A stretch of DNA of 64,000 bases from Clostridia bacterium (GTDB taxonomy: Bacteria > Bacillota > Clostridia > Christensenellales > Borkfalkiaceae): assembly GCA_017522945.1 (NCBI GenBank), contig JAFWXT010000069.1, forward strand, positions 1-64,000. Direction: 5' to 3'. Below, piece after piece: positions 1 through 64,000 of this stretch. Made by a program: the position numbers and the translations under genes. Under the pieces are notes generated by a model. That model was not told the origin of the DNA. It saw only the letters and a list, made by a program, of their open reading frames with translations, and made no database searches. Numbering within the stretch: the stretch's first letter is position 1; each line of letters opens with the position of its first letter.

Positions 1-600
1 CGTAAACCGAATCTATTAAATCACCAATTGTTAGGTTTTCTTCAAGACCTACTTCACCAATAGAACCATCTGCAAGTAAAGTATCAAGTAAACCGGCTAC
101 GTCTTCAATTAATTCTTGTTCTTCAGGGATTACTGCAACTAAAATTTCTTCAACAGCATCAATTACGTCTGAAGTTTCAATTTCAAGAAGTTCTTGAGCC
201 GTATTTTCACCAATAGTTACGTCTTCTAATAAACCTGAAACTGCATCAACGATAGTCGAAATAGTTCCGTCTTCGTCTTCTACAAAGTTATCTACTACGC
301 CGTAAACCGAATCTATTAAATCACCAATTGTTAGGTTTTCTTCAAGACCTACTTCACCAATAGAACCATCTGCAAGTAAAGTATCAAGTAAACCGGCTAC
401 GTCTTCAATTAATTCTTCGTTTTCAGGAATTACTGCAACAAGAATTTCGGTAACCGCATCAATTACGTCTGAAGTTTCAATTTCAAGAAGTTCATCAACC
501 GTATTTTCGCCAATAGTTACGTCTTCTAATAAACCTGAAACTGCATCAACGATAGTCGAAATAGTTCCGTCTTCGTCTTCTACAAAGTTTTCAGCTATAA
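1..600. repeat. Two near-identical 300-bp tandem coding repeats
   Basis: Bases 1-300 and 301-600 start with the same run (cgtaaaccgaatctatta) and stay aligned without gaps, differing at only a small number of positions, mostly around 113-160 versus 413-460. The period is exactly 100 codons, so the reading frame of the giant repeat protein is kept. The array continues past the window start, so total copy number is unknown. More diverged copies can be followed to about base 2350. Confidence 0.95.
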
Positions 601-3600
601 CATAAATATCATCGATTAATCCACCGATTGTTAAATCTGTAAGATGAGCATCCCCAATATAATCGCCGTCAAATAAACCTTCAACAAAATCAGCGATATC
701 TTTAGCAATTTCTTCATCAACTCCAGCAATTACTAAAATGTCTTCAAGAGCATCAACAGTTTCACTAACCAATAAATTAGAGATTCCGTCTTCTATTTTA
801 TGAACGTTAACTTCATCTAATAAATTAGCAACGATTTCAACGATTTGAGAAACTTCTTCAGGAACTTCAAAATTATCCACAACGTCATAAACCGAGGTAA
901 TTACGCCACCCAAAGTTAAAGTTGAAGACATAGCAAGATCTCTTAGCGTTGTATCTTCCAATAAATCGTCAAGAAGAACGCAAACATCTTTAACTACTTG
1001 TTCATTTTCTTCAGGCATAATTGCAACGCCAACAGTTTCGATAGTTGCAATTAAATCATTTACTAAAATATCTAAGAAATCTTCTTGGAAATTAGCAAAA
1101 GTAACGTCATCTAACAAAGTAGTTATCGCGCCAACAACAGTTGGTAAAGGTTCTTCGCCGTAATAGTTATCGATAATATTGTAAACGCCTTCAATAAGAC
1201 CACCTACAGTCATATCTGTAGGCATAAATTCAGGAGCGCTTATTGAACCGCCTAAAACTTCTTCAAGTAAAGCGCATAGTTCATCGATAGTTTGTTTAGT
1301 GTTTTCATCAGTAATAGCTACAGCGCAAATTTCATTTACACTGTTAATTACGTCATCAATTTCAATATTTAAGGTTCCATCTACAAACTCATCGATTACA
1401 ACCTCACCATAAAGTTCTGAAAGTTCAGCAAATAGTTTTTCAACCGTTTTGTTATCTACGTAAATATCAACAATACCGTAAACTTGATCAATAACAGCTG
1501 AAACTTCTAAGCCTGTTTGTAAGCCAAAATCACCCAAGCTTCCAGCTAATACGTCGGTCAATAAATCACCAACTTTTTCTACTAATTCTTCATTGCCAGG
1601 AACTAATATATTAGCGATTGAGCAAATGCTTTCAGTAATAGAGTCAACAGATAATTCATTATCAATTTGTGGGTTATTTAAATCGCCAATAAGTAAATTC
1701 GTCAATAATTCGTTAAGCTCATCAACCAATTGTTCGTTGCCTGGAGCTACGATTTTAACGATTTCATTTACAGTTTCTACGATAGCGTCAAGTTCTAATG
1801 CAGTTAAATCGTCGGCAAGATTTTCAACCTCAACCTTATCGAATAAACCGGCAACTTCTTCAACGATTGCACCAACATTTTCATCTTCATAGAAAACTTC
1901 AACTACAGAATATACATCTCTTAAAAGTTCGCCAGCGGTTAATTTTTCAGTAAGTTTTACGTCGCTTACAGTTCCGTCAAGCGTTTCAGTTAAAAGTTTA
2001 GATACTTCGGTTATAACTTCCTCATTGCCTGGAGCTGCAAGGTTTACAACGTCACAAATTTGCTCAACAACGAAGTCAATTTGCAAGCCACCAAAATCAT
2101 TTGCAAAATCGGTAAGAGTTACGTCGTTAAATAGTGTTGCAACTTCTTCAACGATTGCGCCAACCTTTTCATCTTGATAGAAATCATCAACAATTGAGTA
2201 AAGGTCTGTTATAAGTTCGCCAACAGTAACTTCTTCACTAACTTGAACGTCACTTAAAGGTCCACTAAGTACGTCGGCAAGAAGAGCAACCACGTCGCTT
2301 ACGACCTCAGGTTTAATTGTTTCTTCAAGACCGGCAATTTCAGCTAATGCGTTAACACCGGCTTCAAAAACTTCAAGAACGTAATCTACTTCATAGCTTA
2401 AAATCTTATCGCCACCGTTTGCTAAATCTTGAACGATCAATAAAACCGAACTATTTAAAAGCTCGCTCATAGCATGGCTTTCATCTTCAGCCCATATATA
2501 TTTTTGGCCAATTCTATCAAAGTCTTCTAATTCTTTATCTAACTTAACTAAGCCAATTTCTAAAACGTCACCAACGCGAACACCAACAATTTCTTCACAA
2601 ACGTCAGCTATCGATTCTTCGTTAACTAAAGCTTCAACAACGTATGCAATCTCAAGATCGAAAAGTTCAGTTAAAGAATTCGAATAAACGTGATTTCCGT
2701 TTTCTGTTTCGCTATAATATTGCTCGTTTTCTGCATCGTATTTAATATCAAGAACTGCCCCGGCAACTTCACCGATGGTAGTTTCTGGGAATAGTGCTTT
2801 TACTATTTGTTCAACCGAGAAATCACTTTCTACTAAGTTGAATATATTGTCAAATGAGAAATCTAAAATTAAAGAAAGGAAAGCATCGTCGCATATCCAT
2901 GCGCCGTTTTCATCCTTTTCAATTGATAAAATATCGCCGATAGCAACGTCACCAAGGGCATTTCTGAACGCTGCAACGATGTTTTCTAAGTTATATTCTT
3001 CAAGCAATAAATCTGCAATGCGAATATTAAATATGCCTGCAAGTAAAGCATTTTCTTCTTCTTTTATGCCAAGCATATCACCTAAAGTGGTATCTCCAAA
3101 TGATTCGTTAAGGTTTGAAATTAACGACTTAATGAAAGTATTAACGTCAAATTCACCACCTTCTTGACCTGCAAGTAATTTGCTTACTTGTAAGCCACGA
3201 AGCCCGTCGATTGCAGGAATAGCACCTTCTTTTATGCCAAGCATATCCAAAATCATACCAACTTCAAGTTTGCCGATAAGCTTATCAACTAACCCGATTA
3301 AATCGCCATGATTTTCAATAATAGCCGAGATATCAAGGTTGGCAACGATTTGCATAAGTTCAGGCGCTGGGTTACCATCTTTATCAACCCACTTTTCATC
3401 ACCATCTTCGTCGGTGTAGCCAAGCAAATATCCAAGCTCGACATTAGGAAGAAGTTTGGTGTATAAGAAATCGTATCCGCCTTCAGAGTTTTTAACGAAC
3501 AAGTCGGCAAGAGTAGTACCGCCAAGAACCTTTGAGCGAAGTTCAACTTCTTCAAGAAGGTCGGGCGCTACGGTTGCAACCACGTCACATAGGATTTCTT

Positions 3601-4405
3601 CTAAAGGCATAGCCGCAATAGAACTTAACGAACCTTCCATAAGTTCGTTCATAACGTCAAACTCGCCGTAAACCATTTCAGCAATAACGTCAAGAGAAAC
3701 GTTGCCTAATAGATTTAAAACGCGAAGGCTTTTCGCCTTTTCAGTTTTTTGAAGTTCATATGTATATTCGTGAGTTTCAGGGCTATAAACCGATTCAAAG
3801 TATTCAGGAAGTAAAGCGCCTAACTTTAACGACTTTAATGCTTTGATAAGACCAAGTTCTTGGGTTCTTTCATCAGTTTGGATCAATTCGTTAAGAGTGT
3901 AGTCACCAAGTTTTTCCTGCGCTTCTCTTGAAAGAATTTGGTTTAAATCCTTAGGGCCGTCTGCCGTTTTTAATAAACTTGGGAGCAACGGATACAAAGC
4001 CCTAACTTTGATACTATCAAGTAAAGCTTCAAAACCGCCGTCACCGATACTAAAAATGGAAATTCCCATTAAAGCGGCCCAATCTTTCCCGCTCTTATCA
4101 ACACCGCTTAAGTCAAAACCTGCAGTTTTTAAAAGACTTTCAACGTCTAATCCGTATTCAGCTTCTAAACGAGAAAGTGTGTAATCATCAGGATTTTTCA
4201 TTGCGTTTTGCAATAAAAGCAACAAATCCTCAATCGATTGATCGTTAATATCGCCTAAAGCAGGATCTTGCTCTGTAACGATACCAACAGGTTTAATGTT
4301 CTTATACGCCCAGAACCCTGCAGTGACTGCTACGCCAAGAGGTGCTGCGATCGTAAAGATCATTCCGAGTACAAATGCCAGTACTCTTCTAAAAAGATTT
4401 CCCAT
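1..4405 (-). CDS. Giant membrane-anchored or exported repeat protein, C-terminus outside window
   Basis: I do not recognise the family. The ATG at 4405 has an AGGAG site 8 nt upstream, and the frame stays open to the window edge, about 1,468 codons. Residues about 5-30 are hydrophobic (RVLAFVLGMIFTIAAPLG) behind two arginines, fitting a signal anchor or an uncleaved signal peptide. The rest is acidic and rich in Leu, Val and Ile, with no cysteine cluster or catalytic motif that I can see. From about residue 500 it settles into a degenerate unit of about 100 residues. Recurrent pieces are LTIGDLIDSVYG, VDAVSGLLEDVTIGE, IETSDVIDAV and AGLLDTLLADGS. The two units nearest the edge are almost identical. 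A long extracellular helical-repeat stalk or adhesin is the simplest guess; function is unknown. Confidence 0.85.
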   Translation of the reverse strand, partial: MGNLFRRVLAFVLGMIFTIAAPLGVAVTAGFWAYKNIKPVGIVTEQDPALGDINDQSIEDLLLLLQNAMKNPDDYTLSRLEAEYGLDVESLLKTAGFDLSGVDKSGKDWAALMGISIFSIGDGGFEALLDSIKVRALYPLLPSLLKTADGPKDLNQILSREAQEKLGDYTLNELIQTDERTQELGLIKALKSLKLGALLPEYFESVYSPETHEYTYELQKTEKAKSLRVLNLLGNVSLDVIAEMVYGEFDVMNELMEGSLSSIAAMPLEEILCDVVATVAPDLLEEVELRSKVLGGTTLADLFVKNSEGGYDFLYTKLLPNVELGYLLGYTDEDGDEKWVDKDGNPAPELMQIVANLDISAIIENHGDLIGLVDKLIGKLEVGMILDMLGIKEGAIPAIDGLRGLQVSKLLAGQEGGEFDVNTFIKSLISNLNESFGDTTLGDMLGIKEEENALLAGIFNIRIADLLLEEYNLENIVAAFRNALGDVAIGDILSIEKDENGAWICDDAFLSLILDFSFDNIFNLVESDFSVEQIVKALFPETTIGEVAGAVLDIKYDAENEQYYSETENGNHVYSNSLTELFDLEIAYVVEALVNEESIADVCEEIVGVRVGDVLEIGLVKLDKELEDFDRIGQKYIWAEDESHAMSELLNSSVLLIVQDLANGGDKILSYEVDYVLEVFEAGVNALAEIAGLEETIKPEVVSDVVALLADVLSGPLSDVQVSEEVTVGELITDLYSIVDDFYQDEKVGAIVEEVATLFNDVTLTDFANDFGGLQIDFVVEQICDVVNLAAPGNEEVITEVSKLLTETLDGTVSDVKLTEKLTAGELLRDVYSVVEVFYEDENVGAIVEEVAGLFDKVEVENLADDLTALELDAIVETVNEIVKIVAPGNEQLVDELNELLTNLLIGDLNNPQIDNELSVDSITESICSIANILVPGNEELVEKVGDLLTDVLAGSLGDFGLQTGLEVSAVIDQVYGIVDIYVDNKTVEKLFAELSELYGEVVIDEFVDGTLNIEIDDVINSVNEICAVAITDENTKQTIDELCALLEEVLGGSISAPEFMPTDMTVGGLIEGVYNIIDNYYGEEPLPTVVGAITTLLDDVTFANFQEDFLDILVNDLIATIETVGVAIMPEENEQVVKDVCVLLDDLLEDTTLRDLAMSSTLTLGGVITSVYDVVDNFEVPEEVSQIVEIVANLLDEVNVHKIEDGISNLLVSETVDALEDILVIAGVDEEIAKDIADFVEGLFDGDYIGDAHLTDLTIGGLIDDIYVIAENFVEDEDGTISTIVDAVSGLLEDVTIGENTVDELLEIETSDVIDAVTEILVAVIPENEELIEDVAGLLDTLLADGSIGEVGLEENLTIGDLIDSVYGVVDNFVEDEDGTISTIVDAVSGLLEDVTIGENTAQELLEIETSDVIDAVEEILVAVIPEEQELIEDVAGLLDTLLADGSIGEVGLEENLTIGDLIDSVY

Positions 4406-5204
4406 ATGTCATCTCCTTGAATGAATTTGACCGCTATGCCTAAAGGGCATAATACGGCCTTTTTTAAATGACTGCTATAATTATATAATAATATAACACC
4501 GTTGTCAATAAATAAGCGCGGTTTTCTATAAATAATTAAAATATTTTACAAAACTTTCACAAAAAATTTTCAAAAATTTCACCACCCTTCAATACTGTGG
4601 ATAACATTGTGGACATTTTTTACTGTAAAATTTAAACTCATAAGCAACTTTTACCCAAAAACGAGAAAGAAGGCACGCTCTTTTACTCTCACACAAACCC
4701 TCTTTTTATATCGGTTCTTTTTCAAATTATCATAGATAATTTTAAGCACAATGCTTATTCTCCTTAGAAAAAGGCTTAAAAATCTATAAATTTACAGCAC
4801 CTTAAAACCATATATGATTGCGTAAAAATCTTGTAAAAATGTTGATATAGTTATGCACAATTTCACATTTTTGATTGTGAGTTTTAAAGATTTTATCTGA
4901 ATTTTTATCAATTTTCGCTATTTTTTACTAAATTCCAACAAGGTTTTTTTAGGTCTTTGTTTTAGTGTTTTTTTAGCCTAATTTTTCACTAATTTAAAGT
5001 AAAAATTTATCATTTTTCACTGCACATAGCCATTTTTTTAAGATGTAGTTTATTTTTTTTAGCCACTTTTACTACAAACCAAAATTTACTTGGATTTTCT
5101 TTTATCCGTTCACACGTTCATAATCGTTCATCGATTATTTCAAACGTAAAGCAATAAAAACGCAAAACGCTCGTTTATCACCTTATAGGGTAACTTTTGA
5201 ACAA
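4406..5204. other. AT-rich intergenic region with DnaA-box-like 9-mers
   Basis: This 800-base spacer has no supportable gene. It is very AT-rich. It holds a perfect DnaA-box 9-mer (TGTGGATAA, 4596-4604), a near match 12 bases on (TGTGGACAT, 4608-4616) and a TTATGCACA variant (4851-4859). A small inverted repeat (GCCTAAAGGGC, 4438-4448) lies just upstream of the giant repeat gene. A minus-strand copy of the interspersed CCCTATAAGG element sits at about 5168-5194. The promoter of the giant repeat gene must be in the right-hand part, but I cannot pick a convincing pair of boxes. Confidence 0.6.
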
Positions 5205-5236
5205 AAAAACGCCCCCGAGTTGTTCTCAAGGGCGTT
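5203..5236 (-). terminator. Rho-independent terminator after the lipid kinase gene
   Basis: Read on the minus strand, AACGCCC and GGGCGTT pair around a loop and are followed by a run of seven T. It lies 42 bases past the stop codon of the lipid kinase. Confidence 0.85.
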
Positions 5237-5277
5237 AAATTTTTATTATCACTTTAAAAGTACAGGATTTTAAAGAC

Positions 5278-6144
5278 TTAAGGTCTAAACAATTTCAATT
5301 TACCTTTCTCAATATGTACGTCAAATTTAATATCTCGGTAAATTTCACCGTCGATCTCAATGCTTATAGGATGGTCAAAAATAGCTTCGGCATGGTCTTG
5401 GCGAACGTAATCACAAAATTCTTGTTCCAAAATTTTACCTTTCATAAGTTTGATTAAATAACCTATCATTTTCGACTTTTTCATTCTGTTAACGATAATA
5501 AAGTCCATTTGATTATCGGCAGGCTCAGCGTTAGGACACATAGGAATACCACCGCCAAAGAATTTTCCGTTACAGCAACAAACTATCATCGCACTACGGT
5601 CTTGCGTTTCATCACCTTTTCTCAATTTAAAATCGTAAAATTTAAATTTAATAAGGCTTACTATTAAAGAGCAAAAGTATTTTATTTTACCTTTTAAAAT
5701 TTTATTTCGTTCACAACGCTCTAAAATTTCAACGTCGATACCAGTTCCTACGATATTGGCACATCGAATTCCGTCACAAACCAAAAAGTCGGTTTCCTTT
5801 GCTTCGCCGTCAATAATAAGAGCAAGCGACTTTTCAACGTTTAAAGGTATTTTCACGCTTTCAATAAAATCGTTACCGCTACCAACGGGAATAATACCTA
5901 AATTTACCTTTTCAACATCTAACCCGTTTAAAACTTCGTGAATAGTTCCATCACCGCCAACGGCAACAATTGTTTTCGCTCCGCTTTCACTTAATTGTTT
6001 TGCAAGTTCGGTTGCATGCTTAGGATATTCCGTACGGTAAAAAGAATGCTCTATACCGCGCGCATTTAAAATTTCGCTAATTTTTTGTTCGACTTTAGAG
6101 CCCATACCAGAGCCCGATTTGCCGTTTATAATAAAATGAATCAT
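5278..6144 (-). CDS. Diacylglycerol/lipid kinase family protein (DagK/YegS type)
   Basis: ATP-dependent kinase of the DAGK catalytic-domain family, which phosphorylates diacylglycerol or related lipids at the cytoplasmic membrane face. The N-terminus has the nucleotide-binding start IHFIINGKSGSG, then AVGGDGTIHEVLNGL (the conserved GGDGT motif) and GIIPVGSGNDF, all diagnostic. About 288 residues, the usual length. I choose ATG 6144, which has GGGAG 5 bases upstream, over the in-frame TTG four codons earlier. The exact lipid substrate cannot be told from sequence; a housekeeping DgkB-like or a BmrU-like role are both possible. It is a single-gene unit with its own terminator. Confidence 0.88.
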   Translation of the reverse strand: MIHFIINGKSGSGMGSKVEQKISEILNARGIEHSFYRTEYPKHATELAKQLSESGAKTIVAVGGDGTIHEVLNGLDVEKVNLGIIPVGSGNDFIESVKIPLNVEKSLALIIDGEAKETDFLVCDGIRCANIVGTGIDVEILERCERNKILKGKIKYFCSLIVSLIKFKFYDFKLRKGDETQDRSAMIVCCCNGKFFGGGIPMCPNAEPADNQMDFIIVNRMKKSKMIGYLIKLMKGKILEQEFCDYVRQDHAEAIFDHPISIEIDGEIYRDIKFDVHIEKGKLKLFRP

Positions 6145-6388
6145 AACCTCTCCCAAATATTAAGGATAAACCAAGAAGCAATCATATCGTTTTAAAAGTT
6201 ATTTTAATTATACACTTACAAATTCAAAAAGGCAACCAAATTTTTATTACAAACGCAAAAAAACACGCCTTAAAAAGACTACTTTCTGCCTTTAATTTGC
6301 GTGATTTTTAGTAAAATGTAGGGCTATAACGCGATTATCGGTACTTTCACTTAGTATTTAACGCGAATTTTTTAAACACACAAAAAAT

Positions 6389-6421
6389 AAAAGCGCCATA
6401 AAAAATTATAGCGCTTTTTTG
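6389..6421. terminator. Bidirectional hairpin terminator after the secreted nuclease
   Basis: AAAGCGC and GCGCTTT arms around an AT-rich loop, with A-rich sequence on one side and a T-run on the other. It lies 20 bases past the nuclease stop on the minus strand. Confidence 0.8.
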
Positions 6422-6440
6422 TAAAATCTTAATTTATTTA

Positions 6441-9224
6441 TTATTTTTTGCGTTTTCTATCGATAATCACACTAGCCACAGCAAGCGCAATTATTCCCAT
6501 TGAACCAAAATCAATAGAGGATTTACAACCCTTTTTCTCGGCAACAATAGGTGAAATTGTTGCTTTTTGAGTTTCACCGCAATGAATACAAGTTCTTGTT
6601 TTTTCACCTGCTTCACTTGTTGTTGGTTCTTTAGTTGTTACCCATTCACCGTATTCGTGGTTGCATTTAGGTTGTTCTTCACCGCCACCTTGATTGCCTT
6701 CGTTGCCAGTATTTCCGCCTTCGTTACCGCCTTCGTTTCCACCTTCATTGCCACCTTCATTGCCACTGCCTACAGCATAGAATTTAGCATAGAATGGATC
6801 GTCGGCAACCTTACAAGGTCCTATAGAAGTGTAATTTTTATCATTTCTTGTTCCAAGTAAATAATCAACACCATCAACGCTTGTGATTACTGTTTGTTTT
6901 TCAGTATTATAAGTATAAACTGTTGAAGCAGTTGTTTCATAAACGGCATTTACGTGAGTTCCGCTTACAACACAGTTGATGTAATTCTTTACTCCATTTA
7001 TCATAGCGTATAAATAATATCCGCCGTTTGTATTTTCAAGATATACGTCAAGCGCTGCAGATGAATCGGCTGTTGTTGCGAGGTAATAAGTAGAGTGCAT
7101 ACCACCTGCCAAATAATAAACGTCAGTTCCTGCCATAGTTTGAATCATGCCAAACTTGTAAGCTACGCCAGCTTGTGGGTTAGCTACAACAGTAAGATCG
7201 CTTGGTTGTTGTTCAGTGCCACCTTGGTTACCGCCTTGTTCGCCAGAGGTTGCGCCACAAACGGTACAAGTTCCATTTTCATAGCTATGACCAGAAGCTG
7301 CAACGATTTGTTGAGCTAATAGAATTTCACCGCAATCTGCGCACTTACTACCAGCTGTTAAACCTGTTTTAGTACAAGTTGGAGCAACGGCTTGTATTTG
7401 TGTTACATTAGTGTGTTCACATTCGCTAGGAAGAACTTCACCGCCACCGCTAGTTTCTTCGCCATAGAAGATAATAGAGTTAATCATACATCTCTTACCA
7501 GATGTAAGAGTAGCAAAAGAAATAGTTTTATTAGTTGTAGTATCAACCTCTATATCGGTATATTCGCCATTGTTTGATGCTGTTGAAATCGTATAAGTAT
7601 CGTCGTTAACTTTAACGCTCGTTGTGTTTGCTTTGTGTTGAGCAACCTTTAACACAACCTTAACGATTTCATTTGGCACTGTGAAGCTAAAACTACCAGC
7701 CGCACCGCCCGAGCCTACTTTTAAACAACCGTTACCCTTCGCATCTCGAGAATTTGGGAAAATATTTGATGCTCCAGTAATATTTAAAGTATAACCGCCT
7801 ACTGTTTCAACATAAGAAGTTGCACTCGTGCCATTGTCGTAATGTGAGCTTGAACCGTCAGCGCCAAGTTCAAACACAACGCCTTCGGTGTTAACGTTAG
7901 CCTTTTGTTCACCGCAAACGCTACAAGATTCACCAATATAGTTGTGACCCGGAGCTTCGATTGTTTCGTTTTTATTTCCACCGCAAACACTACAAGTATA
8001 AGTTCTAACCCCTGCAGTGGTACAAGTAGGTTGAGTAGTTACCGTTCCACTACCAAAAGTATGAGCGGTTTTAGGTATTGGCTGAGTAATGTTTTCGTGG
8101 CAATTCAAGCAAGTAAAGCTTTTTAAGCCTGCAACCGAACAAGTTGGTTGTGTAATTATTGTTTCTTCACTATAACTATGACCTGTTGCTTTGATCGTTT
8201 GCGCGTTAGTTATATTAGCTCCACAATCTAAACATTTAACGCCTGCTTGGTTACCATCTTCGGTACAAGTAGGTGCTTTATAAGCAACGTTTACAGTATT
8301 TTTATGATCACACGCCATTGACATAGAAGGTGTTGTTATACCCTTAGGGATTTCTTCGCCGAACAATAACCAAGCGTATTCTGGATAATCAACGAATACG
8401 TTGCGCGTACCAGTAATAGATTGAACAGCGTCGTTTCTACCCATTTCCCACGTATCAACAGGGTCTTCTGCCATCCATTTTAATAGGGTATCCATATTTT
8501 GCATAACACCGCTTTGTCCCCACATATAACTTGTGTTACCCCAGCGTGTATAAACGTAAAGCACAATTCTCGCGCAGTCACCGCGAACGTTTTGCCCTTC
8601 ACAGTTTGGATCGTAATAACTCCCGCCGTCACCGTAAGCTGTATTACCGCGTGAGCTATTTTCACTTGTAGCGGTAGGGCGTAACATCATAATATCGTTT
8701 TCGTCTTGTCCGCCAAGCCCCTTACTGTTAGGCCAAGTATGTTCTCTATTCCAAGAAGGACTACTGCCCCACCCTCCGTTTAAAGAAGTTGCAGAATAAA
8801 AAGAAGATATTTTCGAGTAATCGCTATCAACGCAGTCGGTATATTTATATAAGTCTTTTGTTGCATCATAAGACGTTTTATAGCTATGCTTACTCGACAT
8901 TAAAGTCTTTAGCGAAGAATATAACGCACTGCTTGAAGCATTTGATTGAGAAGTTCCACCCGATAAATTTTTCATCGTTGAATAAACGTAGCTACCAGTG
9001 TAAAAATTTTGGGCATGGGTTGAAAGGAAGGTTGCCTTTTCATCTCTTACCCCCCAGTTTACTACATAATTACCAACCTTAACGTATTCAACGTCTTCAG
9101 CCTTTGTATAACCAGTTGGAGTTGTTGGTGTTTTAGCAGCGTAAACGCTTGTAATGCCAACGGTTGGAAGAAGTAGAGAGCAAATTAAAGCAAATGCTAC
9201 GATAATTCTTTTAAATGACTTCAT
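6441..9224 (-). CDS. Secreted endonuclease I-family nuclease with Cys-rich repeats and membrane tail
   Basis: Extracellular DNA/RNA-degrading enzyme of the bacterial endonuclease I family. A signal peptide ending near VYAA (residue ~30) is followed by the nuclease domain (residues ~50-295), with the hallmark NREHTWPNSKGLGG, then DIMMLRPT and SRGNTAYG. After it come about seven Cys/His-containing units of about 35 residues (for example CDHKN, APTCTEDG, KCLDCGAN). They are split by a beta-rich region (about 440-590) and a second globular part (about 670-820). A Gly/Asn/Glu linker made of GNEG repeats precedes the end. The C-terminus is KKGCKSS, a hydrophobic stretch and DRKRKK, which looks like a cell-envelope retention tail. 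Start ATG has GAGG 4-5 bases upstream. Probable role: nutrient scavenging from extracellular nucleic acid. Confidence 0.88.
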   Translation of the reverse strand: MKSFKRIIVAFALICSLLLPTVGITSVYAAKTPTTPTGYTKAEDVEYVKVGNYVVNWGVRDEKATFLSTHAQNFYTGSYVYSTMKNLSGGTSQSNASSSALYSSLKTLMSSKHSYKTSYDATKDLYKYTDCVDSDYSKISSFYSATSLNGGWGSSPSWNREHTWPNSKGLGGQDENDIMMLRPTATSENSSRGNTAYGDGGSYYDPNCEGQNVRGDCARIVLYVYTRWGNTSYMWGQSGVMQNMDTLLKWMAEDPVDTWEMGRNDAVQSITGTRNVFVDYPEYAWLLFGEEIPKGITTPSMSMACDHKNTVNVAYKAPTCTEDGNQAGVKCLDCGANITNAQTIKATGHSYSEETIITQPTCSVAGLKSFTCLNCHENITQPIPKTAHTFGSGTVTTQPTCTTAGVRTYTCSVCGGNKNETIEAPGHNYIGESCSVCGEQKANVNTEGVVFELGADGSSSHYDNGTSATSYVETVGGYTLNITGASNIFPNSRDAKGNGCLKVGSGGAAGSFSFTVPNEIVKVVLKVAQHKANTTSVKVNDDTYTISTASNNGEYTDIEVDTTTNKTISFATLTSGKRCMINSIIFYGEETSGGGEVLPSECEHTNVTQIQAVAPTCTKTGLTAGSKCADCGEILLAQQIVAASGHSYENGTCTVCGATSGEQGGNQGGTEQQPSDLTVVANPQAGVAYKFGMIQTMAGTDVYYLAGGMHSTYYLATTADSSAALDVYLENTNGGYYLYAMINGVKNYINCVVSGTHVNAVYETTASTVYTYNTEKQTVITSVDGVDYLLGTRNDKNYTSIGPCKVADDPFYAKFYAVGSGNEGGNEGGNEGGNEGGNTGNEGNQGGGEEQPKCNHEYGEWVTTKEPTTSEAGEKTRTCIHCGETQKATISPIVAEKKGCKSSIDFGSMGIIALAVASVIIDRKRKK

Positions 9225-9278
9225 AATTCCTCTTTTGAAAACATTTTTTTAGTAGCGCACATACTCGCCACAATACAT

Positions 9279-9307
9279 ATTGTATCAAAATATTTTTTTA
9301 CTGTCAA
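9279..9307 (-). promoter_or_regulatory. Sigma-A promoter of the secreted nuclease gene
   Basis: On the minus strand TTGACA (9307-9302) and TACAAT (9284-9279) are separated by 17 bases. Transcription would start about 45-50 bases upstream of the ATG. Confidence 0.75.
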
Positions 9308-9564
9308 TATATATATCTACAAAAAACAATTTTTCACAAAAACTACTCAATTAAAACTTTGGTTAAAAAAAGTTATTAGTCACAATCCCTTAACTCGAAT
9401 AATAACGCAAACTTATGCTAACGCGATATTTTTTTATTTAAACCTGAGTGTAAATAAAAAGGCTTCCCACTTAAAAAGGCTTCCCGCCTTTACCCTGTCA
9501 TACTGAACGTTAGTCGATTCATTATCTCTCTTTGCCATTAAACAAAACAGCAAATTCAAAATGC

Positions 9565-9593
9565 TTGATTTTTAAAGTCACATAATATATAAT
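9565..9593 (+). promoter_or_regulatory. Sigma-A promoter of the acetyltransferase gene
   Basis: TTGATT (9565-9570), a 17-base spacer and TATAAT (9588-9593). It lies 55 bases before the ATG. Confidence 0.7.
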
Positions 9594-9648
9594 ATGATAT
9601 ATATCAAAAAGCTAAAAGCATAAATAAACAAAAAAAGAAGAGTATTTT

Positions 9649-10296
9649 ATGAAAAACGGAATTAGTCCAAATCCAAATAAAGTTTTCCCTGTAAACGGAT
9701 TTAAAACGGTAACCTATGTTAAACCAACGCTAAAAAACCCTAATATTATAGTGGGCGATTTTACCTATTTTAGCGATACTTTTTTTGAACGCCACGTTAC
9801 CCATAATCTTGAATCTTACGGCGATAAGCTTATTATCGGCAAGTTTTGCCAAATAGCAAAGGGCGTTAATTTCGTTATGAACGCAGCAAACCACCAAATG
9901 AACGCCGTTAGCACCTTTCCATTTTACATTTTAGAGGGTTGGAATCAAGCCAAGCCCCCGCTTCACGAAATGCCCATTAAAGGCGATACCATTGTTGGTA
10001 ACGACGTTTGGATAGGCGAAAACGTTAGCATTTTACCGGGTGTAAAAATAGGTGACGGCGCAATTATCGGTATGAATAGTGTTGTTGGCTCAAACGTTGA
10101 GCCTTACACCATAGTTGCAGGCAACCCCGCTAAAGTTATACGAAAAAGATTTGATAGCGAACTAATAGATCTTATGCTTAAATGGCAATGGTGGAATTTT
10201 AACATTGAAAAAATCGATTCGCTTATACCAATTTTAACAAGTAGCGATTTAAACGCTGTTAAGCAGTTTATTAAAGATGATTTAGCTAAAACCTAA
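9649..10296 (+). CDS. Hexapeptide-repeat xenobiotic/antibiotic O-acetyltransferase (CatB/Vat type)
   Basis: Left-handed beta-helix acetyltransferase using acetyl-CoA, 215 residues, the usual size of the CatB/Vat family. Visible marks are GKFCQIAKGVNFVMNAANH with the catalytic-type His in the NAANH turn, then the hexapeptide ladder TIVGNDVWIGENVSILPGV, IGDGAIIGMNSVV and the closing AGNPAKVIRKRF. Members inactivate chloramphenicol or streptogramin A, but many chromosomal homologues have other acceptors. The family call is safe; a resistance function is only possible. It stands alone, in the opposite direction to most neighbours. Confidence 0.85.
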   Translation: MKNGISPNPNKVFPVNGFKTVTYVKPTLKNPNIIVGDFTYFSDTFFERHVTHNLESYGDKLIIGKFCQIAKGVNFVMNAANHQMNAVSTFPFYILEGWNQAKPPLHEMPIKGDTIVGNDVWIGENVSILPGVKIGDGAIIGMNSVVGSNVEPYTIVAGNPAKVIRKRFDSELIDLMLKWQWWNFNIEKIDSLIPILTSSDLNAVKQFIKDDLAKT

Positions 10297-10414
10297 AAAT
10301 AGCATTTTGTGGGCTTTTTTATTAGTAATTAAGCGGAGTTTTGCTATTATAAAACCCTACAAAAAAATAAAAAATAATTTTTTAACAAATTTTAAAAAAA
10401 AGACAAAAAAACAG

Positions 10415-10443
10415 TTGACAAATTTTCGGTTATAGTATAAAAT
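10415..10443 (+). promoter_or_regulatory. Promoter of the tRNA cluster
   Basis: TTGACA (10415-10420), 17 bases, TAAAAT (10438-10443). It ends 18 bases before the first tRNA. Confidence 0.7.
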
Positions 10444-10461
10444 AACATAGCATTAAATCGA

Positions 10462-10538
<77 letters not shown>

Positions 10539-10574
10539 GTTTTTTCGCTTTCTTTTATAAAAAAGACTGCATAT

Positions 10575-10651
10575 GGCGGCGTAGCTTAGCTGGTTATAGC
10601 GGCCGGTTCATACCCGGCAGGTCGTTGGTTCGAATCTGACCGCCGCTACCA
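10575..10651 (+). tRNA. tRNA-Met (CAT), elongator type
   Basis: 77-nt cloverleaf with encoded CCA and anticodon loop TTCATAC. The acceptor stem GGCGGCG with CGCCGCT resembles elongator tRNA-Met rather than the CAU-reading tRNA-Ile, but that alternative is not excluded. Confidence 0.92.
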
Positions 10652-10675
10652 TTTTTCGGTATGAACAAACAACAG

Positions 10676-10692
10676 TTCGGCATCATGCCGAA
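10676..10692. repeat. Perfect palindrome between tRNA-Met and tRNA-Glu
   Basis: TTCGGCATCATGCCGAA forms an 8-bp-arm hairpin, followed by A-rich sequence. It could be a processing hairpin in the tRNA precursor or a spacer relic. Confidence 0.6.
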
Positions 10693-10699
10693 AAATATC

Positions 10700-10774
10700 G
10701 GCCCCTTGGTCAAGCGGTCAAGACATCGCCCTTTCACGGCGGTAACACGAGTTCGAGTCTCGTAGGGGTCACCA
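10700..10774 (+). tRNA. tRNA-Glu (TTC)
   Basis: 75-nt cloverleaf, acceptor GGCCCCT paired with AGGGGTC, anticodon loop CTTTCAC and encoded CCA. Confidence 0.95.
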
Positions 10775-10780
10775 AAAAAC

Positions 10781-10814
10781 AAAGCATCAACAATAGTTGG
10801 TGCTTTATTTTTTT
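10781..10814 (+). terminator. Rho-independent terminator of the tRNA cluster
   Basis: AAAGCATCAAC and GTTGGTGCTTT pair around a 5-base loop, followed by ATTTTTTT. It lies 6 bases past tRNA-Glu. Confidence 0.85.
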
Positions 10815-10830
10815 ATCAAAACCATAGGTT

Positions 10831-10935
10831 TTGTATATCATCACGCCCTAGCGTGCATCTCATCAACCCTTTGGCTGTATATCATCAAGGGCAACTCACC
10901 CCTATATATCATCACGCTTTAGCGTGGATGGCTTT
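10831..10935. repeat. Interspersed TATATCATCA hairpin repeats
   Basis: Short palindromes (CACGCCCTAGCGTG, CACGCTTTAGCGTG and a CCCTTTGG/CAAGGG pair) are each joined by TATATCATCA or CTCATCA. Three units occur in about 105 bases. A more GC-rich stretch follows (about 10995-11055), unlike the AT-rich DNA to its right. No coding gene is credible between 10815 and 11059. Confidence 0.7.
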
Positions 10936-11059
10936 TTTCGAGTGGCTTTATTTACCGTTTTCGTTTAGTTGTGTTTTAGGAGTGTGCTTATTTCGGGGAC
11001 GCGAAAGCGAGCCGACTCGTATCAAGACAAGCGCACGCGTTAGTGCCAAAAGTTAAAAA

Positions 11060-12829
11060 TTAACCTAAAATATTTAATCTATCAACTGCCATATTAAAGT
11101 ATGTTTTATCCAGTTCAATGCCTATAAATTTTCTGCCTAATTGTATAGATGCTAATCCTGTAGAACCACTACCCATAAATGGGTCAATAATTAAATCTTT
11201 CTTGTTTGTATGTGTTTGTATAAGTGCTTGCATCAATTTTAAGCTTTTTTGTGTAGGGTGTGGAACTTTTTCTGCCCCTGCAACAGTTGGTGTTTCAAAC
11301 AAACTTCGCATATAAGGTTTGTTTTTATCCTTATTAAACGTCCATTTAGAACCTTTTTTTACAGCCCAGATAGCAAACTCCATATCTTGCACATAACGTC
11401 TTTCAATATTTCTTGGCATTGGGTTTGTTTTTTTCCACACAATAATATCTTTTACTTCCATATTATTTTCTTCCATAGTTTTAATAATAAAACTCATATA
11501 TCTATAGGAGCAAAAAACAATCATTGAGCCATTTTTATCCAAGATTTTCTCATATTTAGCAATCCAAGAAAACAAGTCAAAATCTTTATCCCACTCGCCA
11601 AAATCTACACCTTGACGTGGGTTTTTTAATGTGTTAAAATTATTTTCTTTTGAGATATTATATGGTGGGTCAGTAATAATATGATTTACTTTAATATTAT
11701 TTTTAATAAGTTCGTCTATAATTGTGTAAGCATTTCCTTGATATAATGTATATTTTTCAGTTTCTATTATATCATTATTTAACTCTTCAAAAATTTGATT
11801 TCCAACTGCTTTTGCTAATAATGGTGGAACAGCATTTCCTATTTGCTTGCATACAGCGACTTTAGAACCATAAAAATAAAAATCATCATTAAAACTTTGT
11901 ATTCTTGCCGCCTCACGTGGAGTTATTGCTCTATGTAAAAATGGGTGAGAGTTTTTACCATTTGACGGGGTATCAAATCTTGTATCAATTGTAGGGCTAA
12001 TTTCATCCCATACTAAACGCGACCAAGTCGTTGAAAATTTTTGCTTGCCTATAAGATTTTTAGGTAGATATTCTTTGCCTTTTTCAGCAGGAATAAGTTT
12101 CAATTTCTCAATTGCAACCTTTGAGTGTTCGGAAGCCTTATGATATTGTAATTTTTTTCCACGTAATAATTTTTGATAGTCACTATTGGCAGGATTTCTA
12201 TATTCTGTTAAAATTTCACCCTCTCCACTTTCAAGATAAGCAAGGTCGCTTATAGCATCTCTTACCGATTGTGAACTGTCTAAAGGATTTGGAAAATTTA
12301 TAAATTTAGTTTTACAAGCAATAAAAAAGGCTCTTTCTCTACTTTGTGGCACACCATAGTTTTTTGCATTTAATACACCATAGTTTACTATATAACCAAG
12401 GTCTTTGATTTCTTTTAAGATTTCATCTCTAAAGAAATGGTTGCTTGAATTAAGAATATTTTTTACATTTTCAATGATAAAAACAAATGGTTGTAGTTCT
12501 TTAACGATATTTAAATATTCCTTAAAAAGGAAATTTCTTTTATCGTTTAATCCTAAATTTTTACCTTTTAGGCTAAAACCTTGGCAAGGTGGACCTCCGA
12601 TAATCATATTAACTTTTCTTTCTTTTGAAATAGAAATAACCTTGCGTTTAATATCTTCATCTATTATATCACCACAAATAGCATAGGCATTAGGAAAATT
12701 TGCAGAAAAGGTTTTTATTGCATTATTATCAAAGTCCAAACCAACTTGCGTTGAAAAAGATTTGTTCATCTCTAACCCAGATGAAAAACCACCAGCCCCA
12801 CAAAATAAGTCCAAAATTCTAAATTCCAT
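11060..12829 (-). CDS. Double-headed DNA methyltransferase: m5C domain fused to N6-adenine/N4-cytosine domain
   Basis: Modification half of a type II restriction system. Residues 1-~345 are a complete C5-cytosine methyltransferase: DLFCGAGGFSSG (AdoMet loop), GGPPCQGFS near residue 77 with the catalytic Cys, ENVKN, and QIGNAVPP near 327. Residues ~350-589 are a second, separate amino-methyltransferase with the order DPPYNIS (near 385) then DPFMGSGSTG (near 548), which is the beta-type arrangement. Each head probably methylates one strand of an asymmetric site. ATG 12829 has AGGAG 7 bases upstream. It is divergent from an HNH nuclease across 122 bases. The region is visibly more AT-rich than its neighbours, which suggests transfer. 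Confidence 0.93.
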   Translation of the reverse strand: MEFRILDLFCGAGGFSSGLEMNKSFSTQVGLDFDNNAIKTFSANFPNAYAICGDIIDEDIKRKVISISKERKVNMIIGGPPCQGFSLKGKNLGLNDKRNFLFKEYLNIVKELQPFVFIIENVKNILNSSNHFFRDEILKEIKDLGYIVNYGVLNAKNYGVPQSRERAFFIACKTKFINFPNPLDSSQSVRDAISDLAYLESGEGEILTEYRNPANSDYQKLLRGKKLQYHKASEHSKVAIEKLKLIPAEKGKEYLPKNLIGKQKFSTTWSRLVWDEISPTIDTRFDTPSNGKNSHPFLHRAITPREAARIQSFNDDFYFYGSKVAVCKQIGNAVPPLLAKAVGNQIFEELNNDIIETEKYTLYQGNAYTIIDELIKNNIKVNHIITDPPYNISKENNFNTLKNPRQGVDFGEWDKDFDLFSWIAKYEKILDKNGSMIVFCSYRYMSFIIKTMEENNMEVKDIIVWKKTNPMPRNIERRYVQDMEFAIWAVKKGSKWTFNKDKNKPYMRSLFETPTVAGAEKVPHPTQKSLKLMQALIQTHTNKKDLIIDPFMGSGSTGLASIQLGRKFIGIELDKTYFNMAVDRLNILG

Positions 12830-12844
12830 AACAAACTCCTTGTG

Positions 12845-12869
12845 TGAGGGAAGTTATTTTTGTCCCTCA
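12845..12869. promoter_or_regulatory. Inverted repeat in the methyltransferase leader
   Basis: TGAGGGA and TCCCTCA, a perfect 7-bp inverted repeat around 11 bases, lie just upstream of the AGGAG site of the methyltransferase. It is a candidate operator or leader hairpin controlling methyltransferase expression. Confidence 0.5.
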
Positions 12870-12891
12870 ATAAATATGATAGCATAATTAA

Positions 12892-12920
12892 TTGAAAAAA
12901 TCAATGAAATTTGCTATGCT
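12892..12920 (+). promoter_or_regulatory. Promoter of the HNH nuclease gene
   Basis: TTGAAA (12892-12897), a 17-base spacer and TATGCT (12915-12920) in the divergent gap. Confidence 0.65.
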
Positions 12921-12951
12921 TTTATAAGGAAATATAAATTTGGGGGCAAAT

Positions 12952-14172
12952 ATGAAAGTAAGTGAATTTTTACAAAGTAATAACATACCAACTTTTCTAC
13001 TTGGCGCTTTTTATGGTCGATACGAAATTACAAAAGATAATAATTATATTTACACTTATTCTACTTATAGAAATTGGACAAAAATTTATGACAATCAAGA
13101 ATTATGCAATAAGTCTAAAATTAGTTTCTTAAATCAGTTAAATAGTATTTGTCGTCCTTTCAATTTGTGGGTAAAAGGAACAAAACAATTCCCTAAAACT
13201 GACATAGTATTTGCTTTGGAAAATGATTTAAAGTTAACAAAAGATAATTTTTTCAATAGATTAAATAGAAAAATATTAAATGCAGAATTTATAGATAATG
13301 CTAATTTCACAGAAGCGAAAAAAATGTTTATCCGTGGTTTTTCTGAACTTCGAGGAAGTTTGGATAGGAATAGGAATTTGTTAGCAATGGATTATGTTTA
13401 CAATAGCCAACAAGAAGTAAAAAGAGTAAGATTGTTAATTGATTACCTTAATATTCCCACCTACATAGTAAATTATAATTTTAGAGAATTTCAACCTGAA
13501 TACAATAAAGGCAAGAAAAGGGCTACACAACTACGTTATAATATACAGTGGTATGCTACGAATATTGGCTTTATCAACGAATATAGAATTGAAGCATTTA
13601 AGCATAACTTTTATTATACGGATATAAAAAAGGAAGGTTTTGTTACTTATTTTATTTGCCCCTTACCAACAAGAAGTGATAACACAACATTTGAAAGTAG
13701 ATTAGCGTATTATTCAAATAATGTATTAGGCAAAAAATTAACTAAAGCAGATTTTAATAAATTTAGCAAGTTAATCGGCACAGATAAAGGTTCGGATTCG
13801 TTTAAGCGTGATTGGTCTATTGTTAATTACGTTAGATATACAACCCCAGATGTTTGTGTTTGTTGTTGTGATGATTACGATATAAAAGATAGAACACATA
13901 TAGAAGCAAAAACAGGAAGATATCATTTTGAAATACACCATATGATTTCAGTAGGGAAAAATAAAGAGTTGGACGACGTAGATAATTTAGCCAAAATTTG
14001 CCCATCGTGTCACGCAAGTTTAGGAAGAGGAAGTGCTGACGAAAAAACTCAAAAGGAACTTATAATTAAAATCTTTAAACACAAGCCAAACATTTTAGAA
14101 TTTTGTAAAAGTTATTTTGACGAAGAAGGTTTTGAAACAGTAGTTCATAAAGTTTGGGAATCACTTAAATAA
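12952..14172 (+). CDS. HNH restriction endonuclease (partner of the fused methyltransferase)
   Basis: Probable restriction subunit. The C-terminal third carries a Cys-bracketed HNH site: CVCCCDD, then FEIHHMISVG, DNLAKICPSCH, with the IHH pair, the central Asn and the last His all present and Cys pairs for zinc. The N-terminal ~290 residues match nothing I know and are probably the DNA-recognition part. The paired methyltransferase supports a type II system; MnlI is an established HNH type IIS example. I prefer ATG 12952 (406 aa, GGGGG 5 bases upstream); TTG 12940 with AAGGA 9 bases upstream is an alternative. AT-rich like its partner. Confidence 0.82.
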   Translation: MKVSEFLQSNNIPTFLLGAFYGRYEITKDNNYIYTYSTYRNWTKIYDNQELCNKSKISFLNQLNSICRPFNLWVKGTKQFPKTDIVFALENDLKLTKDNFFNRLNRKILNAEFIDNANFTEAKKMFIRGFSELRGSLDRNRNLLAMDYVYNSQQEVKRVRLLIDYLNIPTYIVNYNFREFQPEYNKGKKRATQLRYNIQWYATNIGFINEYRIEAFKHNFYYTDIKKEGFVTYFICPLPTRSDNTTFESRLAYYSNNVLGKKLTKADFNKFSKLIGTDKGSDSFKRDWSIVNYVRYTTPDVCVCCCDDYDIKDRTHIEAKTGRYHFEIHHMISVGKNKELDDVDNLAKICPSCHASLGRGSADEKTQKELIIKIFKHKPNILEFCKSYFDEEGFETVVHKVWESLK

Positions 14173-14300
14173 TATTGGGCGGGAATTGTAAACTTTAATA
14201 TCAAAATTTATAGGGTGGGGCTTTGTGTCCTGCCCTTATTTTTATAAAAAAAGAGAGCAAAAATTGTTCGTTTTACACATATTCGGGGCAAAAAAAACAA

Positions 14301-14329
14301 AAGCACACTCTACTAGGGTGTGTTTTTTT
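14301..14329 (+). terminator. Terminator downstream of the restriction system
   Basis: CACACTC and GGGTGTG around a 5-base loop, then TTTTTTT. A second GGGC/GCCC hairpin lies before it at about 14178-14239. Confidence 0.8.
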
Positions 14330-14366
14330 GTAAAAAAATTTTAATTTAAACAAATTTCATAAAGAA

Positions 14367-14395
14367 TTGAAAAAAATGCTATTATATGCTATAAT
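14367..14395 (+). promoter_or_regulatory. Promoter giving an apparently leaderless mRNA
   Basis: TTGAAA (14367-14372), exactly 17 bases and TATAAT (14390-14395). The ATG begins 7 bases after the -10 box, so the expected transcription start coincides with the start codon. No ribosome binding site is visible. Confidence 0.75.
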
Positions 14396-14401
14396 ACCAA
14401 T

Positions 14402-15253
14402 ATGAAAGAGTTTATTTTTGTTGTAGACCAACAATTTAATAGCATAAAACCGTTGGATTTTTTAAGCGGAAAGGGCGTTTCAGACGAGATACTAAAAAAG
14501 GTTAAGTTTGGGGGAATTTTTATCAACGGCAAACTGTTAAAAAACGCCAACGATAGAATTAGCTTTGGCGATGAAGTTAAAATGGTTTTGCCACCGGATG
14601 CGCCAAATCCACATATATTACCAGTAAAAGCACCACTTGAAGTTATTTACGAAGATCAATATTTAATAGCCGTTAATAAACCCAAGGGAATGTTAACCCA
14701 CTCTTCATTCCGCAATCAAACACTATCGTTAGAGCAAATAGTTTGTGAATATTTTTTGCCACAACCCTTTACTTTTAGAGCTGTAAATAGATTAGACCGC
14801 GACACTTCGGGCATAGTTCTTATCGCAAAAGACGCATTTACAGCAAGTTTGCTTAGCACGCAGATAAAAGAAGGAAAAATGCAAAAAACTTATTCTGCGT
14901 TAGTTGTTGGCGAGCTTCCTGGCGAACATTTTATAATAGAAAAACCAATAAAGCGTTTAAGCCCAAGCTCAATGAAAAGAACGTGTGCGCAAGATGGAAA
15001 GTATGCAAAATCCGAATGCACGTTAGAAAAACGGTTGAATGATGAAAAGAGCATAATAAACGTAATACTACATACTGGCAGAACGCACCAAATAAGAGTG
15101 CATTTATCAAGCGTTGGATTACCACTTTTTGCCGATAGCTTATATGGCGAGAAGATAGAGGGACAGACCTACACCCTGCACGCTAAAGAGTTAAAATTTA
15201 TTCACCCAATAACACAAAAAGAAATAGTTATTAAAGCAGAACAAGATATATAA
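14402..15253 (+). CDS. RluA-family 23S rRNA/tRNA pseudouridine synthase
   Basis: Converts specific uridines of rRNA or tRNA to pseudouridine. The N-terminal ~75 residues form an S4-like RNA-binding region (GVSDEILKKVKFGGIFINGK). The catalytic domain follows, with AVNKPKGMLTH, the signature RLDRDTSGIVL holding the catalytic Asp, and HTGRTHQIRVHLS. 283 residues, normal for RluD/YtjA-like enzymes. Which uridine is modified cannot be told. The start is fixed by the promoter and the S4 fold. It is unusual in having no leader (see promoter entry). Confidence 0.93.
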   Translation: MKEFIFVVDQQFNSIKPLDFLSGKGVSDEILKKVKFGGIFINGKLLKNANDRISFGDEVKMVLPPDAPNPHILPVKAPLEVIYEDQYLIAVNKPKGMLTHSSFRNQTLSLEQIVCEYFLPQPFTFRAVNRLDRDTSGIVLIAKDAFTASLLSTQIKEGKMQKTYSALVVGELPGEHFIIEKPIKRLSPSSMKRTCAQDGKYAKSECTLEKRLNDEKSIINVILHTGRTHQIRVHLSSVGLPLFADSLYGEKIEGQTYTLHAKELKFIHPITQKEIVIKAEQDI

Positions 15254-15261
15254 TACATCAA

Positions 15262-15306
15262 AAAACACACCTATAGCGCGATTAACTGCGCTTTCGGTGT
15301 GTTTTT
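15262..15306. terminator. Terminator after the pseudouridine synthase, built on an interspersed repeat
   Basis: AAAACACACC and GGTGTGTTTT arms enclose a copy of the CCTATAGCGCGATTAAC element, which itself has AGCGC/GCGCT arms. The T-run completes a terminator. Confidence 0.8.
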
Positions 15307-15413
15307 ATATTGCTTTCGTATAAGTTTAAGCGAGATGCTTCTACTTGCGCTCAGCATGACTATTATATTAAAATGGAGAACTTATAAAGTGCTCCGTTTT
15401 TTATTTTGCCACA

Positions 15414-15445
15414 CAAAAAGGGAGCGCTTGCGAAAGCACTCCCCT
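15414..15445 (-). terminator. Terminator of the PEP carboxykinase gene
   Basis: Minus-strand GGGGAGTGCTT and AAGCGCTCCC arms around a short loop, then TTTTTG. It starts 33 bases past the stop. A related hairpin with plus-strand T-run lies at 15371-15406. Confidence 0.8.
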
Positions 15446-15477
15446 TGTTTTTTATTTTAATTTATAATCCTATTAAA

Positions 15478-17082
15478 TTAAGCCTTTGGGCCAGCTTCAA
15501 CAAGAGCCTTACCAGCATCGTTACCAGTGTATTTAACAAAGTTCTTAACGAATCTGCCAGCTAAGTCTTTAGCTTTTTCTTCCCAAATTGCTGGATCAGC
15601 ATAAGTGTCTCTTGGGTCTAAAATGTTAGTAGCAACACCAGGAAGAGCTGTAGGAACAGCTAAATTGAAGTGAGGGATAACTTTTGTTTCAGCTTCTAAA
15701 ATAGAGCCGTTTAAGATAGCGTCGATAATACCACGAGTATCTTTAATAGAAATTCTCTTACCAGTACCGTTCCAACCAGTGTTAACAAGGTAAGCCTTAG
15801 CACCGCTCTTTTCCATTTTCTTAACTAATTCTTCAGCATATTTAGTTGGGTGAAGTTCAAGGAAAGCTTGACCGAAGCATGCAGAGAATGTAGGAGTAGG
15901 TTCAGTAATACCACGTTCAGTACCTGCTAACTTAGAAGTAAAACCAGATAAGAAGTAGTATTGAGCTTGTTCAGGAGTTAAAATTGAAACAGGAGGAAGT
16001 ACGCCGAAAGCATCTGCAGATAAGAAGATAACGTTCTTAGCATCTGGAGCAGCAGAAACAGGGCGAACAATCTTTTCAATGTGGCTAATTGGGTAAGAAA
16101 CACGTGTGTTTTCTGTAACTGAACCGTCAGCAAAGTTGCAAACGCCGTTTTCATCAACAGTAACGTTTTCTAAAAGTGCGTTTCTCTTAATTGCTTTATA
16201 AATATCTGGTTCAGAATCTTTATCAAGGTTAATAACCTTAGCGTAGCAACCGCCTTCGAAGTTAAATACGCCTTTATCATCCCAACCGTGTTCATCGTCA
16301 CCAATTAAAAGACGCTTAGGATCGGTTGAAAGAGTGGTTTTACCAGTACCAGATAAACCGAAGAATAAAGCAGTGTTTTCGCCGTTCATATCTGTATTAG
16401 CTGAACAGTGCATTGAAGCCATACCGTTTAATGGTAAATAGTAGTTCATCATTGAGAACATACCCTTCTTCATTTCGCCGCCGTACCAAGTGTTTAAGAT
16501 AACTTGTTCGCGTGAAGTGATGTTGAATACAACTGCAGTTTCGCTGTTTAAACCTAATTCTTTATAGTTTTCAACTTTAGCCTTAGAAGCGTTGTAGCAA
16601 ACGAAATCAGGTTCAAAGTTTTCAAGTTCTTCAGCAGTTGGGTTGATGAACATGTTTTTAACAAAGTGAGCTTGCCAAGCAACTTCCATGATAAAACGGA
16701 TTGCCATACGGCTATCTTTGTTAGCGCCACAGAAAACGTCCATAACGTATAATTTCTTGTTGCAAAGTTCGTTTACAGCAAGTTCTTTAACAGCCTTCCA
16801 AGTTTCTTGGCTACATGGGTGGTTGTCGTTTTTAAATTCATCAGAAGTCCACCAAAGTGTATCCTTTGAATTTTCGTCCATAACGATAAATTTATCTTTA
16901 GGAGAACGACCTGTGTAAATACCAGTCATAACGTTAACAGCGCCAAGTTCAGTTTCTTGACCCTTTTCGAAACCTGTTAATGAAGGATCTGTTTCAGCAA
17001 CGAATAATTCTTCGTATGAAGGGTTGTGAACGATTTCAGTTGCGCCAGTAATGCCGTACTTAGTTAAATCAAGATTTTTCAT
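15478..17082 (-). CDS. pckA: Phosphoenolpyruvate carboxykinase (ATP-dependent)
   Basis: Cytosolic enzyme interconverting PEP + CO2 + ADP and oxaloacetate + ATP. 534 residues, the typical length of the ATP-using family. It shows the kinase loop [11 protein letters not shown] (P-loop), the metal-binding [22 protein letters not shown] and [11 protein letters not shown]. In succinate-forming anaerobes it runs in the carboxylating direction and saves an ATP. With malate dehydrogenase, fumarase and a fumarate-reductase-like module about 7-18 kb away, that role is likely here. ATG has AGAGG 5-6 bases upstream. Confidence 0.97.
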
Positions 17083-17136
17083 TTTTACCTCTTTAATTTT
17101 TTTATTTTATATTTTATTTTTATTTCCAACTAATTT

Positions 17137-17166
17137 ATTATAACACATAAGCGTGAAAATACGCAA
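17137..17166 (-). promoter_or_regulatory. Promoter of pckA
   Basis: Minus-strand TTGCGT (17166-17161), 18 bases and TATAAT (17142-17137). A TTAACAA half-site of Rex type (17174-17180) lies beside the -35 box. Confidence 0.6.
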
Positions 17167-17209
17167 ACGATTATTAACAATTTTAAAAGTTTATTTTATT
17201 AACTTTTTG

Positions 17210-17243
17210 TTGTTACAAAGCACTATTTTAGGTGATGTAACAA
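17210..17243. promoter_or_regulatory. Inverted repeat TTGTTACA / TGTAACAA upstream of pckA
   Basis: Perfect 8-bp arms at 17210-17217 and 17236-17243, about 45-75 bases upstream of the pckA -35 box. A related GTTACAA/TTGTAAC pair lies upstream of the LysR gene (37294-37333). Candidate regulator site. Confidence 0.4.
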
Positions 17244-17265
17244 GCAATGGTTGATTTTAAGCGCC

Positions 17266-18687
17266 TTATTTTAAAACTGAAATAGCGTCGCCTATATTCT
17301 TTTCAAGCGCTTCTCTACCGTATTTATCAACTTCGGCTTTATTCTTTTCTCCGTGAGTTAAACAACCTGCGCCACCGATACAGCCGTTAATACAAGCCAT
17401 ACCTTCAATAAAGTTAGCGTCGAGAACGTTTTTACTCTTACGAAGTAATGCCATTTTACATGCTTCAATACCGTCGCAAACGATAGGTTTTGCTTCAAAA
17501 TCAATATTTTGTTCTTTAATAGCTTGAGCAACCGCATCAGATAAACCACCGCTACGAGCAAAAATTCTGCCGTAATATGAAGCGTTATCAAGTACGCCTT
17601 CTTCTAAGGTTGAAATATCCATATCCAAGCTATCGTAAAGAGCTTGAAGTTCTTCAAAGGTAATTACGCAGTCAACGTATTCGTTAACGCCTTCTTTTTG
17701 GAATTCCATTTTCTTAGCTGTACAAGGCCCAATAAATACAACCTTACAGTTTTTATCATTACTCTTAATATATTTTGCAAGAGCAGCCATTGGTGATAGG
17801 TTGTGTGAAATTAAGTGAGTTAACGATGGGAAGTTTTTATGAATAAAATCAACGAATGCAGGACAGCAAGAGCTTGTTAAAAATCCTTTTTCTGCAAGTT
17901 CTTTACTTTCTTCATAAGCAACCATATCTGCACCAAGAGCAGCTTCAATTACAGTATAGAAGCCCATCTTTTTAAGCCCAGTTATAACTTGACCAAGTTT
18001 AGCATAAGTAAATTGGCTTGAAATTGAAGGAGCAACTATTGCATATACTTTATACTTAGTGTTGTTTTCGCTCTTTTTAATAATATCAATCATATCAAGA
18101 ATGAACGATTTATCTGCAATCGCGCCGAACGGACATTGATATACGCAAGCACCGCAAGAAATACACTTACTGTTGTCGATTTCAGCGCCCTTATTTTCGT
18201 TGATATTGATTGCTTTTACTTTACAAGCATTTTGGCAAGGACGTTTGTGGTTGATAATTGCAGTATATGGGCAAACCTTTGCGCAAGCACCGCATTCAAC
18301 ACACTTATTCTTGTCAATATGAGCAACGTGGTTATGGTCAAAGGTTATAGCGCCACGCTTACAAACGTCTTCACAACGGTGAGCTAAACAGCCACGGCAA
18401 GCAGAGCTAACTTCGTAACCAGCAGAAGGACATTCGTCGCAAGCAATTTCAATAACTTCAATAACGTTTGGATTGTTTTTATCTCCGCCCATAGCAAGCT
18501 TGATGCGTTCGCCAAGAATTGCTCTTTCTTTATAAACGCAACAACGCATTGTAGGCACTTTTCCTGGTACTAAACGCATAGGAATATCCATCATTGTGTG
18601 CATTAGGTTATCCTTCCACGCTTCGCGAGCAACTTCGCGTAGTACTTTGTATTTTAGATGTTGTACTTTTGTGTCAAATTTTTTCAT
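17266..18687 (-). CDS. [FeFe]-hydrogenase-like protein, group B type
   Basis: Monomeric hydrogenase-type protein, 473 residues. The N-terminal Cys-rich part (CPSAGYEVSSACRGCLAHRC) and two ferredoxin sets (CVECGACAKVCP, CISCGACVYQCP) feed an H-cluster domain. That domain has TSSCCPAF (L1), NLSPMAA, GPCTAKKMEF (L2) and MACINGCIGGAGC (L3). The L1 form with an extra Ser and Phe instead of Trp fits the poorly characterised group B enzymes rather than CpI-like group A. Expected to exchange electrons with ferredoxin and produce or oxidise H2. It is the last gene of the Rex-headed operon. No HydE/F/G maturation genes occur in the window. Catalysis is inferred. Confidence 0.88.
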   Translation of the reverse strand: MKKFDTKVQHLKYKVLREVAREAWKDNLMHTMMDIPMRLVPGKVPTMRCCVYKERAILGERIKLAMGGDKNNPNVIEVIEIACDECPSAGYEVSSACRGCLAHRCEDVCKRGAITFDHNHVAHIDKNKCVECGACAKVCPYTAIINHKRPCQNACKVKAININENKGAEIDNSKCISCGACVYQCPFGAIADKSFILDMIDIIKKSENNTKYKVYAIVAPSISSQFTYAKLGQVITGLKKMGFYTVIEAALGADMVAYEESKELAEKGFLTSSCCPAFVDFIHKNFPSLTHLISHNLSPMAALAKYIKSNDKNCKVVFIGPCTAKKMEFQKEGVNEYVDCVITFEELQALYDSLDMDISTLEEGVLDNASYYGRIFARSGGLSDAVAQAIKEQNIDFEAKPIVCDGIEACKMALLRKSKNVLDANFIEGMACINGCIGGAGCLTHGEKNKAEVDKYGREALEKNIGDAISVLK

Positions 18688-18699
18688 AATTATATATCC

Positions 18700-19872
18700 T
18701 TAAAAATAACTTACTTTAATTCGTTTTCCCATCTTTTCAAGGCAAGCCGAAAGTTCTTTAACTAAATTCATCTTGATATTAAAGTTGATAGGAAGGTCTG
18801 GATTTTGGTGTGCAGGGTTTATTGCCCTACCCACGAAAAAGTTTATATCCGTTGCTTCTTCAAAAAGTAATCTACAAATTAGCGAAGCCCCGTCACGCTT
18901 AAAACTCCATTGTTGATAGCTTTCGTTATCCTCTAAATAATTTTGTGCATATTCTAAAACTTTATTTATAGTGATAACGCCTTCGGTAACTAAATCAACC
19001 CCTTCTATTTCTGCAATAGGCGGAACGTCTGACTTTTCAAAGGAAAGGCTTGCTTTTATAGGCTTGTTTAGATACTTTGATACTATACCCGAAGTTGTAC
19101 CGCCACAAACGATATGCTTACCTTCTTTCGAGAAGAATAGCGACATCATTCTATCGTTATCTTCCCTATTCGCAGGTGGGCCGAAGAGTAAGTTCATTGG
19201 TTCACGCTTTCTTATCCTTACAACGCAAGCCGTAGCATCGTCACCAGGTTTTTGAGCGTATAATTTGTCCACTTCATCAATAAGAATGGTTGAAAGAGTT
19301 TTAGCTGTATAGCCTACTATTGAAAGAGGTTCCATAAAAGCTGCAATTTCTTCCCTTTTCCAACCGAAATTATACATTCTGCCGATACCTGCGTGTGGAC
19401 AACCGTCGCTCATAGCGATAAATACGTCGCCTTCAACAAGTTTTACGTTCGATTTATAAATTCGCTTGCCGTCGATATTCATCTCTTGCTTGCTAAATTC
19501 ATAAGTCGAACCGTTTCGAATAAGTATTACGTGCGGATTGTCGTACTGAATTATTTCAGCTTCGCTGTTATCTACTAAATGTATTATTGTAAAGGTTGAA
19601 TAAGCTACCCCCCTTACCGAACAAATTGGCAAAGTGCAAGCGATTGTTTTAACGCAATCTTCTAAAGAAAGCCCTTCTGCCATCATTGTAGAAATTATTT
19701 TTGACGTAAGAGTGGATAAAATACTCGCTTTTACCCCGCTACCAAGCCCGTCCGCCAATACAATAATGGTAGAGTTTTCGTTTGGAGTAACTATTTCAAT
19801 ATGGTCACCGCAAAGAAGCTCACCTTCGTGGTTTATGCTTCTATAACCGATATCAGCGCATAAATCATTCAT
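18700..19872 (-). CDS. SpoIIE/PP2C-type serine phosphatase coupled to the sensory hydrogenase
   Basis: Mn/Mg-dependent phosphatase domain in residues ~1-220. Metal-binding motifs are LADGLGSGVKAS, MSDGCPHAG and GDDATACVV, with the three aspartates kept. The C-terminal ~160 residues form an unassigned domain. The gene overlaps the sensory hydrogenase by 8 bases, so the two are translated together. PP2C phosphatases next to PAS-linked [FeFe] hydrogenases are known in other Clostridia and are thought to pass on the redox or H2 signal. The target phosphoprotein is not evident here. Confidence 0.88.
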   Translation of the reverse strand: MNDLCADIGYRSINHEGELLCGDHIEIVTPNENSTIIVLADGLGSGVKASILSTLTSKIISTMMAEGLSLEDCVKTIACTLPICSVRGVAYSTFTIIHLVDNSEAEIIQYDNPHVILIRNGSTYEFSKQEMNIDGKRIYKSNVKLVEGDVFIAMSDGCPHAGIGRMYNFGWKREEIAAFMEPLSIVGYTAKTLSTILIDEVDKLYAQKPGDDATACVVRIRKREPMNLLFGPPANREDNDRMMSLFFSKEGKHIVCGGTTSGIVSKYLNKPIKASLSFEKSDVPPIAEIEGVDLVTEGVITINKVLEYAQNYLEDNESYQQWSFKRDGASLICRLLFEEATDINFFVGRAINPAHQNPDLPINFNIKMNLVKELSACLEKMGKRIKVSYF

Positions 19873-21538
19873 CTATAATCGACTCCTTAAGTTTGGTTAG
19901 CGCAATTTTGGTTTCGGCAGCCGTTTCACCAAGAAGCGATGCTATTTCTTGAACTATACGCATTTGTTTTTCAACTACTTTATCTGCAATTTCAACGGTG
20001 TGTTGACTTATGCTCTCTTTTTTCATGCGTTCGGTTTCTTCATCGGTTACGTCACGCAAGATACATATAATCAAATTGCTTTCATTATCGAAGGTTACCG
20101 TTTGTTCTACGTATTTTTTGTATTCTGCAAGGTATAAACGCTTGTTTCTAACAGTTCTATGACTGTCACGCACTTGCATAAACACCTTTGGATCTAATAT
20201 TCTTACTACTTGATCGCCTAAAACGTCGGATGCAGATCTAACGTTAAGAATTTTTCTTGCGGCAATATTTATTTGTTGAACTTCAAGCTTATCGTTAACA
20301 ACTAAAATGCCGTTAGGCGTGTTATTTATAATACTATCAGAAAAGCTTTCAGCCTTTTCTTTAAGGAATGGTAAGCACATTGAAATTTCCGACTTTCCGT
20401 GAATAATAGCAATAGCTTTATCCCTACAAGTTGGATATCCGCAAGAAGAACAGTTGATTTCATCCGAAGGTTTATTCTTACCCATTTGTTTTAACACTTC
20501 TTGAATTTCTTCTTCGGAAGGAGTATTTAATCTACGCTCGATAGGCATAAAGAACTTTCTAAGTTCAAAACTTTCGGGTTGCTCAACTTCAAAATCTTCG
20601 CTACCTGCATAACGCGCAACCGCATTATATGATTGAATAGGCGTTCTATGATATTTTTCCATAACAGGACCGCCAACACAACTGCCCACGCAAGAAGACA
20701 TTTCAATAAAACACTTATGTATTTTACCGTTTTGAATATCTTTTAAAGCGGCAATGCAGTTTTCTGTGCCGTCGATTGCAAGATAGGTATAATCCTTGCG
20801 GTCTTGCGCCATAGTTTTTAAAATGCCACCGGTAGTTGGGAAAAATCTCGCTTTCGACTTTTGGTAATCGTCAACGTCTTGTCTTAATTCGATTTTTTCA
20901 CTTGCAAGCCAATTAGTAAGTTCTTCGTAAGTTAAAACCGCGTCAACCAAGCCTTCATAGTGGCTTGCTTCGTCTTTTTTAGCAACGCAAGGACCTATAA
21001 ACACGGTTTTTGCGCCAGGGTAACGCTTTTTAATATCATAACAATGTGCTTGCATAGGCGACATAACGTCGGCTAAATACTGTAATTGTTCGGGAAAATA
21101 TTTTTGAATAAGTAGGTTTACCGAGTGACAGCAAGAAGTAATAAGTATGTCGTGGTTTCCTTCGTTTAACATATTTTCATACTCTGTTTTAACGATAGTT
21201 GCACCGATTGCAGTTTCTTCAACGTCGTAAAAGCCTAATTTTTTAAGCCCTTCACGCATACATTCAATACCTACGTTATCGTAGTTTGCAATAAATGACG
21301 GAGCAAGGCTTACGATAACCTTTTCGCCCGATTGAATAAGAACTTTTGCCTTTTCAATTTCGTTTACTATTTCTTTAGCATTTTGTGGGCATACTACAAA
21401 GCATTGACCGCACAAAATACATTCGTTACCTATAATATGCGCTTGGTTCCCTGAAAAACGTATAGCCTTTACTGGGCAATTTCTTATACATTTGTAACAG
21501 TTTTTACAGTTTGATTTTTTCAAAGTCAAGCAATTCAT
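19865..21538 (-). CDS. Sensory [FeFe] hydrogenase with PAS domain (HydS-like, group C)
   Basis: Putative H2/redox sensor, 557 residues. Domains in order: two ferredoxin motifs (CKNCYKCIRNCP, CILCGQCFVVCP), the H-cluster domain with TSCCHSV (L1, His where catalytic enzymes have Pro), MSPMQAH, GPCVAKKDEA (L2) and MSSCVGSCVGGP (L3), then a further Fe-S motif (CSSCGYPTCRDKA), a PAS domain (SIINNTPNGILVV) and a short coiled region. This architecture without a catalytic-type L1 is known for sensory hydrogenases. It sits between small ferredoxins and a PP2C phosphatase. Cytosolic; probably reports H2 or ferredoxin redox state to the phosphatase. Confidence 0.9.
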   Translation of the reverse strand: MNCLTLKKSNCKNCYKCIRNCPVKAIRFSGNQAHIIGNECILCGQCFVVCPQNAKEIVNEIEKAKVLIQSGEKVIVSLAPSFIANYDNVGIECMREGLKKLGFYDVEETAIGATIVKTEYENMLNEGNHDILITSCCHSVNLLIQKYFPEQLQYLADVMSPMQAHCYDIKKRYPGAKTVFIGPCVAKKDEASHYEGLVDAVLTYEELTNWLASEKIELRQDVDDYQKSKARFFPTTGGILKTMAQDRKDYTYLAIDGTENCIAALKDIQNGKIHKCFIEMSSCVGSCVGGPVMEKYHRTPIQSYNAVARYAGSEDFEVEQPESFELRKFFMPIERRLNTPSEEEIQEVLKQMGKNKPSDEINCSSCGYPTCRDKAIAIIHGKSEISMCLPFLKEKAESFSDSIINNTPNGILVVNDKLEVQQINIAARKILNVRSASDVLGDQVVRILDPKVFMQVRDSHRTVRNKRLYLAEYKKYVEQTVTFDNESNLIICILRDVTDEETERMKKESISQHTVEIADKVVEKQMRIVQEIASLLGETAAETKIALTKLKESIIDE

Positions 21539-21541
21539 AAA

Positions 21542-21805
21542 TTAACCTCTGTTTTCTTGAATTGTTTTAAGAATTTTTTCGTTAAAAAACTCTCTAAAAT
21601 TTTCAATAGTAATACCTGGATAATGTTCGTCGTTAACAGTGATAGTTACGCCCGAACGATTACATTTTCCAGTACAAAAAGAACCCGTTAAAACGATTTC
21701 GTCTTCGAGTTTATGTTTTTCAATTTCCGCTTGGAACATAGAAACTATTTCGGGTGCGCCCTTTAAATGACAAGAAGAGCCCACGCAAATTTGAACAATT
21801 AGCAT
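21542..21805 (-). CDS. Thioredoxin-fold [2Fe-2S] ferredoxin (second copy)
   Basis: 87 residues. CVGSSCHLKG and FCTGKC give the four cluster cysteines of the thioredoxin-like ferredoxin family (related to the C-terminal domain of NuoE/HydA-type subunits). It shares an end/start junction with the copy upstream and ends 4 bases before the sensory hydrogenase. Probably an electron shuttle or partner for the hydrogenase proteins. Confidence 0.87.
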   Translation of the reverse strand: MLIVQICVGSSCHLKGAPEIVSMFQAEIEKHKLEDEIVLTGSFCTGKCNRSGVTITVNDEHYPGITIENFREFFNEKILKTIQENRG

Positions 21806-22044
21806 TAGTTAACCCTCTTAAGAACTTCTTGGAAAAATTCGCCAACGCTATCTGGTGTTACCGAGAAAAATTCTTCACCTATAGTAACGCAAACGCCTTG
21901 TTGGCAATTATTCATACAGAAAGTGCCTTCAAGTTCAACCTTATCGCCAAGATTATGCTCTGCAATAAGCTTTTGTAATTCTTCAACTACTACTCTTGAG
22001 CCCTTAATGTGGCAAGAACTTCCAATACATACGGTAATTTTCAT
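21805..22044 (-). CDS. Thioredoxin-fold [2Fe-2S] ferredoxin (first copy)
   Basis: 79 residues, paralogous to the next gene: CIGSSCHIKGS and FCMNNCQQG hold the four cysteines. Stop and next start overlap by one base (TAATG), so the two are translationally coupled. The pair may form a heterodimer. The surroundings (Rex, sensory hydrogenase, PP2C) tie it to redox sensing. It lies 59 bases after the kinase-fold gene. Confidence 0.87.
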   Translation of the reverse strand: MKITVCIGSSCHIKGSRVVVEELQKLIAEHNLGDKVELEGTFCMNNCQQGVCVTIGEEFFSVTPDSVGEFFQEVLKRVN

Positions 22045-22103
22045 ATCAATATCTCCTAAGTTTTATCTTATTTTACGGCTTTTGTTTTGCCGATTTTTGT
22101 TTT

Positions 22104-22787
22104 TTATTCTTCCATCAGTTGGGTATAAAAACGCTTTTTATTCCCCTTTGATTGTTTTTTTAAATATCTTAAAACCTGTGGCAGTATTTTTAAAAGATTT
22201 TCTTTTGTTTCGCCTATCGCTTTAATATATTCTTCAAAATAGATTTCTGCAATTTGCTTTGAAACATAAAGCAACTCGTAATAAGTAAGCGCAAAATCAA
22301 CTTTTTTATTTGCTTCAAACGCGCTTCCCCAGTTTAAAAGGTATAACTTTCCGCTTGGATGTTCAACAACGTTTTCAAGATTTAACGCGCCATGACACAA
22401 TACTGGGTTTAAGTTACAATCTTCTATATTTTCGCCGTTTAAGTTAAATTTGCTATTTAAAATCTTAAAATAACTGTTAACTTGTTTTTGAATAGATATA
22501 AGCTTAAGAACTATATCTCTTTCGCTTAAAGTCTCGCTTTTTAATTTTTGAGCTAAAGTTTCACCTTCAATATATTCTGCCACAAATTCAACCTTGCCGT
22601 CTTTTAAACTAACCGAATAAACTTGCGGAATATTTAAAGAAGTTAACTCTTTAACTTTTTGGGTTTTATAGCCCTCTTCAAGTGCGCAAGAAAAATGACT
22701 TTCTTGAATAAAAACCTTTATGCTTTTATCGCCGTGTCTGTAAACGGCGCTATCGTTGTTAATAGCAATTATTCTATCGTAATCCAT
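22104..22787 (-). CDS. Kinase-fold protein of APH/choline-kinase type lacking catalytic aspartates
   Basis: 227 residues with aminoglycoside-phosphotransferase-like order: an N-lobe (SAVYRHGDKSIKVFIQE), a hinge (VAEYIEGETLA) and a catalytic loop region. The loop reads LCHGALNLENVV, where the invariant Asp of HGDxxxxN is Ala. The metal-binding DxG/DWG position reads LLNWGSAF, Asp replaced by Asn. Both catalytic aspartates are thus missing, so it is probably a pseudokinase or performs another reaction. It starts 3 bases after the rex stop codon and so is likely co-translated with rex. Function unknown; regulatory binding of a nucleotide or metabolite is one option. Confidence 0.72.
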   Translation of the reverse strand: MDYDRIIAINNDSAVYRHGDKSIKVFIQESHFSCALEEGYKTQKVKELTSLNIPQVYSVSLKDGKVEFVAEYIEGETLAQKLKSETLSERDIVLKLISIQKQVNSYFKILNSKFNLNGENIEDCNLNPVLCHGALNLENVVEHPSGKLYLLNWGSAFEANKKVDFALTYYELLYVSKQIAEIYFEEYIKAIGETKENLLKILPQVLRYLKKQSKGNKKRFYTQLMEE

Positions 22788-22790
22788 AAA

Positions 22791-23411
22791 TTAGTCCTTA
22801 AACGCGCTTGCTAACACTGCTAACGAAGCAGCCATATTTTCGTTTCTTAAAAGAATATCTTCGGGAACGATTAGTTTGCTTGGCGCAAAATTCCAAATAG
22901 CCTTTATTCCACTTTTAACCATTAGATCAGCCGTTTTTTGCGCGCTTGATTCCGGCACTGCAATTATACCTATTGATATATCGTTATCCCTAACGTAATC
23001 GCTAAAAAGTTCAAGTGGATATAGATATTTGTCATCGCGAAAAACTTCTGTTTGGGTTAAATATGTATCAAATGCCGCGCAAACTTCAACGCCGTACTCT
23101 TCAAAACCACCGTAGCCGTATAAAGCTTTTCCAAGTTTTCCAGCACCTATAAGCGCAACTTTTACTCTTTTGCTTTTACCTAAAAATTCTTCTAAATTAA
23201 CGATAAGCTGGTCTATTTCATACCCTATTTTAGGTTTACCGCTTCCACTTAATAAGTTAAGGTCTTTTCTAACCTGCACTTCACCTAAATTTAAAGCTTG
23301 AGAAATTAGCGTTGCCGAAACTCGCTTTTCTTTTTGCTTTATCGAGTTTAAATACTTAAGATAAAGTGGAACTCTTTCAAGAAGCGGTTTTGAAAATTGA
23401 TTTTTTTTCAT
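22791..23411 (-). CDS. rex: Redox-sensing transcriptional repressor Rex
   Basis: DNA-binding repressor that senses the NADH/NAD+ ratio and controls fermentation genes. 206 residues. The N-terminal winged helix reads RVPLYLKYLNSIKQKEKRVSATLISQALNL in two parts, with VQVRKDLNLLSGSGKPKIGY as the typical Rex recognition stretch. The Rossmann domain has ALIGAGKLGKALYGYGGF and the C-terminal helix ends with NMAASLAVLAS. It heads a seven-gene redox operon, which suggests local autoregulation, but I could not find a full TTGTTAA-N4-TTAACAA operator in front of it. Confidence 0.95.
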   Translation of the reverse strand: MKKNQFSKPLLERVPLYLKYLNSIKQKEKRVSATLISQALNLGEVQVRKDLNLLSGSGKPKIGYEIDQLIVNLEEFLGKSKRVKVALIGAGKLGKALYGYGGFEEYGVEVCAAFDTYLTQTEVFRDDKYLYPLELFSDYVRDNDISIGIIAVPESSAQKTADLMVKSGIKAIWNFAPSKLIVPEDILLRNENMAASLAVLASAFKD

Positions 23412-23439
23412 CGCTATTTCCTTGAACGTGTATTTTAAT

Positions 23440-23482
23440 CTCTTTTCGCTTTAGGGTGTTTATTTTCCTTTAGCGAAAAGAG
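23440..23482. terminator. Long hairpin between the transporter gene and rex
   Basis: CTCTTTTCGCT and AGCGAAAAGAG, a perfect 11-bp inverted repeat, lie past the end of the C4-dicarboxylate transporter gene and 29 bases before rex. There is no clear T-run, so it could be a weak terminator or an mRNA-stabilising hairpin that ends the long fumarate operon. Confidence 0.6.
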
Positions 23483-23512
23483 TTTTCTATTTAGTTTTAT
23501 TATTCTTCAAAT

Positions 23513-24850
23513 TTATCCAACTATAGGTCCTAATAAAGTTATAACCAAGTTTGATGCTATTACTATTAAAACAAGCGCGATAGGATAAGTTGAAGCGTAT
23601 GCGCCTGCAACGTCGTCCGTTCCAGAAACTTGAACTAAAGTTCCAAGAGCTGGAGTTGAAGTCATACCGCCAGTAATTGAACCTAAGTTATTAAATAGTG
23701 GTAACTTTAACACCTTTTTAGCAAAGAAGAAACCAACGAACATAGGAACAATTGTCATTACCGCGCCACCTAAGAAGCCCCATAAAATAGTTAATCCATC
23801 AAAAGTTCCTGCGTTGATTTTTTCAAGTAAGCTTACGCCACCTTCAACACCTGCACCAATAAGGAATAAAACTAAACCAAATTCTCTAAATACTTTTAAA
23901 GTTTTTTCAGGAACTTTAAGGCTAATTTTACCAACTTTACCAAAGTGACCTAAAATTAAAGCTACAATTAATGGACCGCCAGTTGAACCTAAGTTAAACT
24001 TTAATCCACTGATAGTTAAAGTAAGTTTACCAAGTGTTAAACCTAAAACTACTGCTACACCAAATACTGCAAGACCAAATTCGTCGATTTCAAAAAGTTT
24101 TGCTTCACTTTCAAGTTTTGCTTCACCAATCGAAACAGTTTTCATTTTTGCAATTTCTTCTTCACGGTTAGCCTTTAAAAATTTAGGCATAAGTTGAACG
24201 AATAAAACTACACCAACTACACCGAAAGGATATGCTACTGCATGACCTAAAGCAACTAAAGATTCATCTGATGCAACTTCTTTTGCTGCCGAAAAGGCAG
24301 GAGTTGAAGTTAATGCGCCCGATAAAACACCGATTGAATATTCAGCGCCAATACCAGGTATAATTGCCAATAAAACTGCAACTGTAACACCTGATAAAAC
24401 GATAATAACGCCTAATAAAACGTAGCTTTTTGCATTTGCGCGTAAGTTTTTAAAGAAGTTAGGGCCGGCAATAAAACCAACTGAAGTTACAAATAAAATT
24501 AAACCAACGTCGGCTAAAGTTCCGTAAACTTCGGTATTTGCATGGCTTGTTGATAAAGTTTTTAACATAACTTTATCTAATAGATTCTCGGCAACCAACT
24601 TTTCATAAACGTCGCTATCTCCAATAAGATAGAAATTGTTTAAAAAGTCAATTTTAACAAGACCTGGAATTGCAAAAACAACGCCGAAAGCAATTGCTAC
24701 TAAAAATACTCCTGCAGTTCCAAGACTAACACCCTTAATTTTAATTGAGCCAACTAAATATCCAAGCGCCGTTATTAGAAAAGCGCCGAACAAAACGGCA
24801 GTAACCCCACTAATTTGTAAAACATTACTAAAAGCAAGTAAATTATTCAT
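23513..24850 (-). CDS. AspT/SucE-family (AAEx) dicarboxylate transporter, probable succinate exporter
   Basis: Integral membrane protein, 445 residues, with about ten hydrophobic segments in two homologous halves. Each half contains the family signature GALTSTPAFSAA or GGMTSTPALGTL. The cytoplasmic TrkA-C (RCK) pair found in many relatives is absent; only a short linker (about 230-255) remains. The family includes aspartate:alanine antiporters and the succinate exporter SucE of corynebacteria. The gene is last in the fumarate-reductase run, 17 bases after the flavoprotein, so succinate (or a C4 exchange) is the best substrate guess. ATG has AAGGAG 12 bases upstream. Confidence 0.85.
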   Translation of the reverse strand: MNNLLAFSNVLQISGVTAVLFGAFLITALGYLVGSIKIKGVSLGTAGVFLVAIAFGVVFAIPGLVKIDFLNNFYLIGDSDVYEKLVAENLLDKVMLKTLSTSHANTEVYGTLADVGLILFVTSVGFIAGPNFFKNLRANAKSYVLLGVIIVLSGVTVAVLLAIIPGIGAEYSIGVLSGALTSTPAFSAAKEVASDESLVALGHAVAYPFGVVGVVLFVQLMPKFLKANREEEIAKMKTVSIGEAKLESEAKLFEIDEFGLAVFGVAVVLGLTLGKLTLTISGLKFNLGSTGGPLIVALILGHFGKVGKISLKVPEKTLKVFREFGLVLFLIGAGVEGGVSLLEKINAGTFDGLTILWGFLGGAVMTIVPMFVGFFFAKKVLKLPLFNNLGSITGGMTSTPALGTLVQVSGTDDVAGAYASTYPIALVLIVIASNLVITLLGPIVG

Positions 24851-24867
24851 TTTTACTGTTTATCTCC

Positions 24868-26472
24868 TTACATATCTTTACGTCTATAATCTGGAAGTAT
24901 TCTTGGAGAAGGTTCTGTTGGGTTAAGACCTGCATCTTTTAACTCTTTTGCAAAATCGTTTACGTGGTTAAGTGAAAGCTTACCAACCTTAACTGATTTA
25001 CATTTTTCGCCCGCTTCTTTACCTGCATTTCTACCAAATACGATAATATCTAATAAGCTGTTACCCATAAGTCTGTTTCTACCGTGGATACCACCAACGG
25101 CTTCGCCTGCAACGTAAAGGTTTTCAATATTAGTCATACCGTTTGCCGAAATTTCAATACCACCGTTTTGATAGTGTAAGGTAGGATAGATTAAAATAGG
25201 TTCTTTTCTAATATCGATACCATATTTACCAAACATTCTCATCATAGCGGGTATTCTTTTTTCAATAGTGCCTTCACCACCTATAATTTCAATCATAGGA
25301 GTATCAAGCCAAACGCCTTCGCCATCCGTAGTTTTAATACCGTTACCGCGCTCCTTACATTCTCTTATAATAGAAGATGCCGAAACGTCACGAGTTTCAA
25401 GTGGGTTCATAAAGGCAACACCCTCTTTATTAACTAATTGAGCGCCTAATGAACGCACCTTTTCAGTAACTAACGCGCCAAAAATTTGAGTTGGAAAAGC
25501 AGCGCCCGTTGGGTGATATTGTAAAGTATCGGCATAAAGCAATTTTGCGCCCGCTCTGTAAGCGATAACTAAACCGTCGGCAGTTGCGCCGTAATGGTTT
25601 GATGTTGGGAAGCCTTGATAATGAAGTCTGCCCGCACCACCTGTTGCAATAACAACGGTTTTTGCTTTTACCACTAAAATTTCTTCAGTTTCAAGATTCA
25701 TTAAAACAGCGCCGGCAACCTTGCCTTCATCATCTTTGATAAGTTCGATTGCAGGAGCAAAGTCAATTACAGGAATATTTCTATTAGTAACTTCATCACG
25801 AAGCACTCTCATAATTTCCGCGCCCGAATAGTCCTTACAAGCGTGCATACGCTTTCTTGAAGTACCGCCACCGTGAGTAGTAACCATAGTACCGTCTTCA
25901 GCCTTATCAAACATAACGCCTAAATCGTTAAGCCACTTAATTGCTTCAGGCGCTTCACAAACAAGCTTTGATAATAATTCAGGCTTGTTAGTATAGTGAC
26001 CGCCACCTAATGCGTCGATATAGTGAATAGCAGGTGAATCGTTTGGTTTATCTGCTGCTTGAATACCACCTTCAGCCATCATTGTATTAGCATCGCCAAC
26101 ACGAAGTTTAGTAACTACTAAAACGTTTGCGCCCTTGTTGTTAGCTTCGATTGCAGCAGAACAACCTGCTCCACCGCCACCAATAACTAAAACGTCAACG
26201 TCGTAAGCAACCTTTTCAAGATTGATATTCATATCTAACACGCGTGATTTACCTTGAAGTAAATCTGCAAGTTCGTGTAAAACCTTATCACCTTTGTTAA
26301 CGCCAACTTGTAAAGTTTCGTAAGCGCTTTCAATATAGTCGGGGTGGAAATTTTGAAGAAGCACTTGTTTTTCTTCAGCTGTCATACGGCGAAGTTCTGC
26401 GCCTACTCTTTGCGCTCTTGAAGCTTCAACCTTCTTCATTGAATCGAGTTGTTCTTGCGTATAGTTATACAT
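24868..26472 (-). CDS. Fumarate-reductase-type flavoprotein (FrdA/TfrA-like)
   Basis: FAD-containing reductase subunit, 534 residues, soluble. The FAD site reads VLVIGGGGAGCSAAIEA. The stretch ANTMMAEGGIQAA has no His at the place where membrane succinate dehydrogenases bind FAD covalently, so non-covalent FAD is expected. Substrate-site marks are THGGGTSRKRMH, QYHPTG and TEKVRSLGAQLVN (about residues 320-345), the last holding the catalytic-type Arg. The closing part has GGIHGRNRLMGNSLLDIIVFG. L-aspartate oxidase and adenylylsulfate reductase are relatives, but the fumarase neighbour and the Fe-S partner directly upstream favour fumarate. No membrane-anchor subunits are present. Confidence 0.87.
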   Translation of the reverse strand: MYNYTQEQLDSMKKVEASRAQRVGAELRRMTAEEKQVLLQNFHPDYIESAYETLQVGVNKGDKVLHELADLLQGKSRVLDMNINLEKVAYDVDVLVIGGGGAGCSAAIEANNKGANVLVVTKLRVGDANTMMAEGGIQAADKPNDSPAIHYIDALGGGHYTNKPELLSKLVCEAPEAIKWLNDLGVMFDKAEDGTMVTTHGGGTSRKRMHACKDYSGAEIMRVLRDEVTNRNIPVIDFAPAIELIKDDEGKVAGAVLMNLETEEILVVKAKTVVIATGGAGRLHYQGFPTSNHYGATADGLVIAYRAGAKLLYADTLQYHPTGAAFPTQIFGALVTEKVRSLGAQLVNKEGVAFMNPLETRDVSASSIIRECKERGNGIKTTDGEGVWLDTPMIEIIGGEGTIEKRIPAMMRMFGKYGIDIRKEPILIYPTLHYQNGGIEISANGMTNIENLYVAGEAVGGIHGRNRLMGNSLLDIIVFGRNAGKEAGEKCKSVKVGKLSLNHVNDFAKELKDAGLNPTEPSPRILPDYRRKDM

Positions 26473-26487
26473 TTTTTCTATTACCTC

Positions 26488-27162
26488 CTACTTCTCGATT
26501 TCTCTGTGATTGTAAAGTTCTTTAAGATCTTCAATAGGCTTATTCATTAAAGCTTCGATAAGTTCAACGAAAGTGCCTTCGTTAATTTCTTTAACCCTGT
26601 TTTCAAGGTGTTCGCTCTTTGGTGCAAGATATTTACCGTTAATACGTCTTGCAAGTAAAGCAACTTGTGGGTGAGAAATACCCGCAGGGCAACGAGAAGA
26701 ACAAATACCGCACATTACGCAGTCGAAGGATTCTTCAGCGCAAGCTTCAAAATCTCCCCTTTGAGCGTAAGCGATATATTGCATAACCTTAATTTGTTGT
26801 GGGCAAGCCTTAGTACAAGCATTACAACCGATACAAGAATAAATTTCAGGATATAGTTGCATCATAACTGCTTGTTCTGGCTTAACCTTTTCAATATCGT
26901 AAACTTGTTTAACGAGTGGGAAGAAAGGTAAGGTAGCAACGTACATACCTTCTTCAACCTTTTGTTGACAAGCAAGGCAAGTTTTTAGTTCCATTTTGCC
27001 TTTTATTCTATATAAAGTTGCGCAAGCGCCACAGAAACCGTTTCTGCAACCGCAACCCCTTACCAACTTATATCCGCAATATTCCATTGCTTTCATAATG
27101 GTAAGTTCTTCGGGAACTTCATATTTTTTACCGAATAAATAAATATTAACTTTATTTTCCAT
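26488..27162 (-). CDS. Fumarate-reductase-type Fe-S subunit (FrdB/TfrB-like)
   Basis: 224 residues. The N-terminal plant-type [2Fe-2S] domain reads GCGCRNGFCGAC with a later CLAC. Two ferredoxin motifs follow: CIGCNACTKACP and CVMCGICSSRCP, suggesting two [4Fe-4S] clusters rather than the [3Fe-4S] of classical FrdB. The CCG (HdrB-like) domain that is fused to TfrB in methanogens is absent; separate hdrB and hdrC genes lie upstream. I choose ATG 27162. GGAGG lies 14 bases upstream across a small GTGT/ACAC hairpin that may shorten the gap. The earlier GTG at 27177 overlaps that site and is unlikely. Confidence 0.85.
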   Translation of the reverse strand: MENKVNIYLFGKKYEVPEELTIMKAMEYCGYKLVRGCGCRNGFCGACATLYRIKGKMELKTCLACQQKVEEGMYVATLPFFPLVKQVYDIEKVKPEQAVMMQLYPEIYSCIGCNACTKACPQQIKVMQYIAYAQRGDFEACAEESFDCVMCGICSSRCPAGISHPQVALLARRINGKYLAPKSEHLENRVKEINEGTFVELIEALMNKPIEDLKELYNHREIEK

Positions 27163-27197
27163 AAGTGTAAAACACACCTCCGTATATAATTAACGAA

Positions 27198-28028
27198 TTA
27201 GTATTCGTCGGGAAGTTCATCAAGCTCAGTCATGCAGAATACAGGACCGTCTTTACAAACGTATTTATCGCCTACGTTACATCTACCGCACTTACCAAAA
27301 CCGCATTTCATACGAAGTTCTAAAGTAGTGTAAATGTTTTTCTTTTCAAAACCTTGTTCAAGTAGCCCTGCTAAAGTGAATTTAATCATAATAGGTGGAC
27401 CGCAAAGAACTGCAGTATAGGTATTTGGAATAGCTAATTCTTTTGCATACGTGGGAACGAAACCAACGTGACCGTCCCACTTTTCTTGTTCACGGTCGAT
27501 AGTTAAATAAACGCTGAAATCTTTTTCTTTTTTCCATTCTTCTTCAATTTCTTTAAGTTGAACTAAATCATCAGCACTTCTTGCACCGTAAACGATTGCA
27601 ACCTTACCGTAATTATCACGGTTATCGCGAACGTAGTTGATAACGCTTCTTAATGGAGCAAGACCGATACCACCTGCGATAAATAGTAAATCTTTACCCT
27701 TAAATACCGTTTCAACTGGGAATGGTCTGCCATAAGGTCCACGAACTGTTATTTGTTGACCTGGCTCGATTGCGTGAAGAACGTCGGTTACGCAACCGCA
27801 TTTTTTAATAGAAAACTCAACGTATTCTTTATTTGTTGGCGAGCTTGTGATTGAGAATAACGCTTCGCCTATACCCGGAATAGAAATCATTGCACATTGA
27901 CCTGGCATATGTTCAAAAGGTTTTTTGCCATCTAAGCCAACAACACGAAAAGTCTTTACGTCTGGTGTTTCTCTCTTAATATCTGTAACAACAGCTATAA
28001 TTGGAATTAATGCTTCAACGTTATGCAT
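27198..28028 (-). CDS. FlxA/AsrB-like NAD(P)H-oxidising flavoprotein
   Basis: Ferredoxin-reductase-fold subunit of about 276 residues that should bring electrons from NADH. FAD-binding region: PGQCAMISIPG and FSITSSP. Pyridine-nucleotide region: LFIAGGIGLAPLRSVI and VLCGPPIMIKF. A C-terminal [2Fe-2S] motif is seen as MKCGFGKCGRCNVG with a following C. This is the layout of the AsrB subunit of anaerobic sulfite reductase and of FlxA. ATG 28028 has GGAGG 7 bases upstream and overlaps the previous stop (ATGCATAA); an in-frame ATG five codons earlier is less likely. Confidence 0.87.
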   Translation of the reverse strand: MHNVEALIPIIAVVTDIKRETPDVKTFRVVGLDGKKPFEHMPGQCAMISIPGIGEALFSITSSPTNKEYVEFSIKKCGCVTDVLHAIEPGQQITVRGPYGRPFPVETVFKGKDLLFIAGGIGLAPLRSVINYVRDNRDNYGKVAIVYGARSADDLVQLKEIEEEWKKEKDFSVYLTIDREQEKWDGHVGFVPTYAKELAIPNTYTAVLCGPPIMIKFTLAGLLEQGFEKKNIYTTLELRMKCGFGKCGRCNVGDKYVCKDGPVFCMTELDELPDEY

Positions 28029-29049
28029 CTTGCTTACCTCCAAATTCTTTAATAACCTTAACGATATTTAAACCTTGTGGGCATTTTTTAACGCATCTAC
28101 CACAACCAACACAGCTGTAAGCACCTTCGTTGTTTTGTGGGAAATATACTAACTTGTGCATAAATCTTTGGCGATATCTTTGCATTTGAGTAGTTCTTGG
28201 TTGACCGCCTGCAGTTTTTGTAAAGTCGTTAAACATACAGCTATCCCAACAACGGAAACGAGTTACACCGCTATTAGTTACAAATTCGCGAATATCGAAA
28301 CATTGGCAAGTAGGACATACGAAAGTACAAGTTCCGCAACCTAAACAAGCTTCAGATAACTTTTGCCATTTATCTGAATTGAAAAGTTCCATCATATCGC
28401 CGTTTTTAAATGATTCGGTGGTTAGGCTTGCAAGTGGTAATTTTGCGTAAATTTCGTTTACCTTTGCTTGTTGCTCTTCAACCGCATTACCTTGGTATTC
28501 AACTAATAAATCGCCAAGTTCTTTAGTTAAAGCTTCGCCCTTTTCTGTATTTGCTCTCCAGTAAAGATTTTCGCTATCCGTCCAAACCGTAACGTCGCCT
28601 AATGGGTTAACAGGGTCGATACCAAATGTTTTACAAAAACAACTTTCTTCAACCTTACCGCAAGCGTGAGTAATTACTATACCCGCTTCTCTTTTAGTTT
28701 GATAGTAAGTATCTAACGGATCAACTAAAAATACTCTATCTAAAACGTCGAAAGCTTTAAAGTCACAAGCGCGAACGCCCATAACTACGAATGGCTTTGC
28801 GTGTTCACGAACGTCGATAATTTCAATCTTTTGACCTTCAACCTTAAACTTCATAAGATCTTCAGTTTGAGGGAAGAAACAATCCTTTGGCGATTTTACA
28901 GTTTTTAAAACGTCCAAACGCACCTTTGCGCCTTCTTCGTAGTAACCGTAATTAACTTCGCCAGCCCTTTCAACTGGTAAATATAAAGGATAGTTTGCGC
29001 TTATTGCGCTGTATAACTCGTTAAGGTTTGCAAGTGATATTTTTTTCAT
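28021..29049 (-). CDS. FlxB/AsrA-like Fe-S subunit
   Basis: 342-residue electron-transfer protein. A cysteine set early on (HACGKVEESCFC) precedes two C-terminal ferredoxin motifs, CLGCGTCTFVCPTCQCF and CVGCGRCVKKCP. The family includes anaerobic sulfite reductase subunit A and the FlxB protein of bacterial Flx-Hdr complexes. Position between FlxA-like and FlxC-like genes with end/start overlaps (TAATG upstream, ATGCATAA downstream) shows tight coupling. Role: passes electrons between the NADH flavoprotein and the HdrA/MvhD core. Cytosolic. Confidence 0.85.
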   Translation of the reverse strand: MKKISLANLNELYSAISANYPLYLPVERAGEVNYGYYEEGAKVRLDVLKTVKSPKDCFFPQTEDLMKFKVEGQKIEIIDVREHAKPFVVMGVRACDFKAFDVLDRVFLVDPLDTYYQTKREAGIVITHACGKVEESCFCKTFGIDPVNPLGDVTVWTDSENLYWRANTEKGEALTKELGDLLVEYQGNAVEEQQAKVNEIYAKLPLASLTTESFKNGDMMELFNSDKWQKLSEACLGCGTCTFVCPTCQCFDIREFVTNSGVTRFRCWDSCMFNDFTKTAGGQPRTTQMQRYRQRFMHKLVYFPQNNEGAYSCVGCGRCVKKCPQGLNIVKVIKEFGGKQDA

Positions 29050-30026
29050 TACTTGTTACCCCCTTCAACAACTTCCTTTGCTTCAACGTCAGCTTTAGTA
29101 TAATTAACAAGCGGATTACGAGCGTTTACTTCTGCGCCTGCTTGATAATCACCGTAATTTTCGTTGATATCCTTTATAACTTTTCTATTTATTAAATGTA
29201 AAGGAATATTTTGTGGGCATACTCTTGAACATTCGCCACAGTCGGTACATCTACCCGCAACGTGATATGCTCTTATAATGTGGAAAAGCTTTTCTTCAAA
29301 CTCGTCGGCATTAGCCTTAGCCGAAATACCCGAAGCGTTGTTATCAAATACGCAGTTGATACAAGTACATGCAGGACAAGCGTTACGGCAAGCGTTACAT
29401 CTAATACACTTCGAAAGTTGTTCCTTCCAAAAAGCGTATCTTTCAGCTTCAGTCATACTTTCAAGCTTTTCAACTTCTTCAAATCTGTTTGGATTAGCAG
29501 GTTTCATTTCGCCAACTACTAAAGTTTCGTCAGCTACTGCAAATTCCTTACTCTTACAAGTTAAGCACTTGATAAGTAACGCGCTTTCCTTTTCAACAAT
29601 TTTTTGACCATAAACTGTTTCAACGATAAGATTATTTTCATCTTCACTCATAGAAAGAATACCCTCAACTCCTTGAGCATAAACCTTGTTCATATCAAGG
29701 TGACCGTTACAGCCTACGCCAACAACGTAAAACTTTTCTTTTTCAATTCTGTGTTCGCTTAAAAGTTGATTAAAACTGTATGTATCGCAAGGCTTTAAAA
29801 ATACTAACATCTTGCCTTCTTTTTTGCTTTCGGCTACTAAGTATTTACTTAAGTTTGCGCCACAAAAACAATTATAAACAAAACCTTCAAGATTATCCTT
29901 TGTAAAGGTTGCAGGCGAAACGTCGTAATATGATTCGCCCTTTTTCCAACCGATAACTCTATCCACTTCGCCCGACTGTAAAAGTGCATTAGCTTTTTCA
30001 AGCATCAATTTTTCTAATCCTTGCAT
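29049..30026 (-). CDS. FlxC-like Fe-S protein
   Basis: 325 residues. The N-terminal ~200 residues resemble the F420-hydrogenase beta-type fold, with isolated cysteines (NCFCGAN, KPCDTY, GVGCNGH, KCLTCKS). The rest holds two ferredoxin motifs, CIRCNACRNACPACTCINC and CTDCGECSRVCP. It overlaps the MvhD-like gene by 13 bases and abuts the FlxB-like gene. GGAGG lies upstream of its ATG. Together with the neighbours it completes a FlxA-B-C-D set. Exact function within the complex is inferred from position. Confidence 0.82.
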   Translation of the reverse strand: MQGLEKLMLEKANALLQSGEVDRVIGWKKGESYYDVSPATFTKDNLEGFVYNCFCGANLSKYLVAESKKEGKMLVFLKPCDTYSFNQLLSEHRIEKEKFYVVGVGCNGHLDMNKVYAQGVEGILSMSEDENNLIVETVYGQKIVEKESALLIKCLTCKSKEFAVADETLVVGEMKPANPNRFEEVEKLESMTEAERYAFWKEQLSKCIRCNACRNACPACTCINCVFDNNASGISAKANADEFEEKLFHIIRAYHVAGRCTDCGECSRVCPQNIPLHLINRKVIKDINENYGDYQAGAEVNARNPLVNYTKADVEAKEVVEGGNK

Positions 30027-30457
30027 CTTAAATCCTCCAGTCTGCGGTTTTCACCAAGTTCGTTAATAGTTTTTGCAAAATCGTTCATAACCGCCGAGAA
30101 TTTTGCGCCTTCAGCAGCTGAAACCCATTCAATTCTTGTTCTTTCCTTTTCAATGCCGAAATAGTTAAGCATTGAGAAAAGTAAGCCCATTCTTCTTCTA
30201 GTTCTATAGTTACCTTCAGAGTAGTGGCAGTCACCTGGGTGACAACCGCATAAAATTACGCCGTCTGCTCCCCTTTGGAATGCCTTTAATATAAATATAG
30301 GATTAACTCTACAACTGCAAGGAACTTTTATAATTTTTACTTCTGCAGGATAAGAAAGTCTTGAAGAACCTGCAAGGTCCGCGCCTGCATAACTACACCA
30401 GTTACAACAAAAAGCAACTATTAAAGGCTTTTTTTGATTTTTTTCTATCTCTTGCAT
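30014..30457 (-). CDS. MvhD/FlxD-like [2Fe-2S] adaptor
   Basis: 147 residues of the MvhD family, which in Hdr complexes hands electrons from the donor module to HdrA. Cysteines fall in the expected order: CCNWCSYAGAD, VPCSCRV, GCHPGDCHY. The start ATG has AAGGAGG 10 bases upstream and lies within the end of hdrA (13-base overlap). In methanogens the donor is MvhAG hydrogenase; here there is no MvhAG and the NADH-linked Flx proteins take that place. Confidence 0.9.
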   Translation of the reverse strand: MQEIEKNQKKPLIVAFCCNWCSYAGADLAGSSRLSYPAEVKIIKVPCSCRVNPIFILKAFQRGADGVILCGCHPGDCHYSEGNYRTRRRMGLLFSMLNYFGIEKERTRIEWVSAAEGAKFSAVMNDFAKTINELGENRRLEDLRCKD

Positions 30458-32436
30458 ATTGCTTCTACCTCCTTAAGAATTTGTGCAGATGAGAATCCGT
30501 GAAGATCCATAGCGCCCGAAGGACAAGTAACCGTGCAAGCACCGCAACCTTGACATACGGCTGGATTAACGCTTGCAACCCTTCTCTTTTCGGTTTTACC
30601 GCCACCGATACGGAATTCTTTATTTTCATAAGTGATTGCACCGTAAGGACAAACTTCTGCGCATTGACTACAACCCGTACAAGTCATTTCGTTTGCGTGA
30701 GCTACGCAAGGGTTACCCTTTAACTTATCTTTTGCAAGTAAGCCGATTACCTTTGACGCTGCAGCCGATGCTTGAGCAACCGTTTCAGGAATGTCTTTAG
30801 GTCCTTGACATACGCCTGCTAAATATACACCCGCAGTTGCACATTCAACTGGTTTTAACTTAGCGTGAGCTTCGGTTAAGAAATTATTTGTATCGATACT
30901 AATAGTAAGTTTAGTTGCCAAATCTTTAACAGATGGATCTGGTTCAATAGCAGTTGCTAAAACTACTAAATCCGAAGCGATAGTAACTTGTTCGTTATCG
31001 ATAAGGTTGCTACCTTGAACCATAAGCTTGCCGTTTTCGTTATAAACCTTGCCAACCATACCTTTAATATAGTTAACACCGTATTGTTCAACTGCTCTGC
31101 GATAGAACTCGTCGTAGTTTTTACCAGGCGTTCTAACGTCGATATAGAATACGTTAACTTGAGTGTCTGGATATTTTTCACGAATAAGCATTGCGTGTTT
31201 TGCAGTGTACATACAACAAATTTTACTGCAGTATGGCTTACCGCAACCCGAAACGTCTCTTGAACCTACACATTGAATAAAGGTTATAACGTGTGGGTGC
31301 TCCCCATCGCTTGGGCGAACCAAAGTTCCCTTTGATGGACCTGCGGCATTCATAAGTCTTTCAAGTTCTAAAGAAGTGATTACGTCTTTATTATCTGCGT
31401 AGCCGTATTCGTTAAAGTTTTCAAGGCTAATAGGTTTAAAGCCTGTTGCAACTACGATTGCGCCGTATTCTCTTTCAACAAAGCTATCTTGTTGCTTATA
31501 ATCGATAGCGTTTGCGCCACACTTCATAGAACATAAACCGCACTTACCACTCTTTAGTTTGATACATTGTTCTGGGTCGATTACCGCTACGTTAGGAATT
31601 GCTTGAGCAAAAGGTATGTAAATTGCAGGTCTTGTATTTAAATCCATATTAAAAGAGTTTAAACCCTTCTTTGATGGACAGTTCGTCATACAAACACCGC
31701 AACCCGTACATTTTGTTTCGTCAACGTATCTTGCTTTTTTCTTGATAGTAACCTTAAAGTTACCAACGAAACCCTTAACTTTATCAACTTCACTATAAGA
31801 ATAAATGTTAATTTTTTCGTGTTGAGCGCAGTCAACCATCTTAGGTGTTAAAATACAAGCCGAACAGTCAAGCGTTGGGAAGGTTTTGTCAAGTTGAGCC
31901 ATTCTTCCGCCGATTGTTGGATTTTTTTCAACGATATCAACTTCGTAGCCTGCGTCTGCTATATCTAAAGCAGCTTGAATACCCGCAATACCGCCACCGA
32001 TAACCAAAGCGCGCTTAGTAACGCCAGTTTCACCGGCAACTAAAGGCTTGTTTAAAGTTAATTTAGCAACTGCAGTTCTTGCAAGAACGATTGCTTTTTC
32101 AGTTGCTTCTTCAACATCTTTATGAATCCAGCTACATTGCTCTCTTATGTTTGCGATTTCAACCATATATGGGTTAAGACCCGCAGCTTCCGCAGTTTTA
32201 CGGAAGGTTGCTTCGTGCATTCTTGGAGAACAAGAACAAACTACGATACCGCTTAGGTTGTGTTCTTTAATTGCGTTTTTAATTAACTGTTGTCCGTTTT
32301 CCGAACACATATATTGATAGTTTACTGAATGCACTACGCCAGGTTCGTGGGCAAGTGCGTTAGAAACTCTTTCAACGTCAACCGTAGCAGCAATATTTGA
32401 ACCACAGTGACATACAAATACACCAATTCTATGCAT
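30445..32436 (-). CDS. hdrA: HdrA: FAD/Fe-S bifurcating core subunit
   Basis: 663 residues, full length for HdrA. Order: N-terminal GVFVCHCGSNIA and VCSCSPRMHEATF, then the FAD site GGIAGIQAALDIADAGYEV, the HdrA signature PTLDCSACILTPKM, and four ferredoxin-type motifs including CTGCGVCMTNCPS, CTGCSQCAEVCP and CQGCGACTVTCP. HdrA carries the flavin at which electron pairs are split in methanogen heterodisulfide reductase. It lies between hdrC and the MvhD/FlxD-like gene. Cytosolic. Bifurcation activity is inferred from family knowledge. Confidence 0.95.
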   Translation of the reverse strand: MHRIGVFVCHCGSNIAATVDVERVSNALAHEPGVVHSVNYQYMCSENGQQLIKNAIKEHNLSGIVVCSCSPRMHEATFRKTAEAAGLNPYMVEIANIREQCSWIHKDVEEATEKAIVLARTAVAKLTLNKPLVAGETGVTKRALVIGGGIAGIQAALDIADAGYEVDIVEKNPTIGGRMAQLDKTFPTLDCSACILTPKMVDCAQHEKINIYSYSEVDKVKGFVGNFKVTIKKKARYVDETKCTGCGVCMTNCPSKKGLNSFNMDLNTRPAIYIPFAQAIPNVAVIDPEQCIKLKSGKCGLCSMKCGANAIDYKQQDSFVEREYGAIVVATGFKPISLENFNEYGYADNKDVITSLELERLMNAAGPSKGTLVRPSDGEHPHVITFIQCVGSRDVSGCGKPYCSKICCMYTAKHAMLIREKYPDTQVNVFYIDVRTPGKNYDEFYRRAVEQYGVNYIKGMVGKVYNENGKLMVQGSNLIDNEQVTIASDLVVLATAIEPDPSVKDLATKLTISIDTNNFLTEAHAKLKPVECATAGVYLAGVCQGPKDIPETVAQASAAASKVIGLLAKDKLKGNPCVAHANEMTCTGCSQCAEVCPYGAITYENKEFRIGGGKTEKRRVASVNPAVCQGCGACTVTCPSGAMDLHGFSSAQILKEVEAICKR

Positions 32437-32464
32437 AATAATTTCTTCCTTTGATTATATTTTG

Positions 32465-32851
32465 TTATTTTTTGTATTTTCTGAAAGCAGAAACTAATAA
32501 TTGTTGTGGTATCATTTCGTTTACTTCTGCAGGGATTTCTTCAGCCGTTATACCGTCGCCACCTTGCATTCTTGCCACAGTTGTTCTAACCGCTTCGATA
32601 ACGTTTGCAGGAGCAACCCCACGCGGACATCTTTCAACACAAGCAAGGCAAGATAAACAATTCCAAATAGCTTTACTTGCAAGAAGTTTTTCAACCTTTC
32701 CTTGACCAAGCAACGTTACGAATTGATGTGGTTTAATATCCATTTCCTTAAAGGCTGGGCATCTTCCCGAGCATTTACCGCACTTCATACACTTTCTAAC
32801 GTCGGTTGCCGACATTTCAATTAAGCTTTTTAATTGCATATCATTATTCAT
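32465..32851 (-). CDS. hdrC: HdrC: Fe-S linker subunit
   Basis: About 128 residues with two [4Fe-4S] motifs, CMKCGKCSGRCP and CLSCLACVERCP, the standard HdrC pattern linking HdrA to HdrB. I choose ATG 32851, overlapping the hdrB stop region (ATGAATAA); the in-frame TTG 32860 and ATG 32839 are alternatives. It is followed 28 bases later by hdrA. Confidence 0.9.
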   Translation of the reverse strand: MNNDMQLKSLIEMSATDVRKCMKCGKCSGRCPAFKEMDIKPHQFVTLLGQGKVEKLLASKAIWNCLSCLACVERCPRGVAPANVIEAVRTTVARMQGGDGITAEEIPAEVNEMIPQQLLVSAFRKYKK

Positions 32852-33626
32852 CGCCGTCAACCCCCAAAGCTTTTGCTAAAAGTTCGGTAAAGTAAATAAC
32901 TGGTAAGTCTTCACCGCTACGCTTTAAGTTGTAGTAGCAAAGTGGACAAGCAGTTATAACCATTTCAGCCCCGTGCCCTTTTGCGCTTGATAAAACCGCG
33001 CTACTCTTCTTGTCTGCAAGCGGTTTATTCTTCAAACTTGCGTAAGCTCCGCAACATTCGTTTCTAAAAGGATATACTACTGGAGTTCCGCCGATAGCCT
33101 TTATGAATTCTTCAATGATGGTAGGATTTTCGGGATTATCAAATGCCATAACGCCGTTTGGACGTAGTAGTAAGCATCCGTAATACGCGCCTATCTTTTT
33201 ATTGATAGGATTTTTAACCGCCTTTTTAATATTATCAAAACCAACTTCGTCGCGTAGCATTTCTAAATAATGCAAAACCGCAGTTTCGCCGTTGTATCTT
33301 TCTTCAAGTTGCATAAAGTTGTTTGCGCGCAAATTTATATCGGCGTTATTTTTCATATCGTCGTTTACGCGTTTAATAACGTTGTGGCAAGCAGAACAAA
33401 TAGTTACAAGCTTACCCCCGTTTTCTTTAGCTTTTGCAAGTATTCTTATAGAAGAAAGTCTTGGTGCAATATCGTCGGGTGAAGAGGTATATACCCCACC
33501 GCAACATTGCCATTCATCTATTTCTTTTATTTCAATTCCCAACGCTTGCGCGCTTTTTCTCGCGTAGATATCTAAATCCTTAGCTTGATTTTTAAGCGTA
33601 CAACCGGGATAATAACTGAATACCAT
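32844..33626 (-). CDS. hdrB: HdrB: CCG-domain subunit
   Basis: 260 residues with two complete CCG motifs. The first is C9, QCCGG near 42 and CSAC near 79; the second is YYGC, ECCGAY and CPLC. In methanogens these cysteines hold the non-cubane Fe-S clusters that reduce the disulfide. In Flx-Hdr complexes of other anaerobes HdrB passes electrons to a partner. Here the obvious downstream partner is the TfrB/TfrA-like pair rather than a heterodisulfide. It lies 19 bases after fumC. Confidence 0.92.
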   Translation of the reverse strand: MVFSYYPGCTLKNQAKDLDIYARKSAQALGIEIKEIDEWQCCGGVYTSSPDDIAPRLSSIRILAKAKENGGKLVTICSACHNVIKRVNDDMKNNADINLRANNFMQLEERYNGETAVLHYLEMLRDEVGFDNIKKAVKNPINKKIGAYYGCLLLRPNGVMAFDNPENPTIIEEFIKAIGGTPVVYPFRNECCGAYASLKNKPLADKKSSAVLSSAKGHGAEMVITACPLCYYNLKRSGEDLPVIYFTELLAKALGVDGDE

Positions 33627-33645
33627 AGGATACTCCCAATTTTTA

Positions 33646-35019
33646 TTATTTTTGATTAATCATTTCTTCTGGGTGGAAAACTTCATCAAACTTTTCAGCT
33701 GTTAAAAATCCTAATTCCACACAAGCTTCCTTTAAAGAAATATTTTCTTTATGAGCCTTCTTTGCAGTTTTTGCAGCATTTTCATAACCGATATATGGGT
33801 TAAGAGCTGTAACTAACATTAAAGAGTTATATAAATTGTGGTGCATTTTTTCTTTGTTTGCCTTAATACCCGTTACACAGTTCTTTTCAAACGAAATTAT
33901 ACCGTCGGCAAGAAGACGAACAGATTGTAAGAAATTGTAAATGATTACAGGCATAAATACGTTAAGTTCAAAGTTACCTTGTGAAGCGCCAACGCTAACA
34001 GCAACGTCGTTAGCCATAACTTGAACTGCAACCATAGTTAAACTTTCGCATTGAGTTGGGTTAACTTTACCTGGCATAATAGAGCTACCTGGTTCGTTTT
34101 CAGGAATAAAGATTTCACCAATACCGCAACGTGGACCAGAAGCAAGCCATCTTACGTCGTTTGCAATCTTCATAAGGTTGCAAGCAAGAGCTTTTAACGC
34201 GCCGTGAGCGAAAACTAATTCGTCTTTAGCGGTAAGAGCGTGAAATTTATTTCCAGCAGTTACAAAGTTTTTGCCAGTAATTAAGCTTACTTGTTTTGCA
34301 ACTTCTTCAGCAAAACCGATAGGAGCGTTAAGACCTGTACCAACTGCAGTACCACCTAAAGCAAGTTCTTTTAAACCACCTAAAGCAAGTTCAAGTTGAG
34401 CTTTGGTTTTTTCAACCATATTACGCCAACCGCTAATTTCTTGAGAAAACCCAACTGGAACAGCGTCTTGAAGGTGAGTTCTACCACTCTTAACAATACC
34501 TTCGTTTTCTTCTTCTAAACGCTTAAAGGTTTCAATCAACTTGTCCATTGCTGGGAAAAGCTTATCTTCAACCGATAAAACCGCAGCGATATGCATTGCC
34601 GTTGGGAAAGTATCGTTACTTGATTGACTCTTGTTTATGTCGTCGTTTGGATGAAGCAATTTTTTGCCTGCAAGTTCGTTACCGCGATTTGCAATAACTT
34701 CGTTTGCGTTCATATTTGATTGCGTACCGCTACCCGTTTGCCAAACTACTAGTGGGAAGTGTTCGTAAAGTTTACCGTCAATAACTTCATCGCAAGCAGT
34801 AGCAATTAAATTTGCCTTTTCTTCAGAAATCTTACCAAGTTTGCAGTTAGCCAAAGCAGCCGCCTTTTTTAAAATACCGAAAGCGTAAGTAATTTCGCGT
34901 GGCATAATTTCGCCACCGATTTGGAAGTTTAAACGACTTCTTTCAGTTTGAGCCGCCCAATATTTGTCTGCAGGCACTTTCATTTCGCCCATCGTGTCTT
35001 TTTCAATGCGGTATTCCAT
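33646..35019 (-). CDS. fumC: Fumarate hydratase, class II
   Basis: Oxygen-stable, Fe-independent fumarase, 457 residues, interconverting malate and fumarate. It shows [30 protein letters not shown], and the superfamily signature [15 protein letters not shown] with the catalytic Ser loop. It lies 11 bases after the malate dehydrogenase and 19 before hdrB, inside the same run. In this setting it supplies fumarate to the reductase module. AGGTG lies just upstream of the ATG. Confidence 0.97.
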
Positions 35020-35030
35020 TTTTACACCTC

Positions 35031-35978
35031 TTAGAAAGTAATGCTATCGATAACCGCTCTTAATGCAGCGGCAGAGTTTCTCATTTTTTCAAGTTCTTCT
35101 TCAGTGAGCTTTTCAACAAGCACAGACTTAACGCCATCTGCACCAACTAAGGTTAAAGCAGATAAACAAACGTCGTGTAAGCCGTATTCGCCATCCATTA
35201 AAGTAGAAACGGTTAAAACTGTTTCAGCATTACCCCTAAACGCCTTAATGATGTGAGCAACAGAAGTAGCAACGCCGTAAACGGTACAACCCTTACGAGC
35301 AATAATCTTACCGCCAGACTTGCGAACGTATTGTTCAACTTCTTCGTGAGTATATTCGTTAACTAAGTTATAAGGTGTTGCGATACAAGAGTTATATTCA
35401 TCAAGGTGAATACCTGCAATATTAGCAACCGACCATGGAACGAATGAAGAATCGCCGTGTTCACCTAAAACGTTAGCGTGAACTTGTTGTTGACTTACGT
35501 TATAAATTTCAGCAAGACGAGTTCTTAATCTAATTGTATCTAAAACAGTACCCGAACCGATAACTCTGTGTTTTGGTAAGCCAGTGTATTTTAAGAAAGC
35601 GTAAGTTAAAACGTCAACTGGGTTTGCAACCAAAATAAATAAAGCATTAGGAGCGTATTGCATAATTTGTGGAGCAATCGACTTAATGATATTTACGTTT
35701 GTTTGTGCAAGTTCAAGTCTTGTTTGACCAGGCTTTCTGCCTAAACCCGAAGTGATTACAACAACGTCAGAATCAACAGCGTCTCTGTAATCGCCAGCGT
35801 AAACGTTACAGTTAGAAACTACAGGTGTTGCTTGCTTAATATCAAGCGCTTCACCTAAAGCCTTTTGTGTGTTAACGTCGATTAAAACGATTTCAGATGC
35901 TAAACCACTCATCAAGATTGAGTATGCAGTGGTTGATCCAACTGCGCCTGCGCCAATAATTGTTACTTTTGTTTTCAT
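35031..35978 (-). CDS. LDH-fold malate dehydrogenase (Arg at the substrate-specificity position)
   Basis: NAD-dependent 2-ketoacid dehydrogenase, 315 residues. [11 protein letters not shown] is the NAD site, [10 protein letters not shown] and [12 protein letters not shown] (catalytic His) are as in lactate dehydrogenase. The specificity loop reads [11 protein letters not shown]. Bacterial lactate dehydrogenases have Gln (NQKPGETR) at the position corresponding to residue 102, and malate dehydrogenases have Arg. Gln-to-Arg is the classic switch to oxaloacetate/malate. The gene leads the run and fumC follows, so malate dehydrogenase fits better than the lactate enzyme that automatic annotation would likely give. 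Confidence 0.85.
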
Positions 35979-36330
35979 AGAAACTCCTTTTTATGTTTTA
36001 CTGTTATTTACTAAATTTTTGCCTGCTTTGCAGGTTTTCTAAGCGAATTAGGTTGCGTTTTTTTGCATTGCTTTGTTTTATTTCAACGCATCTTAAGGCA
36101 TTTAAACGCATAACCGCGCGCTTTGTATTATTATTTTATCATATAATAGCGAATTTTGAAAGAATTTTGAAAAAACTTTTTTTGTTTTAAAGCATACTAT
36201 TTTTTGATATCGATATATCGTTATCGATATGTGTTTTATCGATTAACAAAAAATTTCACATTTTTACTAAAAATTTTTCGTTTTTAAGCGTGTTTTATCA
36301 ATTAAATTTGCGGTTTATAGTTTTTGTGCC
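35979..36330. other. Intergenic region upstream of the malate-fumarate operon
   Basis: Holds the operon promoter, which I cannot place with certainty (a TTCAAA and TAAAAT pair on the minus strand near 36133-36165 is possible). It also contains the ATCGAT palindromes listed separately. No gene is seen. Confidence 0.6.
36208..36244. promoter_or_regulatory. Repeated TATCGATA palindromes, candidate operator
   Basis: Two perfect TATCGATA palindromes (36208-36215 and 36222-36229, centres 14 bases apart) and a third TATCGATT (36237-36244). They lie about 230-265 bases upstream of the malate dehydrogenase start and downstream of the LysR gene. Confidence 0.45.
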
Positions 36331-37254
36331 TTATTTTAAATATTTTCGGCGCGAATTACAAAGTTCGGTTATAAAATTTTTGTCAAGCTCGCTAAGTTTG
36401 TAGTCCTTTTTATAAACCAAAAAGTCTTTGTAAATATCGTTTTGCCCCTCAAGGTCAACTTGAACTAAATTATAACGCTTTAGCATGCTGTCGGTAATAG
36501 GCGAACAACGCGCAAAAGTTTGATTATTTTCTGAAAGCAAATCAAACATCGAAGCCCTACCCGTAAGATAAATAATTCGCTTACTTTCGCCCATTCGGTT
36601 AACTTCACGCGCTTCTTCTTCGGTAAGCGACGGAATAAATTGATCACCGTAAGAACATTCGATAAATTGTGAAAGATTATCTAAGGTAATTTTTTCAAGT
36701 GAAGCAAGTTCGCTGTTTGCGCTAAACACAAGTTTCATACCAAAACGCGCAATCATTTCACCCTTTAGCCCCTTTTCTTCAAGCAATTCTTTAAAATATT
36801 CTTCATCGCGTTCGTTATAGCGAAGAATAGCAAGCTTGTAATCTTCGTAAACCAAATTGTTTATAGCCTTTAAAGGATTGCTTTCGCAGTAAAAAATTTC
36901 GGTAAGCTTTTCTTGGTTTAAGTTTTTAGAAAATTCGGTAAAGGCGTTTGAAATATAACTCGCTCTTGGAACGGTGATTGAAAAAATCGATAGCCCGCGC
37001 CTTTTGTTAAATAGGTTTTGCACTTCTTCAACTTGGCTTACTATTTTTTTAGCGTGCTGTAAAAACTTTTTGCCATCCGCCGTTGGAATAACACCTTTTG
37101 TTGTTCTTTCAAAAATAGTTATCCCGATAGAGTTTTCAAGCTCTTTAATAGCCCTGCTTAAGTTCGGTTGCGCCATATAAAGATTTTCGGCAGCGTTTTT
37201 TATCGAGCCCGTCTTTGCAATTTCTAACGCGTATCTTAAATGGTAAATGTTCAA
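36331..37254 (-). CDS. LysR-family transcriptional regulator
   Basis: 307 residues. N-terminal helix-turn-helix: HLRYALEIAKTGSIKNAAEN, then LYMAQPNLSRAIKELE, then GITIFERTTKGVIPT. A two-lobed effector domain follows (about 95-300). It lies upstream of, and in the same direction as, the malate-fumarate run and is the likely local regulator. A C4-acid effector is plausible but not shown by sequence. An inverted repeat of GTTACAA sits 40-80 bases upstream of its start. Confidence 0.92.
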   Translation of the reverse strand: MNIYHLRYALEIAKTGSIKNAAENLYMAQPNLSRAIKELENSIGITIFERTTKGVIPTADGKKFLQHAKKIVSQVEEVQNLFNKRRGLSIFSITVPRASYISNAFTEFSKNLNQEKLTEIFYCESNPLKAINNLVYEDYKLAILRYNERDEEYFKELLEEKGLKGEMIARFGMKLVFSANSELASLEKITLDNLSQFIECSYGDQFIPSLTEEEAREVNRMGESKRIIYLTGRASMFDLLSENNQTFARCSPITDSMLKRYNLVQVDLEGQNDIYKDFLVYKKDYKLSELDKNFITELCNSRRKYLK

Positions 37255-37293
37255 TTTAGTTCTCCTACGCTTTTTTTATGTTTTGTAAACAAC

Positions 37294-37333
37294 GTTACAA
37301 ACAACTATTGGCTTTATAGCTAATTGTTGTAAC
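37294..37333. promoter_or_regulatory. GTTACAA / TTGTAAC inverted repeat upstream of the LysR gene
   Basis: GTTACAA (37294-37300) and TTGTAAC (37327-37333) form inverted half-sites spanning 40 bases with partly matching inner arms (CAA/TTG). Autoregulatory LysR binding is one reading. Confidence 0.4.
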
Positions 37334-37716
37334 CGCGCTTTTTATTATTATAATAATAAAATGCCCTTCACCACAAATTATATCAAATGAAAATAAATCA
37401 CGCAAGGTTTTTATAGTGATTATTAAAAATTTTAACTAAAAAATTCCTATTTTTTAACTTTTTAAAAAATTGCAAACACAAAATAAAAACCCAATTTGTT
37501 TTAAATTTAAAGTCCCATTATCAATAATTATCAGTCTTTTGCGCTATTTTTAGCCCTTTAAATAAGCAAATTTAAATAAAAACCACCCTATAAGGCGATT
37601 ATCGCCACTTTCGTTTATAAAAAACATTGACTTAAAAATGTTTTTATGATATGATTATATAGCGCATTGGCGCGCAGTTGTTATACCAAAGCGTAAGTCG
37701 AAATATCATTTCAAGC

Positions 37717-37942
37717 TGTCATACTGAGCGAAGTCGAAATATCTAGCTTGAACTATTGAGATCCTTCGACGTTGCTCAGGATGACAAAATACTGTAATAC
37801 TGAGCGTTTTTATGTCATACTGAGTGTTTTTATGTCATACTGAGCGTTTCTATGTCATACTGAGCGTTAGTCGAAGTATCTAACTTTATCTACATCAAAC
37901 ATGAGATCCTTCGATTATGCTTCGCTCCACTTAAGGATGACA
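37717..37942. repeat. Cluster of TGTCATACTGAGCG hairpin repeats
   Basis: Two imperfect hairpins pair left arms (TGTCATACTGAGCGAAGTCG, TGTCATACTGAGCGTTAGTC) with right arms (GAGATCCTTCGACG...GGATGACA). Between them runs a 20-base tandem (TATGTCATACTGAGCGTTTT-like, four copies from about 37790). Single relics occur near 9497, 15331 and 38720. Families of this sequence are widely seen as interspersed repeats in bacteria. Confidence 0.85.
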
Positions 37943-38012
37943 AAATTGATCAATTGACTAAAAACAATAAAAAAAGCCACCTATAGCGCGATTAACGCAC
38001 ATAAAGGAAGTT

Positions 38013-38594
38013 ATGAAAAAACTATTAATAACAGGATTTATGCCATTTAACGGCGAAAAAATCAACCCATCGTGGCAAGCAGTTTTAATGCTTGATAACC
38101 AAATAGGCGATTACGAACTAACAAAAATGCTTGTACCCGTAGTGTTTGAAAAGGGCGCGAAAGCGGTAATAGAAAAGGCTACTAAGCTTTGCCCCGATGC
38201 AATTTTATGTATAGGGCAAGCAGGTGGCAGAAACGCCATAACACCCGAACTTGTAGCAATAAACTTACGCCACGCCGAAATACCCGATAACGAAGGCAAC
38301 AAGCCCCAAGACCAACCTATTATTTCAGGCGGCGAAAACGCATACTTTAGCACCATACCGTCGAGAAAAATAGCCAGCGCTATAAATGAATTAGGTATTT
38401 TATCTAAGGTTTCATATTCAGCAGGGGCGTATGTTTGCAACGATTTACTTTACAATTTATTAGCATATTACAAAAACACGAATATAAAAGTAGGCTTTAT
38501 ACACGTACCCTACTGCACCGAACAAAACAAAGAGCCGAGCATGGAACTTTCTACCATCGCCCGCGCTCTAACCACCGCAATTGAAAACATATAA
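38013..38594 (+). CDS. pcp: Pyroglutamyl-peptidase I
   Basis: Cytosolic cysteine peptidase that removes N-terminal pyroglutamate. 193 residues, slightly short of the usual 200-215. It starts with the family opening LLITGFMPFNGEKINPSW. The catalytic Cys lies in SAGAYVCNDLLY and the His in FIHVPYC, with the Glu in the TPELVAINLRHAEIPDN region. AAGGAAG sits directly before the ATG. It stands alone between repeat-rich spacers and runs opposite to the long minus-strand blocks. Confidence 0.93.
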   Translation: MKKLLITGFMPFNGEKINPSWQAVLMLDNQIGDYELTKMLVPVVFEKGAKAVIEKATKLCPDAILCIGQAGGRNAITPELVAINLRHAEIPDNEGNKPQDQPIISGGENAYFSTIPSRKIASAINELGILSKVSYSAGAYVCNDLLYNLLAYYKNTNIKVGFIHVPYCTEQNKEPSMELSTIARALTTAIENI

Positions 38595-38990
38595 TTGGGG
38601 GCGATGTCACAATTTTGCCACCTTGAGCCCAGTCAAAAGGTCTCACTATCGCAATAAAAAACCTTCTCCAGTGGGAGAAGGTGGCGCGCCCTACGGCGCG
38701 ACGGATGAGGTGTTAATAGATCCATCGACGTTGCTCAGGATGACAAGAATAGTTGCTCTGGCTGACAGTTATTACTCAAAAAACCCCTGTATAGCGCGAC
38801 AAACGCCTACTTGAGCACTAATGCTACAAAAAAATAAGCCCTTAATATGCGTAAAACCCCACTTCACTTTTTTTAAAAAGTTTAGTGGGCTTTTTTTATA
38901 AACTCTTTACCTGTTTTTTTATAAACTTGTTTCTACAATACTTTTCAATAGCATAAAATATTTAAAATACTGCCTTTTATTTGCACCTTT
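38595..38990. repeat. Repeat-rich spacer after pcp
   Basis: No gene. It holds a GGCGATGTCACAA run (38600-38612), shared with 42058-42070. A palindromic element follows: CCTTCTCC/GGAGAAGG hairpin then GGCGCGCC..GGCGCG, 38662-38702. There is also a right-arm relic of the TGTCATACTGAG family (38720-38745), a CCCTGTATAGCGCGAC element (38785-38807) and a terminator (38858-38897). Confidence 0.7.
38858..38897. terminator. Hairpin terminator
   Basis: CCCACT and AGTGGG arms with an inner A/T stem, followed on the plus strand by TTTTTTT. T-rich on the minus side too, so it may serve both pcp and the Xre gene. Confidence 0.7.
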
Positions 38991-39215
38991 TTAATATTCT
39001 TGTAATCCCAAAAAATAATCTGCCGATACGTTAAAGGCAATAACCATACTTTTAAGTGAATCGTAACCAGGTTTTGCCTTACCCTTTAACCATTCACTTA
39101 CCTGACTTTGTTTCACCCCAATTATTTTTGCAAATGCAACCTGCGTTAAATTTTTTTCACTTAAAAAATCTTTTAGTATACTGCTGAAGCTGTTTTCCAT
39201 GTTAAATTTATCCAT
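38991..39215 (-). CDS. Small Xre/HTH_3-family repressor
   Basis: 74 residues, essentially one helix-turn-helix: LTQVAFAKIIGVKQSQVSEW then LKGKAKPGYDSLKSM. It is divergent from the secreted beta-helix/dockerin protein, and the gap carries two palindromes that fit a dimeric Xre protein. A minus-strand TATAAT (39227-39222) ends 6 bases before ATG 39215, so the transcript may be leaderless; ATG 39200 is an alternative start. Likely role: autoregulation and repression of the divergent surface-protein gene. Confidence 0.88.
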   Translation of the reverse strand: MDKFNMENSFSSILKDFLSEKNLTQVAFAKIIGVKQSQVSEWLKGKAKPGYDSLKSMVIAFNVSADYFLGLQEY

Positions 39216-39223
39216 ACTAAGAT

Positions 39224-39243
39224 TATATAGAATCTTCTATATA
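39224..39243. promoter_or_regulatory. Xre operator 1, overlapping the repressor's own -10 box
   Basis: TATATAGAATCTTCTATATA, a perfect palindrome with a TC centre, covers the minus-strand TATAAT of the Xre gene. Confidence 0.65.
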
Positions 39244-39248
39244 ATTGC

Positions 39249-39277
39249 TTGACATATAGAATATTCTATAGTATAAT
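39249..39277 (+). promoter_or_regulatory. Promoter of the dockerin protein with Xre operator 2 filling its spacer
   Basis: TTGACA (39249-39254), 17-base spacer, TATAAT (39272-39277). The spacer is occupied by the 16-base palindrome TATAGAATATTCTATA (39255-39270), sharing TATAGAA/TTCTATA half-sites with operator 1. Binding there would block the promoter. Confidence 0.75.
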
Positions 39278-39337
39278 TATGCTACCATACTTTCACAATT
39301 ATGCAAATTGTGATAAATAAAGTAAAAGGAGATAACT

Positions 39338-41920
39338 ATGAAGAAAAATAAGTTTACGTGCTATTTATTAGCGCTAATTGTTTGTTTTACTGCATCATTT
39401 ACCTTTACTCCTACCGCTTTTGCGCAAGGAACAGGTGAAGAAGGAGCAGAACAAACCACTTACGTTGCAAAAGTTGGCAATACTGAATATTCAACCATTG
39501 ATGAGGCGATTGCTAAGTGGACCAACGGCACAACCCTAACCTTACTTGCCGACGTTACTTTATCTGACGTTATTTCGCTTAGCTCTACAGAACATCATAT
39601 TTTAGACCTTTCTACTTATACAATGACCGCAGCTAGCAAAAAGGACGCTATTCAAATTGTTTGTAATGGACAGTCAAGTGAAACTTATTGTTTAACCATT
39701 AATGCAGATGCAACTAATCCTGGTGGTATAACTGCTACAGGCAAAGCTTGTATTTATTATAAAAAGACTGCGTCAACTAAAGACCGTCCAATAACAAGAA
39801 TAAATGAGGGAATATTCAACGGTTCTTATTCTGTAAATTTTAGCAGTTCAAATTCGGGAACAAATTGTCCTACATTGCAGATCAATGGCGGAACTTTTAA
39901 TTCTTATTTTAGTGCGACAAAATGCAAACTCATTATTAATAACGGAATATTCAATGCTTCAATTAATTGCACGGGCGACTCAACAGCTTATAGGCATATA
40001 AGCCTTGGTAAGTTTAAGCAATTTCAATTTTTAACTGCTGACGCCGTAAACAAATTTGGCATTGGGTCAAACTGGGATCAATGCAAAGCGGGCAACTACG
40101 ACCGTTTCCTTTACGTTGATAAAGATGGATATTTAAACGTTGTCAATTCAAAACCTGCCGATTTAGACTTTGAAGCAAAAACTGATTATTCTACGTTTAG
40201 TAGTTATTTAAAATACAGTTCTGCTGCGGCAAATGGACTATACTACGAAAAAGTAGAAGTAGCTATTGAAAAAGCGAATAAGACTAGTAGTTCAACTATT
40301 CAATTCTTTACAGAGATAGAGACTCTTGACGTTGCTAAAACTTTAAAGTTTGACATTACTGATGAGAATGCTCAATCACCTTCTACAGTTTATTTAACAA
40401 CATCATCTTCAAAATTTATATTAACTTTTAATACAGATGAAGAACCTACCACTCTATCAGTAATTTCTCAAAATGAAGATTACAACCTTATCTATAGCGA
40501 TACTACAAACGAAGATGGCACTACTACTCGTACATATTCATTAAAAAAGAAACCAACCGTTGCTAATATTGGAACACAAGGCTATACTTCTTTACAGGCT
40601 GCATACAATGCTGCTACTAACGGAGCAACTATTACTTTAACTAATGACGTTGAAGAAGCTGGTTTAGTTATAGAAAAAGACGTTACTATTGACCTTGCCA
40701 GCAAAACTTACACAATTAATAACGAACTTGCAAGATCTGAAAGCGCTGGTTTAACAATTGCAGAAGGCTACACCGTAACTATTAAAAACGGAACTATTAC
40801 CGGCTATGCTTTAGGCGCATTGGTTGACAACTACTCTAACCTTACTATTGAAAACCTTACTATCGACGGAACAAACGCTGATTGCACTCTTTCAAACAAA
40901 GCAGGCGCAAGCACTATAAAAGATTCAACAATTATTGCTTCAGAAAACGGCGTTGCTTTTGATATTTGCGAAGAAGGCGAATCTCAAGGCGCAAGCGTTA
41001 CGGTTGATAACAGCACTATTAACGGTTTAATTAAACTAACCGATAATAACGGCGGTGAATTTGCCGGCTCTTTAATTGAAAACGGCCATGCTCATACTTC
41101 AACCGGTAATTATATTCAAACAACTAACGATATTCAAGTTTTAGATGAATACGCATTTACTATCACTTTAGATAGCACTAACGTAAAAGCAAACGAAAGC
41201 GTTGTTGCAACCATATCTTTAAATAAAGATTTTTATTCTGCAGATTGGGCGTTCACTTACAACAGTGCTTTATTTGCTTGTGATGCCGATACTGATAACG
41301 ACGGCGTAATCGACGGCGAAATTGAAGGTATTGCTTTTGAAGGAAGTGCAAACCAAGCTTTAGTTAGCTATACTTTAGTTGCAAAGAACGATATTAGCGG
41401 TTTAACTTCAACTTCTTTTGCGGTTAGCGGTCACGTTGTTCAATACTATGAACAATCTTTAAATTCAATAGTTAACGCAGTTACTGACGACACTAAAGAA
41501 GTTAGCATTTCACTTGATTGCACCGTAGAAGTTAAAGCCGACTACGTTCAAGGTTATTCATTAATAGTTGTTAAAGGTAGTGATGCAGGTTACTCTTATA
41601 ACGGCGAAAAAATGTATTACGTTGAATCTTACGAAGGATTTGCAATTTTAGTTGAAGGCGCAGTTAGCGCAGAAGAAGTTGCGTTAGTTCTTTCTAAAGC
41701 AAGCGATTGCGTTGAAATCGTTAAAACTTACGACGTTAACGCTTCTTACGTTGCCGACGGAAAGATTGACTTAAAGGACGCAACTGCAGTATACGCTTGT
41801 TCAGCCCTTGATTTTGACGTTGCTAGCTATATGGAATTATTCTTACGTGCCGACGTTAATAACGATTATAAGGTAAACATGTTCGACATTAACCTTATAA
41901 CTGCTAACTACACTGAATAA
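39338..41920 (+). CDS. Secreted beta-helix protein with cohesin-like and dockerin-like C-terminal regions
   Basis: 860 residues. The signal peptide ends near AFAQ. Two regions resemble right-handed beta-helix repeats with short Ig-like openings (EYSTIDEAIAKWTNG and GYTSLQAAYNAATNG, about residues 45 and 410), the second with TIDLASKTYTINN and VTIKNGTITGY. Residues ~605-735 look like a cohesin fold (ITLDSTNVKANESV, ADWAFTYNSALF). The last ~65 residues hold two Ca-loop-like segments (ADGKIDLKDATAVYA and DVNNDYKVNMFDINLI), a dockerin pattern. AAGGAG lies 7 bases before the ATG. Ligand unknown; it may assemble with the cohesin-like protein downstream. The domain calls are by eye. Confidence 0.75.
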   Translation: MKKNKFTCYLLALIVCFTASFTFTPTAFAQGTGEEGAEQTTYVAKVGNTEYSTIDEAIAKWTNGTTLTLLADVTLSDVISLSSTEHHILDLSTYTMTAASKKDAIQIVCNGQSSETYCLTINADATNPGGITATGKACIYYKKTASTKDRPITRINEGIFNGSYSVNFSSSNSGTNCPTLQINGGTFNSYFSATKCKLIINNGIFNASINCTGDSTAYRHISLGKFKQFQFLTADAVNKFGIGSNWDQCKAGNYDRFLYVDKDGYLNVVNSKPADLDFEAKTDYSTFSSYLKYSSAAANGLYYEKVEVAIEKANKTSSSTIQFFTEIETLDVAKTLKFDITDENAQSPSTVYLTTSSSKFILTFNTDEEPTTLSVISQNEDYNLIYSDTTNEDGTTTRTYSLKKKPTVANIGTQGYTSLQAAYNAATNGATITLTNDVEEAGLVIEKDVTIDLASKTYTINNELARSESAGLTIAEGYTVTIKNGTITGYALGALVDNYSNLTIENLTIDGTNADCTLSNKAGASTIKDSTIIASENGVAFDICEEGESQGASVTVDNSTINGLIKLTDNNGGEFAGSLIENGHAHTSTGNYIQTTNDIQVLDEYAFTITLDSTNVKANESVVATISLNKDFYSADWAFTYNSALFACDADTDNDGVIDGEIEGIAFEGSANQALVSYTLVAKNDISGLTSTSFAVSGHVVQYYEQSLNSIVNAVTDDTKEVSISLDCTVEVKADYVQGYSLIVVKGSDAGYSYNGEKMYYVESYEGFAILVEGAVSAEEVALVLSKASDCVEIVKTYDVNASYVADGKIDLKDATAVYACSALDFDVASYMELFLRADVNNDYKVNMFDINLITANYTE

Positions 41921-41934
41921 AATACCTGTTTTAG

Positions 41935-41959
41935 CCCCTTGCTTTTTATTAGCAAGGGG
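41935..41959 (+). terminator. Hairpin after the dockerin protein gene
   Basis: CCCCTTGC and GCAAGGGG pair perfectly around 9 bases, 15 bases past the stop. There is no strong T-run after it. Confidence 0.65.
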
Positions 41960-42056
41960 ACTAATTAATAAAAAGAGTTAAATAAAATTTTAACAATTTT
42001 ACCTAACTTATTTATTATAATAGGTTATAAGCAATCGAATTGAGTTTAATTTAAAG

Positions 42057-42081
42057 GCGATGTCACAACAATTGGTTGAAT
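42057..42081. repeat. Copy of the GATGT-ACAA-CAATGGTTGA interspersed motif
   Basis: GGCGATGTCACAACAATTGG followed by TTGAA. Related copies at 17233-17256 and 56912-56936, and a partial one at 38600. Confidence 0.55.
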
Positions 42082-42215
42082 TTTTAATAAAATAAATATA
42101 CTTAAACTAATGCCTAAAATACGCTTTTGCGTGGTAGATAAAGTGTATTTTATCAACCCTATTTTTTGAGAGAGCCACTTAAAAACGGCGATTGCTATTT
42201 TGGAGAATTTATAAA

Positions 42216-43268
42216 ATGAAAAAACTGTTAATTTTTATTTTAAACGTGCTTCTCTTCTGTTCGTTTTTAACGCCGGCTACCGCGGTAGTTGGTGCGGAAG
42301 AATCTCAAACTTCACCAATTTTAGAGTTTGTTTTAACCTCAAACGAAAAATCAGCACTTACGGTAGAAAATAACGACGTTATTACCATATCTTTTGCAAT
42401 TTTACGCACCGATTCTAACGAAGATTATGCGATAAACGCTTTTCAAAACTACGTTCATTACGATCTTTCGTTTTTCGAGTTTGTTGAAGGTAGTATCGTT
42501 TGTAACGACACGGGCTCAGCTGTTGCACAGCACTTAAACAGTATAACTTACGGCGAAATTATTCAATGCCAAAACATGGCTACCACCTATAATTCAAGTT
42601 TTGTTTTTTGTACTTTTCAATTAAGGGTAATAGCCACTTCGGGTAGCGGAACGGTTTATAACGACGAGTTTTTTGCCTTTGATTCAAACTTTCAACAAAT
42701 AGCCGTTACAAGAAAAAATTTCACCGCAACTATTTGCTTGCACGAAAATCTTACTAAAGTTAATGAGCAAGCCCCTACTTGTACCGAAAACGGTTGGGAA
42801 ACTTATTACCACTGCGCTGATTGCGGACTTTTGTTTGATGCAAACAACGAATACGTTATTGATGAAATCCCTTATATCCTAGGTGTCCACAAAACTACAG
42901 ATGAGTTTGTAACAGATAACGACGGGCATTGGTACGCTTGTGAAAATTGCAATGAAAAAATTGATTATGTAGAACATACTTTAAGCAAGGCTACTTGTGT
43001 TTCTAAAGCAAAATGCGAAGTTTGCGGATTAAGCGTTGGTGAAATCGACCCACACAACCATAAAAACACAAGGATTGATAATTACGTTATCACTTGGTTC
43101 TTTGGCGATGGTTATTCGGGCGACGTTTATTGCTTAGACTGTAACCAAACTGTTAAAACTGGCGAAATTGTTTCTAAATTTAATATCAATGCTTGGCCTT
43201 GGTGGATTTTATTAATAAGCATTCCTATTTTCCCAGTAATAATTATAGTATGGATTATTTTCTTTTAA
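42216..43268 (+). CDS. Membrane-anchored cohesin-like protein with Cys-rich repeats
   Basis: 350 residues from ATG 42216 (GGAGAA 8 bases upstream); an upstream in-frame TTG has no such site. A signal peptide (KKLLIFILNVLLFCSFLTPA) is followed by a cohesin-like beta domain (about 30-170; ISFAILRTDSNEDYAINAF, YVHYDLSFFEF). Cys/His units then follow: CLHENLTKVNEQAPTCTENG, YHCADCGLLFD, CENCNEKI and CEVCGLSV. They are of the same type as in the secreted nuclease at 6441-9224. The C-terminus is a single hydrophobic span (WWILLISIPIFPVIIIVWII), so the protein should be displayed outside. It could anchor the dockerin-bearing protein just upstream. Confidence 0.72.
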   Translation: MKKLLIFILNVLLFCSFLTPATAVVGAEESQTSPILEFVLTSNEKSALTVENNDVITISFAILRTDSNEDYAINAFQNYVHYDLSFFEFVEGSIVCNDTGSAVAQHLNSITYGEIIQCQNMATTYNSSFVFCTFQLRVIATSGSGTVYNDEFFAFDSNFQQIAVTRKNFTATICLHENLTKVNEQAPTCTENGWETYYHCADCGLLFDANNEYVIDEIPYILGVHKTTDEFVTDNDGHWYACENCNEKIDYVEHTLSKATCVSKAKCEVCGLSVGEIDPHNHKNTRIDNYVITWFFGDGYSGDVYCLDCNQTVKTGEIVSKFNINAWPWWILLISIPIFPVIIIVWIIFF

Positions 43269-43331
43269 ACGCTTATATTAAAAGATACTTTTAGTAAAAA
43301 TTTCTATTAGTATATTTAAATTCAAATTATA

Positions 43332-43367
43332 AAAAATGAGTTCGGTAAATTTATCGAACTCATTTTT
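43332..43367. terminator. Bidirectional terminator
   Basis: AAAAATGAGTTCG and CGAACTCATTTTT, perfect 13-bp arms around 10 bases, between convergent genes. Confidence 0.88.
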
Positions 43368-43393
43368 ATTATAAAATCTTTAATGATATTACA

Positions 43394-43425
43394 ACACTCC
43401 GAGAGCAATATAACTCTCGGGGTGT
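43394..43425. terminator. Second hairpin between convergent genes
   Basis: ACACTCCGAGAG and CTCTCGGGGTGT arms around an 8-base loop. Probably ends the ABC transporter transcript, 76 bases past its stop. Confidence 0.7.
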
Positions 43426-43500
43426 GTTTCTATACGGTTTTATTTAACCCAATTTTTAAACAATACTATCACGCGCGACAATATGCTAAAAATATTAAAC

Positions 43501-45291
43501 TCAACTGTTTTCGTTTGAGTATTGACTATTATAAATTTTGCTGTATAAACCACCGCGGGCAAGTAGTTCTGCGTGAGTGCCCTTTTCAACTATATCGCCG
43601 TGGTCAACAACTAAAATAACGTTTGCGTTAACAATGGTTGAAAGCCTGTGCGCAATAACAAAACTCGTGCGGTTTTTCATAAGCTCGTCCATCGAGCGTT
43701 GAATTAGCGACTCGGTTCGAGTATCAACCGACGAAGTTGCTTCATCTAAAATAAGTATGCGCCTATCGGCAAGGTAAGCCCTTGCAATGGTTAAAAGTTG
43801 CTTTTGCCCACCCGATATATTAGTAGTTTCTTCGTTGATAACGGTGTTATAGCCATCTTTTTGGCTAATTATAAAGTCGTGAACGTGCGCCCTTTTACAA
43901 GCATCTTCAACTTCTTCTAAGGTAGCGCCCTCTTTACCGAGAGCAACGTTTTCAAAAATAGTACCCGAAAAAAGCCAAGTATCTTGAAGCACCATCGAAA
44001 ACGCCTGTCTTAACGCTTCGCGCGTAATATTAGCCGAATTAAGCCCACCAACGGTAATGCTACCGCCTTGTATTTCGTAAAAGCGCATAAGTAGGTTAAC
44101 TATAGTGGTTTTGCCTGCGCCAGTTGCACCAACAATAGCCACCTTTTGCCCTTCTTCTGCCTTAAACGACAAATTAGTAATAAGCGGTTTATCTGGCGCG
44201 TAAGAAAACTTAACGCTATCGAAAACAACTTCGCCCGAAAGCGGAACTTTATTTTCTTGGTTTTTATCGCTCATTTCTTCGCCATCTAAAATCTCGTAAA
44301 CCCTACGAGCGGAAGCAACGGTGTTTTGAATTTGTGAAAAACCAAACGAAATCGACTCAAGCGGACCTGCAAACATTTGAGCGTAAAGCACCAACGATAC
44401 CACCGCGCCAACGCTTAAAGTGCCGTTAATCGCCATATAGCCACCTATTACGCAAATTAAAAGGTATGCTATTGCGTTTGTAAAGGTAATAAGTGGGTTT
44501 ACCGTGCCCGATAAAACTTCCGCCTTACTCGTTTGAGTTTTATACTTTTCGGCAAGTTCGGTATAACGCTGTAATCTATCATCTTCAAGCGAAAATGCCT
44601 TTACCGTATCAAAACCAGTAAAATCTTCTTCGGTTAAAGCGTAACTTTCACCATTAGTTTCGCGCGCTTGGTTATAAAGTTTTTCGCTTCTGGTTGAAAG
44701 TAATGCCGAAAGAAGTACCGAAAAAGGAACTACCGCAACTATAACCCACGCAAGCGAAGGGCTCATAATAAATATAATTACGGTTATGCCCACAAGTTTT
44801 ATAACCCCATCGATTATAGTATATATTATGTCGTATATAGGGGCAGACATATTTGAAACGTCGCCCATCATACGCGATAATATTTCGCCCGTTGGGGTTT
44901 TATCGGCAAACCTTACTGGCATTTTTAAGATTTTTGAGCTAATTTTAACCCTTAAACCATAGGTAAAATATTTAGAAGTTGCCGTTGTTGAAAGTAGCAT
45001 TGAAATTATTGCTAAAACGCAAGCACCAACGTAAACGCCGGCTAAAAGATATCCGTTTAGCGCAAATTCACCCTTATTTATGGCTTTTCCGTCTGCCCAA
45101 AGTGCGTAAAGCGCGTCGGTTAATTTACCAAGCAAGGTTGGCGTTGCAAGCGATATTGCCACCCCGGCAACCGACGTTAAAACTATAGCTATTAAAATAA
45201 CTCTAACCTGTTTTAATTCATTAAAAATACGCTTAAAAACTTGAAAAAAGTTTAAACCTTTATTCTTTTGCTTTTTTACTTTATTTTTCAT
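43501..45291 (-). CDS. ABC exporter half-transporter, canonical ATP site
   Basis: 596 residues: a six-helix type IV membrane domain (about 20-340) and an ATPase domain (about 365-596). Walker A is GATGAGKTT, the signature NISGGQKQ and Walker B ILILDEATSSVDT with the catalytic Glu; the switch His is in VIAHRLST. It starts 4 bases inside the end of the partner gene (ATGA overlap), so the two form a heterodimeric exporter. Substrate may be a drug, lipid or peptide; sequence does not say. Confidence 0.92.
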   Translation of the reverse strand: MKNKVKKQKNKGLNFFQVFKRIFNELKQVRVILIAIVLTSVAGVAISLATPTLLGKLTDALYALWADGKAINKGEFALNGYLLAGVYVGACVLAIISMLLSTTATSKYFTYGLRVKISSKILKMPVRFADKTPTGEILSRMMGDVSNMSAPIYDIIYTIIDGVIKLVGITVIIFIMSPSLAWVIVAVVPFSVLLSALLSTRSEKLYNQARETNGESYALTEEDFTGFDTVKAFSLEDDRLQRYTELAEKYKTQTSKAEVLSGTVNPLITFTNAIAYLLICVIGGYMAINGTLSVGAVVSLVLYAQMFAGPLESISFGFSQIQNTVASARRVYEILDGEEMSDKNQENKVPLSGEVVFDSVKFSYAPDKPLITNLSFKAEEGQKVAIVGATGAGKTTIVNLLMRFYEIQGGSITVGGLNSANITREALRQAFSMVLQDTWLFSGTIFENVALGKEGATLEEVEDACKRAHVHDFIISQKDGYNTVINEETTNISGGQKQLLTIARAYLADRRILILDEATSSVDTRTESLIQRSMDELMKNRTSFVIAHRLSTIVNANVILVVDHGDIVEKGTHAELLARGGLYSKIYNSQYSNENS

Positions 45292-46994
45292 AATCCACCT
45301 CCCATTTGCGAACGGTAAAGTTGATTATAAATTTCGCAAGATTTTAAAAGCTGGTTATGATCGCCAACCGCCACTATTTCGCCCTTATCCATTACGTAAA
45401 CCTTATCGCAATGCATTGCGGTTGAAATGCGTTGGGTTATAATAAGTTGGCTTTTACCCCTTAAATATTCGTTTAATCGGGCACGAAGTTGGCTTTCGGT
45501 TAAAAAGTCTAAAGCCGAAAAACTATCGTCGAAAATATAAAGCGAACTTGGTTTAATAATTGTACGCGCTATGTTTACGCGCTGTTTTTGCCCGCCCGAG
45601 ATATTCGAGCCTAACTGTTTAAGCTCGTAGGTTAAACCGCCCTTTTCGGCTAAAAAATCGTCGAGCATCGAAACCGAAGCAACTTCTTTTATTTGCTCGT
45701 CTGTATAATCTTTAGAAAAGCAGGCTATATTTTGCCCCACCGTGCCTTGAAAAATCATTGCTTTTTGAAGAGCCACCGATACGCTTTTTCTAACGCTTTT
45801 TGTGTTACTTTCGCTATACTCGGTATCGCCAAAAGTTATTTTACCTTCTTGCGCGTTATAAAAACCAAGTAAAAGTTTAACGAGCGTTGACTTTCCACTA
45901 CCCGTTCCGCCTATTAGTGCCACCTTTTCGCCCGTGTTTATACTAAAATCAATATTTTTTAGCACGGGTTGTCCGCCACCGGGGTAAGTAAAGGTTAAAT
46001 TTTTAACCACTAAATCGCCCGATAAAAAGCTTTCTATTTGCTCACTTTCGCTATTTTCAAATGCAAAAATCTCGCCTATACGGCGTAAGCACACCCCAAC
46101 GTGCGGTAGCCACGAAAACGACCAACTTAGCATTATTAACCCTGAAGAAATTAGGGCTATGTATTGAATAGAAGAAATTATATCCCCTGCGTTTAGCGCG
46201 CTTTGATAACTTATTCTGTTTGCGCTTACCATAACGATTATCACGCTTGCCAAATTAAAAATTACCGTTATAATGGGGTTGATAAGTCCGCTTAAGCGGT
46301 TTGCCGTTATAAACGAAAGCACCATTTCTTTAGTGGCTTTGGCGGTTTTTTCGTGTTTTTCCTGTTCTTTATCAAATGCCCTAAGCACCCTTATGCCCGA
46401 CATTCTTTCGCGCACGTGCCTGTTTTGCTCGTCTGTTTTTTTATCGCCGTATTCCCAAAGTTTATCAAGCTTTCTTGCAAGCAAATAGCCCACAAGTAAA
46501 ACTATTGGCGAAACGCAAAGCATAATTATTCCTATTAGTTTATCCTTAGCCATAACCAAAACAACACCGCCTACGTAATAAACGAGTAGATTGATTATTA
46601 GTGATATTGAGTTTGAAACAGTTTCGCGCACGGTTGAAATATCGTCGTTTGCGCGCGTTAAAAGCCCCGAAGTGCCTATTGATGAAAACTGTTCAAAAGT
46701 TAAGCTGTTAATTTTTTTAAATACTTTTATTTTTAACTCTTTTTCAAAAGTGTTTGCTATCCTTGTGTTTAACCTTACCGTAATTATCGATAATACTAAG
46801 GTTGTTACCGCAAGTATTCCCATAATTATACCGCACTCTTTAAGTACAGTAGCATTTTGCTGTTTAATGCCATCACTTACGATTATACCCATTTCGTAGG
46901 GCATAAAAAGTGCGCAAAGAGCGGATATAGCGTGCAGTAAGGTGGCTAAAAGGATTAGCGGTAATTGTTTTTTAAATAATGATAATATCTTCAT
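45288..46994 (-). CDS. ABC exporter half-transporter, degenerate ATP site
   Basis: 568 residues with membrane domain then ATPase domain. Walker A GGTGSGKST and signature NISGGQKQ are normal, but Walker B reads LYIFDDSFSALD, so Asp replaces the catalytic Glu, and the switch position is ITQRISTA, with Gln instead of His. This is the usual partner pattern of asymmetric exporters such as BmrC/BmrD and TM287/288. First gene of a two-gene operon. Confidence 0.92.
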   Translation of the reverse strand: MKILSLFKKQLPLILLATLLHAISALCALFMPYEMGIIVSDGIKQQNATVLKECGIIMGILAVTTLVLSIITVRLNTRIANTFEKELKIKVFKKINSLTFEQFSSIGTSGLLTRANDDISTVRETVSNSISLIINLLVYYVGGVVLVMAKDKLIGIIMLCVSPIVLLVGYLLARKLDKLWEYGDKKTDEQNRHVRERMSGIRVLRAFDKEQEKHEKTAKATKEMVLSFITANRLSGLINPIITVIFNLASVIIVMVSANRISYQSALNAGDIISSIQYIALISSGLIMLSWSFSWLPHVGVCLRRIGEIFAFENSESEQIESFLSGDLVVKNLTFTYPGGGQPVLKNIDFSINTGEKVALIGGTGSGKSTLVKLLLGFYNAQEGKITFGDTEYSESNTKSVRKSVSVALQKAMIFQGTVGQNIACFSKDYTDEQIKEVASVSMLDDFLAEKGGLTYELKQLGSNISGGQKQRVNIARTIIKPSSLYIFDDSFSALDFLTESQLRARLNEYLRGKSQLIITQRISTAMHCDKVYVMDKGEIVAVGDHNQLLKSCEIYNQLYRSQMGGGL

Positions 46995-47199
46995 ACCTTT
47001 CCTTTTACCTTATGTTTTTGTTATGTTTGATTTAATTTTTTTTAGATACGTGTGTAAATTTTTTTAGTTAGTTTAAGCGTAATCCAAAAGGTTTAGCTTA
47101 AAGCATTCCCGCCTTAAACTACTAAATTAAATTCTTCTACTTCTCATATCTTCGCTTAAAATAACGTAAAAACAAATGATTATGAAAAATAAAGAAGGT
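46995..47199. other. Short spacer upstream of the ABC exporter operon
   Basis: AT-rich, about 205 bases, with promoter and ribosome-binding sequences expected for the exporter operon. I see no terminator of confidence and no gene. Confidence 0.5.
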
Positions 47200-48375
47200 C
47201 TATTTTAACCCTACGTAGTTTTTTTCAACCTTACACACCACGTTTAAATTAGAATCGTGTGCTTTAACGCCTTCGTTAACCATAGTTTTTATTTCACTCT
47301 CGGTTAAAGTACAAGCGTGTGGAATAGTTAAATCAAAAATTAAGTTTATGTGTGTTGTTCCTATAGTCATTCTAAAATCGTGTAAACTAAAATCGGGATT
47401 AATCGCCTTAATTACGCCGTTACAAATGCCCTTATATCTATTTACCCTTTCATCGTTTTGTACGATAGGGTCCATATGAATAACTGCAATGCAGTTAAAC
47501 TCGCGTTCTAAAATAATTTCGGCATTATCAATTTTATCGTGCGCTTCGTTAACGTTTTCTTCTGCATCAACTTCGGCGTGCATTGAAATAATTTGCCTAC
47601 CAGGGCCGTAGTTATGTACTATTAAATCGTGAATACCTATAATTCCCTCAATCGAAAGCACTTTTTCGGCTATTTTTTGAACGTATTCGGGGTCGGGCGC
47701 AGTACCTATTAAAAGATCTATAGTTTCTTTTGCGTTGGTAAAGCCTGCATAAAAAATTAAAACCGAAACTAAAAGCCCTGCTATCGCATCAATATTAAAG
47801 TTTGTAAACTTATATACTATTAAAGTTGCAAGGATAACCGTAGTTGAAATACAATCGGTTAAACAGTCGGTTGCAGTTGCTTTCATTGCCGAAGATTTTA
47901 TCTTTTTTGCAGTTGAGTAATTATACGTAAACATATAAAGCTTAACGAGTATTGAAAGCGCTAAAATTACAACCGCTAAAATAGAAAAATCAAGTTCCGT
48001 TGGGGTTATAAGTTTTGTTATAGATTCTTTAGCAAGCTCGAAAGCAACCAAAAATATTAGCATCGAAACAACGAATCCCGCAACGTATTCCATTCTTCCG
48101 TGCCCAAAAGGATGCTCTTTATCGGTTGGCTTAGACGATAACTTAAAACCTATAAAAGTGATAAGCGAAGAGCCTGCGTCGGTTAAGTTGTTAAGCGCGT
48201 CGGCAATAACCGATATTGCGCCCGTTACGATACCCGCAATAAGCTTTGCTAAAAACAAAAGGGCATTCAGTACAATACCCAGAATACCCGAAAGTTTGCC
48301 ATAACCTTCCCTTACCCTATTGTTTTCGTAGTTTTTATTATCTTTTATAAACAATTTACAAAGTAAAGTGAACAT
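47200..48375 (-). CDS. Cation diffusion facilitator, possibly manganese type
   Basis: Membrane metal/proton antiporter, 391 residues, six membrane helices and a cytoplasmic C-terminal domain. The metal site in helix 2 reads ALNNLTDAGSS (NxxxD) and in helix 5 ATDCLTDCIST (DxxxD). Zinc members usually have HxxxD, and Asn/Asp forms are typical of Mn exporters such as MntE, so Mn export is my reading. A C-terminal extension past the usual domain (about 300-391) looks like a second ferredoxin-like fold. It follows the serine dehydratase by 21 bases and may share its transcript. Confidence 0.9.
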   Translation of the reverse strand: MFTLLCKLFIKDNKNYENNRVREGYGKLSGILGIVLNALLFLAKLIAGIVTGAISVIADALNNLTDAGSSLITFIGFKLSSKPTDKEHPFGHGRMEYVAGFVVSMLIFLVAFELAKESITKLITPTELDFSILAVVILALSILVKLYMFTYNYSTAKKIKSSAMKATATDCLTDCISTTVILATLIVYKFTNFNIDAIAGLLVSVLIFYAGFTNAKETIDLLIGTAPDPEYVQKIAEKVLSIEGIIGIHDLIVHNYGPGRQIISMHAEVDAEENVNEAHDKIDNAEIILEREFNCIAVIHMDPIVQNDERVNRYKGICNGVIKAINPDFSLHDFRMTIGTTHINLIFDLTIPHACTLTESEIKTMVNEGVKAHDSNLNVVCKVEKNYVGLK

Positions 48376-48396
48376 TTTTTATCCTTTAAAGCTATA

Positions 48397-49587
48397 TTAT
48401 GCTTTTTTATAAGTTTTTGCAAGACCTGCCTTTGAAGTTTCACGGTAAGAACAATGCATATCCTTACCCGTTTCGTACATAGTATGCACGATTACGTCAA
48501 AAGAAATCTTTCTTGTCTGTGTTAAAAATTTTGCTAAGCTTAGCGCGTTTATGGCACGCATTGCAGCAACCGCATTACGCTCGATACAAGGAATTTGTAC
48601 AAGCCCGTTAATAGGGTCGCAAGTAAGCCCTAAATAGTGTTCCATAGCAACTTCAGCAGCGTATTCGATTTGTTCAATATCCATATTGTGAAGAGCAGCA
48701 AGAGCCGCGCTCGCCATTGAACAAGCGCTACCTATTTCGGCTTGACAACCGCACTCTGCACCCGAAATCGATGCGTTTTGCTTTATTACGTTACCTATAA
48801 CACCTGCAGTTGCAAGAGCGTCGATTATCTTATCATCCGAAAACTTTTTCTTGTTTTGCATATATTCAAGACAAGCAGGTAAAACACCGCTTGCGCCACA
48901 AGTTGGAGCGGTTACTATTATTCCGCCCCCTGCGTTTTGTTCGGCAACCGCAAAGGCGTAAGAACAAACAAGCATATTTTCAATAGCTTCAGCTGGATGA
49001 AAAATACTTATTTGAGAGTGTAAATATCCTGCTTTACGCTCAATTTCAAGCCCGCCTGGTAAAATTCCTTTAGCATCTAAGCCTTCTTTTACACTTGCTT
49101 TCATTTGCTTCCAAACAAGGCGCAAATAATCTTTAATATCAGGCTCGCGTTCGTAGGCGTAATCGCAAATTTTTATGCCTTTTTTGAGACAATACTCTTT
49201 TATCTCGCTAAAATTCTTTTCGTGATATATTTCTTCCCCAATAGGTGCGTTTCCGTCAAGGGAGTATGCACCGCCACCAAGGCTTATAATTTCGTGCGTA
49301 AATTCGCCCTTGTTAGTTTTTGCAACCACTTGCATATAGTTAGGGTGAGGGAGCTCAGTTCGAGTTTTATCAAAAATAACTTCGGTATTTTCACCAAGAG
49401 CACGCTTTATTACTTCGTCAGTTCCGTGCCCTTTGCCTGTATCACTTAGCGAACCAAATAAGGTTACTACGTATTTACAATCTTCCCCATATTTGCTTTT
49501 AATCTCTTTACAAGCTGCATAAGGCGCCATAGTGTGAGATGAAGAAGGACCAACACCTATACGGTATAACTCTTTAAGTGATTTCAT
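48397..49587 (-). CDS. L-serine dehydratase, iron-sulfur, single chain
   Basis: Converts L-serine to pyruvate and ammonia using an oxygen-labile [4Fe-4S] cluster. 396 residues with both alpha and beta parts in one chain: SLKELYRIGVGPSSSHTMAP (beta part) and APTCGASGVLPACLEYMQN, SGAECGCQAEIGSACSMA, GLTCDPINGLVQIPC (cluster cysteines). Cytosolic. A strictly anaerobic lifestyle suits the enzyme. GGGAG lies 8 bases before the ATG. Confidence 0.94.
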   Translation of the reverse strand: MKSLKELYRIGVGPSSSHTMAPYAACKEIKSKYGEDCKYVVTLFGSLSDTGKGHGTDEVIKRALGENTEVIFDKTRTELPHPNYMQVVAKTNKGEFTHEIISLGGGAYSLDGNAPIGEEIYHEKNFSEIKEYCLKKGIKICDYAYEREPDIKDYLRLVWKQMKASVKEGLDAKGILPGGLEIERKAGYLHSQISIFHPAEAIENMLVCSYAFAVAEQNAGGGIIVTAPTCGASGVLPACLEYMQNKKKFSDDKIIDALATAGVIGNVIKQNASISGAECGCQAEIGSACSMASAALAALHNMDIEQIEYAAEVAMEHYLGLTCDPINGLVQIPCIERNAVAAMRAINALSLAKFLTQTRKISFDVIVHTMYETGKDMHCSYRETSKAGLAKTYKKA

Positions 49588-49665
49588 AATTTTTCTCCCT
49601 TTGTTTTATTTTAAAGCGCAAACTTAATCTGCGCGCAATTTATCTATAAAATCCGTTAAATAATA

Positions 49666-50829
49666 TTAGTTAAGTTTTAAATCGCCATCTTTAATAATTT
49701 GTTTCTTGCGCATAAATTCACTTATCAACAAGGTTATTACTGCAGGTAAAATAAACATTAATAGTAAAATTCCAAGCCACATAATCCAAGGCGTTTGCAT
49801 GGACGCAGTTTCTGGCGCTATTACACCGAAAACACCAACCAAACCACTTGTACCCATGCCGCCACCCGAAGCGTTGCAAAGTAGTTTAAACACGCAAGTG
49901 GATAACGGACCTGTTATTGCGCTAGCTATAATTACCGGAAGGAAAAGTACTGGTTTTTTCATTACGTTGGGGATTTGCAACATACTCGTTCCAAGCCCTT
50001 GCGAAATTAAACCGCCCCAGCCGTTTTCACGATAGCTCATAACAGCAAAACCAACCATGTGGCTCGCACAACCAACAACAGCAGCCCCGCCTGCTAAATA
50101 AATATTATATATTTCACTTGAGGTAGAGCTTTCGCCCGTAATAACAGGTGTTGCTATCGCCACCCAAATGGCGGCGGAAGAAGTTGGTAGAGTTAAAAGC
50201 ATTCCCATAACCACCGCGATTACTACACCCATAATAAAAGGCAAAGTGCCGGTTGCTACAGCTATACCCTTGCTTAGTAAACTAATTAGCCAAATAAAAG
50301 GTATTGAAATAAAGCAACCAACGAACGCGCAAATTAAACAGCTAAGTGGAACAAGTAGTATATCGAGCTTTGTTTTTCCTTCGATTAGACTACCAATTTC
50401 AATAGCCGTAAGAGCGCAAACGTACGCGCTTATAGGATTGCCTGGTAACCCCTTTGAAAGAGTTGTGGTTATGCTTGAAATATTTGAATTAAGTGTTAAA
50501 TTTATACTGTTAAAAAGTATTTTAGCACCCAAAAACTGTTCGGCGTAAGCACCTATAAATCCCGCAACTATTGCAGAAAATAAAACGAGCTTAGGCGCTT
50601 TTAAATAGTTGGCTATACCAACGCCTATGCCTGCGCCCATCATCACCGACGCAAGCTGACCTATTAAAATAAATACTTGACCTACCGCAGTTTTTTCGCC
50701 GATAAGTGTACCGATAGTTTTAACTATCGTTCCGGCAATCAAGGTAACGAATAAACCTTGAGCCATACCTGAAAAGGCTTGTATAAACCAACGGTTACAT
50801 AAATTTTTAAAATTGAGTTTTTGTTCCAT
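49666..50829 (-). CDS. PTS_EIIC-type membrane protein
   Basis: 388 residues with about nine to ten hydrophobic segments (QAFSGMAQGLFVTLIAGTIV, VGIANYLKAPKLVLFSAIVA, LPFIMGVVIAVVMGML). It resembles the stand-alone PTS_EIIC_2 family: no IIA or IIB phosphorylation domains are fused or nearby, so it may be a transporter not coupled to phosphotransfer. I choose ATG 50829 (GGAAG 8 bases upstream) over the in-frame TTG 50844. Substrate unknown. It is separate from the serine dehydratase by 78 bases. Confidence 0.72.
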   Translation of the reverse strand: MEQKLNFKNLCNRWFIQAFSGMAQGLFVTLIAGTIVKTIGTLIGEKTAVGQVFILIGQLASVMMGAGIGVGIANYLKAPKLVLFSAIVAGFIGAYAEQFLGAKILFNSINLTLNSNISSITTTLSKGLPGNPISAYVCALTAIEIGSLIEGKTKLDILLVPLSCLICAFVGCFISIPFIWLISLLSKGIAVATGTLPFIMGVVIAVVMGMLLTLPTSSAAIWVAIATPVITGESSTSSEIYNIYLAGGAAVVGCASHMVGFAVMSYRENGWGGLISQGLGTSMLQIPNVMKKPVLFLPVIIASAITGPLSTCVFKLLCNASGGGMGTSGLVGVFGVIAPETASMQTPWIMWLGILLLMFILPAVITLLISEFMRKKQIIKDGDLKLN

Positions 50830-50934
50830 TATTTTATCTTCCAAGTGTTTATTATTTATTTGTTTTATTTTGCGTTAAAACAACACTTTATTTTAGCGTT
50901 GTAAAAACCCTTAATCACATACGTAAAAACGTTT

Positions 50935-51639
50935 TTACTTAAGCGGTTCAATCAAAGTTAACTTGTTATCAACTATATCGCACGAAGTAAGGTAATACGG
51001 TATTTGATTTTTAATTAAAACCTTGTCGGTTCTTGACTCTTTACCATGTAAATGCCCGTAAACAACTGCGTTTACTTTGTTGTTGCTAATTAGTGCGGTA
51101 ACTTCGTTATCATCGCGATGAACGTTAAATGGCGGAAAATGCAATATGCAAATAAGATCATCGCCTTCTTCTCTTAGCTGATTTGCCCTAAAAAAGGCAA
51201 TTTTTAATCTTTCTATTTCACGCGAATATATTTTTTGGTCGGCTTGCTTAAAATCGGGCGAACCGGGCGTAATCCAACATCTTGAACCACAAAAAACCGT
51301 TTTTTCTATCTTTATAGCGTCGTTTTGTAGTAAAAAACAATTTTCTGGCATTTGTTCGCGAAGCCTTGTAATGCTTTTCCACCAGTAATCGTGATTTCCG
51401 CGGATAAATATTTTTTTACCCTTTAAACCCTTAAAAAACTCAAAATCTTTTAAAGCGTCACTCGTAGTCATTGCCCAGCTTATATCACCGGCTATTATAA
51501 CCACGTCGTCGTCGGTTACCTTTTCTTGCCAATCACTCGCTATCTTTTCAAGGTAGTTATTCCATTTTGTACCAAATATGTCCATCGGCTTGGGGTTTGC
51601 AATAGACATATGCAAATCACTAATAGCAAAAATATTCAT
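50935..51639 (-). CDS. Calcineurin-like metallophosphoesterase
   Basis: 234-residue cytosolic phosphoesterase with two-metal motifs: FAISDLHMS, VIIAGDISWAM, FIRGNHDYWW, ILHFPPF and VYGHLHGKE. Typical of the YpbG/DR1281-like group with no assigned substrate. Start ATG has AGGAG 9 bases upstream. Not clearly in an operon. Confidence 0.88.
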   Translation of the reverse strand: MNIFAISDLHMSIANPKPMDIFGTKWNNYLEKIASDWQEKVTDDDVVIIAGDISWAMTTSDALKDFEFFKGLKGKKIFIRGNHDYWWKSITRLREQMPENCFLLQNDAIKIEKTVFCGSRCWITPGSPDFKQADQKIYSREIERLKIAFFRANQLREEGDDLICILHFPPFNVHRDDNEVTALISNNKVNAVVYGHLHGKESRTDKVLIKNQIPYYLTSCDIVDNKLTLIEPLK

Positions 51640-51819
51640 AGCAAACTCCTTTAAAAAAATTTTAGTGTTTTATAGTTAAATTATTTAGTACGATAAATAG
51701 GCACTAAACTTTTACGTCAATGCTCTCGCTTCTAATTCGTTATAACGTAAGCTCATTAAAGTATATTGCGTTAAAACGATATGATAAAACCCAAAGATTG
51801 TTGTCTTTTAAACAACAAA

Positions 51820-52464
51820 TTACATTAACTGTTTTAGTCTATCCTTTTGTGAAACGTCGCTTAAACGCGCTTCTTTTATGTCTTCCTTCTTTAAGTTAAA
51901 AGTTGCTATCTCCGTAAATTTCTTTAAGGTGAATAATATTTTATAATGCTTAACCCCCGCCGAAACCATTGCGGTAAGCGCACCGATACAGTCGTCAACG
52001 GTATTATAAACAACTTCTTCCGCACGTTTTAAGTGTAAAGTTTTTTTCAAATAAACGTCAACCGTACCTAAAAAAGGTTCTTCAGGATAGGTTTGAGCCG
52101 TTTGTTTTAAAAATTCCTTGTTTTCGCTTGCTAATTTACTAACTGGTGAAAGAGTTATTGTAACAACAACCTTTTCAATATCTTTGCCTGCGTAAGTTTT
52201 GCCTTGTACCGTTACTTCTTTTCCTTTAACAACAATTTGTGGAATGCCAGGTTTTATAGGGTTGTTTCTTAAAGCAGAAGGAATAAGTGCAAACACCATT
52301 ATTAAAAAAACTCCGAATAATATGGCAAACATCATTTGATCTATTGCAACCATAAGTCCTATTACTAAGCCCATACATACCACAAGCATCATCGTTAACA
52401 TAAAAAATTTAGTTCTTTGCGCTCTGTTATAAGCTATATTTGGGTAAAATTTCTTTTCTTGCAT
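51820..52464 (-). CDS. Two-helix membrane protein of unknown function
   Basis: 214 residues; not recognised. After a basic N-terminus, two hydrophobic helices (FFMLTMMLVVCMGLVIGLMV and MMFAILFGVFLIMVFALIP) are followed by about 140 cytoplasmic residues with mixed strands and helices and a basic C-terminus. It lies 27 bases after the PH-like membrane protein and probably shares a transcript with it. Confidence 0.75.
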   Translation of the reverse strand: MQEKKFYPNIAYNRAQRTKFFMLTMMLVVCMGLVIGLMVAIDQMMFAILFGVFLIMVFALIPSALRNNPIKPGIPQIVVKGKEVTVQGKTYAGKDIEKVVVTITLSPVSKLASENKEFLKQTAQTYPEEPFLGTVDVYLKKTLHLKRAEEVVYNTVDDCIGALTAMVSAGVKHYKILFTLKKFTEIATFNLKKEDIKEARLSDVSQKDRLKQLM

Positions 52465-52491
52465 TTTAATATCCTCGTTCGCTAATTATTT

Positions 52492-53235
52492 TTAGTTGTT
52501 TTCCGTTTGATTTTTATCGGCATCTTTCTCTGCGCTGTCGTTTAAAACCTTATCGGCAAATTCTTGTAATACTTGGTCGATTTGTTCGGTAAGATTTTTA
52601 TCACCTTGTTCGTTTGGGTTAAAACCTTCTTGCTTTTCTGGTTGAGTTAAAGGCTGATTATCTTCTTCAACCTTAGTAGGCTCTTGTGGTTGAGCAAATA
52701 CTGGACTATATTCTTCTTCGCTATCGCCCGTTAAAAGCCTTTCTAAACGCTCGCCAAAAGAAGGTGATTCAAGCCCATCGAGCACAATTTTATCTTCGCC
52801 CACGGTTAGATAAACGGTTGATTTTGCAACCTTCATTGCCGTTATTTGCTCAAAAAACACCGAATTTACACTAAGTGTTTTAGCCGAGTTGATTATACAA
52901 ACGCGCCTGTTGGTCAAAAGATACCACTTACCTTCGTTTTTCGCCTTGTTTTGTAAAGTAAACACAAACCAAAAGATAAATGGCACTACGTGTAATACAG
53001 TTAAAGCAATCGCTAAAGGTAATAAAAAATTATTTACCGCCTTTTCTTTCATAACTTCACGCATAGGTATTAGCGCGCCTATAAAAAAGCAATCGCCCGT
53101 TAAACATATTAAGAAAAACAAATAGCAAATCGCCATAGGAATAAAAGCTAATTTGGAGTTTTTTCTTTCCGCTTTACATTCAACCTTTTCGTTTAAAAGT
53201 AAAATTTGGCTCACGTCTAATCTTCTAATTTCCAT
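52492..53235 (-). CDS. Membrane protein with bacterial PH-like domain
   Basis: 247 residues from ATG 53235 (GAGGTG 7-8 bases upstream). Two membrane helices (LAFIPMAICYLFFLICLTGD and LPLAIALTVLHVVPFIFWFV) precede a PH-like strand pattern, WYLLTNRRVCIINSAKTLSV then SVFFEQITAMKVAKSTVYLT. The ~75-residue C-terminal tail is disordered and rich in Glu, Gln and Asn. The function of such PH-like membrane proteins is generally unknown. Confidence 0.75.
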   Translation of the reverse strand: MEIRRLDVSQILLLNEKVECKAERKNSKLAFIPMAICYLFFLICLTGDCFFIGALIPMREVMKEKAVNNFLLPLAIALTVLHVVPFIFWFVFTLQNKAKNEGKWYLLTNRRVCIINSAKTLSVNSVFFEQITAMKVAKSTVYLTVGEDKIVLDGLESPSFGERLERLLTGDSEEEYSPVFAQPQEPTKVEEDNQPLTQPEKQEGFNPNEQGDKNLTEQIDQVLQEFADKVLNDSAEKDADKNQTENN

Positions 53236-53353
53236 AATAAAACACCTCAAAAAATTGTATTTTCGCTCCGTAAAACTTGGCTATGTTATAAACAACTGTT
53301 AATTTTAAGTTCGCCATAACAATACCTAAGCTTTAAGGCTTTTTCTTTCGCTT

Positions 53354-54046
53354 TTATGCGATTATATCCTTTATAACCTCGCCCGCTATCGTTAACCCAG
53401 CTATTGCTGGAACGTAGGATATACTTGCGGGCGTTCTTTTACTTTCGCCGTTTTCTGCGCTTTTCACTACTGGGATTTCAAGCGAATAAACGCATTTAAG
53501 CGAAGTAATATTTCTCTTTTTAAGTTCGTGGCGCATAACCTTTGCAAGAGGACAGTTGGTGGTTTTAAAAATATCCCCAACTAAAAACTGCGAGTTTAAT
53601 TTATTCCCCGTTCCCATACAGCTTATAACCTTAACGTTTGCACTTTTTGCACATTCGATAAGTTTTATCTTTGAAGTTACCGTATCTATGCAATCAACCA
53701 CGTAGTCGTATGATGAAAAATCAAAATCTGTGGCAGTTTGCTCACTAAAAAAGCAATCTTTAGCAAAAACTTGTATGTTTGCATTTATATCGTTAATTCT
53801 TTGGGTTGCAACTTCAACCTTTTTAATACCAATCGTCGAGCTTAAAGCGTATAACTGACGGTTGATATTATGCTCGCAAACAACGTCATTATCGCAAATT
53901 ACAAGTTTGCCAACACCCGCGCGGGCAAGCGCTTCAACCGTATATGAACCAACTCCGCCAAGCCCAAAAACCGCCACCGTAGCGTTTTGTAACTTTTTAC
54001 AGTTTTCTTCACCTATAAGGCTTTTTTGTCTTGCTAAAATATCCAT
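53354..54046 (-). CDS. tcdA: tRNA threonylcarbamoyladenosine dehydratase (ThiF/CsdL family)
   Basis: E1-like enzyme that cyclises t6A37 in ANN-decoding tRNAs using ATP. 230 residues with RQKSLIGEENCKKLQ, the Rossmann loop VFGLGGVGSYTVEALARAG, DNDVVCEHNINRQLYAL and YDYVVDCIDTVTSKI, all typical of TcdA. The stop of recF and this start overlap (TAATG), so it is translationally coupled to recF. Cytosolic. Confidence 0.92.
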   Translation of the reverse strand: MDILARQKSLIGEENCKKLQNATVAVFGLGGVGSYTVEALARAGVGKLVICDNDVVCEHNINRQLYALSSTIGIKKVEVATQRINDINANIQVFAKDCFFSEQTATDFDFSSYDYVVDCIDTVTSKIKLIECAKSANVKVISCMGTGNKLNSQFLVGDIFKTTNCPLAKVMRHELKKRNITSLKCVYSLEIPVVKSAENGESKRTPASISYVPAIAGLTIAGEVIKDIIA

Positions 54047-55137
54047 TATTCGCCCCTCACTATTGTGCCGTTATCAATATGAAAACGTGAAGCGTTTTCG
54101 CAAGGTAAAACATCGGCGTCGGTACACGTTATTATAGTTTGAACGCCTTGCAACATAGAAAGTAAGTTGCTTCTACGCAAACCGTCAAGCTCACTCATAG
54201 CATCATCTAAAATAAATACCGGATATTCGCCAAAGTGCATGTTAAAAATTTCAAGTTCGCCTATTTTTAAAGAGAGAGCCGCCGTTCTTTGTTGCCCTTG
54301 CGAGCCGTAAATACGCGCGTCGGTTTTGTTAATTTTAATTTTAATATCGTCGCGGTGAGGACCAACCGAAGTATATCCAAGCTCTATATCCTTTTCCATT
54401 CTTTCAAATAAGCTTTGCTTTAAACTTTGTTTTATCTCGCTTTCATCACCCAAAAACTTATAATCGTAAGAAATTTCAAGGTCTTCAGCACCATTTGTGA
54501 TTATAGAATGTGCTTTTTTACAAAGTGGTTTTAACTTATCGATAAAATCATTGCGCGCACTAATAATGGTAATCGCGATTTGAGCGAGTTGTTCGTCCCA
54601 AACCGGCAAAGTTTCAAATATTAAGTCTCTATCGGGATCTTTTAAAAGATTATTTCTTTGAGTTAGTATTTTTTTATAGGTTTGCAATGCGTAAAAATAT
54701 TTACGATTCATTTGCGAAAGAGCAATATCTAAAAATCTGCGCCTATCTTCGGGGCTTTCTTGAACGAGCTTTAATTGCTTAGGGTCAAACATTACGGCGT
54801 TGATATTACCTATAAGCTCGCCTGTTTTTTGTACCGGCATACCGTTGACCGTAATTTTTTTACCCGATTGTAAAAATTCGATAGAGGTAGAAAGGTTGCC
54901 CATAATCTTACTTTGCGCCGTAGCGGTTATTACCGCGCTTTGAGCATTGTGGTTAATAACCTGCTTTTCACGAGTAACGCGTGGAGAATATCCTGTGCAC
55001 AAATAAAATATTGCTTCGGCAACGTTTGTTTTTCCTTGTGCATTTGCACCGTAAACTATATTTATACCGGGCGAAAAGTCAAAATTTTCAACCAAATAAT
55101 TGCGGTAATTTTGTAAAGTAAGTTTAGATATATACAT
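54046..55137 (-). CDS. recF: DNA replication and repair protein RecF
   Basis: 363-residue SMC-like ATPase that helps load RecA at gaps. Walker A NIVYGANAQGKTNVAEAIFY, the RecF signature YGSQGQQRTAALSLKIGE and Walker B YPVFILDDAMSELD are present. Start ATG 55137, with TTG immediately before it as an alternative. It is transcribed away from dnaA across a 410-base gap. dnaN, which usually lies between dnaA and recF in Firmicutes, is not here. Confidence 0.95.
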   Translation of the reverse strand: MYISKLTLQNYRNYLVENFDFSPGINIVYGANAQGKTNVAEAIFYLCTGYSPRVTREKQVINHNAQSAVITATAQSKIMGNLSTSIEFLQSGKKITVNGMPVQKTGELIGNINAVMFDPKQLKLVQESPEDRRRFLDIALSQMNRKYFYALQTYKKILTQRNNLLKDPDRDLIFETLPVWDEQLAQIAITIISARNDFIDKLKPLCKKAHSIITNGAEDLEISYDYKFLGDESEIKQSLKQSLFERMEKDIELGYTSVGPHRDDIKIKINKTDARIYGSQGQQRTAALSLKIGELEIFNMHFGEYPVFILDDAMSELDGLRRSNLLSMLQGVQTIITCTDADVLPCENASRFHIDNGTIVRGE

Positions 55138-55312
55138 CAATCACACCTAAAAATTGATTTTGCGTTCATCACTTGTAATAGTTGAACTGTTGATTTATAA
55201 CGCTAACCTTGTATTCGTTAAACGCCGTGATTAAAAAACAAGGATTAGCGATAGTAAAAGTAAGCACAAAAATCAATAAAGTAAAAAATTAAAAAAGATT
55301 GTCATAATCTTC

Positions 55313-55341
55313 TTGCTTTTTGCAGAAAAATTTTATATAAT
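55313..55341 (+). promoter_or_regulatory. Upstream promoter toward dnaA
   Basis: TTGCTT (55313-55318), 17 bases, TATAAT (55336-55341). Confidence 0.6.
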
Positions 55342-55358
55342 AGAAAAAAAGCACTTAA

Positions 55359-55390
55359 ATCGCCCTGCTATCTTGTAGGGGGGCGTTTTA
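55359..55390 (+). terminator. Hairpin with T-run in the dnaA leader (possible attenuator)
   Basis: CGCCC (55361-55365) and GGGCG (55381-55385) with inner pairing, followed by TTTTATTTA. It lies about 20 bases past the upstream promoter and 160 bases before the dnaA start. Confidence 0.55.
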
Positions 55391-55405
55391 TTTACCCCTT
55401 AAAAA

Positions 55406-55435
55406 TTGTGGATAACTTTTCTAACAGGGTAAAAT
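55406..55435 (+). promoter_or_regulatory. Second dnaA promoter overlapping a DnaA box
   Basis: TTGTGG (55406-55411), 18 bases and TAAAAT (55430-55435). The DnaA box TGTGGATAA (55407-55415) covers the -35 box, which would allow autorepression by DnaA. Confidence 0.5.
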
Positions 55436-55547
55436 TATTAACTAGTAGATTATACTACATTTACAGTTTATATTTTATATTATATAATTTTAAAGCAAAT
55501 AAGTCAATCTTTAAATTGGGTTTTTTGCGTTTGCAAAGGAGTAAAGA

Positions 55548-56888
55548 ATGGAAAATTATCAATTATTGTGGAATAACGCTCTTGAAGTATTGCGTACAAC
55601 CACCAGCTCAATCGCTTATACCACCTATATATTAAAAATCACACCAGTTGATTTAGAAGGAAGAAAGTTAGTTTTAAACGTACCATCCGAACTTTTTGCA
55701 AAGGAAATTTCTACAAGATTACTCGACAAAATTTTGCAAGCGCTTAAAACTGCTGAAACAGGTGTAACTTCAGTTAAAATTACCGTTGGTAATTCTACCG
55801 TTGATTATTTGCATAAAGATGACGAAAACGAGCCTTTACTTGAAAGCTCGATGGAAATCAACCCTAAATACACCTTTGATTCTTTTGTAGTTGGCTCTTC
55901 TAATAAGTTTTTATACTCGGCGGCAAAGGCTGTAGCCGAAGACCCGGGCAACAACTACAACCCACTTTTCATTTACGGTGGAACGGGGCTTGGTAAAACT
56001 CACATTATGCACGCTATTGCAAACCACGTAAAGAGCATAAACAAAACCGCAAACGTTTTATACGCTACCTGCGAAAAATTTACAAACGACCTTATAACTA
56101 TAATCCGCCAAGGTAAGGGCTCGGCTTCAGGCACTCAAGAATTCCGCAATAGATACAGAAACGTTGACGTTTTAATTATCGATGACGTTCAGTTTTTAGC
56201 AAACAAGGAAGCAACTCAAGAAGAATTTTTCCACACCTTTAACGAGCTTTACGGTCAAGATAAACAAATTATTTTATCGGCAGACTGTCACCCACGCGAA
56301 ATCGCTACCCTTTCAGAAAGATTAAAAACACGCTTTGAAGGCGGTTTAATGGCTCAAGTTGTTTCGCCTGATATTGAAACTAAAATTGCTATTGTTCAAC
56401 GCAAAGCCGAAGAACGTAAATACATAATCAGCACCGAAGTTGCAACCTATCTTGCTGAAAACGGCTCAAACGATATCCGTTCGCTCGAGGGTTTACTTAA
56501 CAAAGTAATTTTTGCTTCGCTACTTCACGAAGCACCTATCACTATTGGTCTTGCAATGGAAGCTATTAAACAATCGGTTTCTAACGAAAACAAAGAAGTT
56601 ATGACTACTACGAATATTATAAACACCGTTTGTTCATTCTATAACGTATCTAAAAACGACCTACTCGGCAAGAAAAAGAATAAAGAACTTGTTGAACCAC
56701 GCCAAATTTGTACTTATCTTATAACTGAACTTATGTCTATTCCGCTAGTTACGATAGGTCAAGCAATGGGTGGCAGAGATCACACTACGGTAATTCACGC
56801 TCGCAATAAAATTACCGAGCTTATAAAAACTAATCCAAGAATAGCAACCGAAGTAAACGATTTGAAAAATTTAATTTTGAAAAAATAA
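55548..56888 (+). CDS. dnaA: Chromosomal replication initiator DnaA
   Basis: 446-residue AAA+ initiator. Domain I (LLWNNALEVLRTTTSS) and a short domain II precede Walker A LFIYGGTGLGKTHIMHAIAN, Walker B VLIIDDVQFLANKEATQEEF, and sensor 2/arginine parts. The DNA-binding domain IV ends with GQAMGGRDHTTVIHARNKI, the DnaA signature. AAGGAG sits 6 bases before the ATG. Leads a plus-strand block with mnmG. Confidence 0.98.
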   Translation: MENYQLLWNNALEVLRTTTSSIAYTTYILKITPVDLEGRKLVLNVPSELFAKEISTRLLDKILQALKTAETGVTSVKITVGNSTVDYLHKDDENEPLLESSMEINPKYTFDSFVVGSSNKFLYSAAKAVAEDPGNNYNPLFIYGGTGLGKTHIMHAIANHVKSINKTANVLYATCEKFTNDLITIIRQGKGSASGTQEFRNRYRNVDVLIIDDVQFLANKEATQEEFFHTFNELYGQDKQIILSADCHPREIATLSERLKTRFEGGLMAQVVSPDIETKIAIVQRKAEERKYIISTEVATYLAENGSNDIRSLEGLLNKVIFASLLHEAPITIGLAMEAIKQSVSNENKEVMTTTNIINTVCSFYNVSKNDLLGKKKNKELVEPRQICTYLITELMSIPLVTIGQAMGGRDHTTVIHARNKITELIKTNPRIATEVNDLKNLILKK

Positions 56889-56911
56889 TTACTTGCTCAC
56901 AAAAAAAAGTT

Positions 56912-56940
56912 GATATATCACAAACAATGGTTGATTGTAG
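56912..56940. repeat. Copy of the CAATGGTTGATT interspersed motif
   Basis: GATATATCACAAACAATGG followed by TTGATT, close to the copy at 17233-17256 (GATGTAACAAGCAATGG then TTGATT). Confidence 0.6.
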
Positions 56941-56993
56941 ACCTTTTTATGTGACAATGCTAAAATAATTAGCGCAAGGGGCGCAAATAATTT

Positions 56994-58853
56994 ATGACAA
57001 CTACTTTTATTAAGGGCGAATACGACGCAGTCGTTGTAGGCGCAGGCCACGCGGGATGCGAAGCCGGTTTAGCGCTTGCTCGAATGGGCTTTAAAACCGC
57101 CCTTTTAACTTTAAATTTAGATAGTATTGCTTTTATGGCGTGCAATCCCTCAATCGGTGGCACGGCAAAGGGGCATTTGGTTCGCGAAATCGACGCGTTA
57201 GGCGGTGAAATGGGTAAGGTGGCGGATAAAACCATGCTTCAAATTCGTATGCTTAACCGCGGTAAAGGGGCAGCCGTTCATTCGTTGCGCTCGCAAACGG
57301 ATAAAAATTACTATCACCGTGAAATGAAAAGGGTGCTTGAAAACACCGAAAACTTAAAAATTTTGCAATGCGAAGTAAGCGAGGTTTTAACCGAAAACAA
57401 TCAAGTTATAGGTGTAAAAACAACTTACGAAAGTGTAATTCACGCCAAAAGTGTAATTCTATGTACAGGCGTTTATCTTAATAGCTTAGTACTTGCAGGC
57501 GAATGGGCGCAAAACGCAGGCCCTAACGGATTTGCACCTGCAAACGCTTTAACCAAAAACCTTATCGACCTTGGCTTTACTATTCGCCGATTTAAAACTG
57601 GCACACCTGCAAGAATTGACGGTAGAACAATAGACTATTCGCGCTGTGAAATTCAAGAAGGCGAACAAAACGTTTATCCCTTTTCATTTTTAACCGACCG
57701 CGTTCCAGAAAAGCAAGTTCCTTGCTATTTAACTTATACAAACACTAAAACGCACGATATAATTCGCGCAAATATGCACCGTTCACCACTTTATAACGGT
57801 GTAATCGTGGGAACTGGCCCAAGATACTGCCCTTCAATCGAAACCAAGGTTGAACGTTTTGCCGACAAGGAACGCCATCAAATATTTTTAGAGCCCGAAG
57901 GTAGCGACACTAACGAAGTTTATGTACAAGGTATGTCCACCTCTTTACCGCAAGACGTGCAAGAACAAATGTACCACACTATTCCGGGGCTTGAAAACTG
58001 CGAGATAGTACGCTATGCATACGCTATTGAATACGATTGCATTAACGGATTAGATCTTCTTCCAACATTAGAATATAAAAAAATAAGTGGGCTTTACTGT
58101 GCGGGTCAGCTTAACGGCACAAGCGGTTATGAAGAAGCCGGTGCACAAGGGCTTATAGCAGGTATTAACGCCGCTCTTAAAATGAGCGGAAAAGATCCAC
58201 TAATTTTGCGTCGCGACCAAGCGTATATAGGCGTTTTAATTGACGATTTGGTTACAAAGGGAACGGACGAGCCTTATAGAATTATGACCTCACGCGCCGA
58301 ACACCGCATCTTTTTACGACAAGATAACGCCGACTTTAGATTAACCGAAATAGGCAGAGAAGTTGGGCTTGTTGATGACAATAGATACCAAGTATTTACT
58401 TCTAAAAAACAAGAAAAACAAAAGCTTTTTGAAGAACTTACTATTTCACACCCGGCCAAAGAAGTTGCACAAATAGTTTTAGAGCACGGTGGAAATTATC
58501 CACAAAACGGTCTTTCTTATAAGGATTTAATAACAAGAAATATTCCTATTAGAACTATTCGCGAGCACTTTAACGCCTTTGAAGGAATAAGCGAAGATTT
58601 GCTTGATTGCGCCGAAACCGAAATTAGATATAGCGGTTATTTGGAAAAGGCTAATCGCGAAATAGAAAAAACTAAAAAGCTTGAAGAAAAACGCTTACCA
58701 AAAGATATCGACTACTTTAAAATTGAAGGTTTACGCCTTGAAGCAAGGCAAAAACTACACGAAGTTCGTCCACTAAACCTTGGTCAAGCAGGCAGAATTT
58801 ACGGTGTTAACCCCGCCGACATAGCAGTTTTAATGGTGTATTTGAAAAAGTAA
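56994..58853 (+). CDS. mnmG: tRNA uridine-5-carboxymethylaminomethyl modification enzyme MnmG (GidA)
   Basis: FAD-dependent subunit that, with MnmE, installs the cmnm5 group at wobble U34 of several tRNAs. 619 residues. FAD site VVVGAGHAGCEAGLALARMG, then NPSIGGTAKGHLVREIDALG, and later RFKTGTPARIDGRTI and GQLNGTSGYEEAGAQGL; the C-terminal helical domain binds MnmE. Location next to dnaA agrees with the frequent origin-side position of gidA. A GGGG run lies 12 bases before the ATG, somewhat far. No mnmE gene lies in the window. Confidence 0.96.
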   Translation: MTTTFIKGEYDAVVVGAGHAGCEAGLALARMGFKTALLTLNLDSIAFMACNPSIGGTAKGHLVREIDALGGEMGKVADKTMLQIRMLNRGKGAAVHSLRSQTDKNYYHREMKRVLENTENLKILQCEVSEVLTENNQVIGVKTTYESVIHAKSVILCTGVYLNSLVLAGEWAQNAGPNGFAPANALTKNLIDLGFTIRRFKTGTPARIDGRTIDYSRCEIQEGEQNVYPFSFLTDRVPEKQVPCYLTYTNTKTHDIIRANMHRSPLYNGVIVGTGPRYCPSIETKVERFADKERHQIFLEPEGSDTNEVYVQGMSTSLPQDVQEQMYHTIPGLENCEIVRYAYAIEYDCINGLDLLPTLEYKKISGLYCAGQLNGTSGYEEAGAQGLIAGINAALKMSGKDPLILRRDQAYIGVLIDDLVTKGTDEPYRIMTSRAEHRIFLRQDNADFRLTEIGREVGLVDDNRYQVFTSKKQEKQKLFEELTISHPAKEVAQIVLEHGGNYPQNGLSYKDLITRNIPIRTIREHFNAFEGISEDLLDCAETEIRYSGYLEKANREIEKTKKLEEKRLPKDIDYFKIEGLRLEARQKLHEVRPLNLGQAGRIYGVNPADIAVLMVYLKK

Positions 58854-58877
58854 TTAATTAAAAACTTATAAACAATA

Positions 58878-58912
58878 AAAGCGTACGAGAAAAATTTTCG
58901 TACGCTTTTTTT
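58878..58912 (+). terminator. Terminator of the dnaA-mnmG block
   Basis: AAAGCGTACGA and TCGTACGCTTT arms around a 9-base loop, then TTTTT. 25 bases past the mnmG stop. Confidence 0.88.
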
Positions 58913-58998
58913 ATGCCCTAAAAATGCTATCAAAGCAAACAATTTTAATTTTTTTTAAATTTTTTTAAACAAACGTTCAAAAGTATGTCACTATCCTA

Positions 58999-59026
58999 TT
59001 GCTTTTTAAAAAATTTGCGGTATAAT
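58999..59026 (+). promoter_or_regulatory. Promoter upstream of the RHS gene
   Basis: TTGCTT (58999-59004), 16 bases, TATAAT (59021-59026). Confidence 0.6.
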
Positions 59027-59054
59027 GGTTATGTAAAACGTGGCCGCGTGTTAT

Positions 59055-59099
59055 AACCTTTTGCAAAGTTGTTATCCCTTCTTTGCTTAAGGTTTTTTT
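59055..59099 (+). terminator. Leader terminator between promoter and RHS gene
   Basis: AACCTTTTGCAAAG (59055-59068) pairs with CTTTGCTTAAGGTT (59081-59094) with two mismatches around 12 bases, then TTTTTTT. It lies between the promoter and the ORF, so transcription probably ends early unless it is relieved. Confidence 0.75.
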
Positions 59100-59163
59100 A
59101 TACCTTTGCTTTGATAAAAGTAACTATAGGGATTAAAAAATATATATTAATGGAGAAAATTAT

Positions 59164-62100
59164 ATGATAAACAAATTTGAAGGTGGCTTATTACAAGAAT
59201 GCCTTGCCATTATCGACGGCGAAGTTAACTTTGGTGACGGTACTGACAGCGAAACTCTTTTACCAAGCCATTATTATGATAATAAAGAAAATTATATTAC
59301 AAACACGTGTGGCGTGAAAAACCAACAACAAGTAAGTTTACAAACTGGCTTATTAAAGGTAACACACCACCTACACCAAGGCTCAGGCAGTAGATTGCCT
59401 TTTAGCCTATCACTAAGTTACAACCCAGAATTTTGCACCCGTGATTACTTGTGGGATTACAAAAATATTATGCCCGCTAAGGGGTGGAAATTCAACTACC
59501 AACAAGCAATACGTTTAAATGACGAATATGCTTACTATTACGATGGAGATTTTAACGTACACAAATTAACCAAACTTGGCAATAAGTATTACGAAAGTGG
59601 TAAAAAAACAGGTTTAATTTTAACCGTAATTCGTAGCGATAATGCTATAACAAGTTATCAACTAACCGACGGAAGCAACACAAAACTACACTTTAACGAA
59701 CACGGCAACCTAAGCAGTATTACAAAAACAATATCAAACACTACTATTACTACAACTTTAGAATATAATAGTAACCACAAGCTAACCAAGGTAACCGACG
59801 GTTTAGGTAAAGAATATACTTTTACTTACACAACTACCGGTATTATCGTTAAAGACCAAGCGCAAGAAACTATTTGTTCGCTAAGTATAAGTAATAAATA
59901 TTTACAGTCAATTTCGGGGATTGATAACTCAAACCAATACACTTTAACTTATTTAAACGAGCGTATTGAAACTATTATCGACCAATTAAGGCAAGTTAAA
60001 AGCGCTATTTTATACGATGATCTTTATAGAGTTAATAAAATTACTAATTATACTTTTACAGTAAACGATGATGATAGTATTGCTGAGCAAACGTTAAATA
60101 TTGCACAGTTAAGCTATGGCAACAAAAAAACAATAATTACACAAAAACAAAGTGAAAGCGTAGATGAAGAAGGCACCTCTGCCTATTACTACTTTGCAGA
60201 AAACGGCGAATTGATTTACGTTAGCGATAAGCAAGAAGACTCGCTTGAAAACGCTACTTTTGAAAACTCAAAAGCGTTTAAAGCAAGCGATGTTTATGCA
60301 GACTTAAAAGAAGAAAACGGCATTACTACAACACAAGAAGAATATGAAGTAATATCGTTAGATACAGGAGGAACTTCTCATTCTCAAGCGCTTGGCGAAA
60401 GCACACCACAAACTTGGTATGAAACCGAAGACGTAAACTTTGATATTCAGTACACTGCTAGCGAAAACACAACAACACTTTCAAACGTTAAATTTACTCT
60501 TGCCGATTATAACCAAACTATGCTTAGTAAGTTTAAAAACTCAACCGGTTTTAACCTTTGGTATAACGACGGTGAAAATTTAATTACTGGTTGTTCTAAC
60601 CTTTTAATTAAAGTAACTGGCGCAACTGAGTTTACTGCACTAGACCAAATTAAGTATGCTACGCTCACTATACAAGATAATTTAAAAAACTTTTCGTATA
60701 TTTCAAACGTTACAAGTTCACGCCTAACCATAAGCGATTACTTGCACGTTACTATTGATGAAAATCAAGAAGATTATAGAGTTGCTAAAAGCGTATATAA
60801 TACCGACCTTCAATTACTAAACGAAACCAACTATCAAGGTATTAAAAATACCTACACTTATGGCATTTATGGCGATTGCTTAAAAATAGAAACCAATAAA
60901 GAAGGAAGCACCGACGTAAGCACTAAACTTATTAGCGAAATGGCTTATACCGATGGTAAAATGACTAGAGAAACAGGTTATTACAATCTAGAACGCCCAA
61001 CAGTTAACTACGAGTATGATAAATATGGTAATCTAACGAAAGTAACCGATGCTAAGGGGAATGCATATAATTATGCTTTTTTAACTGATGGTGAAACTTT
61101 AAATTCCGTTTTTGCAGGTGGGCTTTATAACGAGATGCTATACAATCAAGGGTGTATTCAAAATATTTATACGGCAGGACCAACGCAAGATTTATCACAA
61201 GAACGCTATACTTTTAATTATAACGATAAAAGAGAGTTAGAAAGTGTTAGACCTAGTAATATACCCGCAGATAACACAACCTTGCTTAAAGTGCCAGCAA
61301 TTTTTAAATCACAACCAAAAATTGAGCCAAATAGTGTTATTACAGAAGATATAGACGAAATTTATGCTATAGAAAAACACTACGATAATTGTTCGCGTTT
61401 GAGAAAGATAATTAAAGTATGTAAGAGTAACCATGATTACGACACCCCACTTATGTACTACTATTATTGGGATGATGGAGGTTTTGACAAAGGAATATTC
61501 AATAATCCAAACATAACTGAAGAAAAAATAATCGATATTTTATTACTTAAAAATTGTACTGTTGATCCGCTAGATTCACGCATAACCGCAACAAAGAAAG
61601 CAAAATTGCGAGTTATAGTTGACAAAACTGACATTAATAATTATAATAGTTATGGTGCTCTTTATGTAAATGGTGAACTAAAAAAGATTATATATCCTGA
61701 TTTAATTTTTGAATCATCTATTGAAGAGCGTGACTGTATTGGCAGACCAACTTCAACAAAGATTGCTCGCCTTGATGATGACCCCGTGTTAACAGTTACT
61801 AATAACGTAGAATATAGTGATTATTTTAGCAATAAAATTAAAAGTGAAAGCGCTGTTATCTATGATACATACAATGAAAACACCACAACAACAGTTAACA
61901 CTACTTACACCTACGATGGTATTAATAGAGCAACCGAAGTTACAGTTTCAAGTGGTGGAATTGATAGAAGAACTGAGTATTCGTTTGCACCTGCCAAAAA
62001 GTTAAACAAACTTCCATCATTAGATGGACCGGTTAGTTTACAACCAGGTGGCACTACTTCAACAACTTCAGTCGTAGGCTCTACAAACCTTATTAGCCAA

Positions 62101-63678
62101 ATTACCGAAACGGGCTATGGCTCAACCGTAACAACACAAATTGAATACGATAGTAATGGTAACATTACAAAGTATGGCAACACTACCTACGTTTACGATA
62201 GTTTAAACCGCTTAGTTCGTGAAAATAATTACGATTTAGATAAAACTATTATTTACGAGTATGATAACTCTGGTAATCTTTTTAGGCGTAAAGAATATGC
62301 TTATACTACAGGCACTATTTCAAGCGATCCAACGGCATCAACCGTATTTATCGGTGGTAACTGGGTTGACCAAGTAAAAACTGTTAGAAACCTTTTAACT
62401 AATGAAGATAAAGCTTTTGAATACGATGATTCTGGTAGAATGACTACTCGCGGTGACGGTAGAACTTTCGTATGGAATAGTAACGGTACTCTTGCACAAA
62501 TAATGGTTGATGATAATACGTACAATAGTTATCAATATGATACTAATAATTATATGGCTGGATGCTCCGAGTTAACTCCGCATTATCGTCAATATAGATA
62601 CATAGATGGTAAACTTGTTGTGTATGCTTATTTTAATAGAGAGTATCACTCAAATAAAACTACGTTTTTTGTAAAGGCAACCGAGTTTATATATAACTCA
62701 ACAGGTGTTATCGGTTTTTATGATAACAAAAAACTATACACTTACCGCAAAAACTTATTTGGCGATATTACTGAAATTTATGATGGTAGCACTTGCGTTG
62801 CAAAATACGCTTATGACGCATGGGGCAACTGCACTATTCTGCAAAACAACGATGATGATATTGCAAACGTAAACCCATTTAGATATCGTAGTTATTTTTA
62901 CGATAATATAAGTGGATTATACTACTTAAAATCACGTTATTACGACCCAACTATTGGCAGATTTATTTCACCCGATGGTGTTGAATATTTAGAGCCCGAC
63001 AACGTACTTGGCTTAAATCTATATGCATATTGTGCTAATAATCCTGTAATGTACGTTGACCCAAGCGGACATTCGTGGGAGTGGAGTACTTTTGGGCAAG
63101 CCTTAGGATATTTAGTTACTGGAATAGGGGCAATTGTTTCAGGTGTATTAGTTGTTACGAGTGGTGTAGCAACATTGCCGATGTTATTGGTTGCAGGTAT
63201 TACTATTGGTGCAGGAGTTTTAACTGCTGTTAATGGTGTTGCGGAAGCCGGGGGCTTAGCTTTTAATTACAATTTTATGGAAGATGGATTATTTGGAGGA
63301 AACACTACCGCGTATAATACATACGCATCAATTACTGGATCTGTTGCAACTGTTGGCAGTATTGTATGTGGTACTTGGTATAAATATAATACACCTAGAA
63401 TCCAAGCCTATAAGAATATAGGAAGTGCGGAATTTCCAGGAAATTATTATGCTGATGAAATTGCTAGTAGGCCATATTTTGACTCAGTTTTAACTCAAAA
63501 AAATATTATTAAATATGGAAAAATGAGCAAAACTATCGGTAAAAATGGGAAGTTATTTTATTCCTTTACCGCTAAGGGATCCTCACTAATCAATGGAGTA
63601 TTTAATGAAGGGATCTATGAACTAACGTTGACTAGTGACTATAAATTAATATGGCATCTTTTATTCAAAGGGGGTTAA
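59164..63678 (+). CDS. RHS/YD-repeat polymorphic-toxin-like protein
   Basis: 1,504 residues. Many YD repeats (YNSNHKLTKVTDGLGKEYTF, YDKYGNLTKVTDAKGN, YDSNGNITKYGNTTYVYDSL) build the RHS barrel. The RHS core ends with YDAWGNCTIL, NPFRYRSYFYD, LYYLKSRYYDPTIGRFISPD, NLYAYCANNPVMYVDPSGHS. After DPSGH comes a unique ~190-residue tip. A hydrophobic segment (LGYLVTGIGAIVSGVLVVTS and following) leads to a ~90-residue terminal domain (NIIKYGKMSKTIGKNGKLFY, NEGIYELTLTSDYKLIWHLL) that I cannot name, probably the toxin. There is no standard signal peptide, so the export route is unclear. GGAGAA lies 6 bases before the ATG. Confidence 0.88.
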   Translation: MINKFEGGLLQECLAIIDGEVNFGDGTDSETLLPSHYYDNKENYITNTCGVKNQQQVSLQTGLLKVTHHLHQGSGSRLPFSLSLSYNPEFCTRDYLWDYKNIMPAKGWKFNYQQAIRLNDEYAYYYDGDFNVHKLTKLGNKYYESGKKTGLILTVIRSDNAITSYQLTDGSNTKLHFNEHGNLSSITKTISNTTITTTLEYNSNHKLTKVTDGLGKEYTFTYTTTGIIVKDQAQETICSLSISNKYLQSISGIDNSNQYTLTYLNERIETIIDQLRQVKSAILYDDLYRVNKITNYTFTVNDDDSIAEQTLNIAQLSYGNKKTIITQKQSESVDEEGTSAYYYFAENGELIYVSDKQEDSLENATFENSKAFKASDVYADLKEENGITTTQEEYEVISLDTGGTSHSQALGESTPQTWYETEDVNFDIQYTASENTTTLSNVKFTLADYNQTMLSKFKNSTGFNLWYNDGENLITGCSNLLIKVTGATEFTALDQIKYATLTIQDNLKNFSYISNVTSSRLTISDYLHVTIDENQEDYRVAKSVYNTDLQLLNETNYQGIKNTYTYGIYGDCLKIETNKEGSTDVSTKLISEMAYTDGKMTRETGYYNLERPTVNYEYDKYGNLTKVTDAKGNAYNYAFLTDGETLNSVFAGGLYNEMLYNQGCIQNIYTAGPTQDLSQERYTFNYNDKRELESVRPSNIPADNTTLLKVPAIFKSQPKIEPNSVITEDIDEIYAIEKHYDNCSRLRKIIKVCKSNHDYDTPLMYYYYWDDGGFDKGIFNNPNITEEKIIDILLLKNCTVDPLDSRITATKKAKLRVIVDKTDINNYNSYGALYVNGELKKIIYPDLIFESSIEERDCIGRPTSTKIARLDDDPVLTVTNNVEYSDYFSNKIKSESAVIYDTYNENTTTTVNTTYTYDGINRATEVTVSSGGIDRRTEYSFAPAKKLNKLPSLDGPVSLQPGGTTSTTSVVGSTNLISQITETGYGSTVTTQIEYDSNGNITKYGNTTYVYDSLNRLVRENNYDLDKTIIYEYDNSGNLFRRKEYAYTTGTISSDPTASTVFIGGNWVDQVKTVRNLLTNEDKAFEYDDSGRMTTRGDGRTFVWNSNGTLAQIMVDDNTYNSYQYDTNNYMAGCSELTPHYRQYRYIDGKLVVYAYFNREYHSNKTTFFVKATEFIYNSTGVIGFYDNKKLYTYRKNLFGDITEIYDGSTCVAKYAYDAWGNCTILQNNDDDIANVNPFRYRSYFYDNISGLYYLKSRYYDPTIGRFISPDGVEYLEPDNVLGLNLYAYCANNPVMYVDPSGHSWEWSTFGQALGYLVTGIGAIVSGVLVVTSGVATLPMLLVAGITIGAGVLTAVNGVAEAGGLAFNYNFMEDGLFGGNTTAYNTYASITGSVATVGSIVCGTWYKYNTPRIQAYKNIGSAEFPGNYYADEIASRPYFDSVLTQKNIIKYGKMSKTIGKNGKLFYSFTAKGSSLINGVFNEGIYELTLTSDYKLIWHLLFKGG

Positions 63679-63681
63679 TAA

Positions 63682-63990
63682 ATGAGATTAGAAAAAAGTT
63701 TATTCGAAAATTTTATGAAAGGTATTCGAGAATGGTTACCATCATATTATCAAGGTATTATGGAAAACGTAATTATTGATTATGCAGGATATAACTTGGG
63801 ATTTGATAAAGAGCCTGCTTATATATTTGATTTTGCATTAAGTGATGAAAAATTGAAAGAATTAAAATCACTATCAAATAATTTAAGATATTTATCAACA
63901 AAAAATAAAATGCTTGATGAGGAATTATTTAAAAAATACGATAGTTTAGCTGGCTTTATAAATATTATTGAATTTTGTTATAAAAACTAA
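63682..63990 (+). CDS. Small protein after the RHS toxin, probable immunity protein
   Basis: 102 residues, no recognised family. It starts 3 bases past the RHS stop (GGGGG 9 bases before ATG) in the same direction. It is acidic-to-neutral with aromatic residues and no signal or membrane segment, as expected for a cytosolic immunity protein. The call rests on position alone; the downstream DNA is cut by the window end. Confidence 0.65.
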   Translation: MRLEKSLFENFMKGIREWLPSYYQGIMENVIIDYAGYNLGFDKEPAYIFDFALSDEKLKELKSLSNNLRYLSTKNKMLDEELFKKYDSLAGFINIIEFCYKN

Positions 63991-64000
63991 TTTAAATTAA

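Follow-up and report, generated by a model that had tools for sequence, protein, structure and literature searches.

The nuclease MnlI of Moraxella nonliquefaciens reportedly cuts CCTC 7/6 (Kriukiene et al. 2005). The MnlI methyltransferases are encoded by separate genes. In Helicobacter pylori, M1.HpyAVI methylates GAGG and M2.HpyAVI methylates CCTC; both are reported to be similar to the MnlI methyltransferases, and HpyAVI is without a working MnlI homologue (PMC5173035, PMC3936762, PMC3411764). A 2026 study described a Staphylococcus haemolyticus pair, PDLC03279/PDLC03514, as a Type II system with G-m6A-GG and methylated CCTC, the cytosine mark being called m4C. When its methyltransferase gene was transferred to E. 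coli, MnlI digestion confirmed the modification, MnlI being blocked (PMC13417997). A single protein of this system modifies A on one strand and C on the opposite strand. DCM3 of Metamycoplasma hominis (592 aa) consists of a C5 domain (1-360) and a beta-class domain (361-592) and goes with CCTC methylation, while no 6mA was seen at GAGG (PMC10305163). Both marks were assigned to a single methyltransferase for J7894_00205 of Mycoplasma agalactiae and M.Cal5972II of Carnobacterium (PMC9465063). A fused C5-N6A methyltransferase is also paired with an HNH nuclease in HpyAV (PMC2816704).

We examined a locus with this general design in a 64-kb stretch of DNA from a Clostridia bacterium (the window). 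The pair is not new but belongs to a kind described before in Staphylococcus, mycoplasmas and Helicobacter. We put the probability that it is an MnlI-like Type IIS restriction-modification system, with a fused methyltransferase acting on CCTC/GAGG, at about 0.92. From its sequence the pair is very probably a working system of this type; the exact motif, modified bases, cleavage position and activity we infer. The ORF listing and Pfam place the methyltransferase gene (M) at 11060..12829 on the minus strand (589 aa) and the HNH nuclease gene (R) at 12952..14172 on the plus strand (406 aa). The two genes are divergent and separated by 122 bases, so that the ORFs, strands, coordinates and gap given for 11060-14172 in the initial annotation are borne out.

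M consists of a C5-cytosine methyltransferase (residues ~1-352) followed by a beta-class N6-adenine methyltransferase (~354-587). Pfam DNA_methylase covers residues 3-347 (8e-73) and N6_N4_Mtase covers residues 381-582 (2e-44). The C5 and N6A motifs DLFCGAGG, GGPPCQGFS, ENVKN, QIGNAVPP, DPPYN and DPFMGSGSTG are all present, confirming the earlier claim that a complete m5C and a complete amino-methyltransferase domain are fused in 589 residues. In the adenine head DPPY, at residues 387-390, lies ahead of the AdoMet motif FxGxG, which is the beta-class order; the cysteine of PCQ in the C5 head is C82. The closest solved relative of this head is M1.HpyAVI (5hek, E 8e-90), which is about half identical. 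PADLOC model PDLC03279 matches M with 772 bits over model positions 1-586/587. The C5 domain begins at residue 3, and M lacks an N-terminal helix-turn-helix extension. The predicted target is CCTC for the C5 head and GAGG for the N6A head.

Other arrangements of these heads were seen among the relatives. A fused C5-N6A methyltransferase 59% identical to M is encoded at 2909-4711 of Mycoplasma prophage MW353169, with no recognisable matching nuclease nearby; such a phage-borne orphan could shield against systems of this kind. At 2180-4282 of L. plantarum plasmid p9, a PDLC03297-matching N-terminal domain is fused before a C5 domain that shares 62% identity with the C5 head of M, which shows that this head is reused with other partners. 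The plasmid of L. plantarum LY-78 was left uncounted as an intact fusion, since its adenine head appears frameshifted.

Both window proteins match the two PADLOC models of the S. haemolyticus system essentially over full length, a likeness at the level of the shared models. The cytosine mark of that system was called m4C, whereas all motifs in M indicate a C5 head. HpyAVI and MnlI share C5 and N6A methylation at CCTC/GAGG with the predicted window system, and MnlI also shares an HNH nuclease with it. M1 and M2 of HpyAVI are separate genes with no working nuclease, whereas the window has one fused gene plus R. The likeness of the pair to MnlI is drawn through relatives, namely HpyAVI and the PADLOC pair. 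DCM3 of M. hominis has the same fusion order and size as M, although it was described as an orphan, and J7894_00205 of M. agalactiae is associated with CCTC and GAGG methylation as predicted for M. That the two heads mark an asymmetric site differently on each of its strands, as had been proposed from the sequence, is well supported by the methylomes of homologues (PMC13417997, PMC9465063, PMC10305163) and by CCTC depletion (below), and is already established for the family.

R has two possible starts, the listed TTG at 12940 (410 aa) and an ATG at 12952 (406 aa; MKVSEFL) preceded by GGGGGC. The ATG is preferred because it is common to three relatives. The C-terminal part is an HNH domain (Pfam PF01844, 8.6e-6), and the N-terminal ~280 aa, which belong to no known family, are presumed to form the recognition domain. 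A LAGLIDADG-like recognition domain (FIRGFSELRGSLD) was considered and found to be unsupported by Pfam or PDB profile searches. Structure prediction from four sequences was poor (pLDDT 44). PADLOC model PDLC03514 matches residues 3-392 with 140.6 bits (model 3-375/386). In five aligned sequences H329, H330, N345 and H354 are invariant, as are the cysteine pairs C302/C305 and C350/C353 (two CxxC). The model match and the intact HNH residues uphold the view that this nuclease is the restriction partner of the double-headed methyltransferase. With most of the family members in the comparison R shares just 28-48% identity, and its cut position may therefore differ from theirs.

A restriction system aimed at CCTC/GAGG may leave a footprint in the genome. 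In the window 71 CCTC/GAGG sites were observed against 133 expected from trinucleotides, and a further 188 kb from other contigs of this genome, some of it masked, contains 179 against 327 expected. The pooled ratio is 0.54 (250/460) over 252 kb, part of it masked. Among 120 non-palindromic tetramers, CCTC/GAGG ranks first for depletion in each of the two samples. The ratio is 1.02 and 1.16 in two congeners (G002 and G001), where neither the methyltransferase nor the R model was found. Among hosts of related loci it is 0.44 (rank 1) in Onthoplasma G732, 0.69 in G731 and 0.97, or no depletion, in G730. Depletion also occurs in four family members with no recognisable system, G010 (0.28), G008 (0.45), G031 (0.58) and G027 (0.63), in which no PDLC03514 nuclease was found; as candidate readings, these genomes may have lost such a system or may have a different defence directed at CCTC. 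Since depletion is found in genomes without the system and is absent from G730, which hosts one of the nearest loci (L031), it supports a CCTC target but does not prove it.

M and R have GC contents of 30.3% and 28.5%, compared with a window mean of 36.6%. Equally low values are found in 3.3% (M) and 1.0% (R) of 1.5-kb windows of the region. The pair is thus AT-rich, as initially described, but only mildly so. The tRNA-Glu gene and repeat array said to precede it are also present. ARAGORN places tRNA-Met, tRNA-Met and tRNA-Glu at 10462..10774 on the plus strand, a neighbouring cluster outside the restriction-modification system, and the array consists of three 25-nt copies at 10834-10929, TATATCATCACGC...GCGTGCAT. 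Partial copies of the stretch 10815-11055 occur on other contigs of the genome. Further upstream, an acetyltransferase-like gene precedes the tRNA cluster and is itself directly preceded by a gene (6441-9224, minus strand) for a protein of 927 aa that is predicted to be secreted and has an Endonuclease_1 domain (PF04231) and a C-terminal hydrophobic stretch.

The system is distributed sporadically. A full-length match to the fused methyltransferase was found only in the window genome within 61 relatives, and a full-length match to R in 1/398 genomes of a phylum sample and 1/291 of a class sample. Broad R searches of the phylum (398), the class (291) and the class of locus L033 (391) yielded just two true members, G000 and G732; the other hits were isolated HNH domains and were rejected. 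No R relatives were found in viral contigs and phages. The nearest copies of M, with 81-82% amino acid identity, are in Gastranaerophilales, Clostridia and Onthoplasma assemblies, and two of the nearest relative loci have serine recombinases nearby. Horizontal movement is clear from the sporadic distribution and from closest relatives that lie in other classes and phyla. R lies divergent beside M in loci L031, L032 and L033, as in the window. Between L031 (in G730) and L033 (in G732), which belong to two phyla, the M genes are 98.6% identical in DNA while the adjacent R proteins are only 48% identical; here the nuclease has been replaced beside a constant M.

The same architecture might serve a different asymmetric site, the precedent being the HpyAV/Hin4II group (CCTTC 6/5), whose HNH Type IIS nucleases, with a C5-N6A fusion in HpyAV, share the general design of the window pair. 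The fusions of that group are about 820-856 aa with tandem genes, and M.HpyAV has a gamma-class adenine part, whereas the window has 589 aa, a beta-class adenine head nearest to M1.HpyAVI and divergent genes. Because of the longer fusion and gamma-class head we regard HpyAV as an analogue and not as the family of the window pair. Furthermore, CCTTC is not depleted in the window genome (0.89), in contrast to CCTC, and a target of the HpyAV type is highly improbable. M could also be active beside a dead or silent R, making the locus an orphan epigenetic modifier. The solitary fused methyltransferase of the Mycoplasma prophage and HpyAVI with its missing nuclease activity are precedents for this state. 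Against it, R has its full length and retains all catalytic and cysteine residues, and genomic CCTC depletion indicates a system that cuts DNA and does more than methylate it, so that we consider an orphan very unlikely.

The initial annotation had further proposed an island acquired at the tRNA cluster. Acquisition itself agrees with the sporadic presence, the far-flung relatives, the nearby recombinases in two of them and the lower GC. Insertion at the tRNA was not supported: no integrase ORF is found among the immediate neighbours of M and R, no duplicate of at least 12 bases of the tRNA-Glu 3' end was detected, and flanking direct repeats were limited to an A/T-rich 12-mer. The tRNA cluster is kept in congeners G001 and G002 (91-92% identical) with flanks that differ in each genome, so that no empty site is definable. 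The about two-fold depletion of CCTC argues for long residence, the pair having been gained horizontally and then probably kept long enough for depletion to arise. A recent island integrated at tRNA-Glu is therefore unlikely. We retain a CCTC/GAGG-specific Type IIS system of the MnlI kind as the preferred reading.

The intergenic region contains a dyad made of two predicted target sites in inverted orientation, TGAGG-N15-CCTCA (12845..12869), a candidate autoregulatory operator. It sits between the predicted -10 and the ribosome-binding site of M, the M-strand leader reading TATCAT-ATTTAT-TGAGG-N15-CCTCA-CAC-AAGGAG-...-ATG. A consensus scan and alignment predict the M promoter as TTGATT-17-TATCAT (12876..12904, minus strand), whose -10 lies 6 nt before TGAGG, likewise in the relatives (TATAAT). 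The consensus scan also predicts an R promoter, TTGAAA-17-TATGCT with an extended -10 (12892..12920, plus strand), back to back with the M promoter and overlapping it. In the alignment the dyad is kept in L031, L032 and L033 at identical 19-nt spacing; its columns are invariant in 10/10 cases, compared with 51/114 of the other non-coding columns. As L031 and L033 are near-identical in the intergenic region, this conservation represents three independent lineages. At the local site density two sites within 122 bases have a P of about 0.008. TGAGG-N15-CCTCA occurs once in the whole genome, as does a backwards control pattern. No earlier report of this pair at the start of M was found in the literature searched. 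The dyad may act as an RNA hairpin, which is stable in the centroid; however, its stability is not beyond that of shuffles (z -0.6) and its arms show no covariation.

CfrBI, AhdI and LlaDII have cognate sites in the M promoter region, and the methylation of these sites controls M expression (PMC12707154, PMC3874152). CfrBI has divergent genes, overlapping promoters and a site within an inverted repeat, and the window region is similar. It differs from all three systems in having two Type IIS sites that form a dyad where transcription is predicted to start. Provided that the predicted motif is correct, the conserved dyad places cognate sites at the M promoter as in systems of the CfrBI/LlaDII type. 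By analogy this suggests methylation-dependent autoregulation of M. Since M is without a helix-turn-helix extension, site-based control is the likely route. In each strand of the dyad one arm would carry m6A and the other m5C. We tentatively propose, at somewhat less than even odds, that M doses itself in this way: occupancy or asymmetric methylation of the dyad would repress M and release the overlapping, divergent R promoter, so that cutting would lag behind protection.

The system would then work as follows. M would recognise the 4-bp asymmetric site CCTC/GAGG, its N6A head methylating the A of GAGG and its C5 head one of the cytosines in CCTC on the opposite strand, probably the first C. 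A single polypeptide would thereby re-mark both strands of each replication product. R would bind unmethylated sites, presumably through its N-terminal part, and cut a few bases to the side, while marking by M would spare the cell's own DNA.

What is new here is a further family member, the genome-level footprint, the exchange of the nuclease and the conserved dyad with its hypothetical function. These results extend a known but thinly described class of systems, in which a single polypeptide modifies an asymmetric 4-bp site with two marks of different chemistry, to another bacterial lineage. The module moves across classes and phyla with its nuclease swapped and its methyltransferase almost unchanged, and the conserved dyad offers a concrete, easily testable model of how methylation could time the action of a Type IIS system.
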